A stretch of 64,000 nt of DNA from Streptomyces chattanoogensis (GTDB lineage: Bacteria > Actinomycetota > Actinomycetes > Streptomycetales > Streptomycetaceae): the NCBI RefSeq assembly GCF_001294335.1, contig NZ_LGKG01000196.1, positions 1-64,000 on the forward strand, in the 5' to 3' direction. The position numbers were made by a program, and so were the translations under genes. The notes beneath the pieces are model-generated. The model was not told the DNA's origin and did no database searches. It saw nothing but the letters and a program-made list of their open reading frames with translations. Positions within the stretch are counted from its first letter, which is position 1. The number at the start of each line of letters is the position of its first letter. Shown piece by piece: positions 1 through 64,000 of the stretch.

Positions 1-411
1 CACACCGGTCAGCAGCACGTTCCAGGTGAAGATCGGCATCCGGAACATCGTCATGCCGGGCGCGCGCATGCAGATGATCGTGGTGATGAAGTTGACCGAG
101 CCGAGGATGGTGCCGAAGCCGGAGAAGGCCAGACCCATGATCCACATATCTCCGCCGACGCCGGGGGAATGGACGGCATCGGCGAGCGGCGCATACGCGA
201 ACCAGCCGAAGTCGGCGGCCCCTTGCGGAGTGAGGAAACCGCCCACGGCAATCAGGGATCCGAAGAGATAGAGCCAGTAGGCGAGCATGTTCAGCCGGGG
301 GAAGGCGACATCGGGGGCGCCGATCTGCAGCGGCATGATCCAGTTCGCGAATCCGGCGAACAGCGGCGTCGCGAACATCAGCAGCATGATCGTGCCGTGC
401 ATCGTGAACGC
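1..411 (-). pseudogene. ctaD: 5'-truncated cytochrome c oxidase subunit I
   Basis: The minus strand translates into the second to fourth transmembrane segments of aa3-type oxidase subunit I. It includes [12 protein letters not shown] (the His is the low-spin heme ligand) and, further on, [12 protein letters not shown]. The resemblance begins abruptly at the Phe codon just before TMHG. Upstream the frame reads unrelated residues to an in-frame TGA at 460-462, so the first transmembrane helix and roughly 90 N-terminal residues are missing. The gene runs off the left edge, so the 3' part is unseen. The usual neighbours ctaC and ctaF are not visible here. Most likely this is a decayed second copy of ctaD. 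A short product starting at the ATG at 402 would lack helix I and is unlikely to work. Confidence 0.75.
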
Positions 412-494
412 CTGGCGGGGAGCTTCATGCTCCGTAGGTGTCCGGGGCCGCCGCACACTTCACCGTCTCCGGGGACGAAGGGGCGTCACGGCCG

Positions 495-526
495 GGTGTG
501 AAGTCTCACCCGGGGAAGGTGTGAAG
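495..526 (+). promoter_or_regulatory. direct repeat upstream of sigma gene
   Basis: GGTGTGAAG occurs at 495-503 and again at 518-526, 23 bp apart (about two helical turns), ending 29 bp before the sigma-factor start. A related inverted CTTCACC stretch lies near 458-464. The layout fits a promoter or operator for the downstream sigma gene, but no -35/-10 pair can be assigned with confidence. Confidence 0.3.
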
Positions 527-555
527 ATCGGGGCCATGCCGGACACCAACGGTTC

Positions 556-1095
556 ATGAGCACGGACGACGCCTTCGCCGATGCCTACCGCGCGCACTAC
601 TGGGCGGTCAGCCGCTTTGTGGCGCGGCGGCTGGACGGGCAGGCACATGAGGTCGAGGAAGTGGTGGCGGAGGTCTTCTCCATAGCCTGGAGACGCCGCG
701 CCGAACTCCCCGACGCCCCGCTGCCGTGGCTGTACGGGGTGGCCCGGAACTGCCTGGCCAACACGGTGCGCGGGCTCGGGCGCTACCGCCGGCTGCTGCA
801 CCGGATCGGCCATCACGAGGCGGCGCACGGCAGGCAGACCGTGGACAGCCCCGACACGGAACGTCCCGGCTCCTGGGTGCACGACGTGCTGGCCCGTCTC
901 TCGGCCGCCGATCAGGAGGTGCTGCGTCTGACGGCCTGGGAGGAACTGACCGTAGAGGAACTGGCGGTGACGCTGGGGTGCGGGCAGAGCGCGGCGGCGA
1001 TGCGGCTGCACCGGGCGCGGCGGCGGCTTCGCGCGGAAATCGACCGTACGCGGATGACCGTGTCCGTACGAGCAGGAGACGATGGCAATGGGTGA
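556..1095 (+). CDS. ECF-type RNA polymerase sigma factor
   Basis: The 179-residue protein has the two-domain layout of extracytoplasmic-function sigma factors. Region 2 (about residues 8-75) contains FVARRL and the EEVVAEVFSIAWRR helix. Region 4 (about 113-165) contains LTVEELAVTLGCGQSAAAMR, a helix-turn-helix for the -35 element. It should direct core RNA polymerase to a small regulon. The ATG is the first codon after the preceding intergenic region. Its 3' end overlaps the next gene by 14 bp, which indicates translational coupling. Instead of a zinc-binding anti-sigma protein, the partner is a CU044_5270-type membrane protein, a pairing common in Streptomyces. Confidence 0.85.
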   Translation: MSTDDAFADAYRAHYWAVSRFVARRLDGQAHEVEEVVAEVFSIAWRRRAELPDAPLPWLYGVARNCLANTVRGLGRYRRLLHRIGHHEAAHGRQTVDSPDTERPGSWVHDVLARLSAADQEVLRLTAWEELTVEELAVTLGCGQSAAAMRLHRARRRLRAEIDRTRMTVSVRAGDDGNG

Positions 1096-2137
1096 CGAAC
1101 TGGATCTGCTGCGCGCGGCCGATCCCGCCCGGGCCGACGACGGCCCCTGGCGGGACGGCCCGCTGCACGCCCGCGCCGAACGCGGCCTGAACCGCCTGCT
1201 GCACAGCGCACGGACGAAGCGGGCCCGGCGGCGCCTGGTGCTCAGGGCCGAGGCCGCCGTGCTCGCCCTCGGCGCCGCGCTCGCCTTCACCTTCTCCGAT
1301 GCCGGGTCCGGCAAGGCCGTTGCGATGCCCGTCGCACTCGCCCCGCGCGCCGACGCCCCCGCCGTCCCGCTGGCCGAGCTCGCCCGCCGGGCCGAGGCCA
1401 GGGCGCGGACGGCCGGCGCCGCGGACGGGCCGCACAGGGGCAGCCATCTGCAGAGCTGGTATCTGAGCATGAGGACGGGCCCCGATGCCGCGCCGCCGGT
1501 CACCGTGCCCGAGGAACGCATCACCCGGTGGCGCGCGGACGGCAGCGGCTCCGAACTGGTCGTGGCCACCGACCCGCGGCTCCCCGGCCGCCCGGTGATC
1601 AACGACACGGGCGGCAGCTGGCACACCGTCAACGACGGCAAAGTGCTGCACCGCAAGACCTATCCGGCGGGTTCGGCGGACGGGCAGCGGCAGCGACGCC
1701 TCACCGTCCGTACGAAGCCGCCGACCGACCCCGGCGCGCTGCGCGACCAGCTTGCCACGCTCTACGGGGGCGGAGGGGGCGGAAGAGGCGACACGGCGGG
1801 CCCGGCAGGCGCCCGGACGCCGCAGCTGCTGCTCGCGCTCTCGTCCCTGCGCCAGGAATGGACACCGGGGCCGCGGGAGACGGCGGCCATCGTCCGGGTG
1901 CTGGCGGATGCGGAGGGCCTGCGTCCGGCGGGTGCGGTCACCGACCGGCTGGGCCGCCGCGGTCAGGCATATGTCTACGACGGCCCGGACGGCGGCCGGA
2001 ACGCCACCCGCCAGATGGTGATCCTCGATCCCCGGACCGGACAACTCCTGGGCAGCGAGATCACGTTCACAAAGAACCTTCCCGACTTGAGGATCAGGTC
2101 CGGGGAGGTGCTGTCGTACGAGGCGTGGATGCCATGA
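1082..2137 (+). CDS. CU044_5270-family membrane protein, sigma partner
   Basis: This 351-residue protein has a charged cytoplasmic N-terminus, one transmembrane segment at about residues 56-72, and a long extracytoplasmic part starting with Ala/Pro-rich sequence. That layout is typical of the CU044_5270 family, which is regularly encoded directly after ECF sigma genes. It probably senses an envelope signal and modulates the sigma factor, but no zinc-binding anti-sigma motif is visible. It starts inside the sigma gene (ATG 1082, or in-frame ATG 1088). The ectodomain carries a Gly-rich run near residue 225. The sigma-partner role is inferred from position. Confidence 0.65.
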   Translation: MAMGDELDLLRAADPARADDGPWRDGPLHARAERGLNRLLHSARTKRARRRLVLRAEAAVLALGAALAFTFSDAGSGKAVAMPVALAPRADAPAVPLAELARRAEARARTAGAADGPHRGSHLQSWYLSMRTGPDAAPPVTVPEERITRWRADGSGSELVVATDPRLPGRPVINDTGGSWHTVNDGKVLHRKTYPAGSADGQRQRRLTVRTKPPTDPGALRDQLATLYGGGGGGRGDTAGPAGARTPQLLLALSSLRQEWTPGPRETAAIVRVLADAEGLRPAGAVTDRLGRRGQAYVYDGPDGGRNATRQMVILDPRTGQLLGSEITFTKNLPDLRIRSGEVLSYEAWMP

Positions 2138-2192
2138 GGCGTCCCCGGGAGCGGGCCCGGGACCGGGTACGGCCTTCCGGTGGCCGGCCCGG

Positions 2193-3197
2193 TCAGTGGC
2201 CCAGACGGCGCAGCGCCTGCTCCGGGTAGCGTGCGCCGGCCACGGCCGCCCCGGGGACCGCCGCCCGCAGCCGCTCGGCCTGCTCGGGTGTGAGGCCCGT
2301 CCCGGCGGCCGCGGCGTTCTCCTCGACGTAGCGCACCCGTTTGGTCCCCGGGATCGGCACGATGTCGTCCCCCTGGGCCAGCAGCCAGCCGAGTGCCGCC
2401 TGCGCGGGCGTGACGCCGATCTCCGCGGCGAGACGCCGGACCTCGTGGACGAGGGCGAGGTTGCGGCCGATGTTGTCCGCCGAAAAGCGGGGCCAGCGGC
2501 GGCGGTTGTCCTCCTCGGTGAGCTCGTCCCGGGAGGCGAGCGCCCCGGCGAGCATGCCGCGGCCCAGGGGTGAGTACGCCACGACGGAGATGCCCAGCTC
2601 ACGGCAGGTGGCGAGCATCTCGCCCTCCACCACGTCCCGGGTGAAGAGGGAGTACTCCAACTGGACCGCGGCGATGGGGTGTACGGCGTGCGCGGCACGC
2701 AGCGTCGCGGGGCTCACCTCGGAGAGGCCGAGATGTGCCACCTTTCCGGCCGAGACCAGTTCCGCCATGGCGCCCACGGTGTCCTCGACGGGGGTGGCGG
2801 GGTCGCGGCGATGGGCGTAGTAGAGGTCGATGCGGTCGACGCCGAGGCGTCGGAGCGAGGCGTCGCAGGCGGCCGGTACGTACCGCGGTGAGGTGTCCAC
2901 GGTGTCGACGCGCCCGGTGGCGGCGTCGTGCCGCAGCCCGAACTTCGTGGCGAGGAAGACGTCGGCGCGGCGGCCCCGGTCGCGCATCCAGTGGCCGATG
3001 AGCTCCTCGTTGGCGCCGCGGCCGTAGGCGTCCGCCGTGTCGAGGAAGGTGACGCCCAGCTCGGCGGCCCGGTCGAGCGTGCGCCGGGCCTCGTCCGCGT
3101 CGGCGGGCCCGTACGCGACGGACATCCCCATACAGCCGAGACCGATCGCGGACACGGGTGCGGAGCGCTCGCCGCTGCCGAGCCGGCGGGTCTTCAC
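2193..3197 (-). CDS. aldo/keto reductase
   Basis: The 334-residue protein is a NADPH-dependent (alpha/beta)8-barrel oxidoreductase. The catalytic tetrad is recognisable: Asp53 and Tyr58 in FLDTADAYG, Lys85 in FLATKFG, and His129 in LYYAHRRDP. GLGCMGMS near residue 20 and YSPLGRGMLAG are typical of the YakC/AKR13-like branch, which reduces aldehydes and quinone-type carbonyls. The GTG start at 3197 overlaps the stop of a short upstream open frame (GTGA). The substrate is unknown. There is no neighbouring pathway gene. Confidence 0.88.
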   Translation of the reverse strand: MKTRRLGSGERSAPVSAIGLGCMGMSVAYGPADADEARRTLDRAAELGVTFLDTADAYGRGANEELIGHWMRDRGRRADVFLATKFGLRHDAATGRVDTVDTSPRYVPAACDASLRRLGVDRIDLYYAHRRDPATPVEDTVGAMAELVSAGKVAHLGLSEVSPATLRAAHAVHPIAAVQLEYSLFTRDVVEGEMLATCRELGISVVAYSPLGRGMLAGALASRDELTEEDNRRRWPRFSADNIGRNLALVHEVRRLAAEIGVTPAQAALGWLLAQGDDIVPIPGTKRVRYVEENAAAAGTGLTPEQAERLRAAVPGAAVAGARYPEQALRRLGH

Positions 3198-3262
3198 CGG
3201 GTGCCGTTCCGGTAGCCGGACGTGCGCCGGTGAGCGCCGTTCAGGTCAGGTGTGCTGCCCAT
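3194..3262 (-). CDS. possible 22-residue leader peptide
   Basis: An ATG at 3262 is preceded by a good ribosome-binding site (GAGGGAGA, 5 nt upstream). It opens a 22-codon frame beginning MGSTPDLNG and ending at TGA, which overlaps the GTG start of the aldo/keto reductase by the four bases GTGA. The reductase start has no convincing Shine-Dalgarno of its own, so translational coupling through this leader is plausible. The peptide resembles nothing recognised. It could also be a chance frame. Confidence 0.35.
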   Translation of the reverse strand: MGSTPDLNGAHRRTSGYRNGTR

Positions 3263-3331
3263 GACGTTCTCCCTCACGCGCTGGATCGGCTCCGCCGGAC
3301 CCTTCGGGGACGGGGAAGCCGCTTGGAGGTG

Positions 3332-3363
3332 ATCGTAACGGAGCGAACACGCCCTGGCGTCAA
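3332..3363 (-). promoter_or_regulatory. candidate promoter for aldo/keto reductase
   Basis: On the minus strand TTGACG (3363-3358) is followed after 19-20 bp by TTACGAT (3338-3332), about 70 bp upstream of the leader ATG. A spacer this long is characteristic of promoters twisted by MerR-type activators, but no merR gene is adjacent. Confidence 0.35.
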
Positions 3364-3760
3364 CGGGGTTGGGCCCGCGCGCGGGGCGACGAGGGGCGCG
3401 GCCGCCGCGGGTTCCGCTGCCCGGCCGGGCCCCGGGGACACACCGCACCCAAGTGGCGGGACGTGCCCGGATGCCGGATCCTTGAGGGACGCGACGATCC
3501 ATCGGCGCGGCGGCGAAGTGGGCCGTCGCGCCGTTTTCCTGCATGGCGCGCGCCACAGGGACCCGCACTCCCCCGCGTCACAGAGCGTGAGGGTTGCAGT
3601 GAATTACCGCGATATGGATCACAGACGAAAGTCCCGCGAAAATCCGCAAGGAAACGCGTTTGCCCAGCAAGGAGCGGGTAGACGACCGATCGCGCGGTCA
3701 TCCGCACACTGTCCGTGATGACCCGTTCTGCCCCTATGGTCGACCTTTGCCCGTCACTCC
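3364..3760. other. intergenic region, no gene seen
   Basis: This stretch separates the divergent reductase and MFS genes. Open frames on both strands lack ribosome-binding sites and Streptomyces-like third-position bias. The part from 3600 to 3700 is relatively A-rich for this genome and probably holds the MFS promoter, but no clear -35/-10 pair stands out. Confidence 0.5.
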
Positions 3761-5302
3761 ATGGCGGGCGATGTCATGCAGTCGTCCAAGAGAGCGCAGG
3801 CGAGCGAACACGTGCCGACGCAGTCCCCCGTCGCATCCGGGGCCCCCACCCACGGCCGCGGCCCCAGCCGTACCGATGCCGCACCCGACCTGGAGAAGCG
3901 GACGTCGGACGAGGTCACCGTCGTCGACCCCGCGATGGTCAGGCGAGCGGTGTCCGCGGCCGCCCTCGGCAATGCGATGGAGTGGTTCGACTTCGGCGTC
4001 TACAGCTACATCGCCGTCACCCTCGGGCATGTCTTCTTCCCCTCCGGCAACCCCACCGCGCAGCTGCTGTCGACCTTCGGTGCGTTCGCGGCGGCGTTCC
4101 TGGTCCGCCCGATCGGCGGCATGGTCTTCGGGCCGCTCGGCGACCGGATCGGGCGGCAGAAGGTCCTCGCGATCACCATGATCATGATGGCGGCGGGCAC
4201 CTTCGCCATCGGCCTGATCCCCTCCTACGCCACCATCGGCGTCGGTGCGCCGATTCTGCTGCTGGCCGCGCGCCTGGTGCAGGGCTTCTCCACCGGTGGT
4301 GAGTACGGTGGCGCGTCCACCTTCATCGCCGAGTACGCGCCCGACAAGAAGCGCGGTTTCCTCGGCAGCTGGCTGGAGTTCGGCACGCTGGCCGGTTACG
4401 TCGGCGGCGCCGGCCTGGTCACGCTGATGACCGCGCTGCTGTCCACCCACGATCTGCACGCGTGGGGCTGGCGGATTCCGTTCCTGATCGCGGGCCCGAT
4501 GGGCATCATCGGCCTCTACCTGCGGATGCGTCTCGAGGAGACCCCGGCCTTCGCCCGGCTGGAGAAGGAGGCGCGCACCAAGGAGAAGGAGCGCCGCGAG
4601 GCCGAGAAGCGGATCGGCGTCCGCGAGATGGTCTTCGGTCAGTGGCGGGCGATGCTGCTGTGCGTGGGGCTGGTCCTGGTCTTCAACGTCACCGACTACA
4701 TGCTGCTGTCGTACATGCCGAGCTATCTGACCTCGGAGCTGAAGTACGACGAGACGCATGGGCTGATGGTCGTGCTCGGCGTGATGGTCGTGATGATGGG
4801 CGTGCAGCCCTTCGCGGGCAGGCTGTCCGACCGCTTCGGCCGCCGCCCGGTCATCGCGGCGGGCTGCGCCGGCTTCCTGGTGCTGTCCGTTCCGGCGCTG
4901 CTGCTGATCCGCCAGGGCTCGCTGGCCGCCATCGCGCTGGGCATGGGTGCACTGGGCCTGCTGCTGGTGTGCTTCACCGCGGCGATGCCCTCCGCGCTGC
5001 CCGCGCTCTTCCCGACCAAGGTGCGCTACGGCTCGCTGTCGATCGGCTTCAACATCTCGGTCTCGCTGTTCGGCGGTACGACTCCCCTGGTGGTCACCGC
5101 GCTCATCGGGGCGACCGGCAACAAGATGATGCCCGCCTACTACATGATGGCGGCGGCCGTGATCGGCGGGATCGCCGTATGGCGGATGTCCGAGAGTGCG
5201 CGCAGGCCGCTGCCCGGTTCGCCGCCGGCCGTCGAGACCGAGGCGGAGGCCCGCGAGATCGTCCGCGCGTCCCGCGGCGCCGAAGCCGCATCGGCGGCCT
5301 GA
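3761..5302 (+). CDS. ProP-type MFS metabolite:H+ symporter
   Basis: The 513-residue protein has 12 predicted membrane helices and the signatures of the metabolite:H+ symporter family. These are GNAMEWFDFGVYSYIA at the first helix, GPLGDRIGRQK after helix 2, FSTGGEYGGAS in helix 4, and a second RLSDRFGRRP loop. Relatives such as ProP and ShiA import proline/betaine, shikimate, citrate or other carboxylates with protons. The exact substrate cannot be read. ProP's C-terminal coiled coil is absent; the tail is short and Glu/Ala-rich. The ATG at 3776 is an alternative start. Two hairpins follow directly, so it is probably monocistronic. Confidence 0.85.
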   Translation: MAGDVMQSSKRAQASEHVPTQSPVASGAPTHGRGPSRTDAAPDLEKRTSDEVTVVDPAMVRRAVSAAALGNAMEWFDFGVYSYIAVTLGHVFFPSGNPTAQLLSTFGAFAAAFLVRPIGGMVFGPLGDRIGRQKVLAITMIMMAAGTFAIGLIPSYATIGVGAPILLLAARLVQGFSTGGEYGGASTFIAEYAPDKKRGFLGSWLEFGTLAGYVGGAGLVTLMTALLSTHDLHAWGWRIPFLIAGPMGIIGLYLRMRLEETPAFARLEKEARTKEKERREAEKRIGVREMVFGQWRAMLLCVGLVLVFNVTDYMLLSYMPSYLTSELKYDETHGLMVVLGVMVVMMGVQPFAGRLSDRFGRRPVIAAGCAGFLVLSVPALLLIRQGSLAAIALGMGALGLLLVCFTAAMPSALPALFPTKVRYGSLSIGFNISVSLFGGTTPLVVTALIGATGNKMMPAYYMMAAAVIGGIAVWRMSESARRPLPGSPPAVETEAEAREIVRASRGAEAASAA

Positions 5303-5344
5303 GGCGGCCTGACGCCGCCTGACACGGCCTGAGGCGCCACTTGG

Positions 5345-5384
5345 GGCCGCCCCCTGGGGCGGCCTCACCGGCTCCGGCCGGTGA
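5345..5384 (+). terminator. double-hairpin terminator
   Basis: Two adjacent inverted repeats follow the MFS gene. One is 5345-5364 (GGCCGCCCC paired with GGGGCGGCC), the other 5365-5384 (TCACCGG paired with CCGGTGA). There is no U-run, as usual in Streptomyces. Just before them GGCCTGA units are repeated (5298-5335). Confidence 0.65.
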
Positions 5385-5479
5385 GGAACACGCCCGCAGG
5401 GGGAACCACAGGCACCGCCGCGCCCGTCTGTGACGCTGCCGATCACCGTGATCGGCACGTGGCGATCGGGGGACTGGGG

Positions 5480-6586
5480 ATGGGCGCGGCTTCGGCTCGG
5501 AATGTCCGGAGCATCCGGCGGCAGCAGGCGCTGCTGGTGGTGCTGATGCTGCTGGCCATGCAGCTGGTGGCGCTGGCCAGGCCGGCGTACGCCTGCGGCT
5601 GCGGTGCGATGGTCGTCGACCCGAAGACCACCATGTCGGTGGACCGGGAGACCTCGGCGGTGCACTGGGACGGCAGGACCGAGCAGATCGTGATGAGCCT
5701 GACGGTGCACGGTGACGCCCCGGATGCCGCCTGGATCATGCCGGTCCCGCACCGCGCCACGGTGAAACTGGGCGACAGGGCGCTGTTCGACGAGCTTGCC
5801 TCGCTCACGAAGCCGGTCGAGAAGGACCGCTCCTACTTCTGGCCGCACGGCGGCGACTGGCCCTTCCGGTGGAGCGACGGGGACACGGCCGGGGCCCCCG
5901 CACCCGGCGCCGCCGGCCCGGGCGTCGGCCTCGTCGGCCGGGAGCGCCTGGGCCCCTTCGATGTGGCCCGGCTGACCGCCACCGACCCCGACGCCCTGCG
6001 CGGCTGGCTGACGTCCCACGGCTTCCGGCTGCCGTCCTCGCTCGCGACCGGACTGCGCCCGTATGTGGCCCAGCACTGGGAATACGTCGCGATCCGGCTG
6101 GCCCCCGCCCAGAAGTACGGCTTCCTGAACGGCACCCTCGACCCGCTGCGGCTGTCCTTCGCCAGCGACCGCCTGGTCTACCCGATGCGGTTGTCCCGGC
6201 TCGCCACGACGCAGCAGTCGCTGGGTCTGTATGTGCTCGCACCGCACCGGATGGAGCCGCGCGGCGCCATCGGCGGTTCGGCGCCGGAGGTCTTCTTCGC
6301 GGGCCGGATCAAGACCGAGGGGACGCCGGTGAGCGCCCTTGCCGGTACCGGCGGGGCCTTTCTGACCGCCATCGACCAGCGCTTTCCGCATCCGGAGCGG
6401 ATCAGCGGCGATCATGAGCTGCGGCGGGCGGCCGCCGATACGCCGTATCGGCGGGTCCACTACACGGATGTGCTGATGAAGGCGGGCGGCGTACCCGTCT
6501 GGATTCTTGTGGTGGGCGGGGTGCTGCTGCTGGTGGTGATCGCGCTGACGGTGCGGCGGCGCAGGCGGGACGTCAGCGGGTCATGA
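5480..6586 (+). CDS. DUF2330 membrane-anchored protein
   Basis: From the ATG at 5480 (behind GGGGGACTGGGG) the product is 368 residues. It has an N-terminal signal peptide (hydrophobic residues 17-34, AYA then Cys39-Gly-Cys), an extracytoplasmic DUF2330 domain containing AAWIMPVPHRATVKLG, and one C-terminal transmembrane helix followed by RRRRRD. It should therefore be a type I membrane protein exposed outside the cell. The DUF2330 function is unknown. An in-frame ATG at 5381 lies within the preceding terminator and is less likely. Its stop codon sits directly next to the stop of the convergent AraC gene in the palindrome TCATGA. Confidence 0.75.
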   Translation: MGAASARNVRSIRRQQALLVVLMLLAMQLVALARPAYACGCGAMVVDPKTTMSVDRETSAVHWDGRTEQIVMSLTVHGDAPDAAWIMPVPHRATVKLGDRALFDELASLTKPVEKDRSYFWPHGGDWPFRWSDGDTAGAPAPGAAGPGVGLVGRERLGPFDVARLTATDPDALRGWLTSHGFRLPSSLATGLRPYVAQHWEYVAIRLAPAQKYGFLNGTLDPLRLSFASDRLVYPMRLSRLATTQQSLGLYVLAPHRMEPRGAIGGSAPEVFFAGRIKTEGTPVSALAGTGGAFLTAIDQRFPHPERISGDHELRRAAADTPYRRVHYTDVLMKAGGVPVWILVVGGVLLLVVIALTVRRRRRDVSGS

Positions 6587-7516
6587 CCTCGCCGGGCCGG
6601 GGCACTGCGTCACCGCCGCGGCCCGCCGGAACGCCCCCGGTGTGATGCCGAAGCAGCGGACGAACCAGCGGTGGAAGTGCGCCTGGTCGGCGAAGCCCGC
6701 CTCGGTGGCCGCCTCGGAGGCGGGGCGGCCACCGATGAGCAGCGTGCGGGCGTGGCGCAGGCGGAGCAGCCGCTGGTAGTCGCTGGGGGACATGCCGTAC
6801 GCGGCGCGGAACGCCCGGTAGAGCGCGAAGCGGCTGCATCCGGCGGCGTCGGCGAGGTCCTGGGCGGTGAGCGGCCGGCTGTAGGCGGCCCTCAGGAGGT
6901 CGCGTACCCGCCGGGCCGCCCTCGTCTGCGCACCGCCCGTCAGCTCCCGGGGCCCGGACCGGGCGGCACCCCTGGTGGCGTTGCGCCGCACCATGGCCTC
7001 GACGGCGGCGCCGAGCCGTTCCTCCCGTACGAGCGGGTCCGCGGCCCCGACCAGCGCGGGGTGCAGTCTGCGCAGCGCCCGCGCCAGCACCGGATCGTCG
7101 ACCACCGGCTGGGCGAAGAGCGGCATGCTGCCGCGGCCGTCGGTGACATCGTCGAGAACGTCGCGTACCACGTCGGGACCGATGTGCATGATCCGGTAGG
7201 TGAAGCCGAGGTCGACGGCCGCCTCCCCGTCGTGCGGGTCGTCCGGGTTGAACGCCATGACCATGCCGGCGGCGCTGGTGTGACCGGCGCCGCGGCAGGT
7301 GAAGCGCTGGGCGCCGGCCTCGGTGACGGCGAACGAGTAGGCGTCATGGCTGTGCGGGTGGAACACATGCCGGACGAAGTGCGCATGCATGGCCTCCAGG
7401 GGACGCTCCGGGTCGCGCCAGTACCGCGCCCAGTCGCCGCCGCCGGTGCCTCCGCGCTCCCGGGTGTCCCCATGCTCCCGGGCGTTCCCGGCGTCCCCGT
7501 CCCGCCTCCCGTTCAT
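6581..7516 (-). CDS. AraC-family transcriptional regulator
   Basis: The 311-residue protein has an N-terminal cupin-like sensing domain (HPHSHDAYSFAVTEAG) and a C-terminal pair of helix-turn-helix motifs. The second ends in the typical GFADQAHFHRWFVRCFGITPGAFRR. It is divergent from the DUF2000 gene with 68 bp between the starts, so it probably controls that gene. The chosen ATG at 7516 gives the usual family length; an upstream in-frame ATG at 7549 would cut into the shared promoter. The ligand is unknown. Confidence 0.85.
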   Translation of the reverse strand: MNGRRDGDAGNAREHGDTRERGGTGGGDWARYWRDPERPLEAMHAHFVRHVFHPHSHDAYSFAVTEAGAQRFTCRGAGHTSAAGMVMAFNPDDPHDGEAAVDLGFTYRIMHIGPDVVRDVLDDVTDGRGSMPLFAQPVVDDPVLARALRRLHPALVGAADPLVREERLGAAVEAMVRRNATRGAARSGPRELTGGAQTRAARRVRDLLRAAYSRPLTAQDLADAAGCSRFALYRAFRAAYGMSPSDYQRLLRLRHARTLLIGGRPASEAATEAGFADQAHFHRWFVRCFGITPGAFRRAAAVTQCPGPARS

Positions 7517-7584
7517 GCGCCCAGTGTGCCGCGCCGCACCAGCGTTCAATACGGCGGTCCGGATGCCGGACGAGACTCCCTGCC

Positions 7585-8070
7585 ATGACTACGCCGATCA
7601 CCAGCCCCGCTGTGACTCCCCCCGCCCTCGCGACCGCGCCCGCCGCCGGCCCCGGCCCCCGCTTCGGGACCAAGATCGCCGTAATCGTCCGCGAGGACCT
7701 CGCCGTGTGGCAGAAGCTCAACGTCACCGCCTTCCTGGCGAGCGGCATCGCCCATTCCTCCGACGACATCATGGGCAGGCACCGCTACGAGGACGCCTCG
7801 GGGAACGACTACCTGGCGCTGTTCCGCGAACCGGTGCTCTGCTTCACCGCCGACTCCGGCGCGCTGTCCCGTACCCACGCCCGCGCGCTCAGCCGCGCCG
7901 TGCCGACCGCCGTCTACACCACCGAGATGTTCCGCACCGGCAACGACGACGACAACCGCGCGTCGGTGCGGGCCGTGGCCGCCGGTGACCTCGATCTGGT
8001 GGGGCTCGCGGTGTACGGGCCGCGCAACACCATCGACAAGATCACCAAAGGCCTGAAGCTGCACGGGTGA
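7585..8070 (+). CDS. DUF2000 family protein
   Basis: The 161-residue protein has a low-complexity Ala/Pro N-terminus of about 25 residues and then a DUF2000 domain beginning GTKIAVIVREDLAVWQKLNVTAFLASG. Homologues are often encoded beside AraC-type regulators, as here. The fold resembles peptidyl-tRNA hydrolase 2-like proteins, but no catalytic role is established for the family. The first ATG after the divergent promoter was used as start. Confidence 0.75.
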   Translation: MTTPITSPAVTPPALATAPAAGPGPRFGTKIAVIVREDLAVWQKLNVTAFLASGIAHSSDDIMGRHRYEDASGNDYLALFREPVLCFTADSGALSRTHARALSRAVPTAVYTTEMFRTGNDDDNRASVRAVAAGDLDLVGLAVYGPRNTIDKITKGLKLHG

Positions 8071-8133
8071 CCCGTCCGGCACCACGGTGGACCTGGTCGG
8101 CGGCTCCTTTGCGCCGTACGGCACGATGGGCGC

Positions 8134-8460
8134 ATGAGCATCGTGAAGATCAACGTGCTGACCGTCCCCGCCGAACAGCGGGAGGTCCTGGAGCAGCGGT
8201 TCGGGGCGCGCGCCGGAACGGTGGACTCCGCGGACGGCTTCGAGTGGTTCGAGCTGCTGCGGCCCGTGGAGGGCACCGATCAGTACCTCGTCTACACCCG
8301 CTGGCGGGACGAGGAATCCTTCCAGGCCTGGATGGAGGGGCCGATGAAGGCTGCTCACCAGGGCGGCGGCGAGGGCGGGGAGCGGCCCAAGCCGGCCGCG
8401 ACCGGGTCCACGCTGTGGTCCTTCGAGGTGGTGCAGCAGGCGAGCCCCAAGAAGGGCTGA
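8134..8460 (+). CDS. MhuD-like heme-degrading monooxygenase
   Basis: The 108-residue protein is a single antibiotic-biosynthesis-monooxygenase (ferredoxin-like) domain. It aligns by eye with mycobacterial MhuD: VKINVLTVPA at the start, QLLRPV-like ELLRPVEG, FQAWMEGPMKAAH and the final FEVV. The Asn-Trp-His triad of IsdG/MhuD enzymes is present at Asn7, Trp66 and His75, the same numbering as I recall for MhuD. It should bind heme as a dimer and open it oxidatively, releasing iron. No iron box is visible in the 63-bp upstream gap and no heme uptake genes are adjacent. Confidence 0.8.
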   Translation: MSIVKINVLTVPAEQREVLEQRFGARAGTVDSADGFEWFELLRPVEGTDQYLVYTRWRDEESFQAWMEGPMKAAHQGGGEGGERPKPAATGSTLWSFEVVQQASPKKG

Positions 8461-8559
8461 GCGTACGGCGGTGGCGGGCGCCGCGCGGTGTCCGTCGCCG
8501 CCGACCGCGCCGCCGAAATCGCTTGCGTCCCGCTCCCCGGCCGCGGCGACAATGCGGCC

Positions 8560-9120
8560 ATGAGTCAGACCGCCGCCCTCCGCCTCCCCTGGACCGTTTC
8601 CGCCGAGCCTTGGGGTTCGCCCGATGCCCGGGCGCTGTTGCGGGACTACTACACCGAGGTCGCCGACCGCTACTTCGCGCTGCACGAAGGGCGGCGCGCG
8701 ACGCCCGAGGAGATCGCGGAAGGCCTGGCGGAGTATCCGGACGACCATCTGACGCCGCCTCATGGCGTGCTGCTGATCGCCCGGTACGACGATGCCGTCG
8801 CCGGCTGTGCCGGGGTACGGCTGCTGGACGAGCGGACCGCGGAGCTCAAGCAGATGTTCGTAAGGGTCCCCTACCGCGGCCGGGGCGGCGCGGGCGGACT
8901 GCTCACGGCCGCCGAGTCGGCCGCGGTCCGGATGGGTGCCGGGCGCATCCGGCTGGACACCCGGCTGGATCTGGTGGAGGCGATCGCGCTCTACCGGCGG
9001 CACGGCTTCACCGAGATCCCGCGGTACCACGACGACATCTATGCGGAGATCTTCTTCGAGAAGCGGCTCGGTGTCTTCGAGGAGCGGCTGGGTGTGTGCG
9101 AGGAGCGGCTCGGCGGGTGA
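8560..9120 (+). CDS. GNAT N-acetyltransferase
   Basis: The 186-residue protein carries a GCN5-related acetyltransferase fold. Motif A is LKQMFVRVPYRGRGGAGGLLTA (acetyl-CoA pyrophosphate loop RGRGGAG) and motif B is IRLDTRLDLVEAIALYRRHGF. The acceptor is unknown. The ATG at 8560 gives the normal family length; an upstream in-frame GTG at 8488 adds unrelated sequence. The last 20 residues are three heptad-like copies of E(K/E)RLGV(F/C), which ordinary family members lack. Confidence 0.8.
   Translation: MSQTAALRLPWTVSAEPWGSPDARALLRDYYTEVADRYFALHEGRRATPEEIAEGLAEYPDDHLTPPHGVLLIARYDDAVAGCAGVRLLDERTAELKQMFVRVPYRGRGGAGGLLTAAESAAVRMGAGRIRLDTRLDLVEAIALYRRHGFTEIPRYHDDIYAEIFFEKRLGVFEERLGVCEERLGG
9058..9117 (+). 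repeat. 21-bp tandem repeat in GNAT C-terminus
   Basis: Three in-frame copies (9058-9078, 9079-9099 and partial 9100-9117) encode EKRLGVF, EERLGVC and EERLGG. The heptad period suggests a short amphipathic helix added by slippage. Confidence 0.85.
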
Positions 9121-9131
9121 GTCCGGGCCGG

Positions 9132-9560
9132 CTATCCCTCGCCGCTCCGCAGCGGAGGTATGGAGATCAGCGGCTTGAAGTGGCCCTTGGGGTGGGGTTC
9201 GCCGACGGGTTCGCCGTCGGCTTCCACCCAGGCGTGGGCGGCGAAGGGATGGGTGCGTACGCCCGTGCACCAGGTGGGCCAGACGCCGCGTGTGCGGCAG
9301 AGCAGTGCGGTGGCGATGGAGCGTTGCAGACAGCCCTGACCGGCGCAGCGCAGGCTGACCGAGACGACCGCTGCGCGGGCCTCGAGGGCCTGGTCGGCGG
9401 TGGCCGGGGACGCGCCGCGGCGGGCGAATTCGAGGACGGTGCGCAGCCGGGCCGGTTTGGCCTTGGCGAGCAGGCGGGCGATGCCGACCGCCAGCAGCGG
9501 TACGAGCCGCCGGTGCAGGGGCAGTCGGCGTCGCTCGGCCAGCGCGACGGGCAGGCTCAC
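9132..9560 (-). CDS. lasso peptide B2 leader protease
   Basis: The 142-residue protein is the cysteine (transglutaminase-like) peptidase that cuts the leader from a lasso precursor. The Cys-His-Asp layout is visible: Cys77 in GCLQRS, His109 in AAHAWVE and Asp115 as the likely third residue. It is the stand-alone B2 form of the actinobacterial split B enzyme and needs the B1 protein to present the leader. Its start overlaps the B1 stop by 4 bp. It is the last gene of the operon and ends 11 bp from the convergent GNAT gene. Confidence 0.9.
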   Translation of the reverse strand: MSLPVALAERRRLPLHRRLVPLLAVGIARLLAKAKPARLRTVLEFARRGASPATADQALEARAAVVSVSLRCAGQGCLQRSIATALLCRTRGVWPTWCTGVRTHPFAAHAWVEADGEPVGEPHPKGHFKPLISIPPLRSGEG

Positions 9561-9808
9561 GCGATCACCAGTCCCGCGGTGCGGAGTTGGCCGATCACGG
9601 TGGTGACGTCCCGCTCGGCCCGGGACGGGTCTATCCGGTGCCGGGTCGCGACGCCGGCCGCGATGTCGTCGGGGCTGAGGCCGTCGAGGAGCCCGCGCAG
9701 CACATGGGCCCCGGTGGCGTTGAGCTGCCAGTAGCGCCCGGTGCGTCCGTTGAGCAGGACGGTGCCGTCGTCGGTGTCGGTGGAGACCACGTCAGGATGC
9801 AGACGCAT
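9557..9808 (-). CDS. lasso peptide B1, PqqD-like leader-binding protein
   Basis: The 83-residue protein is a PqqD-like RiPP recognition element. It has a winged-helix start (RLHPDVVSTDTDDGTVLLNGRTGRY), WQLNATGAHVL and a helical end. It binds the precursor leader and delivers it to the B2 protease. Its start lies inside the 3' end of the cyclase gene (17-bp overlap) and its end overlaps B2 by 4 bp, so the three proteins are translationally coupled. Confidence 0.9.
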   Translation of the reverse strand: MRLHPDVVSTDTDDGTVLLNGRTGRYWQLNATGAHVLRGLLDGLSPDDIAAGVATRHRIDPSRAERDVTTVIGQLRTAGLVIA

Positions 9809-11627
9809 GGGCGTCGAACCTCCAAGCAGGGGTGGGTCGGGTGGCGGCGCGCAGCCAGGTTTCGCAGCCGATCAGCGGTTCCAGGGCGATGCTCATGGCG
9901 TTGTCCGCCTGCGGGGCCAGCAGACGGGTGCGCAGTTCGCCGGGGTCGATCAGGCCGTGGGCGGCCAGCGCGGAGTCGTCGAACAGCTCCAGGATCGCGG
10001 GCAGGTTGCGGCGCAGGCCGGAGTTGGCCTCCTCGCTGAATTCGCCCTTGGTGGAGCGGCCCAGCACCGTTTCGGGCACGATGCCGCGCATCGCCTCGGC
10101 CAGCAGCGGCTTGTAGCGCCAGGGGCCGGAGTGCTCATGGACACGGACGCCCGCCACGGCTTCGACGACCCGGTCGTCGAAGAACGGCGAGTCGAGCTGC
10201 ACACCGGCCTCGGCGAACGGGCGGGCCAGCAGGCGGTACCAGGGGGCGCTGGTGCGCACCGCCAGGAGCAGCTGGTGCTGGCCGAGGTCGCGGGAGAGCG
10301 GGCGGGTGGTGTCCGCGGTGTGCCGCAGCACCTCCCGGGCCTCCGCGACGGCCGTGCCGGTGACGTAGGACGGGGCGCGCAGCGGCCACAGGCCCCAGCC
10401 CAGGCCGGGCCGGCGTTTGCGCAGCGGCGGGTCGGTGAGGTGATCGGCCTGCGCCCGCCACCATGACGCCTCGTCACCGGGGCGCACCAGCGAGGCCAGG
10501 GTGTGCAGCAGCGGCCAGCGTTCGAGCGCGGCATATCCGCGGACGTGCCGGAACGCGGCCACCGGATGGCGCCGCAGGAGACCGTGCAGATAGCCGGAGA
10601 ACGGGGTGAAGAGTTCGTCGCCGCCGTGGCCGGCCAGATGGCGGTGCGATCCCCGGTCGGCGAGCAGCCGTGCGGTGTGGTGCGTGCGCGCGGCGGTGCG
10701 GACGAAGGGGTAGGGCTCTTCGGTGTCCATCAGGACGTCCGCGTCGGCGTACAGCGCGGGGAGTTCGGCGGGCGGCACCACCACGTGGTCGGCCCGGTCG
10801 AGGGCGCCGATGGAGTGGGCGGCGAAGGCGGCGTCGTCGTTGCCCGCCTCGGCCTCGCCCCATCGGAACGTCAGGAGGTCCGGGACGCTGCGGGCGGCGA
10901 GAAAGCACAGGGAGGTGGAGTCCATGCCGCCGGACAGGTCCGTGCTCAGCCGGCCCTCGGCCGGTCCGCGGTCCTGCAGGGCGGAGGTGAGCGCCTCCCG
11001 TACGGCCCGTGCCCCGGCCGGCAGCGGCTGTTCGGGGGCCGGCGGCTGCCACCACCGTACGTCCCGGGTCCGTTCGCCGTCCCACAGCAGGTAGTGGTCC
11101 GGAGCCAGCGGGGTGACGCCCTTCCACAGGGGCCGGTCGCCGAGCGCCGGCGGGACGAGCCCTCCGCAGGCAAGCCGTACGGCCAGGGCGCGTTCGTCGA
11201 TTCCGGCGCCGGTCATCGCGGCCAGGACGTCGGCCCGGTCGGCGGCCACCGTCAGGCCGTTGACCCGGGTGTGGAACACCCGGCGCAGGCCGGTCAGGCT
11301 GCCCTGGACGCGCAGCCGGCCGTCGACGGAGGCGACCACGTGGCAGGAGCCGGGCAGCGCCGCCGCGAGGGTGTCCACATCGGACACCGTCCTTATCCGC
11401 GCGGTGAGTTCGGACAACCGCGTGGCGGTGACCGGGCAGACCCCGATCACCGCCACTCGTACCGGGCCCGCGGTGACCACCTGGATCTCTCCGGGCAGCC
11501 ACCGTCCCACCAGCCATGGACGCCCCGACGCATGCGAGTGCACCCGCGGAGCCGCCCAGGGCACCACCACGCGCGCCTCGGCTGCGGACGCCGTGTCCGG
11601 CAGGACCACGAACCCAGCACCGGTCAT
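9792..11627 (-). CDS. lasso peptide macrolactam synthetase (C protein)
   Basis: The 611-residue protein resembles asparagine synthetase B. It has a degenerate N-terminal glutaminase-like half and a C-terminal AMP-forming synthetase half with the pyrophosphate loop SGGMDS at residues 232-237. In lasso biosynthesis it adenylates the side-chain carboxylate of an Asp or Glu in the core and closes the ring onto the new N-terminal amine. No nucleophilic Cys2 is present, as expected for a cyclase that does not use glutamine. It starts 33 bp after the precursor stop and continues into B1. Confidence 0.92.
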   Translation of the reverse strand: MTGAGFVVLPDTASAAEARVVVPWAAPRVHSHASGRPWLVGRWLPGEIQVVTAGPVRVAVIGVCPVTATRLSELTARIRTVSDVDTLAAALPGSCHVVASVDGRLRVQGSLTGLRRVFHTRVNGLTVAADRADVLAAMTGAGIDERALAVRLACGGLVPPALGDRPLWKGVTPLAPDHYLLWDGERTRDVRWWQPPAPEQPLPAGARAVREALTSALQDRGPAEGRLSTDLSGGMDSTSLCFLAARSVPDLLTFRWGEAEAGNDDAAFAAHSIGALDRADHVVVPPAELPALYADADVLMDTEEPYPFVRTAARTHHTARLLADRGSHRHLAGHGGDELFTPFSGYLHGLLRRHPVAAFRHVRGYAALERWPLLHTLASLVRPGDEASWWRAQADHLTDPPLRKRRPGLGWGLWPLRAPSYVTGTAVAEAREVLRHTADTTRPLSRDLGQHQLLLAVRTSAPWYRLLARPFAEAGVQLDSPFFDDRVVEAVAGVRVHEHSGPWRYKPLLAEAMRGIVPETVLGRSTKGEFSEEANSGLRRNLPAILELFDDSALAAHGLIDPGELRTRLLAPQADNAMSIALEPLIGCETWLRAATRPTPAWRFDAHASAS

Positions 11628-11660
11628 CTCTGCTTGCTCCTGAGAGTCAGCCGTCGACGG

Positions 11661-11798
11661 TCAGCGGCCGCCGTAGTGGCCGAAGATGTCCTTGCCCCAG
11701 CCGATGAAGCCCAGCGTGTCCTCGCTGAACTCGCCGACCTCGACCAGCATCGGGGGCGCGTAGGGCTCTACGTTCGAGAGCTCGTTCTGCTCTTCCAT
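11661..11798 (-). CDS. anantin-like lasso peptide precursor
   Basis: The 45-residue precursor starts at the ATG at 11798, behind TGGAGG. The leader (residues 1-29) carries the YxxPxLxxxGxF recognition motif as Tyr13, Pro16, Leu18, Gly22 and Phe24. The conserved Thr28 is at position -2. The predicted core is GFIGWGKDIFGHYGGR (residues 30-45), with Gly1 to Asp8 forming an 8-residue ring and a tail of eight residues. From memory, anantin is GFIGWGNDIFGHYSGDF, and ulleungdin is a 15-residue relative with the same start as this core. The C-terminal Arg may be trimmed. An in-frame start at 11846 would only extend the leader and lies inside the upstream hairpin. Confidence 0.92.
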   Translation of the reverse strand: MEEQNELSNVEPYAPPMLVEVGEFSEDTLGFIGWGKDIFGHYGGR

Positions 11799-11817
11799 AA
11801 CAGCCTCCAACAGTACA

Positions 11818-11843
11818 AACCGGCAGTCATCCGACTGCCGGTT
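11818..11843 (-). promoter_or_regulatory. perfect inverted repeat before lasso precursor
   Basis: AACCGGCAGTC and its exact complement are separated by 4 bp, 20 bp upstream of the precursor ATG and just 5' of the ribosome-binding site. It could be an operator in DNA, or an 11-bp RNA hairpin in the leader that affects expression. The region further upstream (11845-11895) is unusually AT-rich and probably holds the promoter. Confidence 0.6.
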
Positions 11844-12045
11844 CACAAGTTAACACCCATACAAGGGACTTGATCGAACTTTTTTACGATCTAGCGGGTG
11901 ATGCCCGATCCGGACGGTTAGGTTCCAGGCCAATGCCGCTGGTGGAGGGGGTGATTGAGCGGCGGAAAGCCCCTTGTCGCCGGTGAACGGGAAACGTGTT
12001 TCTCACTCGGTGGGTTCCCGGTGGGTTCCCGCTGCCCGGCCACCG

Positions 12046-14124
12046 TCACTTCGGCACCCCGGGCGGCCGCGGCGTCCGGTGCGGTGTGCGGGCGACGGGC
12101 TGGCGGGCGTTGCCGTCGTGCGGCTCCTCCGCGTCGGATCCGCAGAGTTCGGCGGTCAGTTCGCGGACGATTTCGGTCAGGTCGGTGGGGCAGTCCTCGG
12201 TCCACCAGTCGCCCAGCAGTTCCGCCAGGGATTCCTGGCGCGCGTCGGAGAGCCGCCCGGCCGCCTCGCGTCCGCGGTCGGTGAGCAGCAGCATCAGGCC
12301 TTCGCGTGCGGCGAGGCCGCGCTCCTCGATCTGGCGGACGCCCTCGGAGATCACGCCGAGCGGCACATTGGTGCGTTCGACGAGCAGGGCCGGTTCCACC
12401 GATCCGTAATGCCGGATGCGCAGCAGCAGCCAGCTGGCGGCCGGTCTGAGGTCGAGGCCGGCCCGCGCGGTGATCTTCTCGTAGATGTGCTTGCGGCCTT
12501 CCATGCTGCCGAGCTTGGACAGGGCGCGGGCGCATTCGTCGCGCGAGGACCGCTCGACGGGGTTGGAGGAGACCACCTCGCTGGTCTCGGGAGCGGTGAC
12601 GCTGGCGCGCAGCGGCTCCTCCTTGAGGAACCAGGCCAGGGTGAAGGCGACGAGGACGACCGGGACCGCGTAGAGGAAGACGTCGGTGATGGAGACGGAG
12701 TAGGCGTCCAGGACGCGGGCAGCCGTTCCGGCCGGGAGCCGGGTGACGGTGCGCGGGTCCTCGGCGATCCTCGACGGGTCGACGCCGGGCGGCAGTTGCT
12801 GCCCGGCGAGGGCGTGGGCGATCCGCGGGCCGAGCTTGTTGGCGAAGACCGTGCCGAAGAGGGAGACGCCGAACGAGGCGCCGATGGAGCGGAAGAACGT
12901 GGCGCCGGAGGTGGCCACGCCGAGGTCCTGGTAGGGAACGGCGTTCTGCACGATGAGCACCAGGACCTGCATGACCAGGCCGAGCCCGAAACCGAAGACG
13001 AAGAAGTAGCCGCTCATCTCGGCGACGCTGCTGGCGGGGTCGAGCTGGTGCAGGAGCAGCAGGCCGAGGGTGACCACGGCGGTGCCGAGGACCGGGAAGA
13101 CCTTGTAGCGGCCGGTGCGGGAGACGATCTGCCCGGATGCTGTGGAGGAGAGCAGCATGCCGAGCACCATCGGCAGCATGTGCACACCGGACATGGTCGG
13201 CGAGACGCCCTGTACGACCTGCAGGAACGTCGGGAGATACGTCATCGAGCCGAACATCGCGAAGCCGATGACGAAGCCGATGACGGCGCAGAGGGTGAAG
13301 GTGCGCAGGGTGAACAGACGCAGGGGGAGGACGGGTTCGGCGGCCCGGCGCTCCACCAGGACGAACGCGCCCAGCAGAAGGACGCCCAGTACGCCGAATC
13401 CCACGATCTGCCAGGAGCTCCAGGGGTAGGTCACACCGCCGAGCGAGGTCATCAGCACGAAGCAGGCGGCCACGGCGGCGATCAGGGCGGTGCCCAGGTA
13501 GTCGATCCGGTGCGGGGTGCGGCGGCGCGGGATGTGCAGTACGGCGGCGATGACGGCCAGCGCGACGATGCCGACGGGGACGTTGATGTAGAAGACCCAG
13601 CGCCAGCTGAGGTGGTCGACGAACAGCCCGCCCAGCAGCGGTCCGAGGACGCTGGTACCGCCGAACACGGCGCCGAACAGGCCCTGGTACTTGCCGCGTT
13701 CCCGGGGCGGCACGATGTCGCCGACGATCGCCATCGACAGCACGATCAGGCCACCGCCGCCCAGCCCCTGGAGGGCCCGGAAGGCGATCAGCTGCGCCAT
13801 GTCCTGCGCGATACCGCAGAGCACCGAGCCGATCAGGAAGATCACGATCGCGGTCTGGAACAGCTTCTTGCGGCCGTACTGGTCGCCGAGTTTGCCCCAC
13901 AGCGGTGTCGCGGCCGTCGAGGCCAGGAGGTAGGCGGTGACCACCCAGGACAGATGGTCGAGGCCGCCCAGGTCGCTGACGATGGTGGGCAGCGCGGTGG
14001 CGACGATGGTCTGGTCGAGTGCCGCGATCAGCATGCCGAGCAGCAGCGCGCCGATCGCGACGAGGACCGTCCGCTGGGACCGGCCCGCACCGGGTATCGC
14101 CGGAGCGCTGGTGTCCTGCGCCAT
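12046..14124 (-). CDS. MFS drug exporter fused to MarR-like domain
   Basis: Residues 1-530 of this 692-residue protein form a DHA2-type 14-helix exporter ([19 protein letters not shown] in helix 1, LGDQYGRKK after helix 2, motif [13 protein letters not shown]). Residues about 531-665 form a winged-helix domain. Its recognition region reads [23 protein letters not shown], followed by a wing [16 protein letters not shown], as in MarR proteins. The fusion is long for DHA2 exporters (usually 480-540). It is encoded upstream of and in the same direction as the lasso operon (247 bp apart), so it is a candidate exporter or immunity protein. The link is positional only. Confidence 0.85.
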
Positions 14125-14417
14125 GAGCGTCTCCTCCGTCCGCGGCGTGACCCGCCGTCCGTCCAGGGCGTGACCGCCATGGGGGCGGCCCGCTCCCGGC
14201 GGACCGCCCTTGGCGTTCCTTCCATCGTGGTGGGTTCCGCCCGATATGGCCTGCTGAGCGGGCTATGGCGCACCCTGCCCCCTCCGGCGGCCGTGGTTGC
14301 CCGATGGACACCCGGGGGATGCCCGGCGGACGCCCGGAGTGCCTGTCCGGACCCCGGCGGGCTCTGGATAATCGCTGCCGGTTCGAGGGCTCGACGGCTC
14401 CATGGAGGCGACCGTTC

Positions 14418-15338
14418 GTGACGGCACAGACCTGCCCGCACTGCTCTGCTCCCGCACGCGGCGACGGCCGGCCGGCCTGTCTGTGTGCGGCGGCCGGTGC
14501 GGAGGACTTCGATCCGCTGCGCATACGGCCGTATGTGTCACTGACCGGGCGGGACGCCCAGCCGGACAGTGCGGGCCGCCCGAACGGCTCCGGGCAAAGC
14601 TCCGGGGCCTCTACGGGAACGGACTCCTCCGCCCCCGGGGCGCCGCCCACGGTCCCCCGGCCGCGCCGCCCCGGCCCCACCTCCAGGACCTTCACCGCGT
14701 CCTGGGCGTCCCCGGCCGCCCCGGACGATCCCGTCACCCCCGTCCCGCCCCGCAAGCGCGCGTTATCCGCGGCACTGGCGGCCACCGGGGCAGCCGTGGC
14801 CGCCGCCGCGGTACTGATCGGCAGCGAGGCCCTGTCCGGCGGCGGGCGGGACCGGGCCGCACCGCCCGACCGCGGCACGGCCGCCCCCACCACCCCCTCC
14901 CCCGCATCCGACAGCCCCGAGCCCTCCGGAACCGGCTCCCTCACGGGCCCGCCCACCCGCCACGCGCCCGCGCCGCACCCCAGCTCCCGCCCGGCCCCCA
15001 GGAAGACCTACACCCTGTACCGGACACCGGCACCGCGGCCGCCCGCCCCCACCCGGGCCGCGGGCAGCGTCGGCCACGCCCCCGGCGGCCCCACGAGCGC
15101 CCCGCCCACCGGCCCGATCGTGCTCCGCGAAGGATCCAGCGGCCCGGAGGTGGCCGAGCTGCAGAACCGGCTGCGGCAGCTGGGCCGCTATCCGGGCCTC
15201 ACCGACGGGCGGTACGACGCGGAGGTACGGGCCGCGGTGTCGCGCTATCAGGAGGCGTACGGGGTGACGGGAGACCCGGACGGTGTCTACGGGGCGGGGA
15301 CCCGGTCCTCCCTGGAGTCACAGACCCGGGAGCCGTAG
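14418..15338 (+). CDS. membrane-anchored peptidoglycan-binding protein
   Basis: From the GTG at 14418 (GGAGG 9 nt upstream) the product is 306 residues. It has an N-terminal zinc-ribbon-like CPHC...CLC pair, one transmembrane helix (ALAATGAAVAAAAVLIG), a long Pro/Thr/Ser-rich spacer, and a C-terminal PG_binding_1 domain (REGSSGPEVAELQNRLRQLG... GVYGAGTRSSLE). It probably tethers the membrane to the cell wall. The cytoplasmic Cys pairs suggest a metal site. No catalytic wall-hydrolase domain is present. Confidence 0.75.
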   Translation: MTAQTCPHCSAPARGDGRPACLCAAAGAEDFDPLRIRPYVSLTGRDAQPDSAGRPNGSGQSSGASTGTDSSAPGAPPTVPRPRRPGPTSRTFTASWASPAAPDDPVTPVPPRKRALSAALAATGAAVAAAAVLIGSEALSGGGRDRAAPPDRGTAAPTTPSPASDSPEPSGTGSLTGPPTRHAPAPHPSSRPAPRKTYTLYRTPAPRPPAPTRAAGSVGHAPGGPTSAPPTGPIVLREGSSGPEVAELQNRLRQLGRYPGLTDGRYDAEVRAAVSRYQEAYGVTGDPDGVYGAGTRSSLESQTREP

Positions 15339-15379
15339 CGAGCCCTTCGGCTGACCGGGGGGGGTGGTTGTCGGCGCCC

Positions 15380-15416
15380 GGAACCGTTTTGTATCGTGTA
15401 GGAACAAAGTGGTTCC
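15380..15416 (+). promoter_or_regulatory. imperfect inverted repeat upstream of HAD gene
   Basis: GGAACCGTTTTGT (15380-15392) and AACAAAGTGGTTCC (15403-15416) form arms matching at about 11 of 13 positions with a 10-bp spacer, 110 bp before the HAD start. It is AT-rich against its surroundings, so it is a likely operator or promoter region. Confidence 0.45.
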
Positions 15417-15525
15417 GCCCGTTCTCCCTGACCGGCGGGCGGGACCGCATTGTGTCTTTCGGGACCGCCTGCGTCGTTCGCACGCAGCGCCGTCCCCTCC
15501 GCCTGTAGCGCCCAGGAGCCCGCCG

Positions 15526-16188
15526 ATGACGGCCACCACCACGCTCACCGCCCGCGCCCTGCTGCTGGACATGGACAGCACGATCGTGAACTCCGAGGCC
15601 GTCGTCGAGCGCTGCTGGCGCCGCTGGGCGGCCGAGCAGGGTCTGGACGCCGAGGAGGTCCTCAAGGTCGTCCACGGGCGGCAGGGCTGGGCCACCATGG
15701 CCGCGCTGCTCCCGGACCGCCCGATGGAGCTCAACCTGGCGGACAACCGCCGGATGCTGGCCCAGGAGACCGCCGACACGGACGGCGTCGTGCCGGTGCC
15801 GGGTGCGCCGGCCTTCATGGAGGCGATATCCCGCCTTCCGCACGCCCTGGTGACCTCCGCCGACGCCCCCCTGTCCGACGCCCGGATGCGCGCCGCCGGG
15901 CTCGCCATGCCGGTCGTACGGATCACCGCGGAGTGTGTGAGCGCCAGCAAGCCCGACCCGGAAGGGTTCCTGAAGGGGGCCGCGGAACTGGGCCACCGGC
16001 CCGAGGACTGCATCGTCTTCGAGGACTCCGAGGCGGGCATCTTGGCCGGCCGGGCGGCGGGGATGCGGGTCGTCGGGGTGGGCGACCGCGCCGCGGCGTT
16101 CGCGCCCACCGCCCACGTCCGCGACCTCACCCAGGTCCGCGTCGAGGCGCGGGCGGACGGCGTGATCGCGCTGCACATCGCGGCCTGA
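15526..16188 (+). CDS. HAD-superfamily sugar-phosphatase-like hydrolase
   Basis: The 220-residue protein is a class I haloacid-dehalogenase hydrolase with an alpha-helical cap. Motif I is LLLDMDSTIVNSE (nucleophile Asp15, acid/base Asp17), motif II Thr in LVTSADAPL, motif III Lys in SASKPDPEGF and motif IV FEDSEAGILA. This resembles phosphatases for small sugar phosphates such as 2-deoxyglucose-6-phosphate or glycerol phosphate. The ATG at 15526 follows CAGGAG. No adjacent pathway gene points to a substrate. Confidence 0.82.
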   Translation: MTATTTLTARALLLDMDSTIVNSEAVVERCWRRWAAEQGLDAEEVLKVVHGRQGWATMAALLPDRPMELNLADNRRMLAQETADTDGVVPVPGAPAFMEAISRLPHALVTSADAPLSDARMRAAGLAMPVVRITAECVSASKPDPEGFLKGAAELGHRPEDCIVFEDSEAGILAGRAAGMRVVGVGDRAAAFAPTAHVRDLTQVRVEARADGVIALHIAA

Positions 16189-16258
16189 GCGCCCGGTCGC
16201 GCGGGCCGAGCGGCCACGCCGGGCGTCCCGCCCCGAGCGGACCCGCACGAGTCCCGCC

Positions 16259-16849
16259 TCAGCCCGTGACCGCCTCGTACAGACTCAGCCCCGCCAGCAG
16301 GGCCATCACCCCGGCCGCCACCTTGGTGATCAGCTTGAGCGGTACGTACTTCATCAGCGTGCGGCCGCCCAGAATGCCCAGCCCCGCCACCGCCCACAGC
16401 CCCAGGACGGCGCCGACGCCGACCGAGAGCGGGTTGTCGTAACGGGCGGCGAGGTTGGCGGTCATGATCTGGGTCAGATCGCCGAACTCGGCCACCAGGA
16501 TCATCATGAAGCCCGCCCCGGAGACCTTCCAGAAGCTCTGGTCGGCGGGCTTCCTCACCTCTTCCTCGTCGTCGTGCTTCTTGAGGAGCAGCACGGCGGC
16601 ACCTGCGAGGAAGAGCACCCCGACCACCGCCGCGACGATGCGGTGCGGGAGCAGGGTGAGCACGCTGCCCGCGGCGAGGGCGAGCGCGACATGCACCAGG
16701 AAGGCGGCCGCGACACCGGCGAAGACGTACGAGGCCCGGTAGCGGGTGCCGAGCATCAGGCCCGCGAGTGCGGTCTTGTCGGGCAGCTCGGCCAGGAAGA
16801 TGACGCCGAAGACCACGGCGGCGACGGTGAAGCTGAACACGAAGTGCAT
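16259..16849 (-). CDS. TMEM165/GDT1-family manganese exporter
   Basis: The 196-residue protein has six predicted helices in two inverted repeats. Each carries the family's acidic ion-binding motif: AELPDKTALA in helix 1 and AEFGDLTQIM in helix 4. Bacterial members (MneA/Mnx type) export Mn2+. An acidic cytoplasmic loop (HDDEEE) lies between the halves. The gene lies directly downstream of a yybP-ykoY riboswitch, which independently supports a manganese role. The ATG at 16849 gives exact family length. The second motif has Leu in place of the usual Lys. Confidence 0.88.
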   Translation of the reverse strand: MHFVFSFTVAAVVFGVIFLAELPDKTALAGLMLGTRYRASYVFAGVAAAFLVHVALALAAGSVLTLLPHRIVAAVVGVLFLAGAAVLLLKKHDDEEEVRKPADQSFWKVSGAGFMMILVAEFGDLTQIMTANLAARYDNPLSVGVGAVLGLWAVAGLGILGGRTLMKYVPLKLITKVAAGVMALLAGLSLYEAVTG

Positions 16850-16923
16850 ACCTCGATCGGTCGGGCCGCACCAAAGGGGCCCGGAAGAGGGGTCGCTTCG
16901 GCACGGCAGCGTTGGACACTGCG

Positions 16924-17033
16924 GCCGAAGGTCTCGCTGGCGCGGTACGGCTGCGTACCGGGCTCCGGGCGCCGGCCATCCACGAGGGACAGCAGTATGT
17001 CGACGGTCCGGCGGAGAGCTACTCCCCTTCTGC
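16924..17033 (-). promoter_or_regulatory. yybP-ykoY manganese riboswitch
   Basis: On the minus strand the aptamer begins GCAGAAGG and continues with the conserved L1 sequence GGGAGTAGC. A TCGACATAC segment follows. Then comes a perfect hairpin, CGGTACG paired with CGTACCG. The L3 sequence GCCAGCGAGACC and the closing CCTTCGGC pair with GAAGG and GC at the 5' end (P1). This matches the yybP-ykoY family, which binds Mn2+ between L1 and L3. It ends about 75 bp before the TMEM165-type start. The expression platform was not resolved. Confidence 0.85.
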
Positions 17034-17840
17034 TGACGTCGAGGGTACGCGGTGGATCCGTCCGCGCGCGACCAGCTCCAGCACCACCGCACACGCCGCC
17101 GCCTGCACCGCCAGCAGCGCGACCAGCACGAACAGCTGCACCGCACCGGCCTGAACGGGCGAGGCGCCGCCCAGCAGCATCCCGACGAAGGCGCCGGGGA
17201 GTGTGACCAAGCCCACGGTCCTGGTCTGGTCCAGCCCCGGCAGCAGGGCGTCCGACGCGGCCGGGCGGGCCACTTCCATCCGCGCGTCCCGGTCCATCAG
17301 CCCGAGCGCGAGCCCCGCCTCGAACTCCCCCCGCCGGGTCTCCAGCTCGTCCAGCGCGCGCCGCCCGCCGAGAACGGTGGCGGTGAGCGCGCCGCCGATG
17401 AGGATGCCGGTGACGGGGATGAGGGTGAGGCCGCGGAGCGGGAGGAGGCCGGTGAGCAGCAGCAGACCGATGACCGGGGCGACCCCGACGGCGATCGGTA
17501 CGGCGGCCCACCACCAGGTGCGGTTCTGGGTGATCCGGCGGCCCGCGGTCCGTACCGCCACCGCAAACATCAGCACCAGGAAACACAGCAGCCACGGCAG
17601 CGCCCGCACCACCCAGCCGATGAGGTAGGAGACGGCGGCCAGCTGGGCGGCGGCGCGCAGACCCGCGACGGCGATGGCCCGGCCGTGGCCCAGGCGGGCC
17701 ACGGCGGCGACGGCCACGGCGACGGCCAACAGGACGGCGAGGACGACTCCGAGGGTGACGTTGACCGGCAGCAGCACGCGCTCACTGTAGGGGGGCGGAT
17801 GCGCCGGTATGTCCCAACCGGACTGCCCCGCCACACTCAT
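17019..17840 (-). CDS. FetB-like ABC transporter permease
   Basis: The 273-residue protein has seven hydrophobic segments and the FetB/YbbM signatures VTGILIGGALTATVLG, ALLPGLDQTRTVGLVTLPGAFVGMLLGGASP and a Gln in the final helix pair. FetAB exports iron in E. coli. No FetA ATPase gene is adjacent, so the ATPase must be encoded elsewhere or the gene is an orphan. Its last two codons and stop (GGG GAG TAG) lie inside the conserved L1 loop of the Mn riboswitch. The ATG at 17840 is used; a GTG near 17778 would also leave the first helix intact. Confidence 0.75.
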   Translation of the reverse strand: MSVAGQSGWDIPAHPPPYSERVLLPVNVTLGVVLAVLLAVAVAVAAVARLGHGRAIAVAGLRAAAQLAAVSYLIGWVVRALPWLLCFLVLMFAVAVRTAGRRITQNRTWWWAAVPIAVGVAPVIGLLLLTGLLPLRGLTLIPVTGILIGGALTATVLGGRRALDELETRRGEFEAGLALGLMDRDARMEVARPAASDALLPGLDQTRTVGLVTLPGAFVGMLLGGASPVQAGAVQLFVLVALLAVQAAACAVVLELVARGRIHRVPSTSAEGE

Positions 17841-17986
17841 GGCGGCCCGTCAGCGATGCTGTCAAGACCTTGAACTGACGTGAGCATGTCGTCACTCTGT
17901 TACCTGGAGCCCATCCGGTGGCAACCCCACGTCGCCACCATGGGCCCGCTGCGAACTCAACTTCCCCCCACTTCAAGGGAGTTCCG

Positions 17987-18631
17987 ATGTCAAAGGTCTA
18001 CGCGCGTCGCGTGTCCGTCGCCGTGGGCGCGGCCACGGCACTGATCGGCACCCTGGCGCTCAGCGGCCAGAGCGCCCAGGCCGCCCCGCCCAGCCCGCCG
18101 GACGCGGCCACCGCCCGGACGTACCTCGCCGGGATCAAGGAGCAGCCCGAGGGCCCGCAGGACGGCTACAGCCGGGACAAGTTCCCGCACTGGATCGACC
18201 AGGGCAACAACTGCAACACCCGCGAGGTCGTCCTCAAGCGGGACGGTACGGACGTGCAGCAGGACGGCAGCTGTGCGGCCGTGAGCGGCAAGTGGGTCTC
18301 GGCCTACGACGGCGCGACCTGGACCCAGGCCGCCGACCTGGACATCGACCATGTCGTACCGCTGTCGGAGGCGTGGAAGTCGGGTGCCGCGCAGTGGACC
18401 ACGGAGCGCCGCAAGGAGCTCGCCAACGACCTGACGCACTCTCAGCTGATCGCCGTCACCGACAACCTCAACCAGGAGAAGGGCGACAAGGACCCGGCGA
18501 AGTGGCTGCCGCCGAAGACGTCGTACCACTGCGAGTACGCCCGGATGTGGGTGTGGGTGAAGCATGAGTACGGCATGACCGCGGACTCCGCGGAGAAGGC
18601 CGCGCTGAAGAAGATCCTCGACGGCTGCTGA
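17987..18631 (+). CDS. secreted HNH/DUF1524 nuclease
   Basis: The 214-residue protein has a Sec signal peptide (cleavage after AQA, about residue 32) and a beta-beta-alpha-metal nuclease core. DIDHVVPLSEAW (Asp121, His122) is followed by the NDLTHSQLIAVTDNLNQEKGDKDP region with the conserved Asn residues. Four Cys (76, 96, 182, 214) could form two disulfides, as expected outside the cell. It probably degrades extracellular DNA for nutrition. AAGGGAG precedes the ATG at 17987. Confidence 0.85.
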   Translation: MSKVYARRVSVAVGAATALIGTLALSGQSAQAAPPSPPDAATARTYLAGIKEQPEGPQDGYSRDKFPHWIDQGNNCNTREVVLKRDGTDVQQDGSCAAVSGKWVSAYDGATWTQAADLDIDHVVPLSEAWKSGAAQWTTERRKELANDLTHSQLIAVTDNLNQEKGDKDPAKWLPPKTSYHCEYARMWVWVKHEYGMTADSAEKAALKKILDGC

Positions 18632-18649
18632 GCCCTCCGGTGACGCCGC

Positions 18650-18684
18650 GCGCCCGCCGTCCGGTGGCCCCGGACGGCGGGCGC
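18650..18684 (+). terminator. strong hairpin terminator
   Basis: GCGCCCGCCGTCCGG pairs perfectly with its complement across a 5-nt loop, 18 bp after the nuclease stop. There is no U-run. Confidence 0.8.
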
Positions 18685-18884
18685 AGCGCCGTACCGCACC
18701 CTCGGGACGGCGCCCGGCGCTTGGGGCGGTCTGGCGGGTTTCGGCCTTCGCTGCGCGGCTTGCCGGGTAATGCGGTGATGCGGGGGCATCCGCTCCTGCG
18801 GGCCCACGGCCACCAGGCGGGCGGCCCGCATTTCCGCGCGTGATTTTGGTCTACCCGGGTGCTGAAACGCTGGGGAAGGCGGTG

Positions 18885-20870
18885 ATGATGGGGCGCACGA
18901 TTCGCCCGCCGCCCCAGGGAGAGCCCCTCTTGGCCGCCGACCACATCGCCGACCGCCACGCCCGGCCCGCCATCGCCCTCGTCGGCGCGGGGCCGCGCGG
19001 TACGAGTGTGCTGGAGCGGATCTGCGCCTCCGCCGCCGAACTGGCCCCGGACGCCCTCCTGGCCGTTCATGTCATCGACCCCGCCCCGCCCGGTGCCGGC
19101 CAGGTATGGCGCACCGCCCAGTCGCCCGAGCTGCTGATGAACACCGTGGCGTCGCAGGTCACGCTGTTCACCGACGCCAGTGTGGAGTGCGCGGGGCCGA
19201 TACGCACCGGGCCGAGCCTGTACGACTGGGAGGGCTGCGACGTCGGGCCGGACGACTACCCGGCGCGGGCGCTGTACGGCCGCTACCTGGAGTGGTTCCA
19301 CCGCCGGGTGGTGCGCACGGCTCCGGAGGGGGTGACGGTCGTGCCGCACGCCGCCCGTGCCGTACGTCTGGCGGAGGCGCCCGACGGCACCCAGTCGCTC
19401 CACCTGGACGACGGCCGGGTGCTGCACGGCCTGGGGGCGGTGGTGCTCGCCCAGGGCCATCTGCCCGCCGCGCCCGCCCCGGAGGAGCAGCGGCTCGCCG
19501 GGTACGCCGCCGCGCACGGGCTGCGCTACCTCCCGCCCGCCAACCCGGCCGACCTCGCCGCGGACCTGTCGGCGCTGGCCCCGGGCCGCCCGGTACTGCT
19601 GCGCGGGCTCGGTCTGAACTTCTTCGACCACATGGCGCTGCTGACGACGGCCCGCGGCGGGCGGTTCGTCCGGGCGGCGGACGGGACACTGGCCTACCGG
19701 GCCTCTGGGCGCGAGCCCCGGCTGTACGCGGGTTCGCGGCGCGGCGTCCCGTATCACGCGCGCGGCGACAACGCGAAGGGCGCGCACGGCCGTCATCTGC
19801 CGCTGCTGCTCACTCCGGAGGTGATAGCCGCCTTCCGCAAGCGCGCCGACTCCGGCGATCTGCCCGACTTCCTGGTGGAGGTGTGGCCCCTGGTGGCCAA
19901 GGAGGTGGAGACGGTCTATTACGAGGCGCTGCTGGGCCGGCGGGGAGGCGGCGCCCCCGGCGGCACACCGGAACGTTTCCGCGCGCGTTTCCTGGTCAGC
20001 GCGCACCGCAGCCCCGAAGAGGCCGCCGTCCTGGACGCGTTCGGCATCGCGCCGGCCGATCGCTGGGACTGGGACCGGATCTCCCGCCCGTACGCGGACC
20101 GACGGTTCGCCGGGCCCGCCGCCTTCCGGGACTGGCTGCTGGCCCGGCTGAGGCAGGATGTCGCGGACGCCCGGCACGGAAATGTCGCGGGTCCGGTCAA
20201 GGCGGCGCTGGACGTCCTGCGGGATCTGCGCAACGAGCTGCGGCAGATCGTCGACCACGGCGGACTGCTGGGCGCCTCCCGCCGCGACCATCTGGACCGC
20301 TGGTACACGCCGCTGAACGCCTTCCTGTCCATCGGGCCACCGCGGCGCCGCATAGAGGAGATGGCGGCACTCATGGCGGCGGGGGTGCTGGAGGTGATCG
20401 GCCCCCGGATGGAGATCCGGCCGGGTGCCGTCGACGGTGGCGGGCCGGGCTTCACGGCGCATTCGCCGGATGTTCCGGGGTCCGGAGTGACGGCGACGGC
20501 CCTGATAGAGGCGCGGCTGCCGGAGCCGGATCTGCGGCGCACCGCCGATGAGCTGCTGGCCCGCCTGCTGGCCGACGGGGGCTGCCGGCCGCACACGGTG
20601 GACGGTTACGAGACCGGCGGCCTGGATGTGTCGCCGAGCCCGTACCACCTCGTCGAGGCCGACGGCAGGCGCCATCCGCGGCGCTTCGCGGTCGGGGTGC
20701 CGACGGAAGGGGTGCACTGGGTGACGGCGGCGGGGGCGCGTCCCGGGGTGGGGTCGGTGACGCTCGCCGACACGGATGCGGTGGCGCGGGCCGCGCTCCG
20801 GGCGGCGGTGCGGGTGCCGGTGCCCGCGGGTGCCGGCGGGGCGGGTGCCGGCGACACGGCAAGATGTTGA
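18885..20870 (+). CDS. FAD/NAD(P)-binding protein
   Basis: From the ATG at 18885 (GGGGAAGG just upstream) the product is 661 residues. A Rossmann dinucleotide-binding motif, IALVGAGPRGTSVLERI, is at residues 30-46, and a FAD-NAD(P)-binding (PF13454-like) domain continues with GQVWRTAQSPELLMNTVASQV. The C-terminal half includes a conserved-looking YADRRFAGPAAFRDWL region. Family members are putative flavin-dependent oxidoreductases or hydroxylases of unknown substrate. An in-frame GTG at 18840 would add 15 residues. It ends at the DoxX promoter. Confidence 0.7.
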   Translation: MMGRTIRPPPQGEPLLAADHIADRHARPAIALVGAGPRGTSVLERICASAAELAPDALLAVHVIDPAPPGAGQVWRTAQSPELLMNTVASQVTLFTDASVECAGPIRTGPSLYDWEGCDVGPDDYPARALYGRYLEWFHRRVVRTAPEGVTVVPHAARAVRLAEAPDGTQSLHLDDGRVLHGLGAVVLAQGHLPAAPAPEEQRLAGYAAAHGLRYLPPANPADLAADLSALAPGRPVLLRGLGLNFFDHMALLTTARGGRFVRAADGTLAYRASGREPRLYAGSRRGVPYHARGDNAKGAHGRHLPLLLTPEVIAAFRKRADSGDLPDFLVEVWPLVAKEVETVYYEALLGRRGGGAPGGTPERFRARFLVSAHRSPEEAAVLDAFGIAPADRWDWDRISRPYADRRFAGPAAFRDWLLARLRQDVADARHGNVAGPVKAALDVLRDLRNELRQIVDHGGLLGASRRDHLDRWYTPLNAFLSIGPPRRRIEEMAALMAAGVLEVIGPRMEIRPGAVDGGGPGFTAHSPDVPGSGVTATALIEARLPEPDLRRTADELLARLLADGGCRPHTVDGYETGGLDVSPSPYHLVEADGRRHPRRFAVGVPTEGVHWVTAAGARPGVGSVTLADTDAVARAALRAAVRVPVPAGAGGAGAGDTARC

Positions 20871-20872
20871 AC

Positions 20873-20904
20873 TTGCAAGTACATCTTAGGTTCCCCTAAC
20901 CTAT
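20873..20904 (+). promoter_or_regulatory. promoter with DmdR/IdeR-type iron box
   Basis: TTAGGTTCCCCTAACCTAT (20886-20904) matches the 19-bp iron-box consensus of DmdR1/IdeR at about 15 of 19 positions and is a near-perfect palindrome (TAGGTT, 5 bp, AACCTA). It overlaps the -10 of a candidate promoter, TTGCAA (20873-20878), 18 bp, TAACCT (20897-20902). Iron-loaded DmdR would block transcription of the DoxX gene 46 bp downstream. Confidence 0.75.
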
Positions 20905-20949
20905 GCCCTCCACGGTTCCCTCGTCCCCAGAACCCGCAGGAGACACTTC

Positions 20950-21414
20950 ATGTCCGCTCAGCTGACCTCCTTCACGCAGAGATCGACCCCGCACGTCCTC
21001 GCGCTGTTCCGCGTTGTCATCGGCCTGCTCTTCGCCTGCCACGGCGCCTCGTCGCTGTTCGGCGTCCTCGGGGGCGCCATGGGCACCGGCGCCAGCGTCC
21101 CCACGGGCGCCTGGCCCGGCTGGTACGCCGCGGTCATCCAGCTCGCGGGCGGCATCCTCGTGATGGTCGGCCTGAGCACCCGCGCGGCGGCGTTCGTCAG
21201 CTCCGGCTCGATGGCGTACGCGTACTTCTCCGTCCACCAGGGCACCGCCCTGTGGCCGATCCAGAACGGCGGCGAGGCGTCCGCGCTGTTCTGCTGGGCC
21301 TTCCTGCTGATCGCCTTCATCGGCCCCGGCGCCTGGTCGCTCGACCGCCTCTTCTTCGGCGACCGCCAGGCCGAGCGGGCACCCGCCGCCGAGCCCGAGC
21401 CGAGCGCCGTCTGA
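20950..21414 (+). CDS. DoxX family membrane protein
   Basis: The 154-residue protein has four predicted transmembrane helices with LFRVVIGLLFACHGASSLFG, WYAAVIQLAGGILVMVGLSTR and a final GPGAWSLDRLFF typical of DoxX. Family members sit in thiol-redox and quinone-linked membrane complexes. The function here is unknown. AGGAGACACTTC precedes the ATG. Expression is predicted to be iron-repressed through the upstream iron box, which is an unusual setting for this family. Confidence 0.85.
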   Translation: MSAQLTSFTQRSTPHVLALFRVVIGLLFACHGASSLFGVLGGAMGTGASVPTGAWPGWYAAVIQLAGGILVMVGLSTRAAAFVSSGSMAYAYFSVHQGTALWPIQNGGEASALFCWAFLLIAFIGPGAWSLDRLFFGDRQAERAPAAEPEPSAV

Positions 21415-21673
21415 TCCGGCGCCCGATCTGTTGCGGCGAGCGTCCCCCTGCCGCTTCCCGGCCCGTACGGCATCGCCGCCGTACGGGCCGTCTCGTTCCA
21501 GGGGGCCGGTCCAGCCGTCCCAGGGGGCCGGTCAGGTGCTGGTCCGGTGACCCACGCAACACCTGCCGCCCCAGGTCAGAGGCCCGAAAGGGCCAGGCGT
21601 ACGCTGTATGGCTGAAGGGCCGCCCCTGCCGCACCGAGCGACGTCGCGGCGGGTTCGGACCGGGAGTGGCACG

Positions 21674-22330
21674 TTGTTGGAAGACCTGGGGTCCCTCAGC
21701 GGCACCCCCTGGGTGTACGTGATCGTCAGCCTCTCCATCGTCCTCGACGTCTTTGTGCCGATCCTGCCCAGCGGGGTCCTGGTGGTCGCCGCGGCGACCA
21801 CGGCCGCCGGTACCACCACCGCCGCCGACGCCGTCGGCTCCGTGACCGCCCGCACGTCCGTCCACGGCGGGACCCCCCACCTGGCCGCGATGTTCTCGCT
21901 GGTCCTGTGCGCGGCCACCGCCTCGGTACTGGGCGACATGGTCGCCTACCGGCTGGCCTGGCGCGGCGGCGACCGCTTCGACCGGGCCATCGGCCGGTCC
22001 CGCCGCCTGTCCGCCGCGCAGGAACGCCTCGGCGCGGCGCTCACCCGCGGGGGCGGCGGCATCGTCGTCCTGGCCCGCTTCGCACCCGCAGGACGCTCCG
22101 TGGTCAGCCTCGGCGCCGGCGTCGCACACCGTACGGTCCGCGAGTTCCTGCCCTGGTCCGCGCTGGCCGGTCTCACCTGGGCGGCGTACAGCGTGAGCCT
22201 GGGCTACTTCGGCGGCCAGTGGCTCGGCGCGTCCTGGGCGAGCACCGCGCTGTCCGTGGTCGCCCTCCTCGCCGCGGGGTCGGCGGCGGTGTACCTCATA
22301 CGGCGGCCGGAGCGCCGGGCGGCGCACTGA
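21674..22330 (+). CDS. DedA/VTT-domain membrane protein
   Basis: About 218 residues from a TTG at 21674 (GGGAGTGG upstream), or 240 from an ATG at 21608; the TTG gives the form seen in relatives, starting LEDLGSL. SNARE-associated/VTT features are present: a re-entrant region with PSGVLVVAAATT, FAPAGRSVVSLGAG and a final GYFGGQWLG before the last helix. DedA proteins are thought to be proton-linked lipid (undecaprenyl phosphate or phospholipid) translocases. A second DedA gene lies at 42.3 kb with a different partner. Confidence 0.75.
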   Translation: MLEDLGSLSGTPWVYVIVSLSIVLDVFVPILPSGVLVVAAATTAAGTTTAADAVGSVTARTSVHGGTPHLAAMFSLVLCAATASVLGDMVAYRLAWRGGDRFDRAIGRSRRLSAAQERLGAALTRGGGGIVVLARFAPAGRSVVSLGAGVAHRTVREFLPWSALAGLTWAAYSVSLGYFGGQWLGASWASTALSVVALLAAGSAAVYLIRRPERRAAH

Positions 22331-22405
22331 CGGCCGGGGCCGGGCGCCGGGTGGGAGCGGAAAACGCATGGCTCGTTGTCAGACCCCGGTGCGACCATTG
22401 CGGGC

Positions 22406-22996
22406 ATGAGCAGTCCGAGCGGTTCGAGCGGTGCAGACGACGTCGGCGGCATGAGCGACCCGATCCGCAGCGGCAGCGTGCGGACCGGCGGGTGGCTCCC
22501 CCGCCCCGAGACCGCCGCGGACATATCCGCCGTCCGCCGGGTCAACCTCGCCGCGTTCGGGACGGCGGAGGAGGCGGATCTCGTCGACGCGCTGCGCCGC
22601 GACCCGGCGGCCTGGCTCCCCGGTCTGTCGTTCGTCGCCGACGCCCCTGACGGCCCGGTCGCCGCCCACGCCCTGCTGACGCGCTGTTACGTCGATGATG
22701 TCCCGGCCGTGGCGCTCGCGCCGTGCGCGGTGGCCCCCGAGCACCAGAAGAGCGGTGCGGGCAGCGCGGTGATCCGGGCGCTGCTGGACGCGGCACGGGC
22801 GGCCGGCGAACGGACCGCGATCGTGCTCGGCCATCCGCCGTACTACCCGCGCTTCGGCTTCGAACCGGCCACTGCCCGCTTCGGCATCCGGCCTCCGCAG
22901 CCCTGGCCGGAGGAGGCGTTCATGGCGCTGTCCCTGGACGGCTCCATACCGCCGCGCGGCACGGTCCGTTATCCGGCGGCCTTCGGCACCGGCTGA
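22406..22996 (+). CDS. YhbS-like GNAT acetyltransferase
   Basis: The 196-residue protein has motif A as VALAPCAVAPEHQKSGAGSAVIRALLDAAR and a YYPRFGFEPA motif B, which is the YhbS branch. Residues 1-30 are Ser/Gly-rich. The substrate is unknown. The ATG at 22406 lies in a weak ribosome-binding context, and an in-frame ATG 30 bp upstream is possible. GCCGCCGGGC is repeated directly after the stop. Confidence 0.8.
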   Translation: MSSPSGSSGADDVGGMSDPIRSGSVRTGGWLPRPETAADISAVRRVNLAAFGTAEEADLVDALRRDPAAWLPGLSFVADAPDGPVAAHALLTRCYVDDVPAVALAPCAVAPEHQKSGAGSAVIRALLDAARAAGERTAIVLGHPPYYPRFGFEPATARFGIRPPQPWPEEAFMALSLDGSIPPRGTVRYPAAFGTG

Positions 22997-23035
22997 CCGG
23001 CTCCGGCCGCCGGGCCCGTCCGGCCGCCGGGCGGG

Positions 23036-23965
23036 CTACGCCTCCGGGGACCTCGCCTCCTGCGGGCCCTGCGCCTCCTCCGGGACGACCGCTATCGGGC
23101 AGACGGCGTGCAGCAGTACGGCATGGGCCACCCCGCCCAGCCGCCGGCCGATCGGCAGCCGGCGGCGGCGCCGTGCGACCACCACGAGATCGCTGTCCTG
23201 GGACGCCGCCACCAACTGCCCGGCGGCGTCCGCGTTCCGCAGCTCGACCTGGACGCCGACCTCGGGGTGGCGGGCGCGGTGCGGGGCGAGGGCATCGGCG
23301 AGCTGGGTGCCGAGCGCGTCCTCGTACTCCCGCTGACCGGTCTCGTAGGCCGTGACGTACTCGAAGGCGGGCGGCATCAGCAGCGGCCAGGAGTAGCCGG
23401 AGACGACCTTGAGGCGGGCGCCGCGGCGGCTCGCCTCGGCGAGCGCGAAGCCGATCGCGCCGGGCTCGTCGAAGGCAGCGTCCACGCCGAGGGCCACCTG
23501 CGGGACGTCCGGCGGCAGGCGCTCGCCGTCCTCGCCCCGCCGGGTGCCGCCGCGGTCCGGGCGGGGTACGACCACGACCGGACAGGCCGACTGGGCGGCA
23601 CAGGCCATGCCGTTGGAGCCGAGCAGCAGGCCGGTGAAGCCGCCGCGGCCGCGGGAGCCCAGGACCAGTAGCTGCGCCTCGGCGCCCAGCGCGGGCAGCT
23701 GGGTGTCGGTCAGCCCGCTGAGGCTGCGGAACGCCACATCCGGCAGGCTCCAGGCCAGCGGCTGCGCACGCAGCTCGTCCAGCACCGGATCGCCGGTTCC
23801 GTCGTCGTCGGCGACCCGCACGGCGGTGACGTACGGCCAGACATGCACCACCTGGAGCGACGCGGACCGCAGCCGCGCCGCCTCCCCGGCCCAGCGCAAC
23901 GCCCGCTCACTGTCGGCGGAGCCGTCCACCGCGACGATGACCGGGAGATCGCCCCTGTCCGCCAT
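23036..23965 (-). CDS. tandem universal stress protein
   Basis: The 309-residue protein has two USP domains. Domain 1 starts VIVAVDGSADSERALRWA and has the ATP-binding loop GSRGRGGFTGLLLGSNG. Domain 2 starts ALGVDAAFDEPGAIGFAL, but its loop is Arg-rich (RRRRLPIGRRLGG) and lacks the canonical GxxG spacing. Domain 1 probably binds ATP, while domain 2 may be altered. Tandem USPs in actinobacteria respond to hypoxia and redox stress. The ATG at 23965 is preceded by GGGGGTG; an upstream ATG at 24055 is possible but lengthens the N-terminus abnormally. Confidence 0.85.
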   Translation of the reverse strand: MADRGDLPVIVAVDGSADSERALRWAGEAARLRSASLQVVHVWPYVTAVRVADDDGTGDPVLDELRAQPLAWSLPDVAFRSLSGLTDTQLPALGAEAQLLVLGSRGRGGFTGLLLGSNGMACAAQSACPVVVVPRPDRGGTRRGEDGERLPPDVPQVALGVDAAFDEPGAIGFALAEASRRGARLKVVSGYSWPLLMPPAFEYVTAYETGQREYEDALGTQLADALAPHRARHPEVGVQVELRNADAAGQLVAASQDSDLVVVARRRRRLPIGRRLGGVAHAVLLHAVCPIAVVPEEAQGPQEARSPEA

Positions 23966-24074
23966 CCACACCCCCGTTCGCCCGCTTTCTCGCCTCATTC
24001 CATCCTGCTCCCGCCCGGGTGCGGACGACAGCGGGCGCAGGTTCCGCCCCGACACGGAGTAGAGTCGAACGTCG

Positions 24075-24090
24075 CCCTCCGCAAGGAGGG
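24075..24090 (+). promoter_or_regulatory. GCAA-capped hairpin upstream of methyltransferase
   Basis: CCCTCC-gcaa-GGAGGG forms a 6-bp stem with a GNRA tetraloop, 30 nt before the next start codon. It sequesters the only strong Shine-Dalgarno-like sequence in the leader. A regulatory role is speculative. Confidence 0.3.
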
Positions 24091-24120
24091 ACCCGAACCA
24101 CTGACACGAGGCACAATTCG

Positions 24121-25290
24121 GTGAACTCCCCGGTCGTCGCTCCGCCGGTCGTCACATGGACCGAGGCCGACGAGGCCCGCTCCGCCCGCTGGCGTTCCGA
24201 GAACGGCTCCCCGCCGCCCCGCCGGATCGTCATCGCGGACGACCGGACCAGGGCCGACGACGCCTACAAGCTCGCCTGCGAGGGCACCGCCCTCCTGTGG
24301 CGCGGCGATTTCCACAACGCCCGCCAGTTGCTGACGGCGCTGACCCGCCGCATCGACCGCCGCCCCCGCAAGGCGCCGCCCGCCGATGTCACCCAGGCGT
24401 TCCATCTGCACCGCGCCGCCCAGAACCAGCGCGCCCGCATCCTGGGCATGCTACTGGTCCCGCTCGACGCGTCCTACACCGTCCCGCTGCACCGCGCGCC
24501 CGACGTCCGCGAGGCCTGCACCAGGGCCTACGGCCCGCCGCCGGAGCCGGAAACCGCCGGCCCCGCTCCCGCCGGCTCCCTGCTCTCCCTGCGGGAACTG
24601 CTCGCCCTCATCGGCGCCAACGAATGGCGCAGAAAGGGCGTCGAGATCCCGGCGCTCGGCGGCGACCGGATCCATCCGCACTACGGCGTCTTCTCACCGG
24701 CCCGCGGCGAATACGTCGACCTGGTGGCCGAGGCGCCGCTGCCCGGCCGGGACCTGGCGTTCGACATCGGCACCGGCACCGGCGTACTGGCCTGCGTGCT
24801 GGCGCGGCGCGGGGTGCGGCGGATCGTCGCCACCGACCAGGATCCGCGCGCGCTGGCGTGCGCCCGCGAGAACACCGAACGGCTGGGGGCCGCCGGGCAG
24901 GTGGAGGTCGTCGAGGCCGATCTGTTCCCGGCCGGGCGCGCCCCGCTGATCGTCTGCAATCCCCCCTGGGTGCCCGCCAAACCGACGTCCCCGGTGGAGC
25001 GCGCGGTCTACGATCCGGGCAACCGGATGCTGCACGGCTTCCTGGACGGCCTGGCGGACCATCTGGCACCGGGCGGCGAGGGCTGGCTGATCCTTTCCGA
25101 CCTGGCCGAACACCTCGGGCTGCGGCCACGCGCCGAACTCCTGGACGCCTTCGCCCGAGGCGGTCTGACGGTCCTGGACCGGCTCGACATCGCACCGCGC
25201 CATCCGCGTGCCCGCGACACCTCCGACCCGCTCCATGTGGCCCGCGCGGCGGAGGTCACGTCCCTGTGGCGGCTGGGCGCGGCGACCTGA
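24121..25290 (+). CDS. class I SAM-dependent methyltransferase
   Basis: The 389-residue protein has a SAM-binding motif FDIGTGTG (residues 214-221), an acidic ATDQDPRAL after beta-2 and the catalytic NPPW (280-283). NPPW typifies amide- or amine-N methyltransferases acting on Gln, adenine or guanine, such as PrmC, HemK or RlmF types. The N-terminal 200 residues, ending HPHYGVFSP, are a substrate domain shared by RNA/protein MTases of this group. The GTG start at 24121 lacks a clear ribosome-binding site. The substrate is not identifiable. Confidence 0.75.
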   Translation: MNSPVVAPPVVTWTEADEARSARWRSENGSPPPRRIVIADDRTRADDAYKLACEGTALLWRGDFHNARQLLTALTRRIDRRPRKAPPADVTQAFHLHRAAQNQRARILGMLLVPLDASYTVPLHRAPDVREACTRAYGPPPEPETAGPAPAGSLLSLRELLALIGANEWRRKGVEIPALGGDRIHPHYGVFSPARGEYVDLVAEAPLPGRDLAFDIGTGTGVLACVLARRGVRRIVATDQDPRALACARENTERLGAAGQVEVVEADLFPAGRAPLIVCNPPWVPAKPTSPVERAVYDPGNRMLHGFLDGLADHLAPGGEGWLILSDLAEHLGLRPRAELLDAFARGGLTVLDRLDIAPRHPRARDTSDPLHVARAAEVTSLWRLGAAT

Positions 25291-25339
25291 CACCGCGGGG
25301 CCCGCGGGCCGCCGGCCGGAGCACCCGCCCGTACCGGTC

Positions 25340-25921
25340 TCAGCCCGAAGTCCCCAGCCCCGCACACGCGTTGTGCACATAGCGGCGCCAGTCCCCGGCG
25401 TCATTGCGGATCACCGCGGCCAGCCCGCAGACGATCATCACCACATCACCGACCTCGGCATCGGGCCGCACGGTGCCCTCCTCCTTGCCCCGGGCGAGGA
25501 GTCGGGCGGCGACGTCCTCGGCTCCCGCACGCCCTTCCCCGGTCGGTTCGGCCGATCCGAACGCCGCCTCGATGGATGCGGACAGCCCGCGCTCGGCACC
25601 GAGCACCTCCCCGATGTGCTCGAGGTAGGCGGCCAGTCCTTCCGAGGCCTTGGCGCGCGGCAGACAGGCCGTGCGCCCGAACTCGACGATCTCCGCCTGC
25701 CGTTGCTCCCCCACCGCGGCGATCAGGGCCGCCCGGTTCGGGAAGTGCCGGTAGACCGTGCCGACGCCGACCCCGGCCGCACGGGCCACCTCGGGCATCT
25801 GCGCCTCGTCGCCGCGCGCACGGAACACCTCACGCGCGGCGTCGAGCACACGGGTGCGGTTGCGCTCGGCATCGGCGCGTGGTCTGCGTTGCGGTGCGGG
25901 GGAGGTCGAGGAGGCTGCCAC
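25340..25921 (-). CDS. TetR-family regulator
   Basis: The 193-residue protein has an N-terminal helix-turn-helix, RVLDAAREVFRARG then MPEVARAAGVGVGTVYRHFPNRAAL, and a ligand-binding domain with the GLAAVIRND tail of the SbtR/YcdC-like group. It is divergent from the cupin gene. The palindrome at 25952-25970 between them is its probable operator, so it likely represses both itself and the cupin gene. Confidence 0.85.
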   Translation of the reverse strand: MAASSTSPAPQRRPRADAERNRTRVLDAAREVFRARGDEAQMPEVARAAGVGVGTVYRHFPNRAALIAAVGEQRQAEIVEFGRTACLPRAKASEGLAAYLEHIGEVLGAERGLSASIEAAFGSAEPTGEGRAGAEDVAARLLARGKEEGTVRPDAEVGDVVMIVCGLAAVIRNDAGDWRRYVHNACAGLGTSG

Positions 25922-25951
25922 ATCGCCGATGCTACTGCTACGCTAAATAAA

Positions 25952-25970
25952 CGGAATCGGATTCCGATTC
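25952..25970. promoter_or_regulatory. palindromic TetR operator
   Basis: GAATCGGATTCCGATTC (25954-25970) has perfect 8-bp arms around one base, overlapping a second perfect palindrome CGGAATCGGATTCCG (25952-25966). It lies 31 bp upstream of the tetR start and 117 bp from the cupin ATG, in an AT-rich stretch fitting divergent promoters. Confidence 0.75.
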
Positions 25971-26087
25971 TGTTTTCACCTCCTGCTTCCGCTTCCCTTG
26001 CAGCTCCCTTCTCAGCTTCCGACTTCCCAGCTTCCGATCTCGCGCACGTCGTCTTATGTCCGGCTCCGGAGAGGACCAGCAATCACC

Positions 26088-26573
26088 ATGCCCAAGGAGA
26101 CAGCGCGGCCGAGGCCGTCCGCAGAGCGCTTTTTCGCACTGCCGGCCGGCGCACGGCGACCGGGACGGGTCCCCCTCCCGCCGGGTTTCGCCGTCAAGGC
26201 CCGCACGAGCGACACCGAGGGCCGGCTCTCCGTCCTGGAGACCCAGCTCGACATCGACATTCCGCCGCACATCCACCACGACGCCGACGAATTCCTCTAC
26301 ATCCTCGAGGGCGAGATGGAGGTCGACCTCGACGGCGCCACCCATCGGCTGACGCCCGGAATGTGCGTCCTGCTGCCGCACGGCATACCGCACGCGCTGC
26401 GCAACGCCTCCCGGCCGCCCGCCAGATGCCTGCAGATCTCGTCACCGGGAGGCTGGGAGGAGTTCATGGAGGACATGTTCGAAGCCGGTCCCGTGGTCAT
26501 GAAGGACGGACACCCCGACCTCGGCCGCCTCAACGAGATCGGCGCCGCATACGGGATGGAATACCGGCGCTGA
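26088..26573 (+). CDS. cupin-domain protein
   Basis: The 161-residue protein is a single cupin_2 barrel. Motif 1 is HIHHDADEFLYILEGEMEVDLDG (metal ligands His, His, Glu) and motif 2 is PHGIPHALRNAS. It probably binds a divalent metal and acts as a dioxygenase, isomerase or quercetinase-like enzyme on a small ligand. GAGAGGACC precedes the ATG at 26088. The long 5' leader is C/T-rich. Regulation by the divergent TetR is likely. Confidence 0.8.
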   Translation: MPKETARPRPSAERFFALPAGARRPGRVPLPPGFAVKARTSDTEGRLSVLETQLDIDIPPHIHHDADEFLYILEGEMEVDLDGATHRLTPGMCVLLPHGIPHALRNASRPPARCLQISSPGGWEEFMEDMFEAGPVVMKDGHPDLGRLNEIGAAYGMEYRR

Positions 26574-26619
26574 AACCCGCCCCGGCAACCCGCCGCCCAT
26601 CGGGCACCATGGACGCACC

Positions 26620-27291
26620 ATGGACACCCCCTACCTTCTGTCCCGCGCCCGCCGGCTCGCCGCCTCCGCCCGCCCCGACCGCCGACGGCTGCTCGGCATC
26701 GCGGGCCCGCCCGGCGCCGGCAAGTCCACCCTCGCCGCCCACCTGGTGGCGGAGCTGGCCGGACAGGCCGTACTGGTCCCGATGGACGGCTTCCATCTCG
26801 CCGAGGCGGAGCTGCACCGCCTGGGCAGGATCGACCGCAAGGGCGCACCCGACACCTTCGATCCCGCCGGATATGCGGCACTGCTGACCCGCCTGCGCTC
26901 CCCGGAACCCGGCACCGCCGTCTACGCCCCGGCCTTCGACCGCCGCATCGAAGAACCGGTCGCCGGAAGCATCCCCGTAGCACCCCACATCCCCCTTGTC
27001 GTCACCGAGGGCAACTACCTCCTTCTCAACTCCCCGCCATGGGCGCCCGTCCGCGCTCTGCTCGACGAGGTCTGGTACGTCGACCTGGACACCCCGGAGC
27101 GGGTCCGGCGCCTGGTCGACCGCCATGAACGCTTCGGCCGCCCGCGCGCCGACGCCGAACGGTTCGTCCGTATCTCGGACGAGGCGAACGCCCGCACCGT
27201 GGCGGCGACCCGCGACCGCGCCGACCTCATCGTCACCTTCACCCCCGAAGAAGCCCCCCTCCCACAGCCCGACCGGACACCGGCCGGCTAA
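26620..27291 (+). CDS. nucleoside/pantothenate-kinase-like P-loop kinase
   Basis: The 223-residue protein has a Walker A motif GPPGAGKS (residues 29-36), the PMDGFHLAEAEL signature of the uridine kinase/type I pantothenate kinase/YggC group, and the lid region RLVDRHERFGR. It should phosphorylate a small nucleoside-like or sugar substrate with ATP. YggC-type proteins have no firm substrate. It starts 46 bp after the cupin gene in the same direction, so co-transcription is possible. Confidence 0.82.
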   Translation: MDTPYLLSRARRLAASARPDRRRLLGIAGPPGAGKSTLAAHLVAELAGQAVLVPMDGFHLAEAELHRLGRIDRKGAPDTFDPAGYAALLTRLRSPEPGTAVYAPAFDRRIEEPVAGSIPVAPHIPLVVTEGNYLLLNSPPWAPVRALLDEVWYVDLDTPERVRRLVDRHERFGRPRADAERFVRISDEANARTVAATRDRADLIVTFTPEEAPLPQPDRTPAG

Positions 27292-27358
27292 CCCTCGCTC
27301 CGCCCTCGCTTCACCGACATCCTTCCGCGCACAGCGCCTTCCCAAACGACACTTCCGA

Positions 27359-27371
27359 TGTCATTCTGACA
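27359..27371 (+). promoter_or_regulatory. inverted repeat at marR start
   Basis: TGTCATTCTGACA (5-bp arms, 3-bp spacer) ends 2 bp before the MarR-type ATG, with no Shine-Dalgarno between. It may be an autoregulatory site overlapping the transcription start of a leaderless mRNA. Confidence 0.45.
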
Positions 27372-27373
27372 CC

Positions 27374-27925
27374 ATGAGTGTCGTAAAGAGTGGTATCGAT
27401 AGCGGTAGCGATAGCGACGGTGACGACGGACCGGCCCCCACCGACGACCTTCTGTACGGCGTCATACGGCGCCTGTGGCCCCTGCACCGCACGGTCGTGC
27501 GCGCGGTGGAGCGCGAGCTGGAAGGCACAGGCATGACCGCCGGCGAGCACGCACTGCTCGATGCGCTGCGCAGCCAAGGCCCCCGGACGGTGCCGCAGTT
27601 GGCCCGCACCATGGGCCTCGACCGGCAGCCGGTGCAGCGCTGGGTGAACCACGCGGCGGAGCTGGGCCTGGTGGCGACGGCCCCGAATCCCGCGCATCGC
27701 CGTTCATCCCTGATCGAGCTCACCCCCGAGGGCAGCGAACTGATGCGGGGAATCCAGGAGTCCGAGGCCGCCGAGCTGCGCCGCGCGCTGTCCGACCTGT
27801 CCGCGCAGGAGGTCTCGACGACGCTTCGCGTACTCGACCGGCTCGGCGAGGAGTTCCGGCATCTCGCGAACGGCTCACGCGTCGCCCCGGAGGACCCCGA
27901 CAACAAGGACAACCACCCCGAATAA
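27374..27925 (+). CDS. MarR-family regulator
   Basis: The 183-residue protein has a winged helix. RTVPQLARTMGLDRQPVQRWVNHAAELGLV is the recognition region and PNPAHRRSSLIELTPEG the wing. Dimerisation helices are at both ends. The first 25 residues are Ser/Gly/Asp repeats (GSDSDGDDG) encoded by a GATAGCG-type repeat. The ATG at 27374 has no ribosome-binding site, so leaderless translation is likely. The adjacent hydrolase downstream is a possible target. Confidence 0.83.
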   Translation: MSVVKSGIDSGSDSDGDDGPAPTDDLLYGVIRRLWPLHRTVVRAVERELEGTGMTAGEHALLDALRSQGPRTVPQLARTMGLDRQPVQRWVNHAAELGLVATAPNPAHRRSSLIELTPEGSELMRGIQESEAAELRRALSDLSAQEVSTTLRVLDRLGEEFRHLANGSRVAPEDPDNKDNHPE

Positions 27926-27996
27926 CCGCAGATCCGCACCATCTCATAACCTGCAGGTCCCACGGCTCGACGCCCCCGTCGCACCGCCCCGCCGGT

Positions 27997-28024
27997 CGTT
28001 CAAGACCGCTCGTTCAAGACCGCT
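27997..28024 (+). repeat. two 14-bp tandem repeats
   Basis: CGTTCAAGACCGCT occurs at 27997-28010 and 28011-28024, followed by the partial copy CGTT. The array ends 6 bp before the Shine-Dalgarno of the alpha/beta hydrolase gene. It may be a regulator binding site or a slippage product. Confidence 0.8.
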
Positions 28025-28046
28025 CGTTTCCGAGGGAGTGCAGAGA

Positions 28047-28895
28047 ATGACCCACCCGTTCGCCGCCTGGACCGAGCTCGACAACGGCACCGTGCCGATC
28101 GAGGAGGGCGAGCTGTTCTACGAGACGGCTGGCGAGGGTCCCGCGGTGGTGCTGCTGCACGGCGGCATGCTCGACCAGCGCATGTGGGACGAGCAGTTCT
28201 GCTGGCTGGTGGGATCCGGCCACCGCGTGATCCGTTACGACTCCCGCGGTCATGGCCTCTCGTCCACCGCCACCGGCGACTGGGCCAACCACGACGACCT
28301 GTGCGCGCTCCTCGACGCCCTCGAGGTCCCCAGCGCCGTCCTCGTCGGTCTCTCGCACGGCTCCCGGGTCGCCCTCGACACCGCCCTCGCCCACCCGGAG
28401 CGGGTCAGCGCCCTGGCGCTCGCCTCGCCCGGGATCAGCGGCCGCGCCTTCACCGACCCGTTCGTCCTCGGTCATATCAAGGAGCAGGTGGCGGCGATCG
28501 GCGCACCGGACGGCCTGGAGCGGTATGTGGAGCACTTCTTGCGGATGTGGGTGGACGGCCCGCACCGCAGGCCGTCCGATGTCCACCCCGGACTGCGCGA
28601 GCGGATCCGCGCCTCGGCCACGGCCACGGCCGAGGCGCACGCCGACGGCGTGGGTGCCGGCATGCCCCTGGAGGTCGGGGCCGCCGGCCGGCTGTCCGAG
28701 ATACGGGTGCCGACGGTCGTCTTCGACGGCGATCTCGACAGCACGGACATCAGCGCCAACGCCCACGCCCTCACCCTCGCCGTGCCGGGTGCCCGCAGGG
28801 TCCGCGTACCCGGCGCGGCCCACATGGTCAACCTGGAGAACACCGCCCTGTTCGACCACGAACTGCGCGCCTTCCTGTCCTCCTTGGCACGCTGA
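28047..28895 (+). CDS. alpha/beta hydrolase
   Basis: The 282-residue protein is an alpha/beta-fold hydrolase. The oxyanion motif is VVLLHGG, the nucleophile elbow GLSHGS (Ser103), the acid in FDGDLDS (Asp231) and the base His259 in GAAHMVN. It probably hydrolyses an ester or related bond. The substrate is unknown. GAGGGAG precedes the ATG at 28047; a GTG 9 bp upstream overlaps that Shine-Dalgarno and is less likely. Confidence 0.85.
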   Translation: MTHPFAAWTELDNGTVPIEEGELFYETAGEGPAVVLLHGGMLDQRMWDEQFCWLVGSGHRVIRYDSRGHGLSSTATGDWANHDDLCALLDALEVPSAVLVGLSHGSRVALDTALAHPERVSALALASPGISGRAFTDPFVLGHIKEQVAAIGAPDGLERYVEHFLRMWVDGPHRRPSDVHPGLRERIRASATATAEAHADGVGAGMPLEVGAAGRLSEIRVPTVVFDGDLDSTDISANAHALTLAVPGARRVRVPGAAHMVNLENTALFDHELRAFLSSLAR

Positions 28896-28944
28896 TACCG
28901 CCCGGCCTCCGAAGGCAGCCCTCGCACCACTCTCACACCACTCC

Positions 28945-28994
28945 GGGACGGCTGGTCCAGAACGGCTGGTCCGGGACGGCTGGTCAGAACGGCC
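28945..28994 (+). repeat. four 14-bp direct repeats before B12 riboswitch
   Basis: Units of RRRACGGCTGGTCC occur at 28945-28958, 28959-28972, 28973-28985 (one base short) and 28986-28994 (partial). The copies alternate GGG and AGA at the start. The array ends 26 bp before the cobalamin aptamer and covers the expected -35 region of its promoter (candidate -10 TAAAGT at 29011-29016). Confidence 0.85.
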
Positions 28995-29020
28995 ACTGCA
29001 GGTCGGCAGTTAAAGTGACC

Positions 29021-29219
29021 ATGCCGTGGTGTTCGGGAAGACCGGTGACGGACCTTGTGGTCCCAGTCCGGAGCGGCCCTCGCCACTGTGATCGGGGAGT
29101 TTCCGGCCCTTCCGTATGCGCGGCGCGCGTACGGCGCCACTGACCGCAGCCTGCGGCCGGGAAGGCGGGGCGGGCACGAGCGTCAGCGAACCCGTAAGCC
29201 AGGAGACCGGCCACGGCAT
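29021..29219 (+). promoter_or_regulatory. cobalamin (B12) riboswitch
   Basis: The element is closed by a perfect 9-bp P1 stem, ATGCCGTGG (29021-29029) with CCACGGCAT (29211-29219). Inside are the conserved GGTGTTCGGGAAGACCGGTG start, the core CCGGAGCGG...GCCACTG (29082-29088) and a complete B12 box AAGCCAGGAGACCGGCC (29196-29212). It ends 20 bp before the first possible start of the NiCoT gene, so it probably blocks translation initiation when adenosylcobalamin is bound. Confidence 0.95.
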
Positions 29220-29239
29220 CTCACGAACTGATCCACGAG

Positions 29240-30385
29240 GTGCTGGAGCGTGACCGCCGGATGGCCCTGTCCACCGATACCCCGAGCCCGACCACCCCTG
29301 CTTCCCCTGCTTCCCCGACTTTCCGCTGGCGCCGGCAGGACACCGTCCGCACCGCCGGCCTGATGGCCGTCATAGCCGGCCTGCACGTCATCGCCTTCGG
29401 CGTGCTCTTCCTGCTCGTCGTCCCGTATCACTACTCCGTCGGAAGCCAGGTCTTCGGCGTCGGGCTCGGCATCACCGCCTACACCCTCGGCATGCGGCAC
29501 GCCTTCGACGCCGACCACATCGCCGCCATCGACAACACCACCCGCAAGCTGATGGCCGACGGCAAACGGCCGGTCTCGGTGGGCTTCTGGTTCGCCCTCG
29601 GCCACTCCAGCGTGGTCGTCGTGATGGCGGCCCTGGTGGCGGGCGGCGCCCAGCTCGCCGGCACCCTCCTCAACGACGCGTCCCGCACCCACCAGGTCCT
29701 CGGCACCATCGGCACGACGGTCTCGGGGACGTTCCTCTACCTCATCGCCGCCCTCAACCTCATCGCGCTGGCCGGGATCTGGCGGGTCTTCCGCGGTATG
29801 CGCGACGGCAACTACGACGAGGCCGAACTGGAGCAGCGGCTCGATGCGCGCGGCTTCATGAACCGCTTCCTGGGACGCTTCACCCGCTCCATCTCCCGCC
29901 CCGGCCAGATGTTCCCGCTCGGCTTCCTCTTCGGGCTCGGCTTCGACACCGCGACCGAGGTGACGCTGATGGTGATGGCGGGCAGCGGCGCCGCGGCCGG
30001 TGTGCCCTGGTACGCGATCCTGTGCCTGCCGCTGCTGTTCGCCGCCGGAATGAGCCTCTTCGACACCCTCGACGGCACCTTCATGAACTTCGCCTACCAG
30101 TGGGCGTTCTCCAACCCGGTGCGCAAGGTCTACTACAACCTCACCATCACCGGCCTGTCGATCGCCGTCGCGTTCTTCATCGGCACGATCGAGCTGGTGA
30201 CCGTGCTGCACGACAAACTCGCCCTCGACGACCCCCTGACCGGCTGGATCTCCTCCATCGACCTCGACAACGCGGGCTTCGTCCTCGTCGGCCTGTTCGT
30301 GGTGGTGTGGGCGGCCGCGCTGGCGTACTGGCGCCTGTCCGGAGTCGAAAAGCGCTGGGCGGCGCGAGGGGCGTCGGGCTCGTAG
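29240..30385 (+). CDS. NiCoT-family cobalt/nickel permease
   Basis: The 381-residue protein is an eight-helix transition-metal permease of the HoxN/NixA family. The signature RHAFDADHIAAIDN (residues 86-99, His-x4-Asp-His) is intact, as are LGHSSVVV and GLGFDTATEV. It imports Co2+ and/or Ni2+ with high affinity. The B12 riboswitch indicates that cobalt for cobalamin synthesis is the main cargo. The start is uncertain: GTG 29240, or ATG 29261 with GGAG 13 nt upstream. Confidence 0.92.
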   Translation: MLERDRRMALSTDTPSPTTPASPASPTFRWRRQDTVRTAGLMAVIAGLHVIAFGVLFLLVVPYHYSVGSQVFGVGLGITAYTLGMRHAFDADHIAAIDNTTRKLMADGKRPVSVGFWFALGHSSVVVVMAALVAGGAQLAGTLLNDASRTHQVLGTIGTTVSGTFLYLIAALNLIALAGIWRVFRGMRDGNYDEAELEQRLDARGFMNRFLGRFTRSISRPGQMFPLGFLFGLGFDTATEVTLMVMAGSGAAAGVPWYAILCLPLLFAAGMSLFDTLDGTFMNFAYQWAFSNPVRKVYYNLTITGLSIAVAFFIGTIELVTVLHDKLALDDPLTGWISSIDLDNAGFVLVGLFVVVWAAALAYWRLSGVEKRWAARGASGS

Positions 30386-30416
30386 CCCGTACACCCCCGG
30401 CCAACGCGCCGGCCTG

Positions 30417-30917
30417 TCAGGTGGCCGAGCCCGCCGCCGCGCCGGTCATCAGGTCGGGTCCCCAGCGCTTGAGCTCCGCCGCGAGATCGAGCGGCCGCAG
30501 CCGGTCCTGCTCGTCCGGGCCGGGCCACTCCTCGCGGGGGACCCGCCACATCACCTCGAACTCGTTGCCATCCGGATCCTTGGCGTACAGGGACTTGGAG
30601 ACGAGATGGTCGGTGGCACCCACCAGGGCGCCACGGGCCGCGAGCCGGGTCTCGGTCGCGGCGAGTTCGCCGAGCGTCCCGACCTCCCAGGCCAGGTGAT
30701 AGAGCCCGGCGCGACCCGCCTCGGGTCCCGGCGCCTCCGCCCCCACCGCGAACAGCCCCAGATCGTGATCGTTGAGCGAACCGGGAGCGCTGAGAAAGGC
30801 AGCGCGGCCCGGTATCTCGATGTCCAGCGTCAGCCCGAGGGCTTCGGTGTAGAAGGCGACGGACCGCGCCACATCGCGGATGTAGAGCACCGCGTGATTG
30901 AGACGTCGTACGGACAA
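30417..30917 (-). CDS. VOC-family (glyoxalase/dioxygenase) protein
   Basis: The 166-residue protein is a vicinal-oxygen-chelate fold: RRLNHAVLYIRDVARSVAFYTEALGL, YHLAWEVG and KDPDGNEFEVMW. Metal ligands are visible as His in LNHAVLY, His in LYHLAWEV and Glu in EFEVMW, giving the 2-His-1-Glu set of extradiol dioxygenases. The TTG start at 30917 is chosen because GGGAGAGG precedes it. Substrate unknown. A MarR-type palindrome lies in its upstream region. Confidence 0.82.
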   Translation of the reverse strand: MSVRRLNHAVLYIRDVARSVAFYTEALGLTLDIEIPGRAAFLSAPGSLNDHDLGLFAVGAEAPGPEAGRAGLYHLAWEVGTLGELAATETRLAARGALVGATDHLVSKSLYAKDPDGNEFEVMWRVPREEWPGPDEQDRLRPLDLAAELKRWGPDLMTGAAAGSAT

Positions 30918-31405
30918 GAACCTCTCCCAACTCCCGACGTGGCGCCCCCGGGACGCCGCGGCTCCACTACTCCCCGTGCACTTCCGCTCACTTCTGCGCA
31001 CTCTACGATTTACTTGAAACTTCAATTCAATGCCTGTGACGATACACAGCGCCCCCCGCAACGGACAACCAAGAACAAGCCGAAAAAGCCGAACAACCAC
31101 ACAAACGCGCCCCCTGGGAGCGCCGCAGCACTGCCGTACAACCTGGGCCCGGCCCCGTACCTCGGCATGTGGCCGACGGAGCGGGCCGAGCACGCGGACC
31201 GGATCGCCCGCCTCGGGCCGGACGACGGCCACAGCCACGGGCAGCTCGCTGGGCCGTCCTGACGCCCACCGGGCTGCTCGCACCGCATGCGGCCACTGCG
31301 GGTCGGTCGACGACGTCCCGCGGGAACGAGGCTCAGGCAGCCGGCACCAAGCCCGTGCCCCGCGCACCGTTAGGCTGACGGGACCGCCGCCCGAGGAGAT
31401 GCACC
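30918..31405. other. intergenic region with one palindrome
   Basis: TTGAAACTTCAATTCAA at 31014-31030 is an AT-rich palindrome (TTGAA, 2 bp, TTCAA, extended) that looks like a MarR/FabT-type operator for the divergent VOC gene. From 31031 to 31405 no supported gene is seen. A plus-strand open frame ending at 31262 has gene-like codon bias only in its last 40 codons (ending GHSHGQLAGPS), so it may be the remnant of a decayed gene. Confidence 0.5.
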
Positions 31406-32242
31406 GTGCCCGCCCGCCCCAGTGTTCTGTTCGTCACCGATCTCGCCTACCAGGCCCGCGGACGGCGCTACTGCGACGAGGACGTCTTCCTCACCTCCCG
31501 GCTGCGCAACGACTTCGACATCGCGCTGTGCCACCCGCTGGATGCGGCCGCGCTGATGGATTCCTTCGACGCGGTCGTGGTCCGCAACAGCGGCCCCGTG
31601 CTGCACTACCAGCAGGAGTACGACGCCTTCCGGGTGCGGGCCACGGTGCGCGGCACCCGGGTCTACAACCCGCTGTCCGGGCGCGGCGACATGGCCGGAA
31701 AGCAGTACCTGCTGGATCTGACCGCCGCCGGATACCCCGTCATACCCACCGTCGACCGGCCCCAGGACCTGCACATGCTGCCCGCAGCCGGTCAGTACGC
31801 GGTCAAGCCGAAGGCCGGCGCGGACTCCATAGGCCTGGCCTTCGTCCCCCAGGACGGCCTGGGCGGCCTCGCCTACGGCGACATCCTCGTCCAGCCGCGC
31901 ATCGACTTCCGCTACGAGGTGTCGTTCTACTACGTCGACGACGCCTTCCAGTACGCCCTCCATGCCCCCGATCCCGGCCGGCGCTGGGTCCTGGAGCCCT
32001 ACGAGCCCACCAGCACCGACCTCGCCTTCGCCGACCGCTTCATCGACTGGAACACCCTCGGCCACGGCATCCAGCGCGTGGACGCCTGCCGCACCCAGGA
32101 AGGCGAACTGCTCCTGGTCGAGCTGGAGGACCTCAACCCCTACCTGTCCCTGGACCTGGTCCCCGACCACACCCGCGACACCTTCGTGACGAGCATGACG
32201 GCCTCCCTCCACCGGTTCCTGGACGCTCCGCCACACCCCTGA
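31406..32242 (+). CDS. ATP-grasp domain protein
   Basis: The 278-residue protein has a RimK-like ATP-grasp layout. An N-terminal Rossmann-like part (VLFVTDLAY, VVVRNSGPVLHY) is followed by the ATP-binding lysine strand in YAVKPKAGADSIG, the ILVQPRID hinge and the Mg2+-ligating end LLLVELEDLNPYLSLD. It should ligate a carboxylate to an amine via an acyl phosphate. No partner gene or precursor peptide is adjacent. GAGGAG precedes the GTG start at 31406. Confidence 0.75.
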   Translation: MPARPSVLFVTDLAYQARGRRYCDEDVFLTSRLRNDFDIALCHPLDAAALMDSFDAVVVRNSGPVLHYQQEYDAFRVRATVRGTRVYNPLSGRGDMAGKQYLLDLTAAGYPVIPTVDRPQDLHMLPAAGQYAVKPKAGADSIGLAFVPQDGLGGLAYGDILVQPRIDFRYEVSFYYVDDAFQYALHAPDPGRRWVLEPYEPTSTDLAFADRFIDWNTLGHGIQRVDACRTQEGELLLVELEDLNPYLSLDLVPDHTRDTFVTSMTASLHRFLDAPPHP

Positions 32243-32875
32243 CCTGCAAGGCTGCCGGACAGCGGACAGCCGGAGGCGGGGCCCCTGGATGCGCGTCAAC
32301 GGCCGGCCCACCCAGCAGGACAACCGCCGGAAGCGCCAAAGCGGCCACCTTCTCGCCAACTCCCGTGCCATCCAAAGCAGTTCACTGCATCGCGCACCCC
32401 GCAAAAGATGCACGCCAGGACCAACTGCACTGCCCGACCGGGGGGCGACAAACCCGGGACATGACAGCCATGTCCATACGCGCCTGATCTCCCCAGTCAG
32501 GCGGCGATCCGCCGACAACGGCGACAAGAACGTCGAGCCGGCCACTGCTCACCGGCCGAAGCCTGGCCGTGGCGCCACCGCCAGGCCGGCGGTCACGCCG
32601 TCCCGCCATCACTCCCGCCCAAAGGCGGCTCCGTCACCCCTGGGCGATCGGCGGCAGCCCCGTCGAGGCCGGGACAGATGCGCCCCACCCGTCTCTGCCC
32701 CGGCCATCGTCCCGGACGCTTGCAGCCGGCCCGTACGGGCACGAGGAACGGCTTCTCCCGCGAATGCCACTCGAGCGCCGCCACCCAGCGCATGATCATT
32801 CCGACTCCGCAGAGCCCCGCATCCCCGGGACAACCACCAGCGCCCCGTCCCCCGCCCATCCCCCGCAACGCAAAA
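32243..32875. other. intergenic region, no gene seen
   Basis: There are about 630 bp between the ATP-grasp gene and the tRNA terminator. Open frames on both strands are short, lack ribosome-binding sites and have flat third-position composition. No repeat, tRNA or riboswitch core was recognised. The lowered GC and repeated AC-rich words suggest degraded sequence. Confidence 0.5.
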
Positions 32876-32911
32876 AAATGTCCTTCCGGATCATGCTCCG
32901 GAAGGACATTT
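32876..32911 (-). terminator. Rho-independent terminator of tRNA-Val
   Basis: AAATGTCCTTCCGGA pairs perfectly (15 bp) with its complement across a 6-nt loop and is followed, on the minus strand, by a run of seven T. It begins 23 bp after the tRNA 3' end. This is a rare canonical U-run terminator for this genome. Confidence 0.92.
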
Positions 32912-32934
32912 CCTGCGTTTATGCTGGTCACACA

Positions 32935-33009
32935 TGGTGGGCACAGACGGATTTGAACCGCCGACATCTGCTTTGTAAGAGCAGCGCTCTACCGCTGAGC
33001 TATGCGCCC
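32935..33009 (-). tRNA. tRNA-Val (anticodon UAC)
   Basis: The minus strand folds as a 75-nt tRNA. The acceptor stem is GGGCGCA/TGTGCCC with discriminator A and encoded CCA. The D arm is TAGCTCAGCGGTAGAGC, the anticodon loop CTTACAA gives anticodon UAC (Val, reading GUA), and the T arm is CGGTTCAAATCCG. It serves a rare codon in this high-GC genome. Confidence 0.97.
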
Positions 33010-33163
33010 TGGCCGAGCCGACAGACTACCTTGCCGACGGGGCTGCACTGCAAACCAGTACTAAACCGGTGCTCGAACCGCGAACTTACCGGCCGGTGTG
33101 TTCGTTTCTGCGGAGTGGGAGAATGACAGTCGGTTCTGGGGCGAATCCGATCGGGAGAGGGAT

Positions 33164-34543
33164 GTGACGGCGACACACACGCAGCCGTACGAGCAGCGAG
33201 CACGCCGTCGTCCCCGGAGGGGTCCCGTCACAGACCTCGTGACGCTCGTCCTGCTGCCGTTGCCGCTGTTGGCGGCACTGGCGCCGCAGTCGTTCGCGGG
33301 CGGGGGGACGCGCCGCTGGTTCGGGCGGGGGGACGGACAGCGGGCCGATGCGCAGGCCGCGAAGGATGCCGCGGCGGCGGCGTTCTACGAGCTGGACACC
33401 GCGCAGCGGGATCTGCGGATCTCCATAGAGACGATCACCGCGGTCGACGATTCGCCGGCGGCCCGGCGGGCGGCGGAGGAGTACGCGGGGTTCGGCCGCC
33501 GGATCGATGAGGTGAGCCAGGGATACATCACCGCCGTCGATTCCCATGATCTTGACCGGGACGACCTGGACGGCGCGGCGATATCGCGGGCACGGGCCGA
33601 TCTGAACCGGGCCAAGGACGAACTGAACAAGGTCAAGGCCGACCTCGACCGCTTCGCGCAGGGGCTGGGGCCGCTGCTGCAGAGCGCCGAGACGCAGCTG
33701 GCACGGCTGGCACCGGCGGTGGAGCGGGCGCGGCAGACGCTGCTGGCGGCCAGCAATGCGCTGGATGCGGTCCGGGCGCAGGGCCTGAAGGCCGACGAGC
33801 TCGCGGCACGGCTGGCGGCGCTCGCGCCGGAGCTGACCAAGCTCAATCAGGGCGCCGGACAGCACGGTGTCCAGGAAACGATCCGGCGCGCCGACGACGT
33901 GCTGCGCAAGGCCGAGGAAGTACGTAGCGAGGCCGAGCGGCTGCCGGAGAAGGCGGCGGAGATCGACAAGCGGCTGGTGTCGCTGCGGACGCGTGCGCAG
34001 GCGATCAGCACCCGTGCCGAGAAGGTCGATCCGATCCTGAGTGAGCTGCGGCGGCGGTACAGCTCGGCGTGCTGGCAGGACCTGCAGAAGGTGCCGGAGC
34101 AGGCCGCGGAGTCCGTCAGGCAGGCCGAGGCGAAGCTGCGGGAGGCGCAGCAGGCCCGCGACGAGCAGCGCTGGGCGGATGCCACGACCAGGCTGGGGAC
34201 CGTACGGGCCCTGCTGGACGGCACCGACGCGGCGGTGTCGGCGGCGGGCGACCGGTTGCAGCGGCTGGATGCGGTGTCGTTCGACCGGCAGAAGGAGGTC
34301 GATCGGACGCGCTTCGCGATCCGTGATGCGCAGCGGCTGGCGATGGCCGGGCGCAACACCCCCGATCCGCGGCATGCCGGCCCCCTGGACGATGCGGTGG
34401 CGCGGCTGGAGCGGGCGGTGGCGGGCCTGGAGGGCCGGCATCCGGACTGGTGGCATTTCCTGACCGAGACCGAGGCCGTACGGGAGACCGTCGCCCGGGT
34501 GGTGCAGGAGATCCGGGAGGGGCGGGGCGCGGCCGGCGGCTGA
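33164..34543 (+). CDS. coiled-coil membrane-anchored protein of unknown function
   Basis: From the GTG at 33164 (GGGAGAGGG upstream) the product is 459 residues. It has an Arg-rich cytoplasmic start, one hydrophobic segment (VTLVLLPLPLLAALAP, residues 24-39), and then about 400 residues of Ala/Arg/Glu/Leu-rich alpha-helix with heptad patterns such as LNRAKDELNKVKADLDRF. One Cys is in YSSACWQDLQ. The extracytoplasmic helical rod suggests a structural or wall-spanning role. I do not recognise a family. Confidence 0.7.
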   Translation: MTATHTQPYEQRARRRPRRGPVTDLVTLVLLPLPLLAALAPQSFAGGGTRRWFGRGDGQRADAQAAKDAAAAAFYELDTAQRDLRISIETITAVDDSPAARRAAEEYAGFGRRIDEVSQGYITAVDSHDLDRDDLDGAAISRARADLNRAKDELNKVKADLDRFAQGLGPLLQSAETQLARLAPAVERARQTLLAASNALDAVRAQGLKADELAARLAALAPELTKLNQGAGQHGVQETIRRADDVLRKAEEVRSEAERLPEKAAEIDKRLVSLRTRAQAISTRAEKVDPILSELRRRYSSACWQDLQKVPEQAAESVRQAEAKLREAQQARDEQRWADATTRLGTVRALLDGTDAAVSAAGDRLQRLDAVSFDRQKEVDRTRFAIRDAQRLAMAGRNTPDPRHAGPLDDAVARLERAVAGLEGRHPDWWHFLTETEAVRETVARVVQEIREGRGAAGG

Positions 34544-34661
34544 GGCGCGGCCCCTGGCACGCCCTGGTCCCCTTGCCGAGCGCGATGGCGTGAAGCGACG
34601 CGTTGGCGGATGCTGGAGTGAGTACGGCCCAGGCGGCACATCTGCGCGAAGGAGGCCGGAC

Positions 34662-35393
34662 ATGGCTACTGGGGCTACTGACCAGACCCTGCACGGGCCC
34701 GCCAACCCATTCCACCGGGTCAAGCTGCGTCGTACCCGGCTCGATGAGCATCTGCCGGTGGATCACCGGCTCAGCAAGGTCTACCGCATCGGCGCCGGGC
34801 TGATGGGCCTGGTGCTGATCGCCTTCGGCATCCTCGGTCTGACCCACAACATCGGCTTCTTCGACACCGGTGGCGACACCGTCGCCGGACTCAACACCAA
34901 TGGCGCGCTGAGCGTGCTCTCTATCGTCGTCGGGGCGATACTCGTCGCCGGCATGGTGATCGGCGGGAACTTCGCCTCGACCCTCAACATCGTCTGGGGC
35001 GTCCTCTTCCTCCTGAGCGGCTTCGTCAATCTGGCACTGCTGCAGACCGGCGCGAACTTCCTCGCCTTCCGTATCCAGAACGTCCTCTTCAGCTTCGTGG
35101 TGGGGCTGATGCTGCTGGTCTTCGGGATGTACGGACGGGTGAGCGGAGGGCTGTCGAACGACAATCCGTACTGGCGCGCCCGCCACCCGGAGGAAGCGGA
35201 ACAGTTCGACCGCGGGCAGTGGCATGCCGTATCCGGCATGACGGCCGGACGGCAGTCGTTCCGTGTGCGGGTCCAGGGCACCTTGCATGCCGGACGGGGC
35301 TCGCTCGGACCCGGCACCAGCATTACCGGCCCCCGCACCCGCACTGGCAGTGCGGCAGGCAGGGGGAGCGGCAGCGGCAGCAAGGAGGCGTGA
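34662..35393 (+). CDS. DUF4383 membrane protein
   Basis: The 243-residue protein has four predicted helices (residues about 35-165) characteristic of DUF4383, with LTHNIGFF, GNFASTLNIVWGVLFLLSG and NVLFSFVVGLMLLVFG. A hydrophilic, Gly/Ser/Arg-rich tail of about 70 residues is longer than usual. Function unknown. GGAGG precedes the ATG at 34662. A strong terminator follows. Confidence 0.8.
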   Translation: MATGATDQTLHGPANPFHRVKLRRTRLDEHLPVDHRLSKVYRIGAGLMGLVLIAFGILGLTHNIGFFDTGGDTVAGLNTNGALSVLSIVVGAILVAGMVIGGNFASTLNIVWGVLFLLSGFVNLALLQTGANFLAFRIQNVLFSFVVGLMLLVFGMYGRVSGGLSNDNPYWRARHPEEAEQFDRGQWHAVSGMTAGRQSFRVRVQGTLHAGRGSLGPGTSITGPRTRTGSAAGRGSGSGSKEA

Positions 35394-35409
35394 GCCCGGG
35401 GCGAGGAGA

Positions 35410-35455
35410 CGTCAGGGCGTACCGAGGTGGGGTCGTGACTCGGTACGCCCTGACG
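35410..35455 (+). terminator. 17-bp stem terminator
   Basis: CGTCAGGGCGTACCGAG pairs perfectly with its complement across a 12-nt loop, 16 bp after the DUF4383 stop. There is no U-run. Confidence 0.85.
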
Positions 35456-35560
35456 GCTGGCCAGGTGGCGGGGGGCGAGCCGGGTGTGCGTGGGCCGTGA
35501 GCGCCGGTGGCGGACGCTCACGGGCCGGTCACCCAGGGGGCCGGAGCAGGGAGCAACGGC

Positions 35561-36265
35561 ATGACGCAGCTGGGGAACGCCGCCTCGTCCGCAGGACGCG
35601 GAGGGCACAAGGAAACCGTCGAAGTGCTCGCCGGGCGCATCCTCGACGGCACCTACGGCGAGGGCAAGGCCCTTGCCCTGCCGGATCTGACGGCGGAGCT
35701 GGACGTCAGCCAGACCGTGGTACGCGAGGCACTCAAGCTGCTGGCCGCCAAGGGGCTGGTCGACGCCCACCAGAAGGGCGACAGCGTGGTGCGGCCCCGC
35801 GAGGACTGGAACCTCCTGGACAGCGATGTGCTGCGCTGGAAGCTCGCGGCCGGCGCCTCCTCCGATTTCTTCGCCGACATGCTCGAGCTGCGCCGTTCGA
35901 TCGAGCCCGCCGCGGCCGCGCTCGCGGCGGAGCGCCGTACCGATGACGATCTCGCTGTGCTCGACGCCGCAGTGAGCACGATGGCCGTCCCCGACGCCGA
36001 TCCGGCGCTGCTGATCCGCGCCGACGCGTCCTTTCACACGGCGATGCTGCTTGCCTCCAACAACCGCTTCTATGCGCAGCTGCAGCGGGTGATCGTGCCC
36101 GTGCTCATCCAGCGCGACCGGGCCGTGCACGCCGGCGGCGGCGAATTCGAGCACCCGCATCCCGCGCACGCCGCGGTCGTCGAGGCCGTACGCGCCCGGG
36201 ATGTCGACGGCGCCTATATGGCGATGCTCGAACTGCTCGACAAGTCCGCCCACGGACATCCATAG
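35561..36265 (+). CDS. FadR/GntR regulator, probable DgoR
   Basis: The 234-residue protein has a GntR winged helix (LPDLTAELDVSQTVVREALKLLAAKGLV) and a C-terminal FCD domain with the metal-binding residues of FadR-type regulators (RADASFHTAML, HPHPAHAAVVEAV). It stands upstream of the galactonate genes in the same direction, so it is the likely repressor released by galactonate or 2-keto-3-deoxygalactonate. The start at 35561 follows GGAGCAGGG; an ATG at 35507 is also in frame. Confidence 0.8.
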   Translation: MTQLGNAASSAGRGGHKETVEVLAGRILDGTYGEGKALALPDLTAELDVSQTVVREALKLLAAKGLVDAHQKGDSVVRPREDWNLLDSDVLRWKLAAGASSDFFADMLELRRSIEPAAAALAAERRTDDDLAVLDAAVSTMAVPDADPALLIRADASFHTAMLLASNNRFYAQLQRVIVPVLIQRDRAVHAGGGEFEHPHPAHAAVVEAVRARDVDGAYMAMLELLDKSAHGHP

Positions 36266-36301
36266 GCCGCCGCCTGCCCGGCGCCGGATCCGCGCGGCGA
36301 T

Positions 36302-36385
36302 AAGGATCACCACCGCCAGTGCCAGTGCCACTGCCACCACCATGGCCACGGCTGCGGCTGTCGTTGCGGTTGCGGTTGCGGCAAT
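36302..36385 (+). repeat. simple-sequence tract between dgoR and dgoD
   Basis: Imperfect hexanucleotide repeats (GCCAGT twice, then GTTGCG three times, with CACCAC runs) fill about 80 bp. Read in one frame the tract would encode Cys/His-rich sequence, but that frame has no start codon. It is probably a slippage-prone spacer inside the dgo leader. Confidence 0.6.
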
Positions 36386-36442
36386 GACGGCGGCGGGCAG
36401 GACGACGCGTAAGACCCCGGTGCCGAAAGGACGGTCCGCTCC

Positions 36443-37588
36443 ATGAAGATCAGCCGCATCGAGACGTTCCTCGCCCCGCCGCGCTGGATGTTCGTCCGGG
36501 TGGAGACCGATGAGGGCGTCGTCGGCTGGGGCGAGCCGGTGGTCGAAGGGCGGGCCGAACCGGTCCGGGCGGCCGTCGAGGTGCTGTCCGAGTACCTCCT
36601 GGGGCAGGACGCGGCCCGGATCGAGGACCACTGGCAGGTCATGACCAAAGGCGGCTTCTACCGCGGCGGGCCGGTGCTGTCGTCCGCCGTCGCCGGCCTG
36701 GACCAGGCGCTGTGGGACATCAAGGGGAAGCAGTACGGCGTCCCCGTCCATCAGCTGCTGGGCGGCCCCGTACGGGAGAGGGTCCGTGCCTACGCCTGGA
36801 TCGGCGGCGACGAGCCGCAGGCCATCCGGGACGCGCTGACCGCTCAGATCGAGGCGGGCTTCACGGCCGTCAAGATGAACGGCTGCGGCCGGATGACCCC
36901 GGTGGCCACCCCCGCCGAGGTACGGGCGTGTCTGCGGCGGGCCGAGACCGCGCGCGAAGTCCTCGGCGACGAACGGGACTTCGGCCTCGACTTCCATGGG
37001 CGGGTCTCCCCCGCCAACGCCCGCAGGCTGCTTCCCCTGCTGGCCGAGTACGCGCCGATGTTCGTCGAGGAACCCGTGCTGCCCGACCATATGCATGCTG
37101 TCCATGACCTCGTGAACACCTCCACCATTCCCATCGCACTAGGTGAACGTCTCTTCACCCGCCGTGAGTTCCTGGATCCGCTGAATGCCGGCGTGTCGAT
37201 CCTTCAGCCCGATATTTCACACGCCGGGGGCATCTCCGAGCTGCGCCGGATCGCCGCCGTCGCCGAGGTGTACGGGGCGCAGCTCGCCCCGCACTGTCCG
37301 CTCGGCCCGGTCGCGCTGGCCGCCAGCCTCCAGGTCGCCTTCACCACGCCGAACTTCCTGATCCAGGAGCAGTCCATCGGCATCCACTACAACCAGGGCG
37401 CCGAGCTGCTGGACTACGTCGCGGATCCGGAGCCGTTCCGCTTCCACGGCGGGACGCTGCTGCGAACCGACCGGCCGGGGCTCGGCGTGGAGGTGGACGA
37501 GGCCGCCGTGCGCGCGGCCGATGAGAAAGGTCATGCCTGGCGTAACCCGGTCTGGCGTCATGAGGACGGTGCTTTCGCAGAATGGTGA
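36443..37588 (+). CDS. dgoD: D-galactonate dehydratase
   Basis: The 381-residue protein is an enolase-superfamily enzyme converting D-galactonate to 2-keto-3-deoxygalactonate. The active-site set I recall for E. coli GalD is present at the same numbers: metal ligands Asp183, Glu209 and Glu235, the base/acid pair His185 (in GLDFHGRV) and His285 (in LAPHCPLGP). The barrel motifs KMNGCG and GERLFTRREF are also intact. Length matches the E. coli enzyme (382). It is followed by an aldolase and a PfkB kinase, which complete a De Ley-Doudoroff pathway. Confidence 0.93.
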   Translation: MKISRIETFLAPPRWMFVRVETDEGVVGWGEPVVEGRAEPVRAAVEVLSEYLLGQDAARIEDHWQVMTKGGFYRGGPVLSSAVAGLDQALWDIKGKQYGVPVHQLLGGPVRERVRAYAWIGGDEPQAIRDALTAQIEAGFTAVKMNGCGRMTPVATPAEVRACLRRAETAREVLGDERDFGLDFHGRVSPANARRLLPLLAEYAPMFVEEPVLPDHMHAVHDLVNTSTIPIALGERLFTRREFLDPLNAGVSILQPDISHAGGISELRRIAAVAEVYGAQLAPHCPLGPVALAASLQVAFTTPNFLIQEQSIGIHYNQGAELLDYVADPEPFRFHGGTLLRTDRPGLGVEVDEAAVRAADEKGHAWRNPVWRHEDGAFAEW

Positions 37589-37626
37589 CCGCAGGGGCAC
37601 GGGAGCGGGAAGGGAGGAGGAAAGCC

Positions 37627-38247
37627 ATGGACTTCAGCACAGCGCTCCGGGCCGAGCGGCTGGTCGCCATCGTCCGGGGCGAGGACGCGGAGGCGGCCTT
37701 CCGTACGGTCATGACGCTGGCGGAGGAAGGCGTTCCACTGGTCGAGGTCTCGCTGAGCGGACGGGACGCGCTGACGGTCATCCGGCGGGCGCGCGCCGGA
37801 CTCGGCGATGCGGCCTGGCTCGGTGCGGGCACCGTGCTGTCCGCCGCTGACGCCCGACGCGCCGCGGAGGCCGGCGCCAACCTGGTCGTCACCCCCGGTC
37901 TCGGGGCCGGCCTGGAGGAATCCGTACGGCAGGGGCTGCCGACGCTCGCCGGGGTGCTGACGCCGTCGGAGGTGATCGCCGCCGATGCCCTGGGCGTCTC
38001 CGCACTGAAGCTCTTCCCGGCCTCCGTGGGCGGGCCGGAGTATCTGCGGGCGCTGCGCGCGCCCTTCCCCGAGCTGGCGTTTGTGCCGGTCGGCGGGGTG
38101 GACGCGGCCGCGGCGAGCGAGTATCTCGCGGCCGGGGCGGTGGCGGTGGGAGTCGGCTCGCCGCTGATCGGGGACGCGGCGGACGGCGGAGACCTGGGTG
38201 CCCTGCGCCGGCGGGTGGCGGAGTTCAAGGCGGCGTGCGCGTGGTGA
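37627..38247 (+). CDS. 2-keto-3-deoxy-6-phospho(galacto)nate aldolase
   Basis: The 206-residue protein is a class I KDPG/KDPGal aldolase. The general acid-base Glu40 is in PLVEVSLSG and the Schiff-base Lys128 in SALKLFPASVGG. GAGTV and a phosphate-binding GGV (VPVGGVD) are also present. With DgoD upstream its substrate is probably KDPGal, giving pyruvate and glyceraldehyde 3-phosphate. GGAGGAGG precedes the ATG at 37627. The stop overlaps the kinase start as GTGA. Confidence 0.9.
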   Translation: MDFSTALRAERLVAIVRGEDAEAAFRTVMTLAEEGVPLVEVSLSGRDALTVIRRARAGLGDAAWLGAGTVLSAADARRAAEAGANLVVTPGLGAGLEESVRQGLPTLAGVLTPSEVIAADALGVSALKLFPASVGGPEYLRALRAPFPELAFVPVGGVDAAAASEYLAAGAVAVGVGSPLIGDAADGGDLGALRRRVAEFKAACAW

Positions 38248-39314
38248 CCGAGCGGGGGCGCGGACCGGTCCACGGACGCGCGGGCTGGGAGGAGCGGCGG
38301 GCGACGCTGCGGGCGGGGCCGCACTCCGGGCCGGACGTCCTCACCTTCGGCGAGACGATGGTCGCCCTGCGCGGCAGCGGTCCGCTGAAACTCGGCGGCA
38401 CGATGAACGTTTCCATCGCCGGTGCGGAGAGCAATGTCGCGATCGGCCTGTCCCGGCTCGGCCACCAGGTGCACTGGGCGGGCGCGGTCGGCGACGACGA
38501 GGCCGGGCGGCTGGTGCTCCGTACGCTGCGGGCCGAAGGCGTCGCGGTATCCGCCGCCTCGGCCGACCCGGACGCCCCGACCGGACTGATCCTCTTCGAG
38601 CCACGGCTCCCCGAGATCACCCGGGTGCACTACTACCGCGCGGGATCTGCCGGGTCCCGCCTTCAGGCAAGTGCGGTGGAAGAGGCCTTCTCGGCCGCCC
38701 CGCCGCGCATCCTGCACCTGACGGGCATCACGCCCGCACTCGGTCCGGCGCCCCTCGCGACGGCCCGTCGCGCACTTCGACTCGCCCGGGAGCACGGCTC
38801 GTTGGTCTGCCTCGACGTCAATTTCCGCTCTCGCCTCTGGACCGCCGGGGAGGCCTCCTCGGTCCTGCGCGAGTGGATTCCCTCGGTCGACGCCCTGATC
38901 GCCTCTGACGACGAGCTTCCCCTGTGCCTGCCGACGGGCCCGGCGGCGGACACCGCGGGCCCTGGTACGGAGCGCGGCCCGGCCGTGGCGGCGCAGGCCA
39001 AGGAGCTGCTGGAGCTGGGCGTCGGGGAGGTCGTGGTCACACTGGGCGCGGACGGGGCGACGGCCTTCACCGGCGACGGTTCACTCCACCGGCCCGCACA
39101 GCTGGTACGGGCCGTGGACGCCGTCGGCGCGGGCGATGCCTTTGTGGCGGGCTATCTCTCGGCGCTGCTGGACGGCGCCGACATGGCCGGACGTCTGGCA
39201 CGCGCGGTCACCACCGGTGCCTTCGCGGTCGCCTCCCCCGGTGACTGGGAGGGTGCGCCGACCCGCGCGGAGCTGGGCATGCTGGGCGCACCACCCGGCA
39301 CGGTCGTGCGCTGA
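38244..39314 (+). CDS. PfkB-family 2-keto-3-deoxy sugar acid kinase
   Basis: The 356-residue protein is a ribokinase-fold sugar kinase. FGETMVALRGSGPL and GGTMNVSIAGAESNVAIGLSRLG are typical of KDG kinases, and the ATP site is DAVGAGDAFVAGYLSALL with the catalytic Asp. It should phosphorylate the DgoD product. E. coli uses the unrelated DgoK at this step, so this is a non-orthologous replacement. Start GTG 38244 overlaps the aldolase stop (GTGs at 38235 and 38241 also fit). Confidence 0.85.
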   Translation: MTERGRGPVHGRAGWEERRATLRAGPHSGPDVLTFGETMVALRGSGPLKLGGTMNVSIAGAESNVAIGLSRLGHQVHWAGAVGDDEAGRLVLRTLRAEGVAVSAASADPDAPTGLILFEPRLPEITRVHYYRAGSAGSRLQASAVEEAFSAAPPRILHLTGITPALGPAPLATARRALRLAREHGSLVCLDVNFRSRLWTAGEASSVLREWIPSVDALIASDDELPLCLPTGPAADTAGPGTERGPAVAAQAKELLELGVGEVVVTLGADGATAFTGDGSLHRPAQLVRAVDAVGAGDAFVAGYLSALLDGADMAGRLARAVTTGAFAVASPGDWEGAPTRAELGMLGAPPGTVVR

Positions 39315-39338
39315 CGGCACCGCGGCTAACCTGTGGCC

Positions 39339-39551
39339 ATGCCTCGTTACGAATACCGGTGCCGCCCCTGTGGCTCCACCTTCGAGCTGAACCGGCCGAT
39401 GGCCGAGTCCTCCGCCCCTGCCGTCTGCCCCGACGGCCACGAGGACACCGTGAAGCTCCTCTCCACGGTCGCCGTCGGCGGCTCCGCGTCCGCCCCCGCG
39501 CCCAGCGGCGGCGGGGGCGGCGGTTGCTGCGGGGGCGGCTGCTGCGGCTAG
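39339..39551 (+). CDS. FmdB-type zinc ribbon protein
   Basis: The 70-residue protein starts MPRYEYRCRPCGSTFE, with a CxxC knuckle completed by the second knuckle CPDGH. The tail is GGGGGGCCGGGCCG, four Cys in a Gly-rich end that could bind another metal. FmdB-family proteins are small regulators of unknown mechanism. The ATG at 39339 is preferred over one 6 bp upstream. Confidence 0.85.
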   Translation: MPRYEYRCRPCGSTFELNRPMAESSAPAVCPDGHEDTVKLLSTVAVGGSASAPAPSGGGGGGCCGGGCCG

Positions 39552-39611
39552 GGCCCGTCCGGCGGATCAGGGTCGGAAAGGCTGCGGCATCCCGGCCCGC
39601 GCCGGACCGGC

Positions 39612-40271
39612 CTACCGCCGGCGCGCCACGGTCACTCCGTCCGCCACGGTGAGCATCACCGCCTCCATACGCTCGTCGGCCCGCACATGGTCGTTGAACT
39701 CCCTGATCGCCAGCGCCGGTCCGGTCACCTCCGGGTCGGTGACCTGGCCGTGGAACAGGACGTTGTCCGCGACGACCAGGCCTCCGGGCCGCATCCTGGG
39801 CACCACTTCCTCCCAGTAGGGGATGTAGTTGGCCTTGTCCGCGTCGAGGTAGACGAGGTCGATATGCGGGTCGGCCGGCATCGCCCGGAGGGTGTCCAGC
39901 GCGGGCGCGATCCGCAGCTGGATACGGTCCGAGACCCCGGCCTGCGCCCAGGCCTCCCTGCCGTATGCCGTCCACTCCTCCGAGACGTCGCAGGCGATCA
40001 GGGTGCCGTCCGGGGGCAGTGCCTGGGCCATCGACAGTGCCGAGAATCCGGTGAACGTCCCTACCTCGACGATGTGCCGGGCCCCGATCAGCCGTACCAG
40101 GAACGCGAGCAGCGGCCCCTGCTCCTGTGCCGACTGCATCTCCGCCATGTCCGGGATCCGCTGGTGCGTGATCTCCACCAGGCCCCGCTGCACGGCGTCC
40201 AGCGGCGGATTGTGGGCGAGGACGTAGTCGTACAACTCGGGGGTGATCGGCGTGCTCTTGGACTTGGTCAC
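39612..40271 (-). CDS. CCoAOMT-type O-methyltransferase
   Basis: The 219-residue protein is a cation-dependent class I methyltransferase: VEVGTFTGFSALSMAQALPPDG (SAM motif I), DVSEEW after it, and the metal region VYLDADKANYIPYW then VVADNVLFHG. It should methylate a catechol-like hydroxyl. AGGAGGAG precedes the GTG start at 40271. No biosynthetic cluster is adjacent. Confidence 0.88.
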   Translation of the reverse strand: MTKSKSTPITPELYDYVLAHNPPLDAVQRGLVEITHQRIPDMAEMQSAQEQGPLLAFLVRLIGARHIVEVGTFTGFSALSMAQALPPDGTLIACDVSEEWTAYGREAWAQAGVSDRIQLRIAPALDTLRAMPADPHIDLVYLDADKANYIPYWEEVVPRMRPGGLVVADNVLFHGQVTDPEVTGPALAIREFNDHVRADERMEAVMLTVADGVTVARRR

Positions 40272-40361
40272 TGGGTCTCCTCCTGATCCCCGGCAGCGGT
40301 CCCAGCCGCTGCCTCGACAGCGCAACCGGCCGCCTCGGCGAGGCCGGCGGAGCGCCATCGT

Positions 40362-41021
40362 CTACGTTCCCAGGTAACGCAGCACCGCCAGCACCCGGCG
40401 TGAGTAGCCCGATGTGCCGGTGAGGCCGAGTTTCTCGAAGATCGCATTGATGTGTTTCTCCACGGCGCTCTGCGAAATGTGCAGCCGGGCGGCGATCGCC
40501 GCATTGGTATGGCCCTCCGCCATCTGCGCGAGCACCTCCCGTTCTCGCCCGGAGAGCGTGCCCAGCGGGTCCGTACGTCTGCTGCGCGCCAGCAACTGCC
40601 GTACGACTTCCGGGTCGAACGCCGCCTGTCCGGCGCCCACCCGCTCCAGGGCGTTCAGGAATTCGTCCACCTCCACCACTCGGTCCTTGAGCAGATAGCC
40701 GACTCCTTCACTGTCGTCGGTCAGCAGTTCCGTCGCATAACGGCGCTCGACGTACTGCGACAGGACCAGCACGCCGACATCCGGCCAGCGCTCCCTGATC
40801 TGCACCGCTGCCCGCAGTCCTTCATCCGTGTGCGTGGGCGGCATCCGGACGTCCACCACCACGGCGTCCAGTCGTTCCTCCGTTCTCTCCGCCCGCTCCA
40901 GTACGGCGATCAGCCGGTCGGCGTCGCCGACCGCGGCCGCGACCTCGTGCCCCTCCTCGGCCAGCAGACGCACCAGCCCCTCCCGCAGCAAGATCGAATC
41001 GTCGGCAAGCACTACGCGCAC
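40362..41021 (-). CDS. NarL/LuxR-type response regulator
   Basis: The 219-residue protein has a receiver domain (acidic pocket Asp7/Asp8, phosphorylation site Asp57 in VVVDVRMP, Lys in YLLKDR) and a C-terminal LuxR helix-turn-helix (LSGREREVLAQMAEGHTNAAIAARLHISQSAVEKHI). It is encoded after the cognate kinase with a 10-bp overlap, so it is translationally coupled. The paired palindromes upstream of the kinase are its probable binding sites. Confidence 0.93.
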   Translation of the reverse strand: MRVVLADDSILLREGLVRLLAEEGHEVAAAVGDADRLIAVLERAERTEERLDAVVVDVRMPPTHTDEGLRAAVQIRERWPDVGVLVLSQYVERRYATELLTDDSEGVGYLLKDRVVEVDEFLNALERVGAGQAAFDPEVVRQLLARSRRTDPLGTLSGREREVLAQMAEGHTNAAIAARLHISQSAVEKHINAIFEKLGLTGTSGYSRRVLAVLRYLGT

Positions 41022-42151
41022 GGCAGCTCCGCTGTGATCGTGGTGGGTCCGCCGGGCGGGCTCTCCACCCGGAATCGGCCGTCGAGGGCGGCAACCCGGC
41101 GGGCCAGCCCGAAAAGGCCGCTGCCGGAGGAATCCGCGCCGCCCGGTCCGTCGTCCTCGATACACACGAGCACGCCGTCCCCGCCCGGGGCGACGCGGAC
41201 CGATATCAGCCCGGCGTCCGCATGCTTGACGGCGTTGGTGACGGCCTCGCAGACCACGAAGTAGGCGACCGTTGCCAGGGCGGTCCCGGGCTCGCGGTCG
41301 AGCCGGTAGTCGAGTTGCACGGGAACGGAGGACCGTTCGGCGACCGTCTCCAGGGCGGCCCGCAGCCCCGCCTCGTCCAGGACCGTGGGATAGATCCGCC
41401 ACGCCACTTCCCGCAACTCGGTCAGCGCCTGGCGGCTCTCTTCATGGGCCTGCCGCAGAAGCTGATCGGCCCGCATCTCGTCCCGGCTGCGCAGCGCGCG
41501 GCCCAGCAGCATCCCGAGCGCCACCAGTCGCTGTTGCACCCCGTCATGCAGATCGCGCTCGATACGGCGACGCTCGTCGTTGACCGCCGCGACCACACCG
41601 GCGCGGCTGGCCGCCAACTGCTCGATGCGGCGCTCGAGGACCTCCTCGGGGCGGGGGCCGAGGAAGTGCCGCGCCAGCAGCCCTTCCAGATGCGTGACCC
41701 CGAACACGCCCTGCATGCCGACCAGGAGGAAGAAGAGATTGCCGACACCGGTCGCGGCGACATCACCGGGGTGATGCAGATCGGTGAAAGGCCAGACCAG
41801 CACCGCCCACAGCACGGTCGCCGACAGCGGTGCGAAGACCACCACCATGCCCACCACGCCCATCACCCAGCGCACCGCCACATATTGGAGTGCGCGTACA
41901 CGCGCGTACGCGTGGGAGACCTCCGCCTCGCCGAACCGCGCCAGCCGTCGGCGCTCGACCTCGGCCAGGCGGCCGGCGACGGCGGTCAGCGGCGTCAGTA
42001 CGGCCCGCCGTCCGCGCGGCCAGGGCAGGACGATGAGCAGAACGAGGGCGGAGAGCAGCGTGAAGGGAAGCTCGACGACCGCCGTGCAGGCGCCGATCCC
42101 CAGGCTCGTTGTCAGGCGCGCAAGGCGCCGCATCAATCCGCGCACGATCAT
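41012..42151 (-). CDS. NarL-type sensor histidine kinase
   Basis: The 379-residue protein has about five membrane helices in two groups (residues 20-45 and 85-155). A HisKA_3 dimerisation helix has phospho-acceptor His202 (ERDLHDGVQQRLV). The HATPase_c domain has N-box EAVTNAVKHA, DDGPGG and a GSGLFGLARRVAALDG end. The sensor is mostly membrane-embedded, with one short loop outside, which suggests sensing of lipid or envelope state. It is divergent from a DedA gene, a plausible target. Confidence 0.92.
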   Translation of the reverse strand: MIVRGLMRRLARLTTSLGIGACTAVVELPFTLLSALVLLIVLPWPRGRRAVLTPLTAVAGRLAEVERRRLARFGEAEVSHAYARVRALQYVAVRWVMGVVGMVVVFAPLSATVLWAVLVWPFTDLHHPGDVAATGVGNLFFLLVGMQGVFGVTHLEGLLARHFLGPRPEEVLERRIEQLAASRAGVVAAVNDERRRIERDLHDGVQQRLVALGMLLGRALRSRDEMRADQLLRQAHEESRQALTELREVAWRIYPTVLDEAGLRAALETVAERSSVPVQLDYRLDREPGTALATVAYFVVCEAVTNAVKHADAGLISVRVAPGGDGVLVCIEDDGPGGADSSGSGLFGLARRVAALDGRFRVESPPGGPTTITAELPCA

Positions 42152-42181
42152 GACGCTAGCGGGGCCAGGGCGGGCGCACAC

Positions 42182-42217
42182 TGCGGAAAACCGCAGTCTT
42201 CTGTGCGGCTTTCCGCA
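42182..42217. promoter_or_regulatory. two matched operators between kinase and DedA
   Basis: TGCGGAAAACCGCA (42182-42195) and TGCGGCTTTCCGCA (42204-42217) are two perfect TGCGG-N4-CCGCA palindromes with centres exactly 22 bp apart, two helical turns. They lie 37 bp before the DedA start and 31 bp before the kinase start. The arrangement fits two response-regulator dimers binding the same face of DNA. Confidence 0.8.
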
Positions 42218-42253
42218 ATGTGCCGCCGCTCGCGAATTCATAGCTTTGACTAC

Positions 42254-42892
42254 ATGATCGAGAGCATCGGAAACACCGCACCCGGCTGGATCACGGACCT
42301 CATGGACGCGCTCGGCGCGCCCGGCGCGGGTCTCGCGATCGCCGCAGAGAATCTGTTCCCGCCGCTGCCGAGCGAGGTGATCCTGCCGCTGGCGGGCTTC
42401 GCCGCAAGCCGTGGCGGTATGCAGCTGACGTCCGCGCTCGTGTGGACGACCCTCGGCTCGGTGACCGGAGCGCTGGCGCTGTGCGGCGTGGGCGCACTGC
42501 TCGGGCGGGCGCGTACGGTCGCGATCGCGGCGAAGCTGCCGCTGGTCAGCGTCTCCGATATAGAGAAGACGGAGCGCTGGTTCCGGCGGCACGGGACCAA
42601 GGCCGTGTTCTTCGGCCGGATGATCCCGATCTTCCGCAGTCTGATCTCGATACCGGCCGGCATCGAGCGGATGCCGGTGCCGGCTTTTCTCGCCCTGACC
42701 ACCCTCGGCAGCCTCATCTGGAACACGGTCTTCGTCCTCGCGGGCCATGCCCTCGGGGAGCACTGGGAGGAGGTGACCGGTTATGTGGATGTCTATGCGA
42801 AGGTGGTGCTCGCGGCGGCGGCGCTGGCGGTGGCGGCGTTTGTCGTTGTCCGCGTCAGCAGGCGCGGCCCGGGACTGCGGCGCCGCGGATGA
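42254..42892 (+). CDS. DedA-family membrane protein
   Basis: The 212-residue protein has the canonical DedA order. There is an entry helix, then ENLFPPLPSEVILPLAGFAAS (re-entrant proline loop), and then RWFRRHGTKAVFFGRMIPIFRSLISIPAGIERMP, which contains the conserved GR..P..R. A final pair of helices closes it. It is a probable undecaprenyl-phosphate or phospholipid flippase. It is divergent from, and likely controlled by, the LuxR-type two-component system. Its 3' end overlaps the convergent HAD gene by 38 bp. It may be leaderless (no ribosome-binding site before ATG 42254). Confidence 0.9.
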   Translation: MIESIGNTAPGWITDLMDALGAPGAGLAIAAENLFPPLPSEVILPLAGFAASRGGMQLTSALVWTTLGSVTGALALCGVGALLGRARTVAIAAKLPLVSVSDIEKTERWFRRHGTKAVFFGRMIPIFRSLISIPAGIERMPVPAFLALTTLGSLIWNTVFVLAGHALGEHWEEVTGYVDVYAKVVLAAAALAVAAFVVVRVSRRGPGLRRRG

Positions 42893-43676
42893 AGGCCCGG
42901 ACGATCTCCTCGCCCGCTGCGACACCACGTTCGTCGAGCGCCGTGACATGCGGGGCGTGCCAGCCGGAGTCCGCCAGTTCGCCGTGTCCCGGCCGCCATC
43001 CGCGGTCGGCCGCCAGCAGCAGATCGGCGTCGAGAAGAGAGTCGCCGGCCGCAAGGATCTCGGACGCGCCGGTGCGGCGCGCCACCTCCGCGACGGCAGC
43101 GCTCTTGGTGAGCGGCTTCGGCACGGCGTAAATCTTGCGGCCCTGCAACGACACGGTCCAGCCGCGTTCCTCCGCCCAGCCGGTGAGGTCCTTCACCCAG
43201 GTCTCCGGGAGCAGCGGGCGCTCCACGACGAGGTAGGCGAAGAGGTCCTCGGCGACGCGTTCCTTGAGCAGCCAGGCCGGGTCGGCGGTGCGGACGAGAT
43301 GCGCCCGGATCTCGTCGAGGGGCGCACACTGCGACGCGAGACGCTCGGCGACGACGCGCTGCCAGTCGGGATCCGATTCACCCCGTACGAGCAGGTGGCC
43401 GCCGTTGGCGCAAATGGCGAACTCCGGTGCCGGACCCGGGAGATGGATGCGTCCGTACTGCTCACGGGTGCGGGTGGTGGTCGGCACGAAGGTGGTGCCG
43501 GCGGCCAGTTCGGCGAGCAGCGCGGCTGCCGTCTCCGTCATATAGGAAAGCGGCTTGCGTTCGTAGGTCTCGACGCACAGCAGACGCGGGGCCTCGGCGT
43601 CGGGCATGGCGAGGTTCAGCGCGGCGGCCGAATAGATCAGGGTGCGGTCGAGGTCACTGGCGACGATGGCACTCAT
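42855..43676 (-). CDS. Ter-module HAD phosphatase
   Basis: The 273-residue protein is a Cof-type HAD hydrolase. Motif I is IVASDLDRTLIYSA (Asp8, Asp10), motif III Lys in PLTKSAAVAEVARR and motif IV GDSLLDADLL. It follows the PRTase fusion with stop and start overlapping by one base (TGATG), so the two are co-translated. In Ter-linked gene sets a HAD phosphatase with this partner is proposed to remove phosphate from a nucleoside-like intermediate. Confidence 0.88.
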   Translation of the reverse strand: MSAIVASDLDRTLIYSAAALNLAMPDAEAPRLLCVETYERKPLSYMTETAAALLAELAAGTTFVPTTTRTREQYGRIHLPGPAPEFAICANGGHLLVRGESDPDWQRVVAERLASQCAPLDEIRAHLVRTADPAWLLKERVAEDLFAYLVVERPLLPETWVKDLTGWAEERGWTVSLQGRKIYAVPKPLTKSAAVAEVARRTGASEILAAGDSLLDADLLLAADRGWRPGHGELADSGWHAPHVTALDERGVAAGEEIVRAFIRGAAVPGRAC

Positions 43677-46189
43677 CAGGAGGCCACCGCCTTTCCGTCA
43701 GCGCCCGTGGCACCGCGCGTGAAGCGCGGGTGGATCAATCCGACGCAGGTATAGGGCAGTTCGTCGACCTCTTCGACGGGCACGCCCCGTTGTTCGGCCA
43801 GGAGGCGCACATGATCGAGATCGGCCCCGGCACCCCGCTGGGCGAGGATCTTCCAGGGGACCCGGCGCAGCAGGACGCGCGTGGTCTCGCCGACACCGGG
43901 CTTCACGAGGTTGACGTCGTGGATGCCGTACTCCTCACTGATGCGCTCCACGGCCGCCCAGCCCTCCCAGGTGGGCGTCCGGTCTGCGGCGGCCAGTTCC
44001 TTCACGTCCGCGGCGACGGCATCGGCGACCTCGTCGAACCGCGCGCTCACCGCGTCGAGGAAGGCGCCCGACGCATCGGCGGTGGCCAGCTCGCGGTAGA
44101 ACTTGGCGCCGTGGAAGTCGTCCGGGCCCACGAGGTCGTCGCGCAGGACGGTGCGCGATATGAGCCCGGAGACGGTGGAGTTGAGGCAGGCGGAGGGGAT
44201 CAGGAAGTCATCGCGGGTGCCGTAGGTCTCGACGCAGCCGCCGGGGTCGGCGAGCACGGCGATGCGTGGGTCGAAGCCGGGGAAGTCCGCCAAGGCCTGA
44301 GCGAGTTCGCGGGTGATGGCGCCCTTGCCGGTCCAGCCGTCCACGAAAACGACGTCCGCCGGATCGTGATGGGCCGCCAGCCAGCGCAGGGCGGTGGTGT
44401 CGATCCCCCGGCCGCGCACGATGGAGACGGCGTAGTGCGGCAGGTCCAGGCCGTGGGCGTGCAGTGCCCAGCGGCGCATCAGCACACCGACGGGCGTACC
44501 GGCCCGCGCCAGCGACACCAGCACCGGCCGCGCCGGGGCCGGGCGCGACCGCTCGGCGAGCACGGTCTCGGTGACGGTCCCCACAGCCCGCGCGATCCGG
44601 CTCGCCGAGGTCTCCAGCGCGCTGTGGAAGAGCGCCTGGTACTGCTCGCTCGGCTGGTATTCGACGGGCAGCGACTCGGCGTAGTGGGCGCCGCCGCTCT
44701 GGATCGCCTCCTCTCGTTCCTCGGTCGGCGCTTCCAGCGTGACGTCGGAGAGGTCCTGCAGCAGCCAGCCGACCTCCTCGGCGGCGTACGAGGAGAAGGC
44801 GGGGCCGCGCAGCGGCTCGGGGAGGGGCATGGAACGGGCCTGTTCTTGCGGGGTGTACGAGGGGATGACGGCGAGCAGCAGCCGGTCGGTGTGCTCGGCG
44901 AGCCGGTCCAGCAGACCGCCGGCGGCGTGCAGTTCGGGGCCGTCTCCCTGCGAGTCGACGACAGCCACGATGGCATCGAAGCGGCGCGCCGGGTCGGTCC
45001 CGGCCGCGACGTTGTAGGCGTAGCGCTCCCCCGGCCCGTCGGCCGGCCGGTCGTGCGCGGGGAAGGAGAGCCGGGTGCGTATGGCGTAGCCGGGGTCGTC
45101 CACGGCGAGCACGGGCGACCGGGTGGTGGTCGAGAAGTAGACCGCCGCGCCCTCGTCCGGCGTGGCCGGTGCGCCGAGGTGGGTGTCCAGGGCCTCGGCG
45201 ATCCGCACCGGCGCGTACATCAGCTCCTCGTTGCCGAGGACGAGGATCCGGCGGGCGCCGTCCAGGTGGTCCGCCAGGCTGCCGGCCATGGCCGGCAGCG
45301 CCGCCTCCAGCCGCTCGCGGTGCGCCGGTGTGAAGCCGTGCCGTCCGCCGTCGGGCAGTCCGGCGGGCCAGTCGAGGCCGACCCGTACGGCGTCCGCCCG
45401 GCGGTTCCCGCGGGCCTCCCCGTTCCGGCCGGGTGCCGGCGACGGGGCGGCGGCCTCATGGGCCGCGACGAGTTCCTGGCCGCGCGCCAGCACATCCGCG
45501 GGGAGCCGTACGCCGCCCGCGGCCAGGGAGACGAGGTCGACGCGGGCCCCCAGTTCCGCCGCGAACTTCTCCAGGTGGCTGCGGTCGGCGTCCGAGCGCA
45601 TGTCGACGAGCGCGACCACCACGTACCGGTCGCGGGGAAAGCGCGCGTGCAGCGCCTTGATGGTGTTCAGGACGGTCCGTCCGGTGGAGAACTCGTCGTC
45701 GACGAGCACCAGCGGACCGTCCCCGGCGAGGAGGTCCGGCTCCTCGGGGAGCAGCAGATGCGAGGTGGCGTGGCTGTGCTCCTCCTCGAAACCGCCCACC
45801 TGCTCGACGCCGGTCACCGGCCGGCGGGTGGAGTGCAGGTACGGCGCGAGCGCCAGGCCGTCGGCCACGGAGTGCCCCAGCCCGGTGGCGGTCTCGGCGT
45901 AGCCGAGGACCACGGCGCGGGCGGCGGCTTCGTCACCCAGCAGCTCGCGAACCCGGCGCCCCAGTCCGTAGCCGGCGCCATGGACCGCACCGGGCCGCTG
46001 CGGTACGTGCTTGCCGAGCACGTTCGAGACGAGCAGATGAGCCCGCTTCGGGTTGCGTCGCAGCGCCAGGCCCAGCAGCTCCGGCAGGTCGTCCCCGCCG
46101 CTCAGCGAGACGCCGAGCCGCTCGGCCACCCAGTCTCCGGTCCACACCACGCGCTTCGTCTTCTCCATCGTTTCGTCCATGTCGTTCAC
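43676..46189 (-). CDS. PRTase-TRSP-StiP-PELOTA fusion protein
   Basis: In this 837-residue protein I read four parts. A phosphoribosyltransferase domain (residues about 15-215) carries the PRPP loop VLVDDEFSTGRT at 161-172. A TRSP-like domain covers about 265-455. A StiP-type domain (about 465-735) has a second PRTase-like loop VDGWTGKGAI and Cys652/Cys668. A PELOTA-type RNA-binding domain (about 755-822) begins VNLVKPGVGETTRV. In many genomes the first pair and second pair are separate genes. It lies 6 bp after the CitE-like gene. The product is proposed to make a nucleoside-like metabolite in the Ter stress response; the chemistry is unproven. Confidence 0.82.
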   Translation of the reverse strand: MNDMDETMEKTKRVVWTGDWVAERLGVSLSGGDDLPELLGLALRRNPKRAHLLVSNVLGKHVPQRPGAVHGAGYGLGRRVRELLGDEAAARAVVLGYAETATGLGHSVADGLALAPYLHSTRRPVTGVEQVGGFEEEHSHATSHLLLPEEPDLLAGDGPLVLVDDEFSTGRTVLNTIKALHARFPRDRYVVVALVDMRSDADRSHLEKFAAELGARVDLVSLAAGGVRLPADVLARGQELVAAHEAAAPSPAPGRNGEARGNRRADAVRVGLDWPAGLPDGGRHGFTPAHRERLEAALPAMAGSLADHLDGARRILVLGNEELMYAPVRIAEALDTHLGAPATPDEGAAVYFSTTTRSPVLAVDDPGYAIRTRLSFPAHDRPADGPGERYAYNVAAGTDPARRFDAIVAVVDSQGDGPELHAAGGLLDRLAEHTDRLLLAVIPSYTPQEQARSMPLPEPLRGPAFSSYAAEEVGWLLQDLSDVTLEAPTEEREEAIQSGGAHYAESLPVEYQPSEQYQALFHSALETSASRIARAVGTVTETVLAERSRPAPARPVLVSLARAGTPVGVLMRRWALHAHGLDLPHYAVSIVRGRGIDTTALRWLAAHHDPADVVFVDGWTGKGAITRELAQALADFPGFDPRIAVLADPGGCVETYGTRDDFLIPSACLNSTVSGLISRTVLRDDLVGPDDFHGAKFYRELATADASGAFLDAVSARFDEVADAVAADVKELAAADRTPTWEGWAAVERISEEYGIHDVNLVKPGVGETTRVLLRRVPWKILAQRGAGADLDHVRLLAEQRGVPVEEVDELPYTCVGLIHPRFTRGATGADGKAVAS

Positions 46190-46195
46190 CGGTTC

Positions 46196-47368
46196 TCAGG
46201 TCTGCGGAAGGCTCGCCGTGAGCAGTTCCACGAACCCGATGCCCTCCCGGGCGACGCCGAACGCCTCCGCGCGCAGCAGGGTGCGTTCGGCCCAGGCCCG
46301 GTGCGGCTTCACCTCGTTCATCTTGTTCGTGTACGCGGAGCGCAGCACCCCACCGTCGCCCCGCTCGGGCCGCAGAATGTCCGCGGCGTCGCTGAACTCC
46401 TCGTGGCTGACGACCGAGAGGGCGTGCACCGGCGCGACGTGCGAGGGGTGGATGCAGGTCTTGCCCTGCAGGCCGTTCGCCCGGTCCAGTTCGATCTCCC
46501 GAAGCAGACCGTCCATGTCGTGCTCGATCAGTGCCGTACGCAGCTCCTCCGCCCGGCCGAGGAACGGGCTGCGGCGCAGCTGCGGCTTGAACATCCGCTC
46601 ATGCAGCCGGAAGTACTCCCACACCGGGCCGGTGACCGTGAAACCGGTGCCGTCCGCCCGGCCGAGCACATTCACCACGTCGGCGATCACGGAGGCGACG
46701 ATGTGCACGTCATAAGCCGTCATGTCCGGTGCCCTGCGCAGCCCGTAGGCGGAGCAGAAGTCCGTGACCCCGAGCCGCAGGGCGAGCACCCGCTCCCGGT
46801 ACTTGTTGACGGTGTCGGCGATGCCCTGGAGGGTGTCGATACGGCTCTCCAGATGCAGCAGCTGCGGGGATTCGAGCACCGGCATGGCGAACAGCCGCCG
46901 TCCGCAGGCCGACTCGGCCGTGGTCAGCGCCTCCAGGAAGGGCACTCCCCGTTCCGCGGTGAACTTCGGCAGCACGAAGCCGGACAGCCTGCGCACCGTG
47001 GGCCCCATCCGGCGCACAAGATCCGGTATCTGCCCGGGTTCGCGTACCCGGATGAAGAGCAGCGGCAGGTCCGTGCCCGCCGCGGCCGCCTCGTCCAGAA
47101 GGCCGAACTGCCGCACGAGATTGTCCTCGCCGGCCACCACATCCCTGTCGCCGATGGAATCCTCCAGGCACAGCACCATGGACACCACGCCGCGCCCGGC
47201 CTGCTTGAGGATGTCGTCGGCCAGCCGTGGGCGGGTGGCGGGGCTGTAGAGCGTGGCGCCGAGGGCGACGGCAAGCGTGCGCGCGGGGGAATCGGCGGTG
47301 AACTCCGCCGGCTCCTGGTGGAACAGTGTCTTCCGGATGTCCGGCGCAAGGTGCCCAAAGTGGCGCAT
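46196..47368 (-). CDS. HpcH/HpaI (CitE-like) lyase of the Ter module
   Basis: The 390-residue protein is a citrate-lyase-beta-like TIM barrel. SMVLCLEDSIGD (Glu69, Asp70) and MPVLESPQLLHLESRI provide the acidic metal-binding residues, and GKTCIHPSHV is the end-of-barrel signature. It probably forms or cleaves a C-C bond to a keto acid or acyl-CoA. First gene of the three-gene minus-strand operon, divergent from a TerD-family gene. This CitE-PRTase-HAD order is the recurrent Ter biosynthetic set. Confidence 0.87.
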   Translation of the reverse strand: MRHFGHLAPDIRKTLFHQEPAEFTADSPARTLAVALGATLYSPATRPRLADDILKQAGRGVVSMVLCLEDSIGDRDVVAGEDNLVRQFGLLDEAAAAGTDLPLLFIRVREPGQIPDLVRRMGPTVRRLSGFVLPKFTAERGVPFLEALTTAESACGRRLFAMPVLESPQLLHLESRIDTLQGIADTVNKYRERVLALRLGVTDFCSAYGLRRAPDMTAYDVHIVASVIADVVNVLGRADGTGFTVTGPVWEYFRLHERMFKPQLRRSPFLGRAEELRTALIEHDMDGLLREIELDRANGLQGKTCIHPSHVAPVHALSVVSHEEFSDAADILRPERGDGGVLRSAYTNKMNEVKPHRAWAERTLLRAEAFGVAREGIGFVELLTASLPQT

Positions 47369-47585
47369 ACAACTCCCCGTATACAGGCGGGACCCGGCGC
47401 CCCCGCTGCGTCTCGCTGTCTGGATCCAGCCGGTAATCGTACGTGTGCCTGGGTGTCGTTAGTTCCCCCGTGCGTGAAAATCTCGTATCCCACACACGGC
47501 GTCCAGATGTCCGCGCCCGCGACGCGACGACGCCCGGAAGGCCCCCGCGTTGTCCCTGCGACCTCCGGGAAGGCAGGATTGCGGC

Positions 47586-48719
47586 ATGACGCACGCGATG
47601 CTGAAAGGGTCGAACGTACCCCTCGATGCCACGGCTGTCCGGGCTGTCCTGCGCTGGACGCCCGCCGCCGGTGTCCCCGATGTCGATGCCTCTGCCCTGC
47701 TGGTGGGGCCCGAAGGACGCGTGCGCTCCGACGAGGACTTCGTCTTCTACAACCAGCCACGGCATCCCAGCGGCATGGTCCGGCATCTGCCCAAGGCCCG
47801 CCTCGCCGACGGCATGGAAGAGACCATCGAGGCGGATCTGGCAACCCTGGACCCATCGGTGGACCGGGTGGTGCTGAGCGCGTCGTCGGACGGCGGCGCG
47901 TTCGGGCTCGTACCGGATCTGCGGGTCCTGCTGTACGACGCGGCGGTGAGCGGGGGCGAGCCGATCGCGGTGTTCGACGTGGTGCCCGATACCGGCAACG
48001 AGACGGCACTGATCTGTGGCGAGCTCTACCGGCGCGCCGAGAACTGGAAGTTCCGCGCGCTGGGGCAGGGCTACGAGAGCGGACTGGTGGGTCTGGCGAC
48101 CGAGTTCGGGATCACGGTGGAGGAGAACGACTCGGCGCCCGCCGGGCCTGCCGCGACACCGGCCCCCGAGGATTCGGCCCCGGAGGCCCCGACCCCGGCA
48201 CCGCCCGCCCCGGCACCCACGACGACGGGCGCCGAAGCGCCTGCCGAGCCGCCGGCCGCCCCCGGGCCGTCCGCCGGATCCGCTGCCCCGGTGAGCCCGC
48301 CGCCCAGCGCGTGGCCCGAGCAGGCGGCGGGCTCGCCCGCGGCCCCGGACCCCGACGCCGTCACCCAGCACATGCCGGACCCGATGCCGGAGCCGCACTC
48401 CGGAGCCCCGCAGCCGTCGGCCGCCGCCACGCCCCCGCCGCAGCCCACCGGCGGCGGCTACGGCTACCCGCAGAACGTTCCGCCACCGCCGGCACAACCC
48501 CCGACCCAGCCCCCCGCACAGCCCTCGTACGGCTACCCGGGCCCGCCGCCGCAGCAGCCTCCGTACCAGCCGCAGCAGCCGCCCCCGTCCGCCTACGGCT
48601 ACCCGCAGCAGCCGCCGCACTCTGCCCCGGCGTACGGCTATCCGACGCAGCACCAGCCGTTCGTGCCGGATCCGTCGTTCGTGCTGCCGCCGCAGGGCCC
48701 GCAGTTCCAGCGCCGGTAG
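47586..48719 (+). CDS. TerD-family protein with Pro-rich tail
   Basis: The 377-residue protein has an N-terminal TerD beta-sandwich (about residues 1-180): PDVDASALLVG, FYNQPRHPSG, GNETALICGELYRRAENWKFRALGQGYESGL. The acidic calcium-binding loop (GDGEGDDE in the short paralogues) is replaced by KARLADGMEE, so metal binding may be weakened. Residues about 185-377 are Pro/Ala/Gln-rich with at least four YGYP repeats, a flexible scaffold tail. It is divergent from the CitE-like gene and the short TerD genes lie downstream on the other strand. Confidence 0.87.
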   Translation: MTHAMLKGSNVPLDATAVRAVLRWTPAAGVPDVDASALLVGPEGRVRSDEDFVFYNQPRHPSGMVRHLPKARLADGMEETIEADLATLDPSVDRVVLSASSDGGAFGLVPDLRVLLYDAAVSGGEPIAVFDVVPDTGNETALICGELYRRAENWKFRALGQGYESGLVGLATEFGITVEENDSAPAGPAATPAPEDSAPEAPTPAPPAPAPTTTGAEAPAEPPAAPGPSAGSAAPVSPPPSAWPEQAAGSPAAPDPDAVTQHMPDPMPEPHSGAPQPSAAATPPPQPTGGGYGYPQNVPPPPAQPPTQPPAQPSYGYPGPPPQQPPYQPQQPPPSAYGYPQQPPHSAPAYGYPTQHQPFVPDPSFVLPPQGPQFQRR

Positions 48720-48754
48720 CGGAGCGACCGGGGGCGGCACACGGTCTCAGCGCA

Positions 48755-49507
48755 TCAGACCTTCGACTTGTACCCCCGCCCCCACTGCAGTCCCCAGCCG
48801 TACAGCCGGTCGAGCTCTGCCTGGAAGCCGTAGACGTACTTCACCTCGCGGCGCACGGTCAGCCCGTCCTTGCCGTTCTCCAGCATGAAAACGGCGCAGG
48901 AGCGGGCCTGCGGCGCCCGTTCGTCGAGCTTGACCTCCACCCGGGGCCCGGCGCTCGGGTAGAGCGTCACGACCGCGTGCGTACGGTCGAACGCGGGCGT
49001 CCCGTCGTAGATGTAGACGAAGATCAGCAGCCGCTTGATGTCGTCGCGATGGTCCAGGTTGACGTAGAGCGTTTCACCGGACCCCGAACCGAACCGGTCG
49101 TCGCCGCTCAGCTTGACGAAGGGTGCGCCGTTGAGGTCGCCCAGGAAGTTCCCCAGCGGCTGCACCACGCCCTTGGTGCCGTCCTTGAGTTCGTACATAC
49201 AAGCCAGGTCCAGGTCCACATTGACCACGGCCGGGCCCTGCGCCTGGACGATCTCGGGCTTGAACAGCCTGCCCGGGTGCCGCAGCAGGCTGCCGGTGCG
49301 CTGACCGCCCCGCTCACCGAAATCCGAGGTCCGCATCTGCCAGCTCAGATTGACCCGCAGATGCCCGGCGGCCGCCCCCTGCTTGGTCAGCGAGACGACC
49401 GGATTCCGCTTCGTCAGCTCGACGACGTACGACGCTCCCCCCGCTCCCCCGCTGTCGAAGTCGAACTTCTGGGCGCCACCGCGCCACAGACTCCCCAGAA
49501 ACGACAC
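48755..49507 (-). CDS. TerA-like tellurium resistance protein
   Basis: The 250-residue protein starts at GTG 49507 behind GGTGGGAAAG, giving an N-terminus MSFLGSLWRGG. Its body (GHLRVNLSWQMR, VNVDLDLACMYELKDG, LIFVYIYDG, TLYPSAGPRVEVKLD) is the TerA/TerD-type beta-sandwich with acidic DLDL residues for Ca2+. It is convergent with the Pro-rich TerD gene (35-bp gap). It probably forms part of a membrane-associated Ter complex with the DUF475 protein encoded just upstream. Confidence 0.82.
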   Translation of the reverse strand: MSFLGSLWRGGAQKFDFDSGGAGGASYVVELTKRNPVVSLTKQGAAAGHLRVNLSWQMRTSDFGERGGQRTGSLLRHPGRLFKPEIVQAQGPAVVNVDLDLACMYELKDGTKGVVQPLGNFLGDLNGAPFVKLSGDDRFGSGSGETLYVNLDHRDDIKRLLIFVYIYDGTPAFDRTHAVVTLYPSAGPRVEVKLDERAPQARSCAVFMLENGKDGLTVRREVKYVYGFQAELDRLYGWGLQWGRGYKSKV

Positions 49508-49605
49508 CTTTCCCACCCCATTGCTCGGCCCAATTGCCGCGGGGCGGCCCCGAGGTCTGCACCCCATGGCCGCCCCGCAGAGAGCGTTCCTCAATCAGCG
49601 CCGCG

Positions 49606-50748
49606 TCACACTCCGGACGCGACTTCCGACCTGGCTCCCTCTTCGTCCCCCGGCTTGCCCTCGCGCCGGTTGCGCACCACGGAGGAGGCGAAGGAGAGAC
49701 CGATCAGTGCGATGCCGATCAGGCCGGTGACGACCTCGGGGATCTCGTACTTGATCGTGAGGAGCAGGATGACCGCCAGCGCGCCGATCGCGTAGTGGGC
49801 ACCGTGCTCGAGGTAGACGTAGTCGTCCAGGGTCCCCTTGCGGACGAGGAAGACCGTCAGCGAGCGGATGTACATCGCGCCGATGCCCAGGCCCAGCGCC
49901 ATCATGAAGATGTCGTTGGTGATGGCGAACGCGCCGATGACCCCGTCGAAGGAGAAGGACGCGTCGATGACCTCGAGGTAGAGGAACATGAAGAACGCGG
50001 CCTTGCCGGCCAGGCCCACGGCCGAACCGGCCGAGGCGCCCTTCTTCTCGGGCTGACCGGTCTCGGCGGCGTCGTCGCCGTCCTCGTCCTCCTCGTCCTC
50101 CAGCTTGTCCTCGAAGTAGCCGGAGATGCCGCCGACGACGAGATAGGTGATGAGGCCGGCGACGCCGGACAGCAGCACCGTGGCGCTCTTGTCACCGGCG
50201 CCGTGCGCGGCCGCGGTGGCCACGGTCATCGAGGTCACCAGCAGAACGACCAGCGCGATGATGACGGACAGCATGTCGAGCTTGCCCATCCTGGCCATCG
50301 GCTTCTCGATCCACGACAGCCACTTGTAGTCGCGCTCCTCGAAGATGAAGTCGAGGAAGATCATCAGCAGGAACATCCCGCCGAAGGCCGCGATGGCCGG
50401 ATGGGCGCTGGTGACCAGTTCCTGGTAATGCGCCTTGTCGTTGATGGCGAGATTGACCGCTTCGATCGGTCCCAGTTTCGCGGTGATCGCGACGATCACG
50501 ACCGGGAAGACCAGTCGCATGCCGAATACCGCGACAAGGATGCCGACGGTCAGGAAGATCTTCTGCCAGAAGGCGTTCATCTTGCGCAGGATGCCTGCGT
50601 TGATGACGGCATTGTCGAAAGAGAGCGAGATCTCGAGGATGGACAGGATCCCGACAATTGCGAGCCCCTGCCACCCCCAGAGAACGCCGGCCAAGGCCAG
50701 GCCGAGCACCGTGATGGCGAACGACCAGCCGAAGGTTTTCAGGAGCAC
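49606..50748 (-). CDS. TerC-superfamily DUF475 membrane protein
   Basis: The 380-residue protein has about nine helices with two TerC-type ion-binding motifs in inverted repeats, EISLSFDNAVINAGIL and EVIDASFSFDGVIGAF. The two halves are joined by an acidic cytoplasmic loop (LEDEEDEDGDDAAE). TerC proteins are cation/metal-linked membrane components, several exporting Mn2+, that associate with TerD proteins. The GTG start at 50748 gives full family length. It lies 53 bp after the TerD gene, so probably in one operon. Confidence 0.88.
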   Translation of the reverse strand: MLLKTFGWSFAITVLGLALAGVLWGWQGLAIVGILSILEISLSFDNAVINAGILRKMNAFWQKIFLTVGILVAVFGMRLVFPVVIVAITAKLGPIEAVNLAINDKAHYQELVTSAHPAIAAFGGMFLLMIFLDFIFEERDYKWLSWIEKPMARMGKLDMLSVIIALVVLLVTSMTVATAAAHGAGDKSATVLLSGVAGLITYLVVGGISGYFEDKLEDEEDEDGDDAAETGQPEKKGASAGSAVGLAGKAAFFMFLYLEVIDASFSFDGVIGAFAITNDIFMMALGLGIGAMYIRSLTVFLVRKGTLDDYVYLEHGAHYAIGALAVILLLTIKYEIPEVVTGLIGIALIGLSFASSVVRNRREGKPGDEEGARSEVASGV

Positions 50749-50801
50749 TGCCTACCCAATCCCTCGCTGTGTGGGGTCCCCCGCGCGCAGCGCGCGGCGC
50801 T

Positions 50802-51377
50802 TTACGAAACGTTGACCCCGAAGTCTAGAGCGATGCCCCGCAGGCCCGACGCGTACCCCTGCCCCACCGCCCGGAACTTCCATTCGCCGTTGTAGCGGTA
50901 GACCTCGCCGAAGATCATTGCGGTCTCGCCGGCGGCGTCCTCACTGAGGTCGTAGCGGGCGAGTTCGCTGCCGTCGGCCTGATTGACGATCCGGATAAAG
51001 GCATTGCTGACCTGGCCGAAGCTCTGGCCGCGCAGTTCGGCCTCATGAATGGAGACCGGAAAAACGATCTTGTCGACCTGCTCGGGGACCCCGGTGAGAT
51101 CCACCAGAATCGACTCGTCGTCGCCCTCCCCGTCGCCGGTGAGGTTGTCACCGGTGTGCTCGACGGAGCCCTCGGGGCTCTTGAGGTTGTTGTAGAAGAC
51201 GAAGAACTCGTCCCCCAGCACCCGGCCCGACTCGCACAGCAGCGCGCTGGCGTCGAGGTCGAATGGCGCTCCAGTGGTGGAGCGTGCGTCCCAGCCGAGA
51301 CCGACCATGATCTGCGTAAGATTCGGCGCGGCCTTGGACAGGGAGACGTTGCCCCCCTTGGCGAGTGTGACGCCCAT
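50802..51377 (-). CDS. terD: TerD-family calcium-binding stress protein
   Basis: The 191-residue protein is a canonical TerD/TerE. It starts [15 protein letters not shown] and continues [12 protein letters not shown] and FDLDASALL. The Ca2+ loops are [15 protein letters not shown], and the family end is [26 protein letters not shown]. It is same length as and highly similar to the next gene, a recent tandem duplication. ATG 51377 is used, with GGAGGAAGCG upstream. Confidence 0.95.
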
Positions 51378-51503
51378 AGTGTTCGCTTCCTCCCCGGTGT
51401 CGGCGCGGGCGGCTTCCGGCCCGGCCCGTATCCCTTTCAAGCACGCCCGGCGCCGTACTCCCCGGGCGGGGTGTACGGCGCCGGACGCGGCGTGTGTGCT
51501 CGC

Positions 51504-52079
51504 TCAGACGTTGACGCCGAAGTCCTGCGCGATGCCGCGCAGCCCCGAGGCGTACCCCTGGCCGATGGCGCGGAACTTCCACTCCGCGCCGTTGCGGTAC
51601 AGCTCGCCGAAGACCATTGCGGTCTCGGTCGAGGCGTCCTCGCTCAGGTCGTAGCGCGCCAGCTCGTTGCCGTCGGCCTGGTTGACGACGCGGATGTAGG
51701 CGTTGCGGACCTGGCCGAAGCTCTGCTGACGGGTCTCGGCGTCGTAGATCGACACCGGGAACACGATCTTGTGGACATCGGCCGGCACCCCGGCGAGGTT
51801 CACCTTGATCGCCTCGTCGTCGCCCTCGCCCTCACCGGTGGTGTTGTCACCGGTGTGCTCGACCGAACCGTCCGGGCTCTTCAGGTTGTTGAAGAACACG
51901 AAGTTCTGGTCGTTGCCGACCTTGCCCTGGTCGTTCGTCAGCAGGGCACTGGCGTCCAGGTCGAAGTCCGTACCGGTGGTGGTACGGGCATCCCAGCCCA
52001 GACCGACGAGGACGGCGGTCAGATTGGGGGCTTCCTTCGTCAGCGAGACGTTGCCGCCCTTGCTGAGGCTGACTCCCAC
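51504..52079 (-). CDS. terD: TerD-family calcium-binding stress protein
   Basis: The 191-residue protein is a second canonical TerD, starting [15 protein letters not shown] with all acidic Ca2+ ligands ([14 protein letters not shown]). The GTG at 52079 is chosen because GGGAGGA lies 4-5 nt upstream and the length then equals its paralogue exactly; upstream in-frame ATGs at 52091 and 52133 overlap that Shine-Dalgarno or lack one. A candidate SigR-type promoter is about 70 bp upstream. Confidence 0.95.
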
Positions 52080-52144
52080 GAGTCCTCCCATAGATTCGAG
52101 GGGTACGTAAAGATTTGCGCCCCCATCGTGCATGGCATCGGATC

Positions 52145-52172
52145 AACGAATCGATCCTAGTGACCGGTTCCC
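52145..52172 (-). promoter_or_regulatory. candidate SigR/ECF promoter for terD
   Basis: On the minus strand GGGAAC (52172-52167) and GTT (52147-52145) are separated by 19 bp, close to the SigR consensus GGGAAT-N18-GTT. It is about 66 bp before the terD start. This would tie TerD synthesis to thiol-oxidative stress. Confidence 0.4.
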
Positions 52173-52248
52173 ACCGATTGCAGATATCGCACTCGGAAGC
52201 ACACGGATGCCGGTCGTGCGGGCGCCCTCGGGCACCCCGGAAAGCGGC

Positions 52249-52707
52249 TCAGAGCGAGTCGAGCGCCTTGATGTAGTCGTTGAGGTCGCGGGCGTCGGGC
52301 AGGCCGTTGACGACCGTCCAGCGCACCACGCCCTCCTTGTCGATGACGAAGGTGCCGCGCACCGCGCAGCCCTTCTCCTCGTCGAAGACGCCGTACGCCC
52401 GCGAGGCCTCGCCGTGCGGCCAGAAGTCCGACAGCAGCGGGTACTCCAGGCCCTCCTGCTCGGCGAAGACGCGCAGCGAGAACGGCGAGTCGTTGGAGAC
52501 AGCCAGCAGCTGAACGTCGTCATTGGCGAACTTCGGCAGCTCGTCGCGGAGCGCGCACAGCTCACCGGTGCACACACCGGTGAAGGCGAACGGGTAGAAG
52601 AGGAGGACGACGGCCTTCTCACCGCGGAAGTCGGAGAGCTTGACCAGCTCACCGTGCTGGTTCTTCAGCTCGAAATCCGGAGCCTTCGTGCCGACCTCGA
52701 TCGCCAT
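52249..52707 (-). CDS. AhpE-type peroxiredoxin
   Basis: The 152-residue protein is a thioredoxin-fold peroxidase. The peroxidatic Cys46 is in PFAFTGVCTGELC, with the conserved Thr43 in the P-x3-T-x2-C catalytic motif. A second Cys51 lies five residues on, and FVIDKEGVVRW follows. It reduces peroxides and peroxynitrite. Actinobacterial AhpE proteins use mycothiol/mycoredoxin for recycling. GAAGGGAAGC precedes the ATG at 52707. It is next to the Ter genes and a candidate SigR site, which suggests a redox-stress island. Confidence 0.92.
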   Translation of the reverse strand: MAIEVGTKAPDFELKNQHGELVKLSDFRGEKAVVLLFYPFAFTGVCTGELCALRDELPKFANDDVQLLAVSNDSPFSLRVFAEQEGLEYPLLSDFWPHGEASRAYGVFDEEKGCAVRGTFVIDKEGVVRWTVVNGLPDARDLNDYIKALDSL

Positions 52708-52795
52708 GGGGTTGCTTCCCTTCCGCTCACGCACAACTGGACGTGACCAACCCTACGCGCCGCGCGGAACGCCCCGGAAACCGCTCCTGAACAGC

Positions 52796-52833
52796 GCCGA
52801 GCCCCCTCCGGAACGGGCCGGAGAGGGCTCGGC
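52796..52833. terminator. hairpin terminator between DUF3052 and peroxiredoxin
   Basis: GCCGAGCCCCCTCCGG and CCGGAGAGGGCTCGGC pair over 16 bp with one mismatch and a 6-nt loop. Both flanking genes read in the minus direction, so it ends the DUF3052 transcript. Confidence 0.8.
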
Positions 52834-52855
52834 GGCAAAGCCTGTACAGGCGGGC

Positions 52856-53287
52856 TCAGCGCTTCTTCGCCGCCGCCTTCGGGGTCACCAGGCGGCTGCC
52901 GCTCCAGTCCTTGCCGGCGCTGACGCTCTTGCTCGCGGACAGGCCCGCGGTCGTCGCGGCCTCGCTGACCTCGCTCGCCTCGACATAGCCGTCGCGGCCG
53001 GTCTTCGGCGTCAGCAGGAGGATGGAACCTCCCTCTTCCATGTACGCGATGGCATCCACCAGCGCATCGGTAAGGTCCCCGTCGTCCTCACGGAACCAGA
53101 GCACCACGGCATCGGCGACGTCGTCGTATTCCTCGTCGACCAGCTCGCTGCCGGTGGCCGCTTCGATGGCCTCGCGGAGATCCTGGTCGACATCGTCGTC
53201 GTAACCGATCTCCTGGACCACCTGGTCGGCCTTGAAACCGAGCCTTACGGCAAGGTTCGTCTCCGCGTGGTCCGCGGTCGCGCTCAC
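52856..53287 (-). CDS. DUF3052 domain protein
   Basis: The 143-residue protein carries DUF3052: LAVRLGFKADQVVQEIGYDDDVDQDLREAIE, DVADAVVLWFREDDGDLTDALVD and a basic tail KAAAKKR. The GTG start at 53287 follows AGGAGG. The family is conserved in actinobacteria and, as I recall, sits divergently from aceE in Streptomyces. Its function is unknown; the Asp/Glu-rich body with a Lys-rich end suggests protein or nucleic-acid interaction. Confidence 0.88.
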   Translation of the reverse strand: MSATADHAETNLAVRLGFKADQVVQEIGYDDDVDQDLREAIEAATGSELVDEEYDDVADAVVLWFREDDGDLTDALVDAIAYMEEGGSILLLTPKTGRDGYVEASEVSEAATTAGLSASKSVSAGKDWSGSRLVTPKAAAKKR

Positions 53288-53804
53288 GGATTGCCTCCTG
53301 TCATCTTTCGGAAAGTTTGTGGACCCCGCGCGTGCGCGGGGCTTTGGGCGTAGTCCACACGGGCCGGGCGGATCGCGCAAGTACCCGGCGGCCGAGACCG
53401 CCGAAACGGTGACGATTGGACGCGTCTCGCCCCAACCACGCCCCCATCAGGACAGCCTGAAGTGATTCACGCCACAGCGTTTCGTCGGGTTTATCGGGTA
53501 GTCGCGCGCGACTGGTCCCATCGGGGGGCGCCGGCCACGCCCGGGATGCGGATTCGAGGGCCGTACGGCCGTACGCGAAGGACTTTCGGCATGGGCGTAT
53601 GGTTGCGATTTGGCCGGTCCGAGAAATCGGCCCTTTCAGCGCCCATCTCACAGCCGGTGGTTACCCAACGGTAGAGATGACGTATCCCAGTGACTCGGTA
53701 CACGATGGAAGACGGCGCGACACAAGGCAGAGACAGCATTCGTCCGCGTGCGCAGCATCAATAGCGTGCAGAGCACGATACGAACCGAACACCGAAGGAA
53801 CAGC
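53288..53804. other. divergent promoter region of aceE
   Basis: The 517-bp gap between DUF3052 and aceE contains a perfect 14-bp palindrome AGTCGCGCGCGACT (53500-53513) and a GGCCGTACGGCC palindrome (near 53562). No gene is supported. The stretch from 53660 to 53800 is AT-richer and likely holds the aceE promoter. Confidence 0.5.
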
Positions 53805-56552
53805 GTGGCTTCCGGATCCGATCGAAACCCGATCATCATTGGCGGCCTTCCCAGCCAGGTCCCGGACTTCGATCCAGAAGAGACCCAGGAATGGCTCGAC
53901 TCGCTCGACGCAGCCGTCGATGAGCGAGGCCGGGAACGCGCCCGCTACCTCATGCTCCGGCTGATCGAGCGGGCCCGCGAGAAGCGTGTCGCCGTGCCCG
54001 AGATGCGCAGCACGGACTACGTGAACACCATCGCGACCAAGGACGAGCCGTTCTTCCCGGGCAACGAGGAGATCGAGCGCAAGATCCTGAACGCGACCCG
54101 GTGGAACGCGGCCGTGATGGTCTCCCGCGCCCAGCGCCCGGGGATCGGCGTCGGCGGCCACATCGCCACGTTCGCCTCCTCCGCCTCCCTCTACGACGTG
54201 GGCTTCAACCACTTCTTCCGGGGCAAGGACGACGGGAAGGGCGGCGACCAGATCTTCTTCCAGGGCCACGCCTCCCCCGGTGTGTATGCCCGCGCCTATC
54301 TGCTGGACCGGCTCTCCGAGGCGCAGCTCGACGCCTTCCGCCAGGAGAAGTCCAAGGCCCCCAACGGCCTGTCCAGCTATCCGCACCCCCGGCTGATGCC
54401 GGACTTCTGGGAGTTCCCGACCGTCTCGATGGGCCTCGGCCCCCTCGGCGCGATCTACCAGGCGCGGATGAACCGTTACATGCAGGCGCGCGGCATCGCC
54501 GACACGTCCGACTCGCATGTGTGGGCCTACCTCGGCGACGGCGAGATGGACGAGCCCGAGTCGCTCGGCCAGCTGTCCATCGCCGCCCGCGAGGGCCTGG
54601 ACAACCTGACCTTCGTCGTGAACTGCAACCTGCAGCGCCTGGACGGCCCGGTCCGCGGCAACGGCAAGATCATGCAGGAGCTGGAGTCGCAGTTCCGCGG
54701 TGCCGGCTGGAACGTCATCAAGCTCGTCTGGGACCGCAGCTGGGACCCGCTGCTCGCGCAGGACCGCGACGGCATCCTGGTCAACAAGCTCAACAGCACG
54801 CCGGACGGTCAGTTCCAGACGTACGCCACCGAGACCGGCGCCTACATCCGCGAGCACTTCTTCGGTGACGACCACCGGCTGCGCGCGATGGTCGCGAACA
54901 TGACCGACGACCAGATCCTGCACCTGGGCCGCGGCGGTCACGACCACAAGAAGATCTACGCGGCGTATGCGGCGGCCAAGGCGCACAAGGGCCAGCCGAC
55001 GGTGATCCTCGCGCAGACCGTCAAGGGCTGGACGCTCGGTCCGAACTTCGAGGGCCGCAACGCGACCCACCAGATGAAGAAGCTGACGGTCGACGACCTC
55101 AAGGGCTTCCGCGACCGGCTGCATCTGCCGATCCCGGACAAGGACCTCGAGGACGGCCTGCCGCCGTACTACCACCCGGGGCCCGACTCCGAAGAGATCC
55201 AGTACATGCACGACCGCCGCAGTGCGCTGGGCGGCTATGTGCCCACCCGTGTCGTGCGCGCCAAGCCGCTGCAGCTGCCGGACGACAAGGCGTACGCGGG
55301 CGCCAAGAAGGGCTCGGGACAGCAGAAGATCGCCACCACCATGGCGTTCGTGCGGATCCTGAAGGACCTCATGCGGGACAAGGAGATCGGCAAGCGCTTC
55401 GTGCCGATCGCGCCCGACGAGTACCGCACCTTCGGCATGGACGCGTTCTTCCCGTCGGCCAAGATCTACAACCCGCTGGGCCAGCAGTACGAGTCGGTGG
55501 ACCGCGAACTGCTCCTGGCCTACAAGGAGTCGCCGACCGGCCAGATGCTGCACGACGGCATCACGGAGGCCGGCTGCACGGCCTCGCTGATCGCCGCGGG
55601 CTCGGCCTATGCGACGCACGGCGAGCCGCTGATCCCGGTCTATGTCTTCTACTCGATGTTCGGTTTCCAGCGGACCGGTGACCAGTTCTGGCAGATGGCC
55701 GACCAGCTGTCGCGCGGCTTTGTGCTCGGCGCGACCGCCGGCCGTACGACGCTGACCGGTGAGGGTCTGCAGCACGCCGACGGCCACTCCCAGCTGCTGG
55801 CGTCGACCAACCCGGCCTGTGTCGCCTACGACCCGGCCTACGGGTACGAGATCGCGCACATCGTCAAGGACGGTCTGCGGCGGATGTACGGCGAGACCGC
55901 GGACGGCGAGCCGGGCGAGGACGTCTTCTACTACCTGACCGTCTACAACGAGCCGATCCAGCACCCGGCGGAGCCGGCCGACGTCGACGTCGACGGCATC
56001 CTGAAGGGTCTGCACCGCGTCAGGGCCGGCGAGAAGGGCGAGCACGCCGCCCAGATCCTGGCCTCCGGCGTGGCGGTGCCGTGGGCGATCGAGGCCCAGC
56101 AGATCCTCGCGGACGAGTGGAACGTCAAGGCGGACGTCTGGTCGGCGACCTCCTGGAACGAGCTGCGCCGTGAGGCCGTCGAGGTCGAGGAGCACAACCT
56201 GCTGCACCCGGAGGAGGAGCAGCGCGTGCCGTACGTGACGCAGAAGCTCCAGGGTGCCGAGGGTCCGAAGGTGGCGGTCTCGGACTGGATGCGTGCCGTC
56301 CCGGACCAGATCTCGCGCTGGGTCCCCGGCACGTACCAGTCGCTGGGCGCCGACGGCTTCGGCTTCGCGGACACCCGTGGCGCGGCCCGCCGCTTCTTCC
56401 ACATCGACCCGCAGTCGATCGTCCTGGGTGTGCTCACCGAGCTCGCCAAAGAGGGCAAGGTCGACCGCTCGCTGCTGAAGCAGGCGATCGACCGCTACCA
56501 GCTCCTGGACGTCGCGGCGGCCGAGGCCGGCGAGGCCGGCGGCGACGCGTAA
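53805..56552 (+). CDS. aceE: pyruvate dehydrogenase E1 component (homodimeric)
   Basis: The 915-residue protein is the thiamine-diphosphate-dependent decarboxylase of the pyruvate dehydrogenase complex, in the single-chain AceE form. The ThDP/Mg2+ motif begins [10 protein letters not shown] at residue 244 and ends in NCNLQ near 275. [20 protein letters not shown] and the His-rich [15 protein letters not shown] active-site region are intact. GTG 53805 follows GAAGGA; an ATG at 53748 is an alternative. It supplies acetyl-CoA to primary and secondary metabolism. Confidence 0.97.
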
Positions 56553-56604
56553 CGCCCGGCCGGCGAGCCGCATCAGCGGTCTCGTCATCCGTCTCCTCAT
56601 CAGT

Positions 56605-56643
56605 GCGATGCCCCCGACAGCGCCCCGCTGCCGGGGGCATCGC
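56605..56643. terminator. bidirectional terminator after aceE
   Basis: GCGATGCCCCCGACAGCG pairs with its near-complement over 18 bp (one mismatch, 3-nt loop), between the convergent aceE and the I36-type gene. It should terminate both. Confidence 0.85.
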
Positions 56644-56653
56644 GCGTCCGGCC

Positions 56654-57085
56654 TCATCGCTCCCAGACCTTGAACGCCCTTACCTGGTACGGGGACCGGG
56701 GCACCCAGCTGCCGCCGCCCGGGTAGGTGTCGAACTCGGCGGTCTCGGCGCATTCCACGCTCTGGTAGGTGGTGACCGGCCGGCCCGTGCGGTTGGCGAG
56801 CGCGGCGGCACTGCTGCCCTCGGGCAGCGGGACGCAGCTCTCGATGTCGGTGTCGGAGAGCTCGTAGGTCCGCCGCTCGCCGCCGAAGTCCGCCTGCGGC
56901 CAGATGCACAGCTGGCCCGCCGCACAGTCGCCCGAGGCGGGGGCGGTACGGCCGCCCGGAGCCGCGTGCGCGGCTGGGGTGCCGAGGGCGGACGGGACGG
57001 CGAGCGCGGCGGCCAGTGCGGCAAGGCCGGTCAGGAGCGCGGTGGTCCGGGACGGAAGCGGACGCAGACGCAGACGCAGACGCAT
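56654..57085 (-). CDS. secreted peptidase-inhibitor I36-type protein
   Basis: The 143-residue protein has a Sec signal peptide preceded by RLRLRLRP (an imperfect CGTCTG hexamer repeat), cleaved after AHA. The secreted domain contains CAAGQLCIWPQADFGGERRTYEL and CVPLPEGSSAAALANRTGRPVTTYQSVEC, as in the I36/beta-gamma-crystallin-like family of secreted Streptomyces proteins. Four Cys suggest two disulfides. Inhibition of a metalloprotease is the family precedent, not shown here. Confidence 0.8.
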   Translation of the reverse strand: MRLRLRLRPLPSRTTALLTGLAALAAALAVPSALGTPAAHAAPGGRTAPASGDCAAGQLCIWPQADFGGERRTYELSDTDIESCVPLPEGSSAAALANRTGRPVTTYQSVECAETAEFDTYPGGGSWVPRSPYQVRAFKVWER

Positions 57086-57582
57086 AGGAATCTCTCCCCC
57101 GTGAAGTACGACGATGGCGTCCCGCGACGGCGGATTGCCCGCGGCGGGTTCGTCATCGAGCTTCGCGAGGGCGCCGCGCGGTTGCCAAGGCCGTGGCGGC
57201 GCCGCCACCCGGATCAGGTATGTGGACAGCCGGAACGGCGCGGAGCGGGGCGCCGGTGCGCGGTGTTGACGCGGGGCGGGCGGCGCGGGCGGGGTGCGGA
57301 AACCGTTCCTCCCGTGGTCTGCCGGGGCCGGTGCGCGGGGGTCGTTCCTGGAATGCCGTTCCCGGGCCGGCCGATGCCCGTGACGGCTCATCCGGATGAG
57401 GGATTCGCCTCGCCGGAGGAGCCCAACTGCCGCCGGGCACATAGCGGGTGGGCCGGAAGAAGGCCCGGAGCGGCGGGTTGACGCGCCGTGCTGACGTCCG
57501 GCGGCAGACGCGACGGCGCGCGGCGGGCCGGGGGAGTACCTCGACCGGCCGCGCGCCGGGTGCCGTCCGCAGGAAACGCGGG
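57086..57582. other. intergenic region, no gene seen
   Basis: About 500 bp of very GC-rich sequence separate the I36-type gene from the 3' end of the MFS gene. Open frames are many and overlapping, without ribosome-binding sites. No repeat or RNA was recognised. Confidence 0.45.
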
Positions 57583-59184
57583 TCAGATGTGGCCGACGCC
57601 CGCGCCCGCCTCGGCGTTGGCGCCGCGCTTGGTGAAGGTGGCGACCACGGCCGCGACGATCGCCACGCCACAGGCGACCGTGAAGGCCAGGCCCATGCCG
57701 GAGACGAAGGTGTCGTGCGCGACGGAGGCGATCTTCTGGGCGATCTCCGGCGGGGTGCCCTTCGGCACCGGGGCGATGCCCGCGGAGACGGCGTCGGACA
57801 GCTGGGACGCCTGCGCCGGCGGAACCGGCGGCAGGCCGGCCGACTGCCAATTGCCCGGCAGGTCGTTGTCCACGCGGGAGGCCATCACCGCGCCGAGCAC
57901 GGCCGTACCGAGGCTGCCGCCCACCTGCATCGCGGCCTGCTGCAGACCGCCCGCGACGCCCGAGAGCTCCAGCGGGGCGTTACCGACGATGACCTCGGTC
58001 GCACCCACCATGACGGGCGCCAGGCCCAGGCCGAGCAGGGCGAACCAGACGGACATCGGGCCGGTGCCGGTGGTGGTGTCCAGGCCGGACATGCCGTACA
58101 TCGCGACGGCGGTGAGGACCATGCCGCCCACCAGCGGGATCCGCGGGCCGAACTTGGTGATCAGGGCGCCGGCGAGCGGCGAGCCGACGATCATCATGCC
58201 GGTGAGGGGCAGGAGGTGCAGACCGCTGTCCACGGGGCTCATGCCGTGCACGTTCTGCAGGTAGAACGTCACGAAGAACAGGCCGCCCATGAAGGCGAAG
58301 GCCATCAGCACCATCAGGACCGTGCCCGCGGTCAGCGGCACCGAGCGGAACATCCGCAGCGGGATGAGCGGCTCGCGGACCCGGGTCTCCAGCACGGCGA
58401 AGAGCGCGAAGAGCACCACGGCGCCGATCAGGAAGCCCCAGGTCTTCATGTCGCCCCAGCCCCACTCGCCGGCCTTGATCAGCGGCCAGATGAGGCAGAA
58501 CATCGCGCCGGAGAGAAGCACGATGCCCGGGATGTCGAAGGAGCGGGGGGCGTTCTGCGCGCGGTGGTCCTTGAGGATCACCAGGCCGAGGACCAGCGCC
58601 AGGATGCCCACCGGGACGTTGATGAAGAACACCGACTGCCAGTTGACGTGCTCGACCAGCAGTCCGCCGACGATGGGGCCGCCGGCCGTGGAGGCGCCGA
58701 TGACCATGCCCCAGATGCCGATGGCCATGTTGAGCTTCTCGGCCGGGAAGGTGGCGCGCAGCAGTCCGAGCGCGGCGGGCATCAGAAGCGCGCCGAAGAG
58801 GCCCTGCAGCACGCGGAAGATGATGACCAGCGCGACCTCGTGGGAGAACCCGATGGCACCGGAGGCGGCGGCGAAGCCGACGATGCCTATCAGGAAGGTC
58901 TGGCGGTGGCCGAAGCGGTCGCCCAGCTTGCCCGCCGTGATCAGCGAGACGGCCAGGGCGAGCATGTAGCCGTTGGTTATCCACTGGACGTCGGCGAGCG
59001 ACGCGCCCAGGTCCTGCTTGATGGCGGGGTTGGCGATGGCCACGATGGTGCCGTCCAGGGCCACCATCATGACGCCGATGGCCACGGAGAAGAGGGTCAG
59101 CCACGGATGGCCTCGCAGCCCCTTCGGGGGCTCCGGTACGGAAAGTTCCGGCGCGGCGTCGGCGACCGGGGTCTGAGAACTCAT
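57583..59184 (-). CDS. DHA2-family multidrug efflux pump
   Basis: The 533-residue protein is a 14-helix MFS exporter. LDGTIVAIANPAIKQDLG is in helix 1, LGDRFGHRQ is motif A, IGASTAGGPIVGGLL is motif C, and the terminal EAGAGVGHI is typical. It exports hydrophobic drugs with protons. It is divergent from a TetR gene with shared palindromes between, so expression is substrate-induced. No adjacent biosynthetic genes. Confidence 0.92.
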   Translation of the reverse strand: MSSQTPVADAAPELSVPEPPKGLRGHPWLTLFSVAIGVMMVALDGTIVAIANPAIKQDLGASLADVQWITNGYMLALAVSLITAGKLGDRFGHRQTFLIGIVGFAAASGAIGFSHEVALVIIFRVLQGLFGALLMPAALGLLRATFPAEKLNMAIGIWGMVIGASTAGGPIVGGLLVEHVNWQSVFFINVPVGILALVLGLVILKDHRAQNAPRSFDIPGIVLLSGAMFCLIWPLIKAGEWGWGDMKTWGFLIGAVVLFALFAVLETRVREPLIPLRMFRSVPLTAGTVLMVLMAFAFMGGLFFVTFYLQNVHGMSPVDSGLHLLPLTGMMIVGSPLAGALITKFGPRIPLVGGMVLTAVAMYGMSGLDTTTGTGPMSVWFALLGLGLAPVMVGATEVIVGNAPLELSGVAGGLQQAAMQVGGSLGTAVLGAVMASRVDNDLPGNWQSAGLPPVPPAQASQLSDAVSAGIAPVPKGTPPEIAQKIASVAHDTFVSGMGLAFTVACGVAIVAAVVATFTKRGANAEAGAGVGHI

Positions 59185-59197
59185 ACGACGAGGCTAA

Positions 59198-59246
59198 TGT
59201 CAGCCACTGACAGTTGACAAAACAATTCATCAGTCGGTAACTGTCA
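59198..59246. promoter_or_regulatory. divergent TetR operators and promoter
   Basis: TGTCAGCCACTGACA (59198-59212) is a perfect palindrome with 6-bp arms. TGACAGTT (59208-59215) recurs as its inverted copy AACTGTCA at 59239-59246, so two half-sites sit 31 bp apart, three helical turns. Between them is a consensus -35 TTGACA (59214-59219) followed after 17 bp by GTAACT, a promoter for tetR. Confidence 0.75.
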
Positions 59247-59281
59247 TTTAGCTCACAGGTATTCTGAGCAGCGAGAACACC

Positions 59282-59956
59282 ATGGAGAGGCGGCGCAGGA
59301 TGGCGACCCCGACGCCGCAGGCGGCACCCCCGGGCGGGCTGCGCGAGCGCAAGAAGCAGCGCACCCGCGACGCCCTGATCCGTGCGGCACTGGAGCTGTT
59401 CACGGAGCAGGGATACGACGAGACGACGATCGACGAGATCGCGGAGGCGGTGAACGTCTCCCAGCGCACCTACTTCCGGTACTTCGCCAACAAGGAAGAG
59501 GTCGTCTTCGCCGTCCAGGAGATGGTCGAGGCCCGCTTCCTCGAGGAGCTGCGCGAACGGCCCGCCGCCGAGGCCCCGTTGACGGCACTGCGCAGCGCCG
59601 TGATGGTCGCCTGGGACGAGATCGGCAGCGCGATCGAGTCAGTGGTCCCGGTGGAGCTGCACATGCGCTCGTACCGGATGATCGAGTCGACGCCCGCGCT
59701 GATCGCCGCACATCTGCGGCGCTCCTCCGATCTGGAGGAGCAGATAGCTCGGCTGATCGCCGGGCGCGAGGGACTGGACGTGGACACCGACCCGCGGCCC
59801 CGGGTGGTGGTCGCGGCGTTCTGCGGCGTGATGCGGGTGGCCGGGAAGGTCTGGGGCGAGGGCGAGGACTGCAGCGTGGCGTCCATCCGCACGCTGACCC
59901 AGTCCTATCTGGATCACATCGGTCCGGCCATCGACGACGACTGGCGGGCCCGGTGA
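59282..59956 (+). CDS. TetR-family efflux regulator
   Basis: The 224-residue protein has the helix-turn-helix RAALELFTEQGYDETTIDEIAEAVNVSQRTYFRYFANKEEVV and a helical ligand-binding domain. It is divergent from the DHA2 exporter and likely represses it until a drug binds. The start is either ATG 59282 or ATG 59300 (preceded by GCAGG). Streptomyces efflux/TetR pairs of this layout are common. Confidence 0.9.
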   Translation: MERRRRMATPTPQAAPPGGLRERKKQRTRDALIRAALELFTEQGYDETTIDEIAEAVNVSQRTYFRYFANKEEVVFAVQEMVEARFLEELRERPAAEAPLTALRSAVMVAWDEIGSAIESVVPVELHMRSYRMIESTPALIAAHLRRSSDLEEQIARLIAGREGLDVDTDPRPRVVVAAFCGVMRVAGKVWGEGEDCSVASIRTLTQSYLDHIGPAIDDDWRAR

Positions 59957-60170
59957 AGAACGGCCGCGGAGCCCGGTGATCTTCGTCACGCGCTGACGGT
60001 GCACGGCCCGGCCTGCGGGACACCCTCACGGCCTTCTGTGCCCATGCCTGCACGGCCGAGCACCGGAATTCACCACCCGTTGTCCGGTTCGGTCGAAATA
60101 CCCACCGCAAAACGTGATCTGCCTCACCACCGCAGCGGTCACCCTCTCCCGTCTCCTAGGGTGGCTCGCG

Positions 60171-61385
60171 GTGAATTCCTTCCCGGGCCTGAGCCCCTCC
60201 TTCGGTTTCCTGCAGTCCACCGTCTGGCGCGCCGCACTCGCCTTGATGGTGGTGTTCGTGATGCTTGCGCTGACCGGCTGGACGGCCATCAGAGGCACCA
60301 AGGAGGACGCCAACCCGCTGGCCACCGCCACGGCGGCCTGGCAGCACGCCACCTTCCACGGGCACCCGCTGCCCGACCCGAAGGCCGCGCCGGACACCGT
60401 CCGGGCCTACTTCTCCACGCTCGACCGGGCCGAACAGCGGCAGCTCGCGGCCCGGTACCCGCTCGTCGTGGGCAACCTGGGCGGCGCGCCGGTCGAGCTG
60501 CGCTACCGCGCCAACCGGATCGCGATCGACAAGGCCCGCGCCGTCGAGAAGCGGCGCATGAACGACCACCGGCTCACGCCCGTCGGCCGTCAGACGGCGG
60601 GCCGGCTCATGCACCGCCTCGAGTCGCTGATGAGCCCGCACCGGCAGATCCTGGCCTTCGACCCGGCCGGGGACGGACGGGCGGCGGAGGTCTTCGGCGA
60701 TCTCTCGACGGCCCGCCGGGTTTCCGTCGTGGTGCCCGGTGTGGACACCAATCTGTCGACGTTCGAGCGCACCGCGAAGGCGCTCACCGCGCCCGTCGGC
60801 ATGGCGCGGTCGCTGTACAAGGCCGAGCGCGCGGCTCGCCCGGACGCCCGTACGGCGGTGATCGCCTGGGCCGACTACACCTCGCCGGGCGGACTGGGTG
60901 TCGAGGCCGCCACCGGGCAGCTCGCCGAGGCCGGCGCCGTGCGGCTGCGCGCGCTCACCGAGTCGCTGCCCTCCGGCGCCTCCGTCTCGCTGTTCTGCCA
61001 CAGCTACGGGTCCGCGGTGTGCGGCGTCGCCGCGCGTCATCTGCCGTCCAGCGTCGAGGACATCGCGGTGGCCGGCAGCCCCGGGATGCGGGCCGGGAGC
61101 CTCGCCGGGCTGGGCACCCACGCCCGGGTCTGGGCGATGCGGGACGCCGACGACTGGATCCAGGACGTGCCCTATCTGGAGGTCGGCGGGCTCGGCCACG
61201 GCGCCGACCCGGTCGATCCGGCCTTCGGGTCCCGGATCCTGTCCGCCCAGGGCGCCCAGGGGCATGCGGGCTATTTCGCGCCCGGCACCCAGAGCCTGAA
61301 CAACTTCGCGCTCGTCGGGGTCGGTGCGCTCGCCTCGGTGCACTGCGCGACCACCGACCCGCAGTGCAGCGCCGACCTGGCCTGA
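60171..61385 (+). CDS. DUF1023 alpha/beta-hydrolase, membrane-anchored
   Basis: The 404-residue protein starts with MNSFPGLSP and one transmembrane helix (VWRAALALMVVFVMLALTGW). A DUF1023 hydrolase domain follows. VSVVVPGVDTNLSTFERT precedes the nucleophile elbow SVSLFCHSYGSAVC, and the Asp/His follow in the C-terminal third. It probably hydrolyses an ester near the envelope. GTG 60171 follows AGGGTGG; a GTG at 60114 also fits. Substrate unknown. Confidence 0.8.
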   Translation: MNSFPGLSPSFGFLQSTVWRAALALMVVFVMLALTGWTAIRGTKEDANPLATATAAWQHATFHGHPLPDPKAAPDTVRAYFSTLDRAEQRQLAARYPLVVGNLGGAPVELRYRANRIAIDKARAVEKRRMNDHRLTPVGRQTAGRLMHRLESLMSPHRQILAFDPAGDGRAAEVFGDLSTARRVSVVVPGVDTNLSTFERTAKALTAPVGMARSLYKAERAARPDARTAVIAWADYTSPGGLGVEAATGQLAEAGAVRLRALTESLPSGASVSLFCHSYGSAVCGVAARHLPSSVEDIAVAGSPGMRAGSLAGLGTHARVWAMRDADDWIQDVPYLEVGGLGHGADPVDPAFGSRILSAQGAQGHAGYFAPGTQSLNNFALVGVGALASVHCATTDPQCSADLA

Positions 61386-61482
61386 GGGGGCCGGACGCGG
61401 CAGTTCCGGTGGCCGGGAGGCTCTTGACGCGCGTAGCGCAAGGTTTCCGGAAGGGGGACGGGCGGGCAACCGCCCGCATACG

Positions 61483-62370
61483 ATGAGCCGCATGGGTGAT
61501 GTGCTGGCCGGTTTTCACGCCGTCTGGGAGTTCGACACGGACTCCGTGCTCATCCGCTTCGAACGGGGGATCCGCAGGCCGAAGCTGTTCCAGGCGCTCG
61601 GCGAGCGACGCATTCCGTACGAGGCGTTGAGGTCTGTCGAGCTGACCGAGGGCAGACGCGGCACGGTGGTGCTGCACGCGCTGCCGCGGCACGGCGCCGA
61701 CCCCCTGATGGAGGCGGCGGACGGACAGCTCAAGGAGGACGCCGACCCTTACCGGCTGGTGCTGCCGGCCGAGCGCGCGACGCTCGCCGAGTACTACGCC
61801 GACGAGCTGGGCACTGTGCTGGGGCCCGCCGCCAAGGAGCCCGCCGACCGCCATCTCGTGGCCGCGCCGGAGCCTCCGCTGCACTTCAAGGCGTATGACG
61901 GCAAGGCGTCCTTCGACGGGAGTTCGGTCGCCTTCCGCTGGTTCTGGACGGGTGCGTCGTCGGCGAAGTGGAAGCGCGGCGACCAGAGCTTCCCGGTCGG
62001 CGAACTGGCCGGGGTCGAATGGCGTTCGCCGGAGATCTTCAACGGCCATCTGCGGCTGCTGGAGCGGGGGGCGCGCGACGCGGCGCCCGGTGCCGCCGAT
62101 CAGGATCCGGCCGCGGTGGTCTTCGGGCTCGGCTACGGCCCGGTCCATGAGTCGCTGCCGTTCGCGGCCTCGGTGCTGCAGGCCGTACGGGCCGCGGAGC
62201 CCGCGGCGGATGCGCGGGAGCGCCGGCCGGTGCGCCGGGCCGGGCACGCACGCCGGGACCCGGCCGATATCGCGGAGCGGATACGGCATCTCGGTGAGCT
62301 GCATGATGCGGGGCTGCTGACGGATGACGAGTTCAGCGCGAAGAAGGCCGAGTTGCTGGCGGAGCTCTAG
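61483..62370 (+). CDS. DUF4429 and SHOCT protein
   Basis: The 295-residue protein contains two DUF4429 repeats (VLAGFHAVWEFDTDSVLIRFE and LHFKAYDGKASFDGSSVAFRW) and a C-terminal SHOCT module (DPADIAERIRHLGELHDAGLLTDDEFSAKKAELLAEL). SHOCT is a short oligomerisation motif. The function is unknown; paired PH-like DUF4429 folds may sense lipid or protein partners. The start is ATG 61483 or ATG 61492; both lack a ribosome-binding site. Confidence 0.82.
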   Translation: MSRMGDVLAGFHAVWEFDTDSVLIRFERGIRRPKLFQALGERRIPYEALRSVELTEGRRGTVVLHALPRHGADPLMEAADGQLKEDADPYRLVLPAERATLAEYYADELGTVLGPAAKEPADRHLVAAPEPPLHFKAYDGKASFDGSSVAFRWFWTGASSAKWKRGDQSFPVGELAGVEWRSPEIFNGHLRLLERGARDAAPGAADQDPAAVVFGLGYGPVHESLPFAASVLQAVRAAEPAADARERRPVRRAGHARRDPADIAERIRHLGELHDAGLLTDDEFSAKKAELLAEL

Positions 62371-62422
62371 AGGGCGGGGCCGCGGGCCGGGCACCGGCCG
62401 GGACGCGTGCGCGGCGCCCACA

Positions 62423-62467
62423 CGTCATACCGTGGTACGGCTCGTAAGCCCGGACCCTGGTATGACG
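62423..62467 (+). promoter_or_regulatory. inverted repeat upstream of sensor kinase
   Basis: CGTCATACC (62423-62431) and GGTATGACG (62459-62467) are perfect 9-bp arms with a 27-bp spacer (centres 36 bp apart). The right arm ends 36 bp before the kinase ATG. It may be an autoregulatory site for the response regulator. Confidence 0.65.
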
Positions 62468-62502
62468 CCCGGCGAGAGCGGTCCGCCTACATTGATCTCG
62501 CG

Positions 62503-63969
62503 ATGTTCAAGCGATCTCTCACCCCAGAACGCGAGCCGACCCGCAGCGCCGGGCGCGAGCCGGCCCGCAGCCGGACGATGCGCGCCGCGCGGCAGGCGCT
62601 GCACGTCCTCGCCGTCGAGCTCGGCACCCCGACCGATCCCGGCACCCCCTTGTTCGGTGCCGTCCGGAACCGCTGGCTGCGCCTGCTTCCGTACCTGATC
62701 GCCTTCCTCTTCGCCGTATCCCTTCTGCCGTCGGGCATCCACGTCCTCGTCGCCGATTACGGGATGAACGGGGCGCTGGCGGGCGCGCTGGCCACCGCAC
62801 AGACCGCACCGCTGTTGCTCGCGGTGACGCGGCCGCTGCAGGCGTGGTGGGTGATCTTCGCGGCGGACGTCATCTGTGCCCTGGCCCTCACCGGCACCGA
62901 CGGCGTGGCGGGGCGTGCCTGGCCCTGGCCGCCCACGGTGATCGTCGGGTATCTCGTGCTGATGCTCGCGCTGTCGCTGCGTGAGCGCCGTCGCACCCTC
63001 ATTGCCGTATGGCTGATGACCGGAGCGGCCGGCATCCTCTCCGAGCCGATCACCCCCGAGCCGATCGCCCCCGAGCACACCATCAGCACCTGGGTACTGC
63101 TCTTCGTGCTGTCCGGCGTGATGCTGATGATGGGCGCCACGCTGCGCGAACGGGGCGACGCCCAGCGGAAGCTGCTGGAGCAGGAGACCATCAGCGAGGC
63201 CGAGCGGGCCCGCCGTACGCTGCTGGAGGAGCGCACCCGTATCGCCCGTGAGCTGCACGATGTCGTCGCCCACCACATGTCCGTGATCACCGTCCAGGCC
63301 GACAGCGCGCCCTACCGCATCAACGGCATACCCCAGGAGGCCCAGGAGGAGTTCGGGGCGATCGCCGCGACGGCGCGTGAGTCGCTGTCGGAGATGCGCC
63401 GGCTGCTGGGAGTTCTGCGTAGCGAGGAGACCGAGCGGCACCACGAGGGCCCGGAGAAGGCCCCGCAGCCCGGGATCGGCCAGCTTCCCAAGCTGGTCGA
63501 GGGGACCGTGCGGGCCGGTGTGCCGGTCGAACTGGCGCTGCCCGAGGAGCCGGTGGCGCTGGAGCCGGCGGTGGATCTGTCGGCGTACCGCATCGTGCAG
63601 GAGGCGCTGGCCAATGTGGTGCGGCATGCGCCGGGAGCGCAGACCCGGGTGTCGGTGACGGCCACGGCGGACGGCTCGCAGCTGACCGTGCTCGTCGTCA
63701 ACTCCGCGCCGCCTGCGCCCTCCGCGCCGCTGGAGCCCGACGGCACGGGGCACGGCCTGATCGGGATGCGGGAGCGGGTGCGGCTGGTGGACGGCTCGCT
63801 GGACACCGGGCCGCTGCCCGACGGCGGCTTCCGGGTCGCGGCCCGGCTCCCGCTTGCGAGCCCCGCGTCACCTTCGATATCGAGGCCCGCTCCCCCTGCC
63901 ACGCCGACGGCGGCCCCGTCGCCTTCCCCCGCCCCTCCCCTCTCAGAGAAGGACTCCGACTCCACATGA
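62503..63969 (+). CDS. NarL-type sensor histidine kinase
   Basis: The 488-residue protein has about six membrane helices (residues 60-210) forming a sensor with little exposed loop, a HisKA_3 domain with phospho-acceptor His252 (ARELHDVVAHHM), and a HATPase domain. The end is a Ser/Pro-rich tail. Its stop overlaps the next ATG as ATGA. The sensor layout suggests membrane or cell-wall stress, but no ligand is identifiable. Confidence 0.92.
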   Translation: MFKRSLTPEREPTRSAGREPARSRTMRAARQALHVLAVELGTPTDPGTPLFGAVRNRWLRLLPYLIAFLFAVSLLPSGIHVLVADYGMNGALAGALATAQTAPLLLAVTRPLQAWWVIFAADVICALALTGTDGVAGRAWPWPPTVIVGYLVLMLALSLRERRRTLIAVWLMTGAAGILSEPITPEPIAPEHTISTWVLLFVLSGVMLMMGATLRERGDAQRKLLEQETISEAERARRTLLEERTRIARELHDVVAHHMSVITVQADSAPYRINGIPQEAQEEFGAIAATARESLSEMRRLLGVLRSEETERHHEGPEKAPQPGIGQLPKLVEGTVRAGVPVELALPEEPVALEPAVDLSAYRIVQEALANVVRHAPGAQTRVSVTATADGSQLTVLVVNSAPPAPSAPLEPDGTGHGLIGMRERVRLVDGSLDTGPLPDGGFRVAARLPLASPASPSISRPAPPATPTAAPSPSPAPPLSEKDSDST

Positions 63970-64000
63970 CCACTCGGGTGATCATCGTCGACGACCAGGC
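63966..64000 (+). CDS. response regulator, 5' fragment
   Basis: Only MTTRVIIVDDQ is visible before the window ends. VIIVDDQ is the first strand and acidic pair of a receiver domain. With the upstream HisKA_3 kinase and the 4-bp overlap it must be the cognate LuxR-type regulator. Confidence 0.85.
   Translation, partial: MTTRVIIVDDQ

Follow-up and report, generated by a model that had tools for sequence, protein, structure and literature searches.

Ulleungdin is a lasso peptide whose sequence is given as GFIGWGKDIFGHYGG in a review table that also lists anantin, as GFIGWGNDIFGHYSGDF (PMC12427821). The published [M+2H]2+ ion of ulleungdin has a calculated m/z of 796.8859 and a found m/z of 796.8835, and its production was also reported for strain ID38640, where the core predicted from the cluster is the same as ulleungdin (PMC7955054). 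Clusters of the ulleungdin type have been listed by similarity for other strains in two genome papers (PMC12424369, PMC12163732), and the compound has been reported to inhibit the invasion and migration of A549 cells (PMC7549694, PMC6636559).

Here, we analyzed a stretch of 64,000 nucleotides from Streptomyces chattanoogensis (assembly GCF_001294335.1, contig NZ_LGKG01000196.1, positions 1 to 64,000), hereafter called the window. The contig that holds it is 410 kb long, and the genome of 9.13 Mb is assembled in 217 contigs. It carries an operon at 9132-11798 on the minus strand with the gene order A-C-B1-B2. The first 15 residues of the encoded core are those of ulleungdin, because the table sequence and the calculated m/z agree: the dehydrated 15-mer has a calculated [M+2H]2+ of 796.8859, the same as the published value to four decimals. 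The core encodes one further residue, Arg16. Our analysis suggests an ulleungdin-type class II lasso operon that would give a 16-mer, with Arg16 possibly trimmed to leave ulleungdin, and we put the probability of this reading at roughly 0.9.

An earlier note on this DNA had linked the 15-mer with ulleungdin; its sequences for ulleungdin and anantin agree with the review table (PMC12427821), and the link is right by the table sequence and by the published m/z (PMC7955054). The differences from anantin that it named, Lys7, Gly14 and a C-terminal Arg, were also correct. Its description of the cluster as anantin-like, however, did not stand, as core identity and the cyclase tree both make ulleungdin the nearest parent and rule out anantin. 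In the literature covered, from which subscription papers were mostly absent, GFIGWGKDIFGHY and GFIGWG were matched in one paper, the review giving the 15-mer (PMC12427821).

Genes, motifs and neighborhood of the operon

The reading frames of A, C, B1 and B2 are all open (Table 1), and together with the family matches they bear out the earlier view that the four genes are intact. A matched the NCBIfam lasso leader model NF033521 at 32.4 bits (cut-off 19) and had no match in Pfam. C matched the Pfam family Asn_synthase (PF00733, E 1.6e-37), and its best NCBIfam model, the albusnodin/ikarugamycin cyclase NF033561, reached 260.4 bits, below the cut-off of 300. B1 was assigned to PqqD in Pfam (E 3.4e-15) and to NF033530 lasso_PqqD_Strm in NCBIfam (106.7 bits, cut-off 70), and B2 to Transglut_core3 (E 8.7e-31) and NF033537 lasso_biosyn_B2 (121.8 bits, cut-off 33). 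B1 and C overlap by 17 bases and the GTG start of B2 overlaps the stop of B1, an arrangement that resembles a translationally coupled operon. A promoter and terminator scan of 9000-12100 found nothing, with 0.1 and 0.7 expected, respectively.

Table 1. Positions of the operon's genes, of features around the precursor gene and of flanking genes in the window.
Feature	Position	Strand	Basis or remark
Dyad/stem-loop AACCGGCAGTC-GGAT-GACTGCCGGTT	11818..11843	minus	Ahead of the ribosome-binding site of A
GGAGG, Shine-Dalgarno-like	11804..11808	minus	5 bases ahead of the ATG of A
Gene A, 45-aa lasso precursor	11661..11798	minus	NF033521 above cut-off; leader MEEQNELSNVEPYAPPMLVEVGEFSEDTL, core GFIGWGKDIFGHYGGR, stop TGA
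CGC codon, Arg16	11664..11666	minus	3 bases inserted in frame compared with S. piniterrae; missing in four GG-tailed relatives
Gene C, 611-aa macrolactam synthetase, asparagine-synthase fold	9792..11627	minus	Pfam, NCBIfam, conserved motifs
Gene B1, 83-aa RRE/PqqD-like leader-binding protein	9557..9808	minus	Pfam, NCBIfam, conserved residues
Gene B2, 142-aa transglutaminase-like leader peptidase	9132..9560	minus	Pfam, NCBIfam, conserved residues
GNAT gene	8488-9120		Convergent with B2
MFS gene	12046-14124		
UPF0014 gene	17019-17840		

The start of A at the ATG at 11798 was checked against the GGAGG ahead of it and against the relatives, which use the identical start position and align without gaps over codons 1-44, and with this start the leader motif is kept. 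As the earlier note had read, the leader carries the motif YxxPxLxxxGxF, seen here as YAPPMLVEVGEF matching Y..P.L...G.F, with Thr at -2. A longer in-frame GTG start at 11846 was rejected, the frames upstream being mostly unlike between relatives. The leader motif and Thr(-2), the RRE protein B1 with the peptidase B2, and the asparagine-synthetase-like cyclase C are the features by which a lasso cluster is recognized, and by these sequence features the region is an intact lasso peptide operon.

The enzymes are well conserved. In C, the motifs SGGMDS, GHGGDE and TKGEF were unchanged in all ten sequences, and the stretches SPFFDD and WRYKPLL had one varying position each. The nine B2 sequences had no change in RTHPFAAHAWVE or in the 22 residues surrounding the Cys. 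Absent from these alignments are L032 for B1 and L036 for B2, which the gene caller had not picked. Ratios of dN/dS relative to S. piniterrae, computed for A, C and B1, were 0.06 for codons 1-44 of A (four synonymous differences and one non-synonymous), 0.27 over C and 0.29 over B1; these values indicate purifying selection, and the cluster is therefore not a chance pattern.

The order A-C-B1-B2 is conserved among the relatives' loci, and these four genes are the only ones in common. None of ten flanking genes of the window had a match at 1e-4 in 13 stretches from the loci of ten relatives, two of which end soon past B2 and so give short downstream coverage. The MFS gene as a conserved dedicated exporter and the GNAT gene as a conserved tailoring gene were both rejected on this ground, and either may have an unlinked role. 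A family scan of ten neighbor proteins from four relatives found no transporter: S. tibetensis has a pyridoxal synthase, YebC, a glycosyltransferase, an acyltransferase and one protein without a family, S. piniterrae a dehydrogenase and a HEPN-domain protein, and NRRL S-337 and S. nigrescens a sigma factor. In agreement with the earlier note, no ABC peptide exporter was found among the 19 window proteins scanned; these take in all called genes between 2193 and 17840 apart from 15364-16188, together with four additional genes. One gene in that range belongs to UPF0014, a family of permeases of iron ABC exporters. The lasso cluster of Snou-LP is likewise reported without transporter genes and was expressed in Streptomyces (PMC5974421). 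Export of the window's product would proceed by a general or unlinked transporter.

Tail variation, Arg16 and the upstream stem-loop

Precursor matches at E up to 0.001 were obtained in 20 of 392 genomes of the window's genus, five of which, the window included, have the GFIGWG-DIFGHY core; a DNA pattern for this core was found in 4 of 395 relatives, again with the window, in a sample that overlaps the first. A scan of named-species genomes gave 23 related loci, eight with this core and three of these eight already in the genus sample. With each locus counted once, ten loci carry the core, including the window. A tblastn of the 45-residue precursor against 72,556 plasmid records gave no match at E up to 1e-3.

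The variable part of the family is the tail beyond Tyr13. The window ends in GGR, and S. piniterrae, NRRL S-337, S. nigrescens HEK616 and one further genome (G064) have GG followed by a stop, which is the ulleungdin 15-mer. The tail is GGGF in S. echinatus, SGGF in S. paradoxus, S. tibetensis and S. massasporeus, and SGDF in S. olindensis. Five protein clusters with the same core type have the tails GG, SGGF, DGS, SGGF and SGGF (the last with Trp2); they were formed at 90% identity, so their members may differ, and some may represent the same genomes as the loci. A related precursor of S. tricolor (P0135) diverges past GEFN in a manner that looks like a frameshift by eye.

Arg16, which rests on one genome assembly, was seen in one of the ten loci and in none of the five cluster representatives. 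The window reads GGC GGC CGC TGA and S. piniterrae GGC GGC TGA, with the sequence past the stop still alignable, and all four other ulleungdin-type loci end at Gly15. Arg16 is rare in this sample, and may extend beyond this genome given a cyclase 99% identical to the window's C (P0010) on short contigs of another source. A maximum likelihood tree of 11 cyclases placed the window as sister to S. piniterrae (99/97) and gathered the five F-ending tails in one supported group (99/98). The fork of the window pair with the NRRL S-337/S. nigrescens pair received 85/91, and the deepest fork is open. These data suggest that Arg16 is probably derived, most simply through one insertion on the branch leading to the window. 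The core had earlier been called a new variant; the one-codon insertion of Arg16 is indeed new in this sample, but the remaining core was already known.

Upstream of A, the RNA fold of 11780-11860 had a z of -3.4, and 0 of 200 shuffles were equally stable. A 7-pair helix was predicted on the alignment of the ten loci, with at least six of the seven pairs in every locus (seven rows with all seven and three rows with six; 95.7% of cells paired) and with changes on both sides in three pairs. Of 500 shuffles, 1 attained the covariation score of the helix, and slid versions were lower on every measure; weaker measures were both-sided change (reached by 46/500) and further pair types (166/500), and related sequences can beat shuffles even without structure. 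At one locus (L033), a separate stem scan favored another register. A short upstream stretch that S. nigrescens has in common with the window is the stem-loop itself. Three of 15 more distant lasso loci (L037-L051), all three from Streptacidiphilus (L039, L041 and L043), had a stem of 7-12 pairs with a 4-base loop, differing in sequence from that of the window and lying 30 to 34 bases ahead of the match start; the other loci had stems that were shorter or elsewhere, and the match start is not always the gene start. The stem-loop may be wider than this subfamily, or may partly be a product of G+C-rich DNA.

One exact copy of the dyad exists in the genome, the one ahead of A. With up to 3 mismatches, there were 40 sites per strand (one exact, one with 2 mismatches and 38 with 3) vs 97 in the reversed control, and the palindrome was rejected as a regulon-wide operator. 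Rfam gave no match at gathering score at the cluster. An mRNA element or a local operator is possible, and G-U pairs in several rows lean toward RNA.

Predicted product and alternative readings

In the proposed mechanism, B1 would bind the leader, B2 would cut after Leu(-1), and C would use ATP to activate Asp8 and link it to the Gly1 amino group, closing the ring around a tail that is already threaded. The Gly1-Asp8 ring had been predicted before, and we judge the prediction right. The expected direct product of the enzymes would be a 16-residue lasso, that is, ulleungdin plus Arg16, for which the calculated [M+2H]2+ of the dehydrated 16-mer is 874.9364. A general carboxypeptidase may take off Arg16, partly or fully, to give ulleungdin (796.8859), and the strain may end up with the 16-mer, with ulleungdin, or with a mixture of the two. 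Tail trimming had been raised earlier as a possibility; the four other loci encode the 15-mer and then a stop, and ulleungdin therefore needs no trimming there. Removal of tail residues by endogenous carboxypeptidases has been described for lasso peptides, and added tail residues are reported to lower the yield typically, although they are well tolerated in some lassos (PMC13352647). Since lengthening of the tail typically lowers the yield (PMC13352647), the 16-mer might be made poorly.

Three M14 carboxypeptidase matches were found in the window's own genome, one of them with two internal stops. The strongest is a 447-aa protein that matched carboxypeptidase T of the PDB (1obr, E 1.5e-127, query residues 117-439) and has, by eye, a signal-like segment at its N-terminus. 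Carboxypeptidase T accepts basic residues, and this enzyme could be a candidate for the removal of Arg16. In addition, PF03068 (PAD, arginine deimination) had no match in the genome, and the control set likewise had none. A cellular or secreted carboxypeptidase might always remove Arg16, before or after cyclization, and the end product would then simply be ulleungdin; this is a sub-case of our main reading and compatible with it. The carboxypeptidase-T-like protein with its signal-like N-terminus argues for such complete trimming, but its gene lies on another contig, its specificity for Arg is putative, and threaded lassos frequently resist carboxypeptidases (PMC5974421, PMC13352647). We consider complete trimming quite conceivable, with a chance somewhat short of even.

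A decayed or silent cluster, in which Arg16 would be a step of decay, is highly improbable in our judgment. The insertion is present once in the sample and the S. tricolor precursor appears frameshifted, which would fit decay, yet the frames are open throughout, the catalytic motifs are invariant, the dN/dS of the precursor is as low as 0.06 and those of C and B1 are <0.3, and both the ribosome-binding site and the upstream stem-loop are retained. Acetylation of Lys7 by the GNAT protein, which would give a further tailored lasso, has a parallel in albT, which acetylates Lys10 of albusnodin. The GNAT gene lies 11 bases past the end of B2, and in the published ulleungdin cluster, too, B2 is followed downstream by an acetyltransferase gene (PMC9266682). 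However, the convergent orientation places the window's GNAT gene outside the operon, it is among the flanking genes without a match at the relatives' loci, and acetylated ulleungdin was not detected according to the same review (PMC9266682), so that we regard this acetylation as extremely improbable. Beyond the main reading of a 16-mer with possible trimming, Arg16 might make a distinct and stable 16-residue lasso with a positive tail end and changed activity, with the stem-loop, retained through paired changes in precursor genes of both the ulleungdin and the anantin type, as a so far undescribed element of the mRNA that governs precursor synthesis and might occur in lasso clusters more widely; we think this combination unlikely.

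Relation to known lasso peptides

The window shares features with several described systems. Its C protein resembles the albusnodin/ikarugamycin cyclase model, and a GNAT gene is nearby as for albusnodin, but the albusnodin core is unrelated to that of the window, whose GNAT gene stands outside the operon and lacks a match around the clusters of the relatives. Peptides of the chaxapeptin/sungsanpin type have the same leader motif, and one protein of that type (P0137) likewise ends in Arg, whereas their ring and loop sequence is unlike the window (GFGSKPLDSFGLN-). Anantin has the same GFIGWG-DIFGHY frame and ring size, and loci with anantin-type cores have the same gene order; in contrast, the window has Lys7 for Asn7, Gly14 for Ser14, Arg16 for Asp16 and no Phe17, and the cyclase tree sets the anantin-type cores ending in F apart as a supported group of their own.

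Ulleungdin (original producer Streptomyces sp. KCB13F003; also reported from ID38640) has the same residues 1-15 and the same predicted Gly1-Asp8 ring, and it is encoded by relatives sharing the order A-C-B1-B2. It ends at Gly15, whereas the window encodes the further residue Arg16 through a 3-base insertion ahead of the stop. The natural tails GG, GGR, GGGF, SGGF, SGDF and DGS stand on a near-constant ring and loop of 13 residues, and this series is suited to work on the identity of the ring-plugging residue and on the role of the tail end. The window's cluster is a small natural variant of ulleungdin, not a new kind, and adds one natural tail variant to it.

Elements 5' of the precursor gene

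A stem-loop lies upstream of the lasso precursor gene A; in the ten-locus alignment, at least six of seven pairs of its helix were retained in all 10 loci sharing the core type. Three Streptacidiphilus lasso loci carried stems of different sequence at a comparable position, and an Rfam search at the gathering score returned no match to the element. Further upstream, the DHA2-type MFS efflux protein extends by about 190 C-terminal residues beyond the family matches shown; no match to it was found alongside the relatives' clusters (1e-4; 13 stretches from 10 loci). Elsewhere in the window, a cobalamin riboswitch immediately precedes a NicO-type transporter gene.

Coordinates of features in the window and on contig C207 of the same genome
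Feature	Sequence	Positions	Remark
Stem-loop/dyad	window	11818-11843	upstream of precursor gene
DHA2-type MFS efflux protein	window	12046-14124	692 residues; same strand as A, upstream of A; TIGR00711 above cut-off
Cobalamin riboswitch	window	29010-29229	Rfam match, RF00174
NicO-type nickel/cobalt transporter gene	window	29240-30385	
B2 of second lasso cluster	C207	53278-53646	

A second lasso cluster in the genome

An additional lasso cluster was located on C207 (locus L063, ~4950-7650), with a core predicted as LLSKHGNDRVIFSKN, which we take to be citrulassin-like. Its precursor is followed by frames of 616 and 84 aa, putative C and B1 genes by their position. Two additional B2 matches lie on contigs C2 and C101, around which a motif scan found no clear precursor.

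Related precursors

The precursor-like protein P0135 of Streptomyces tricolor has a leader similar to that of S. echinatus, and its core region appeared frameshifted by eye. P0137, from Streptomyces sp. NPDC021096, is a chaxapeptin-type precursor ending in ...GLNFR, a further case of C-terminal Arg in a lasso core; the final residue at this position is V in P0133 and F in P0134, two other proteins.
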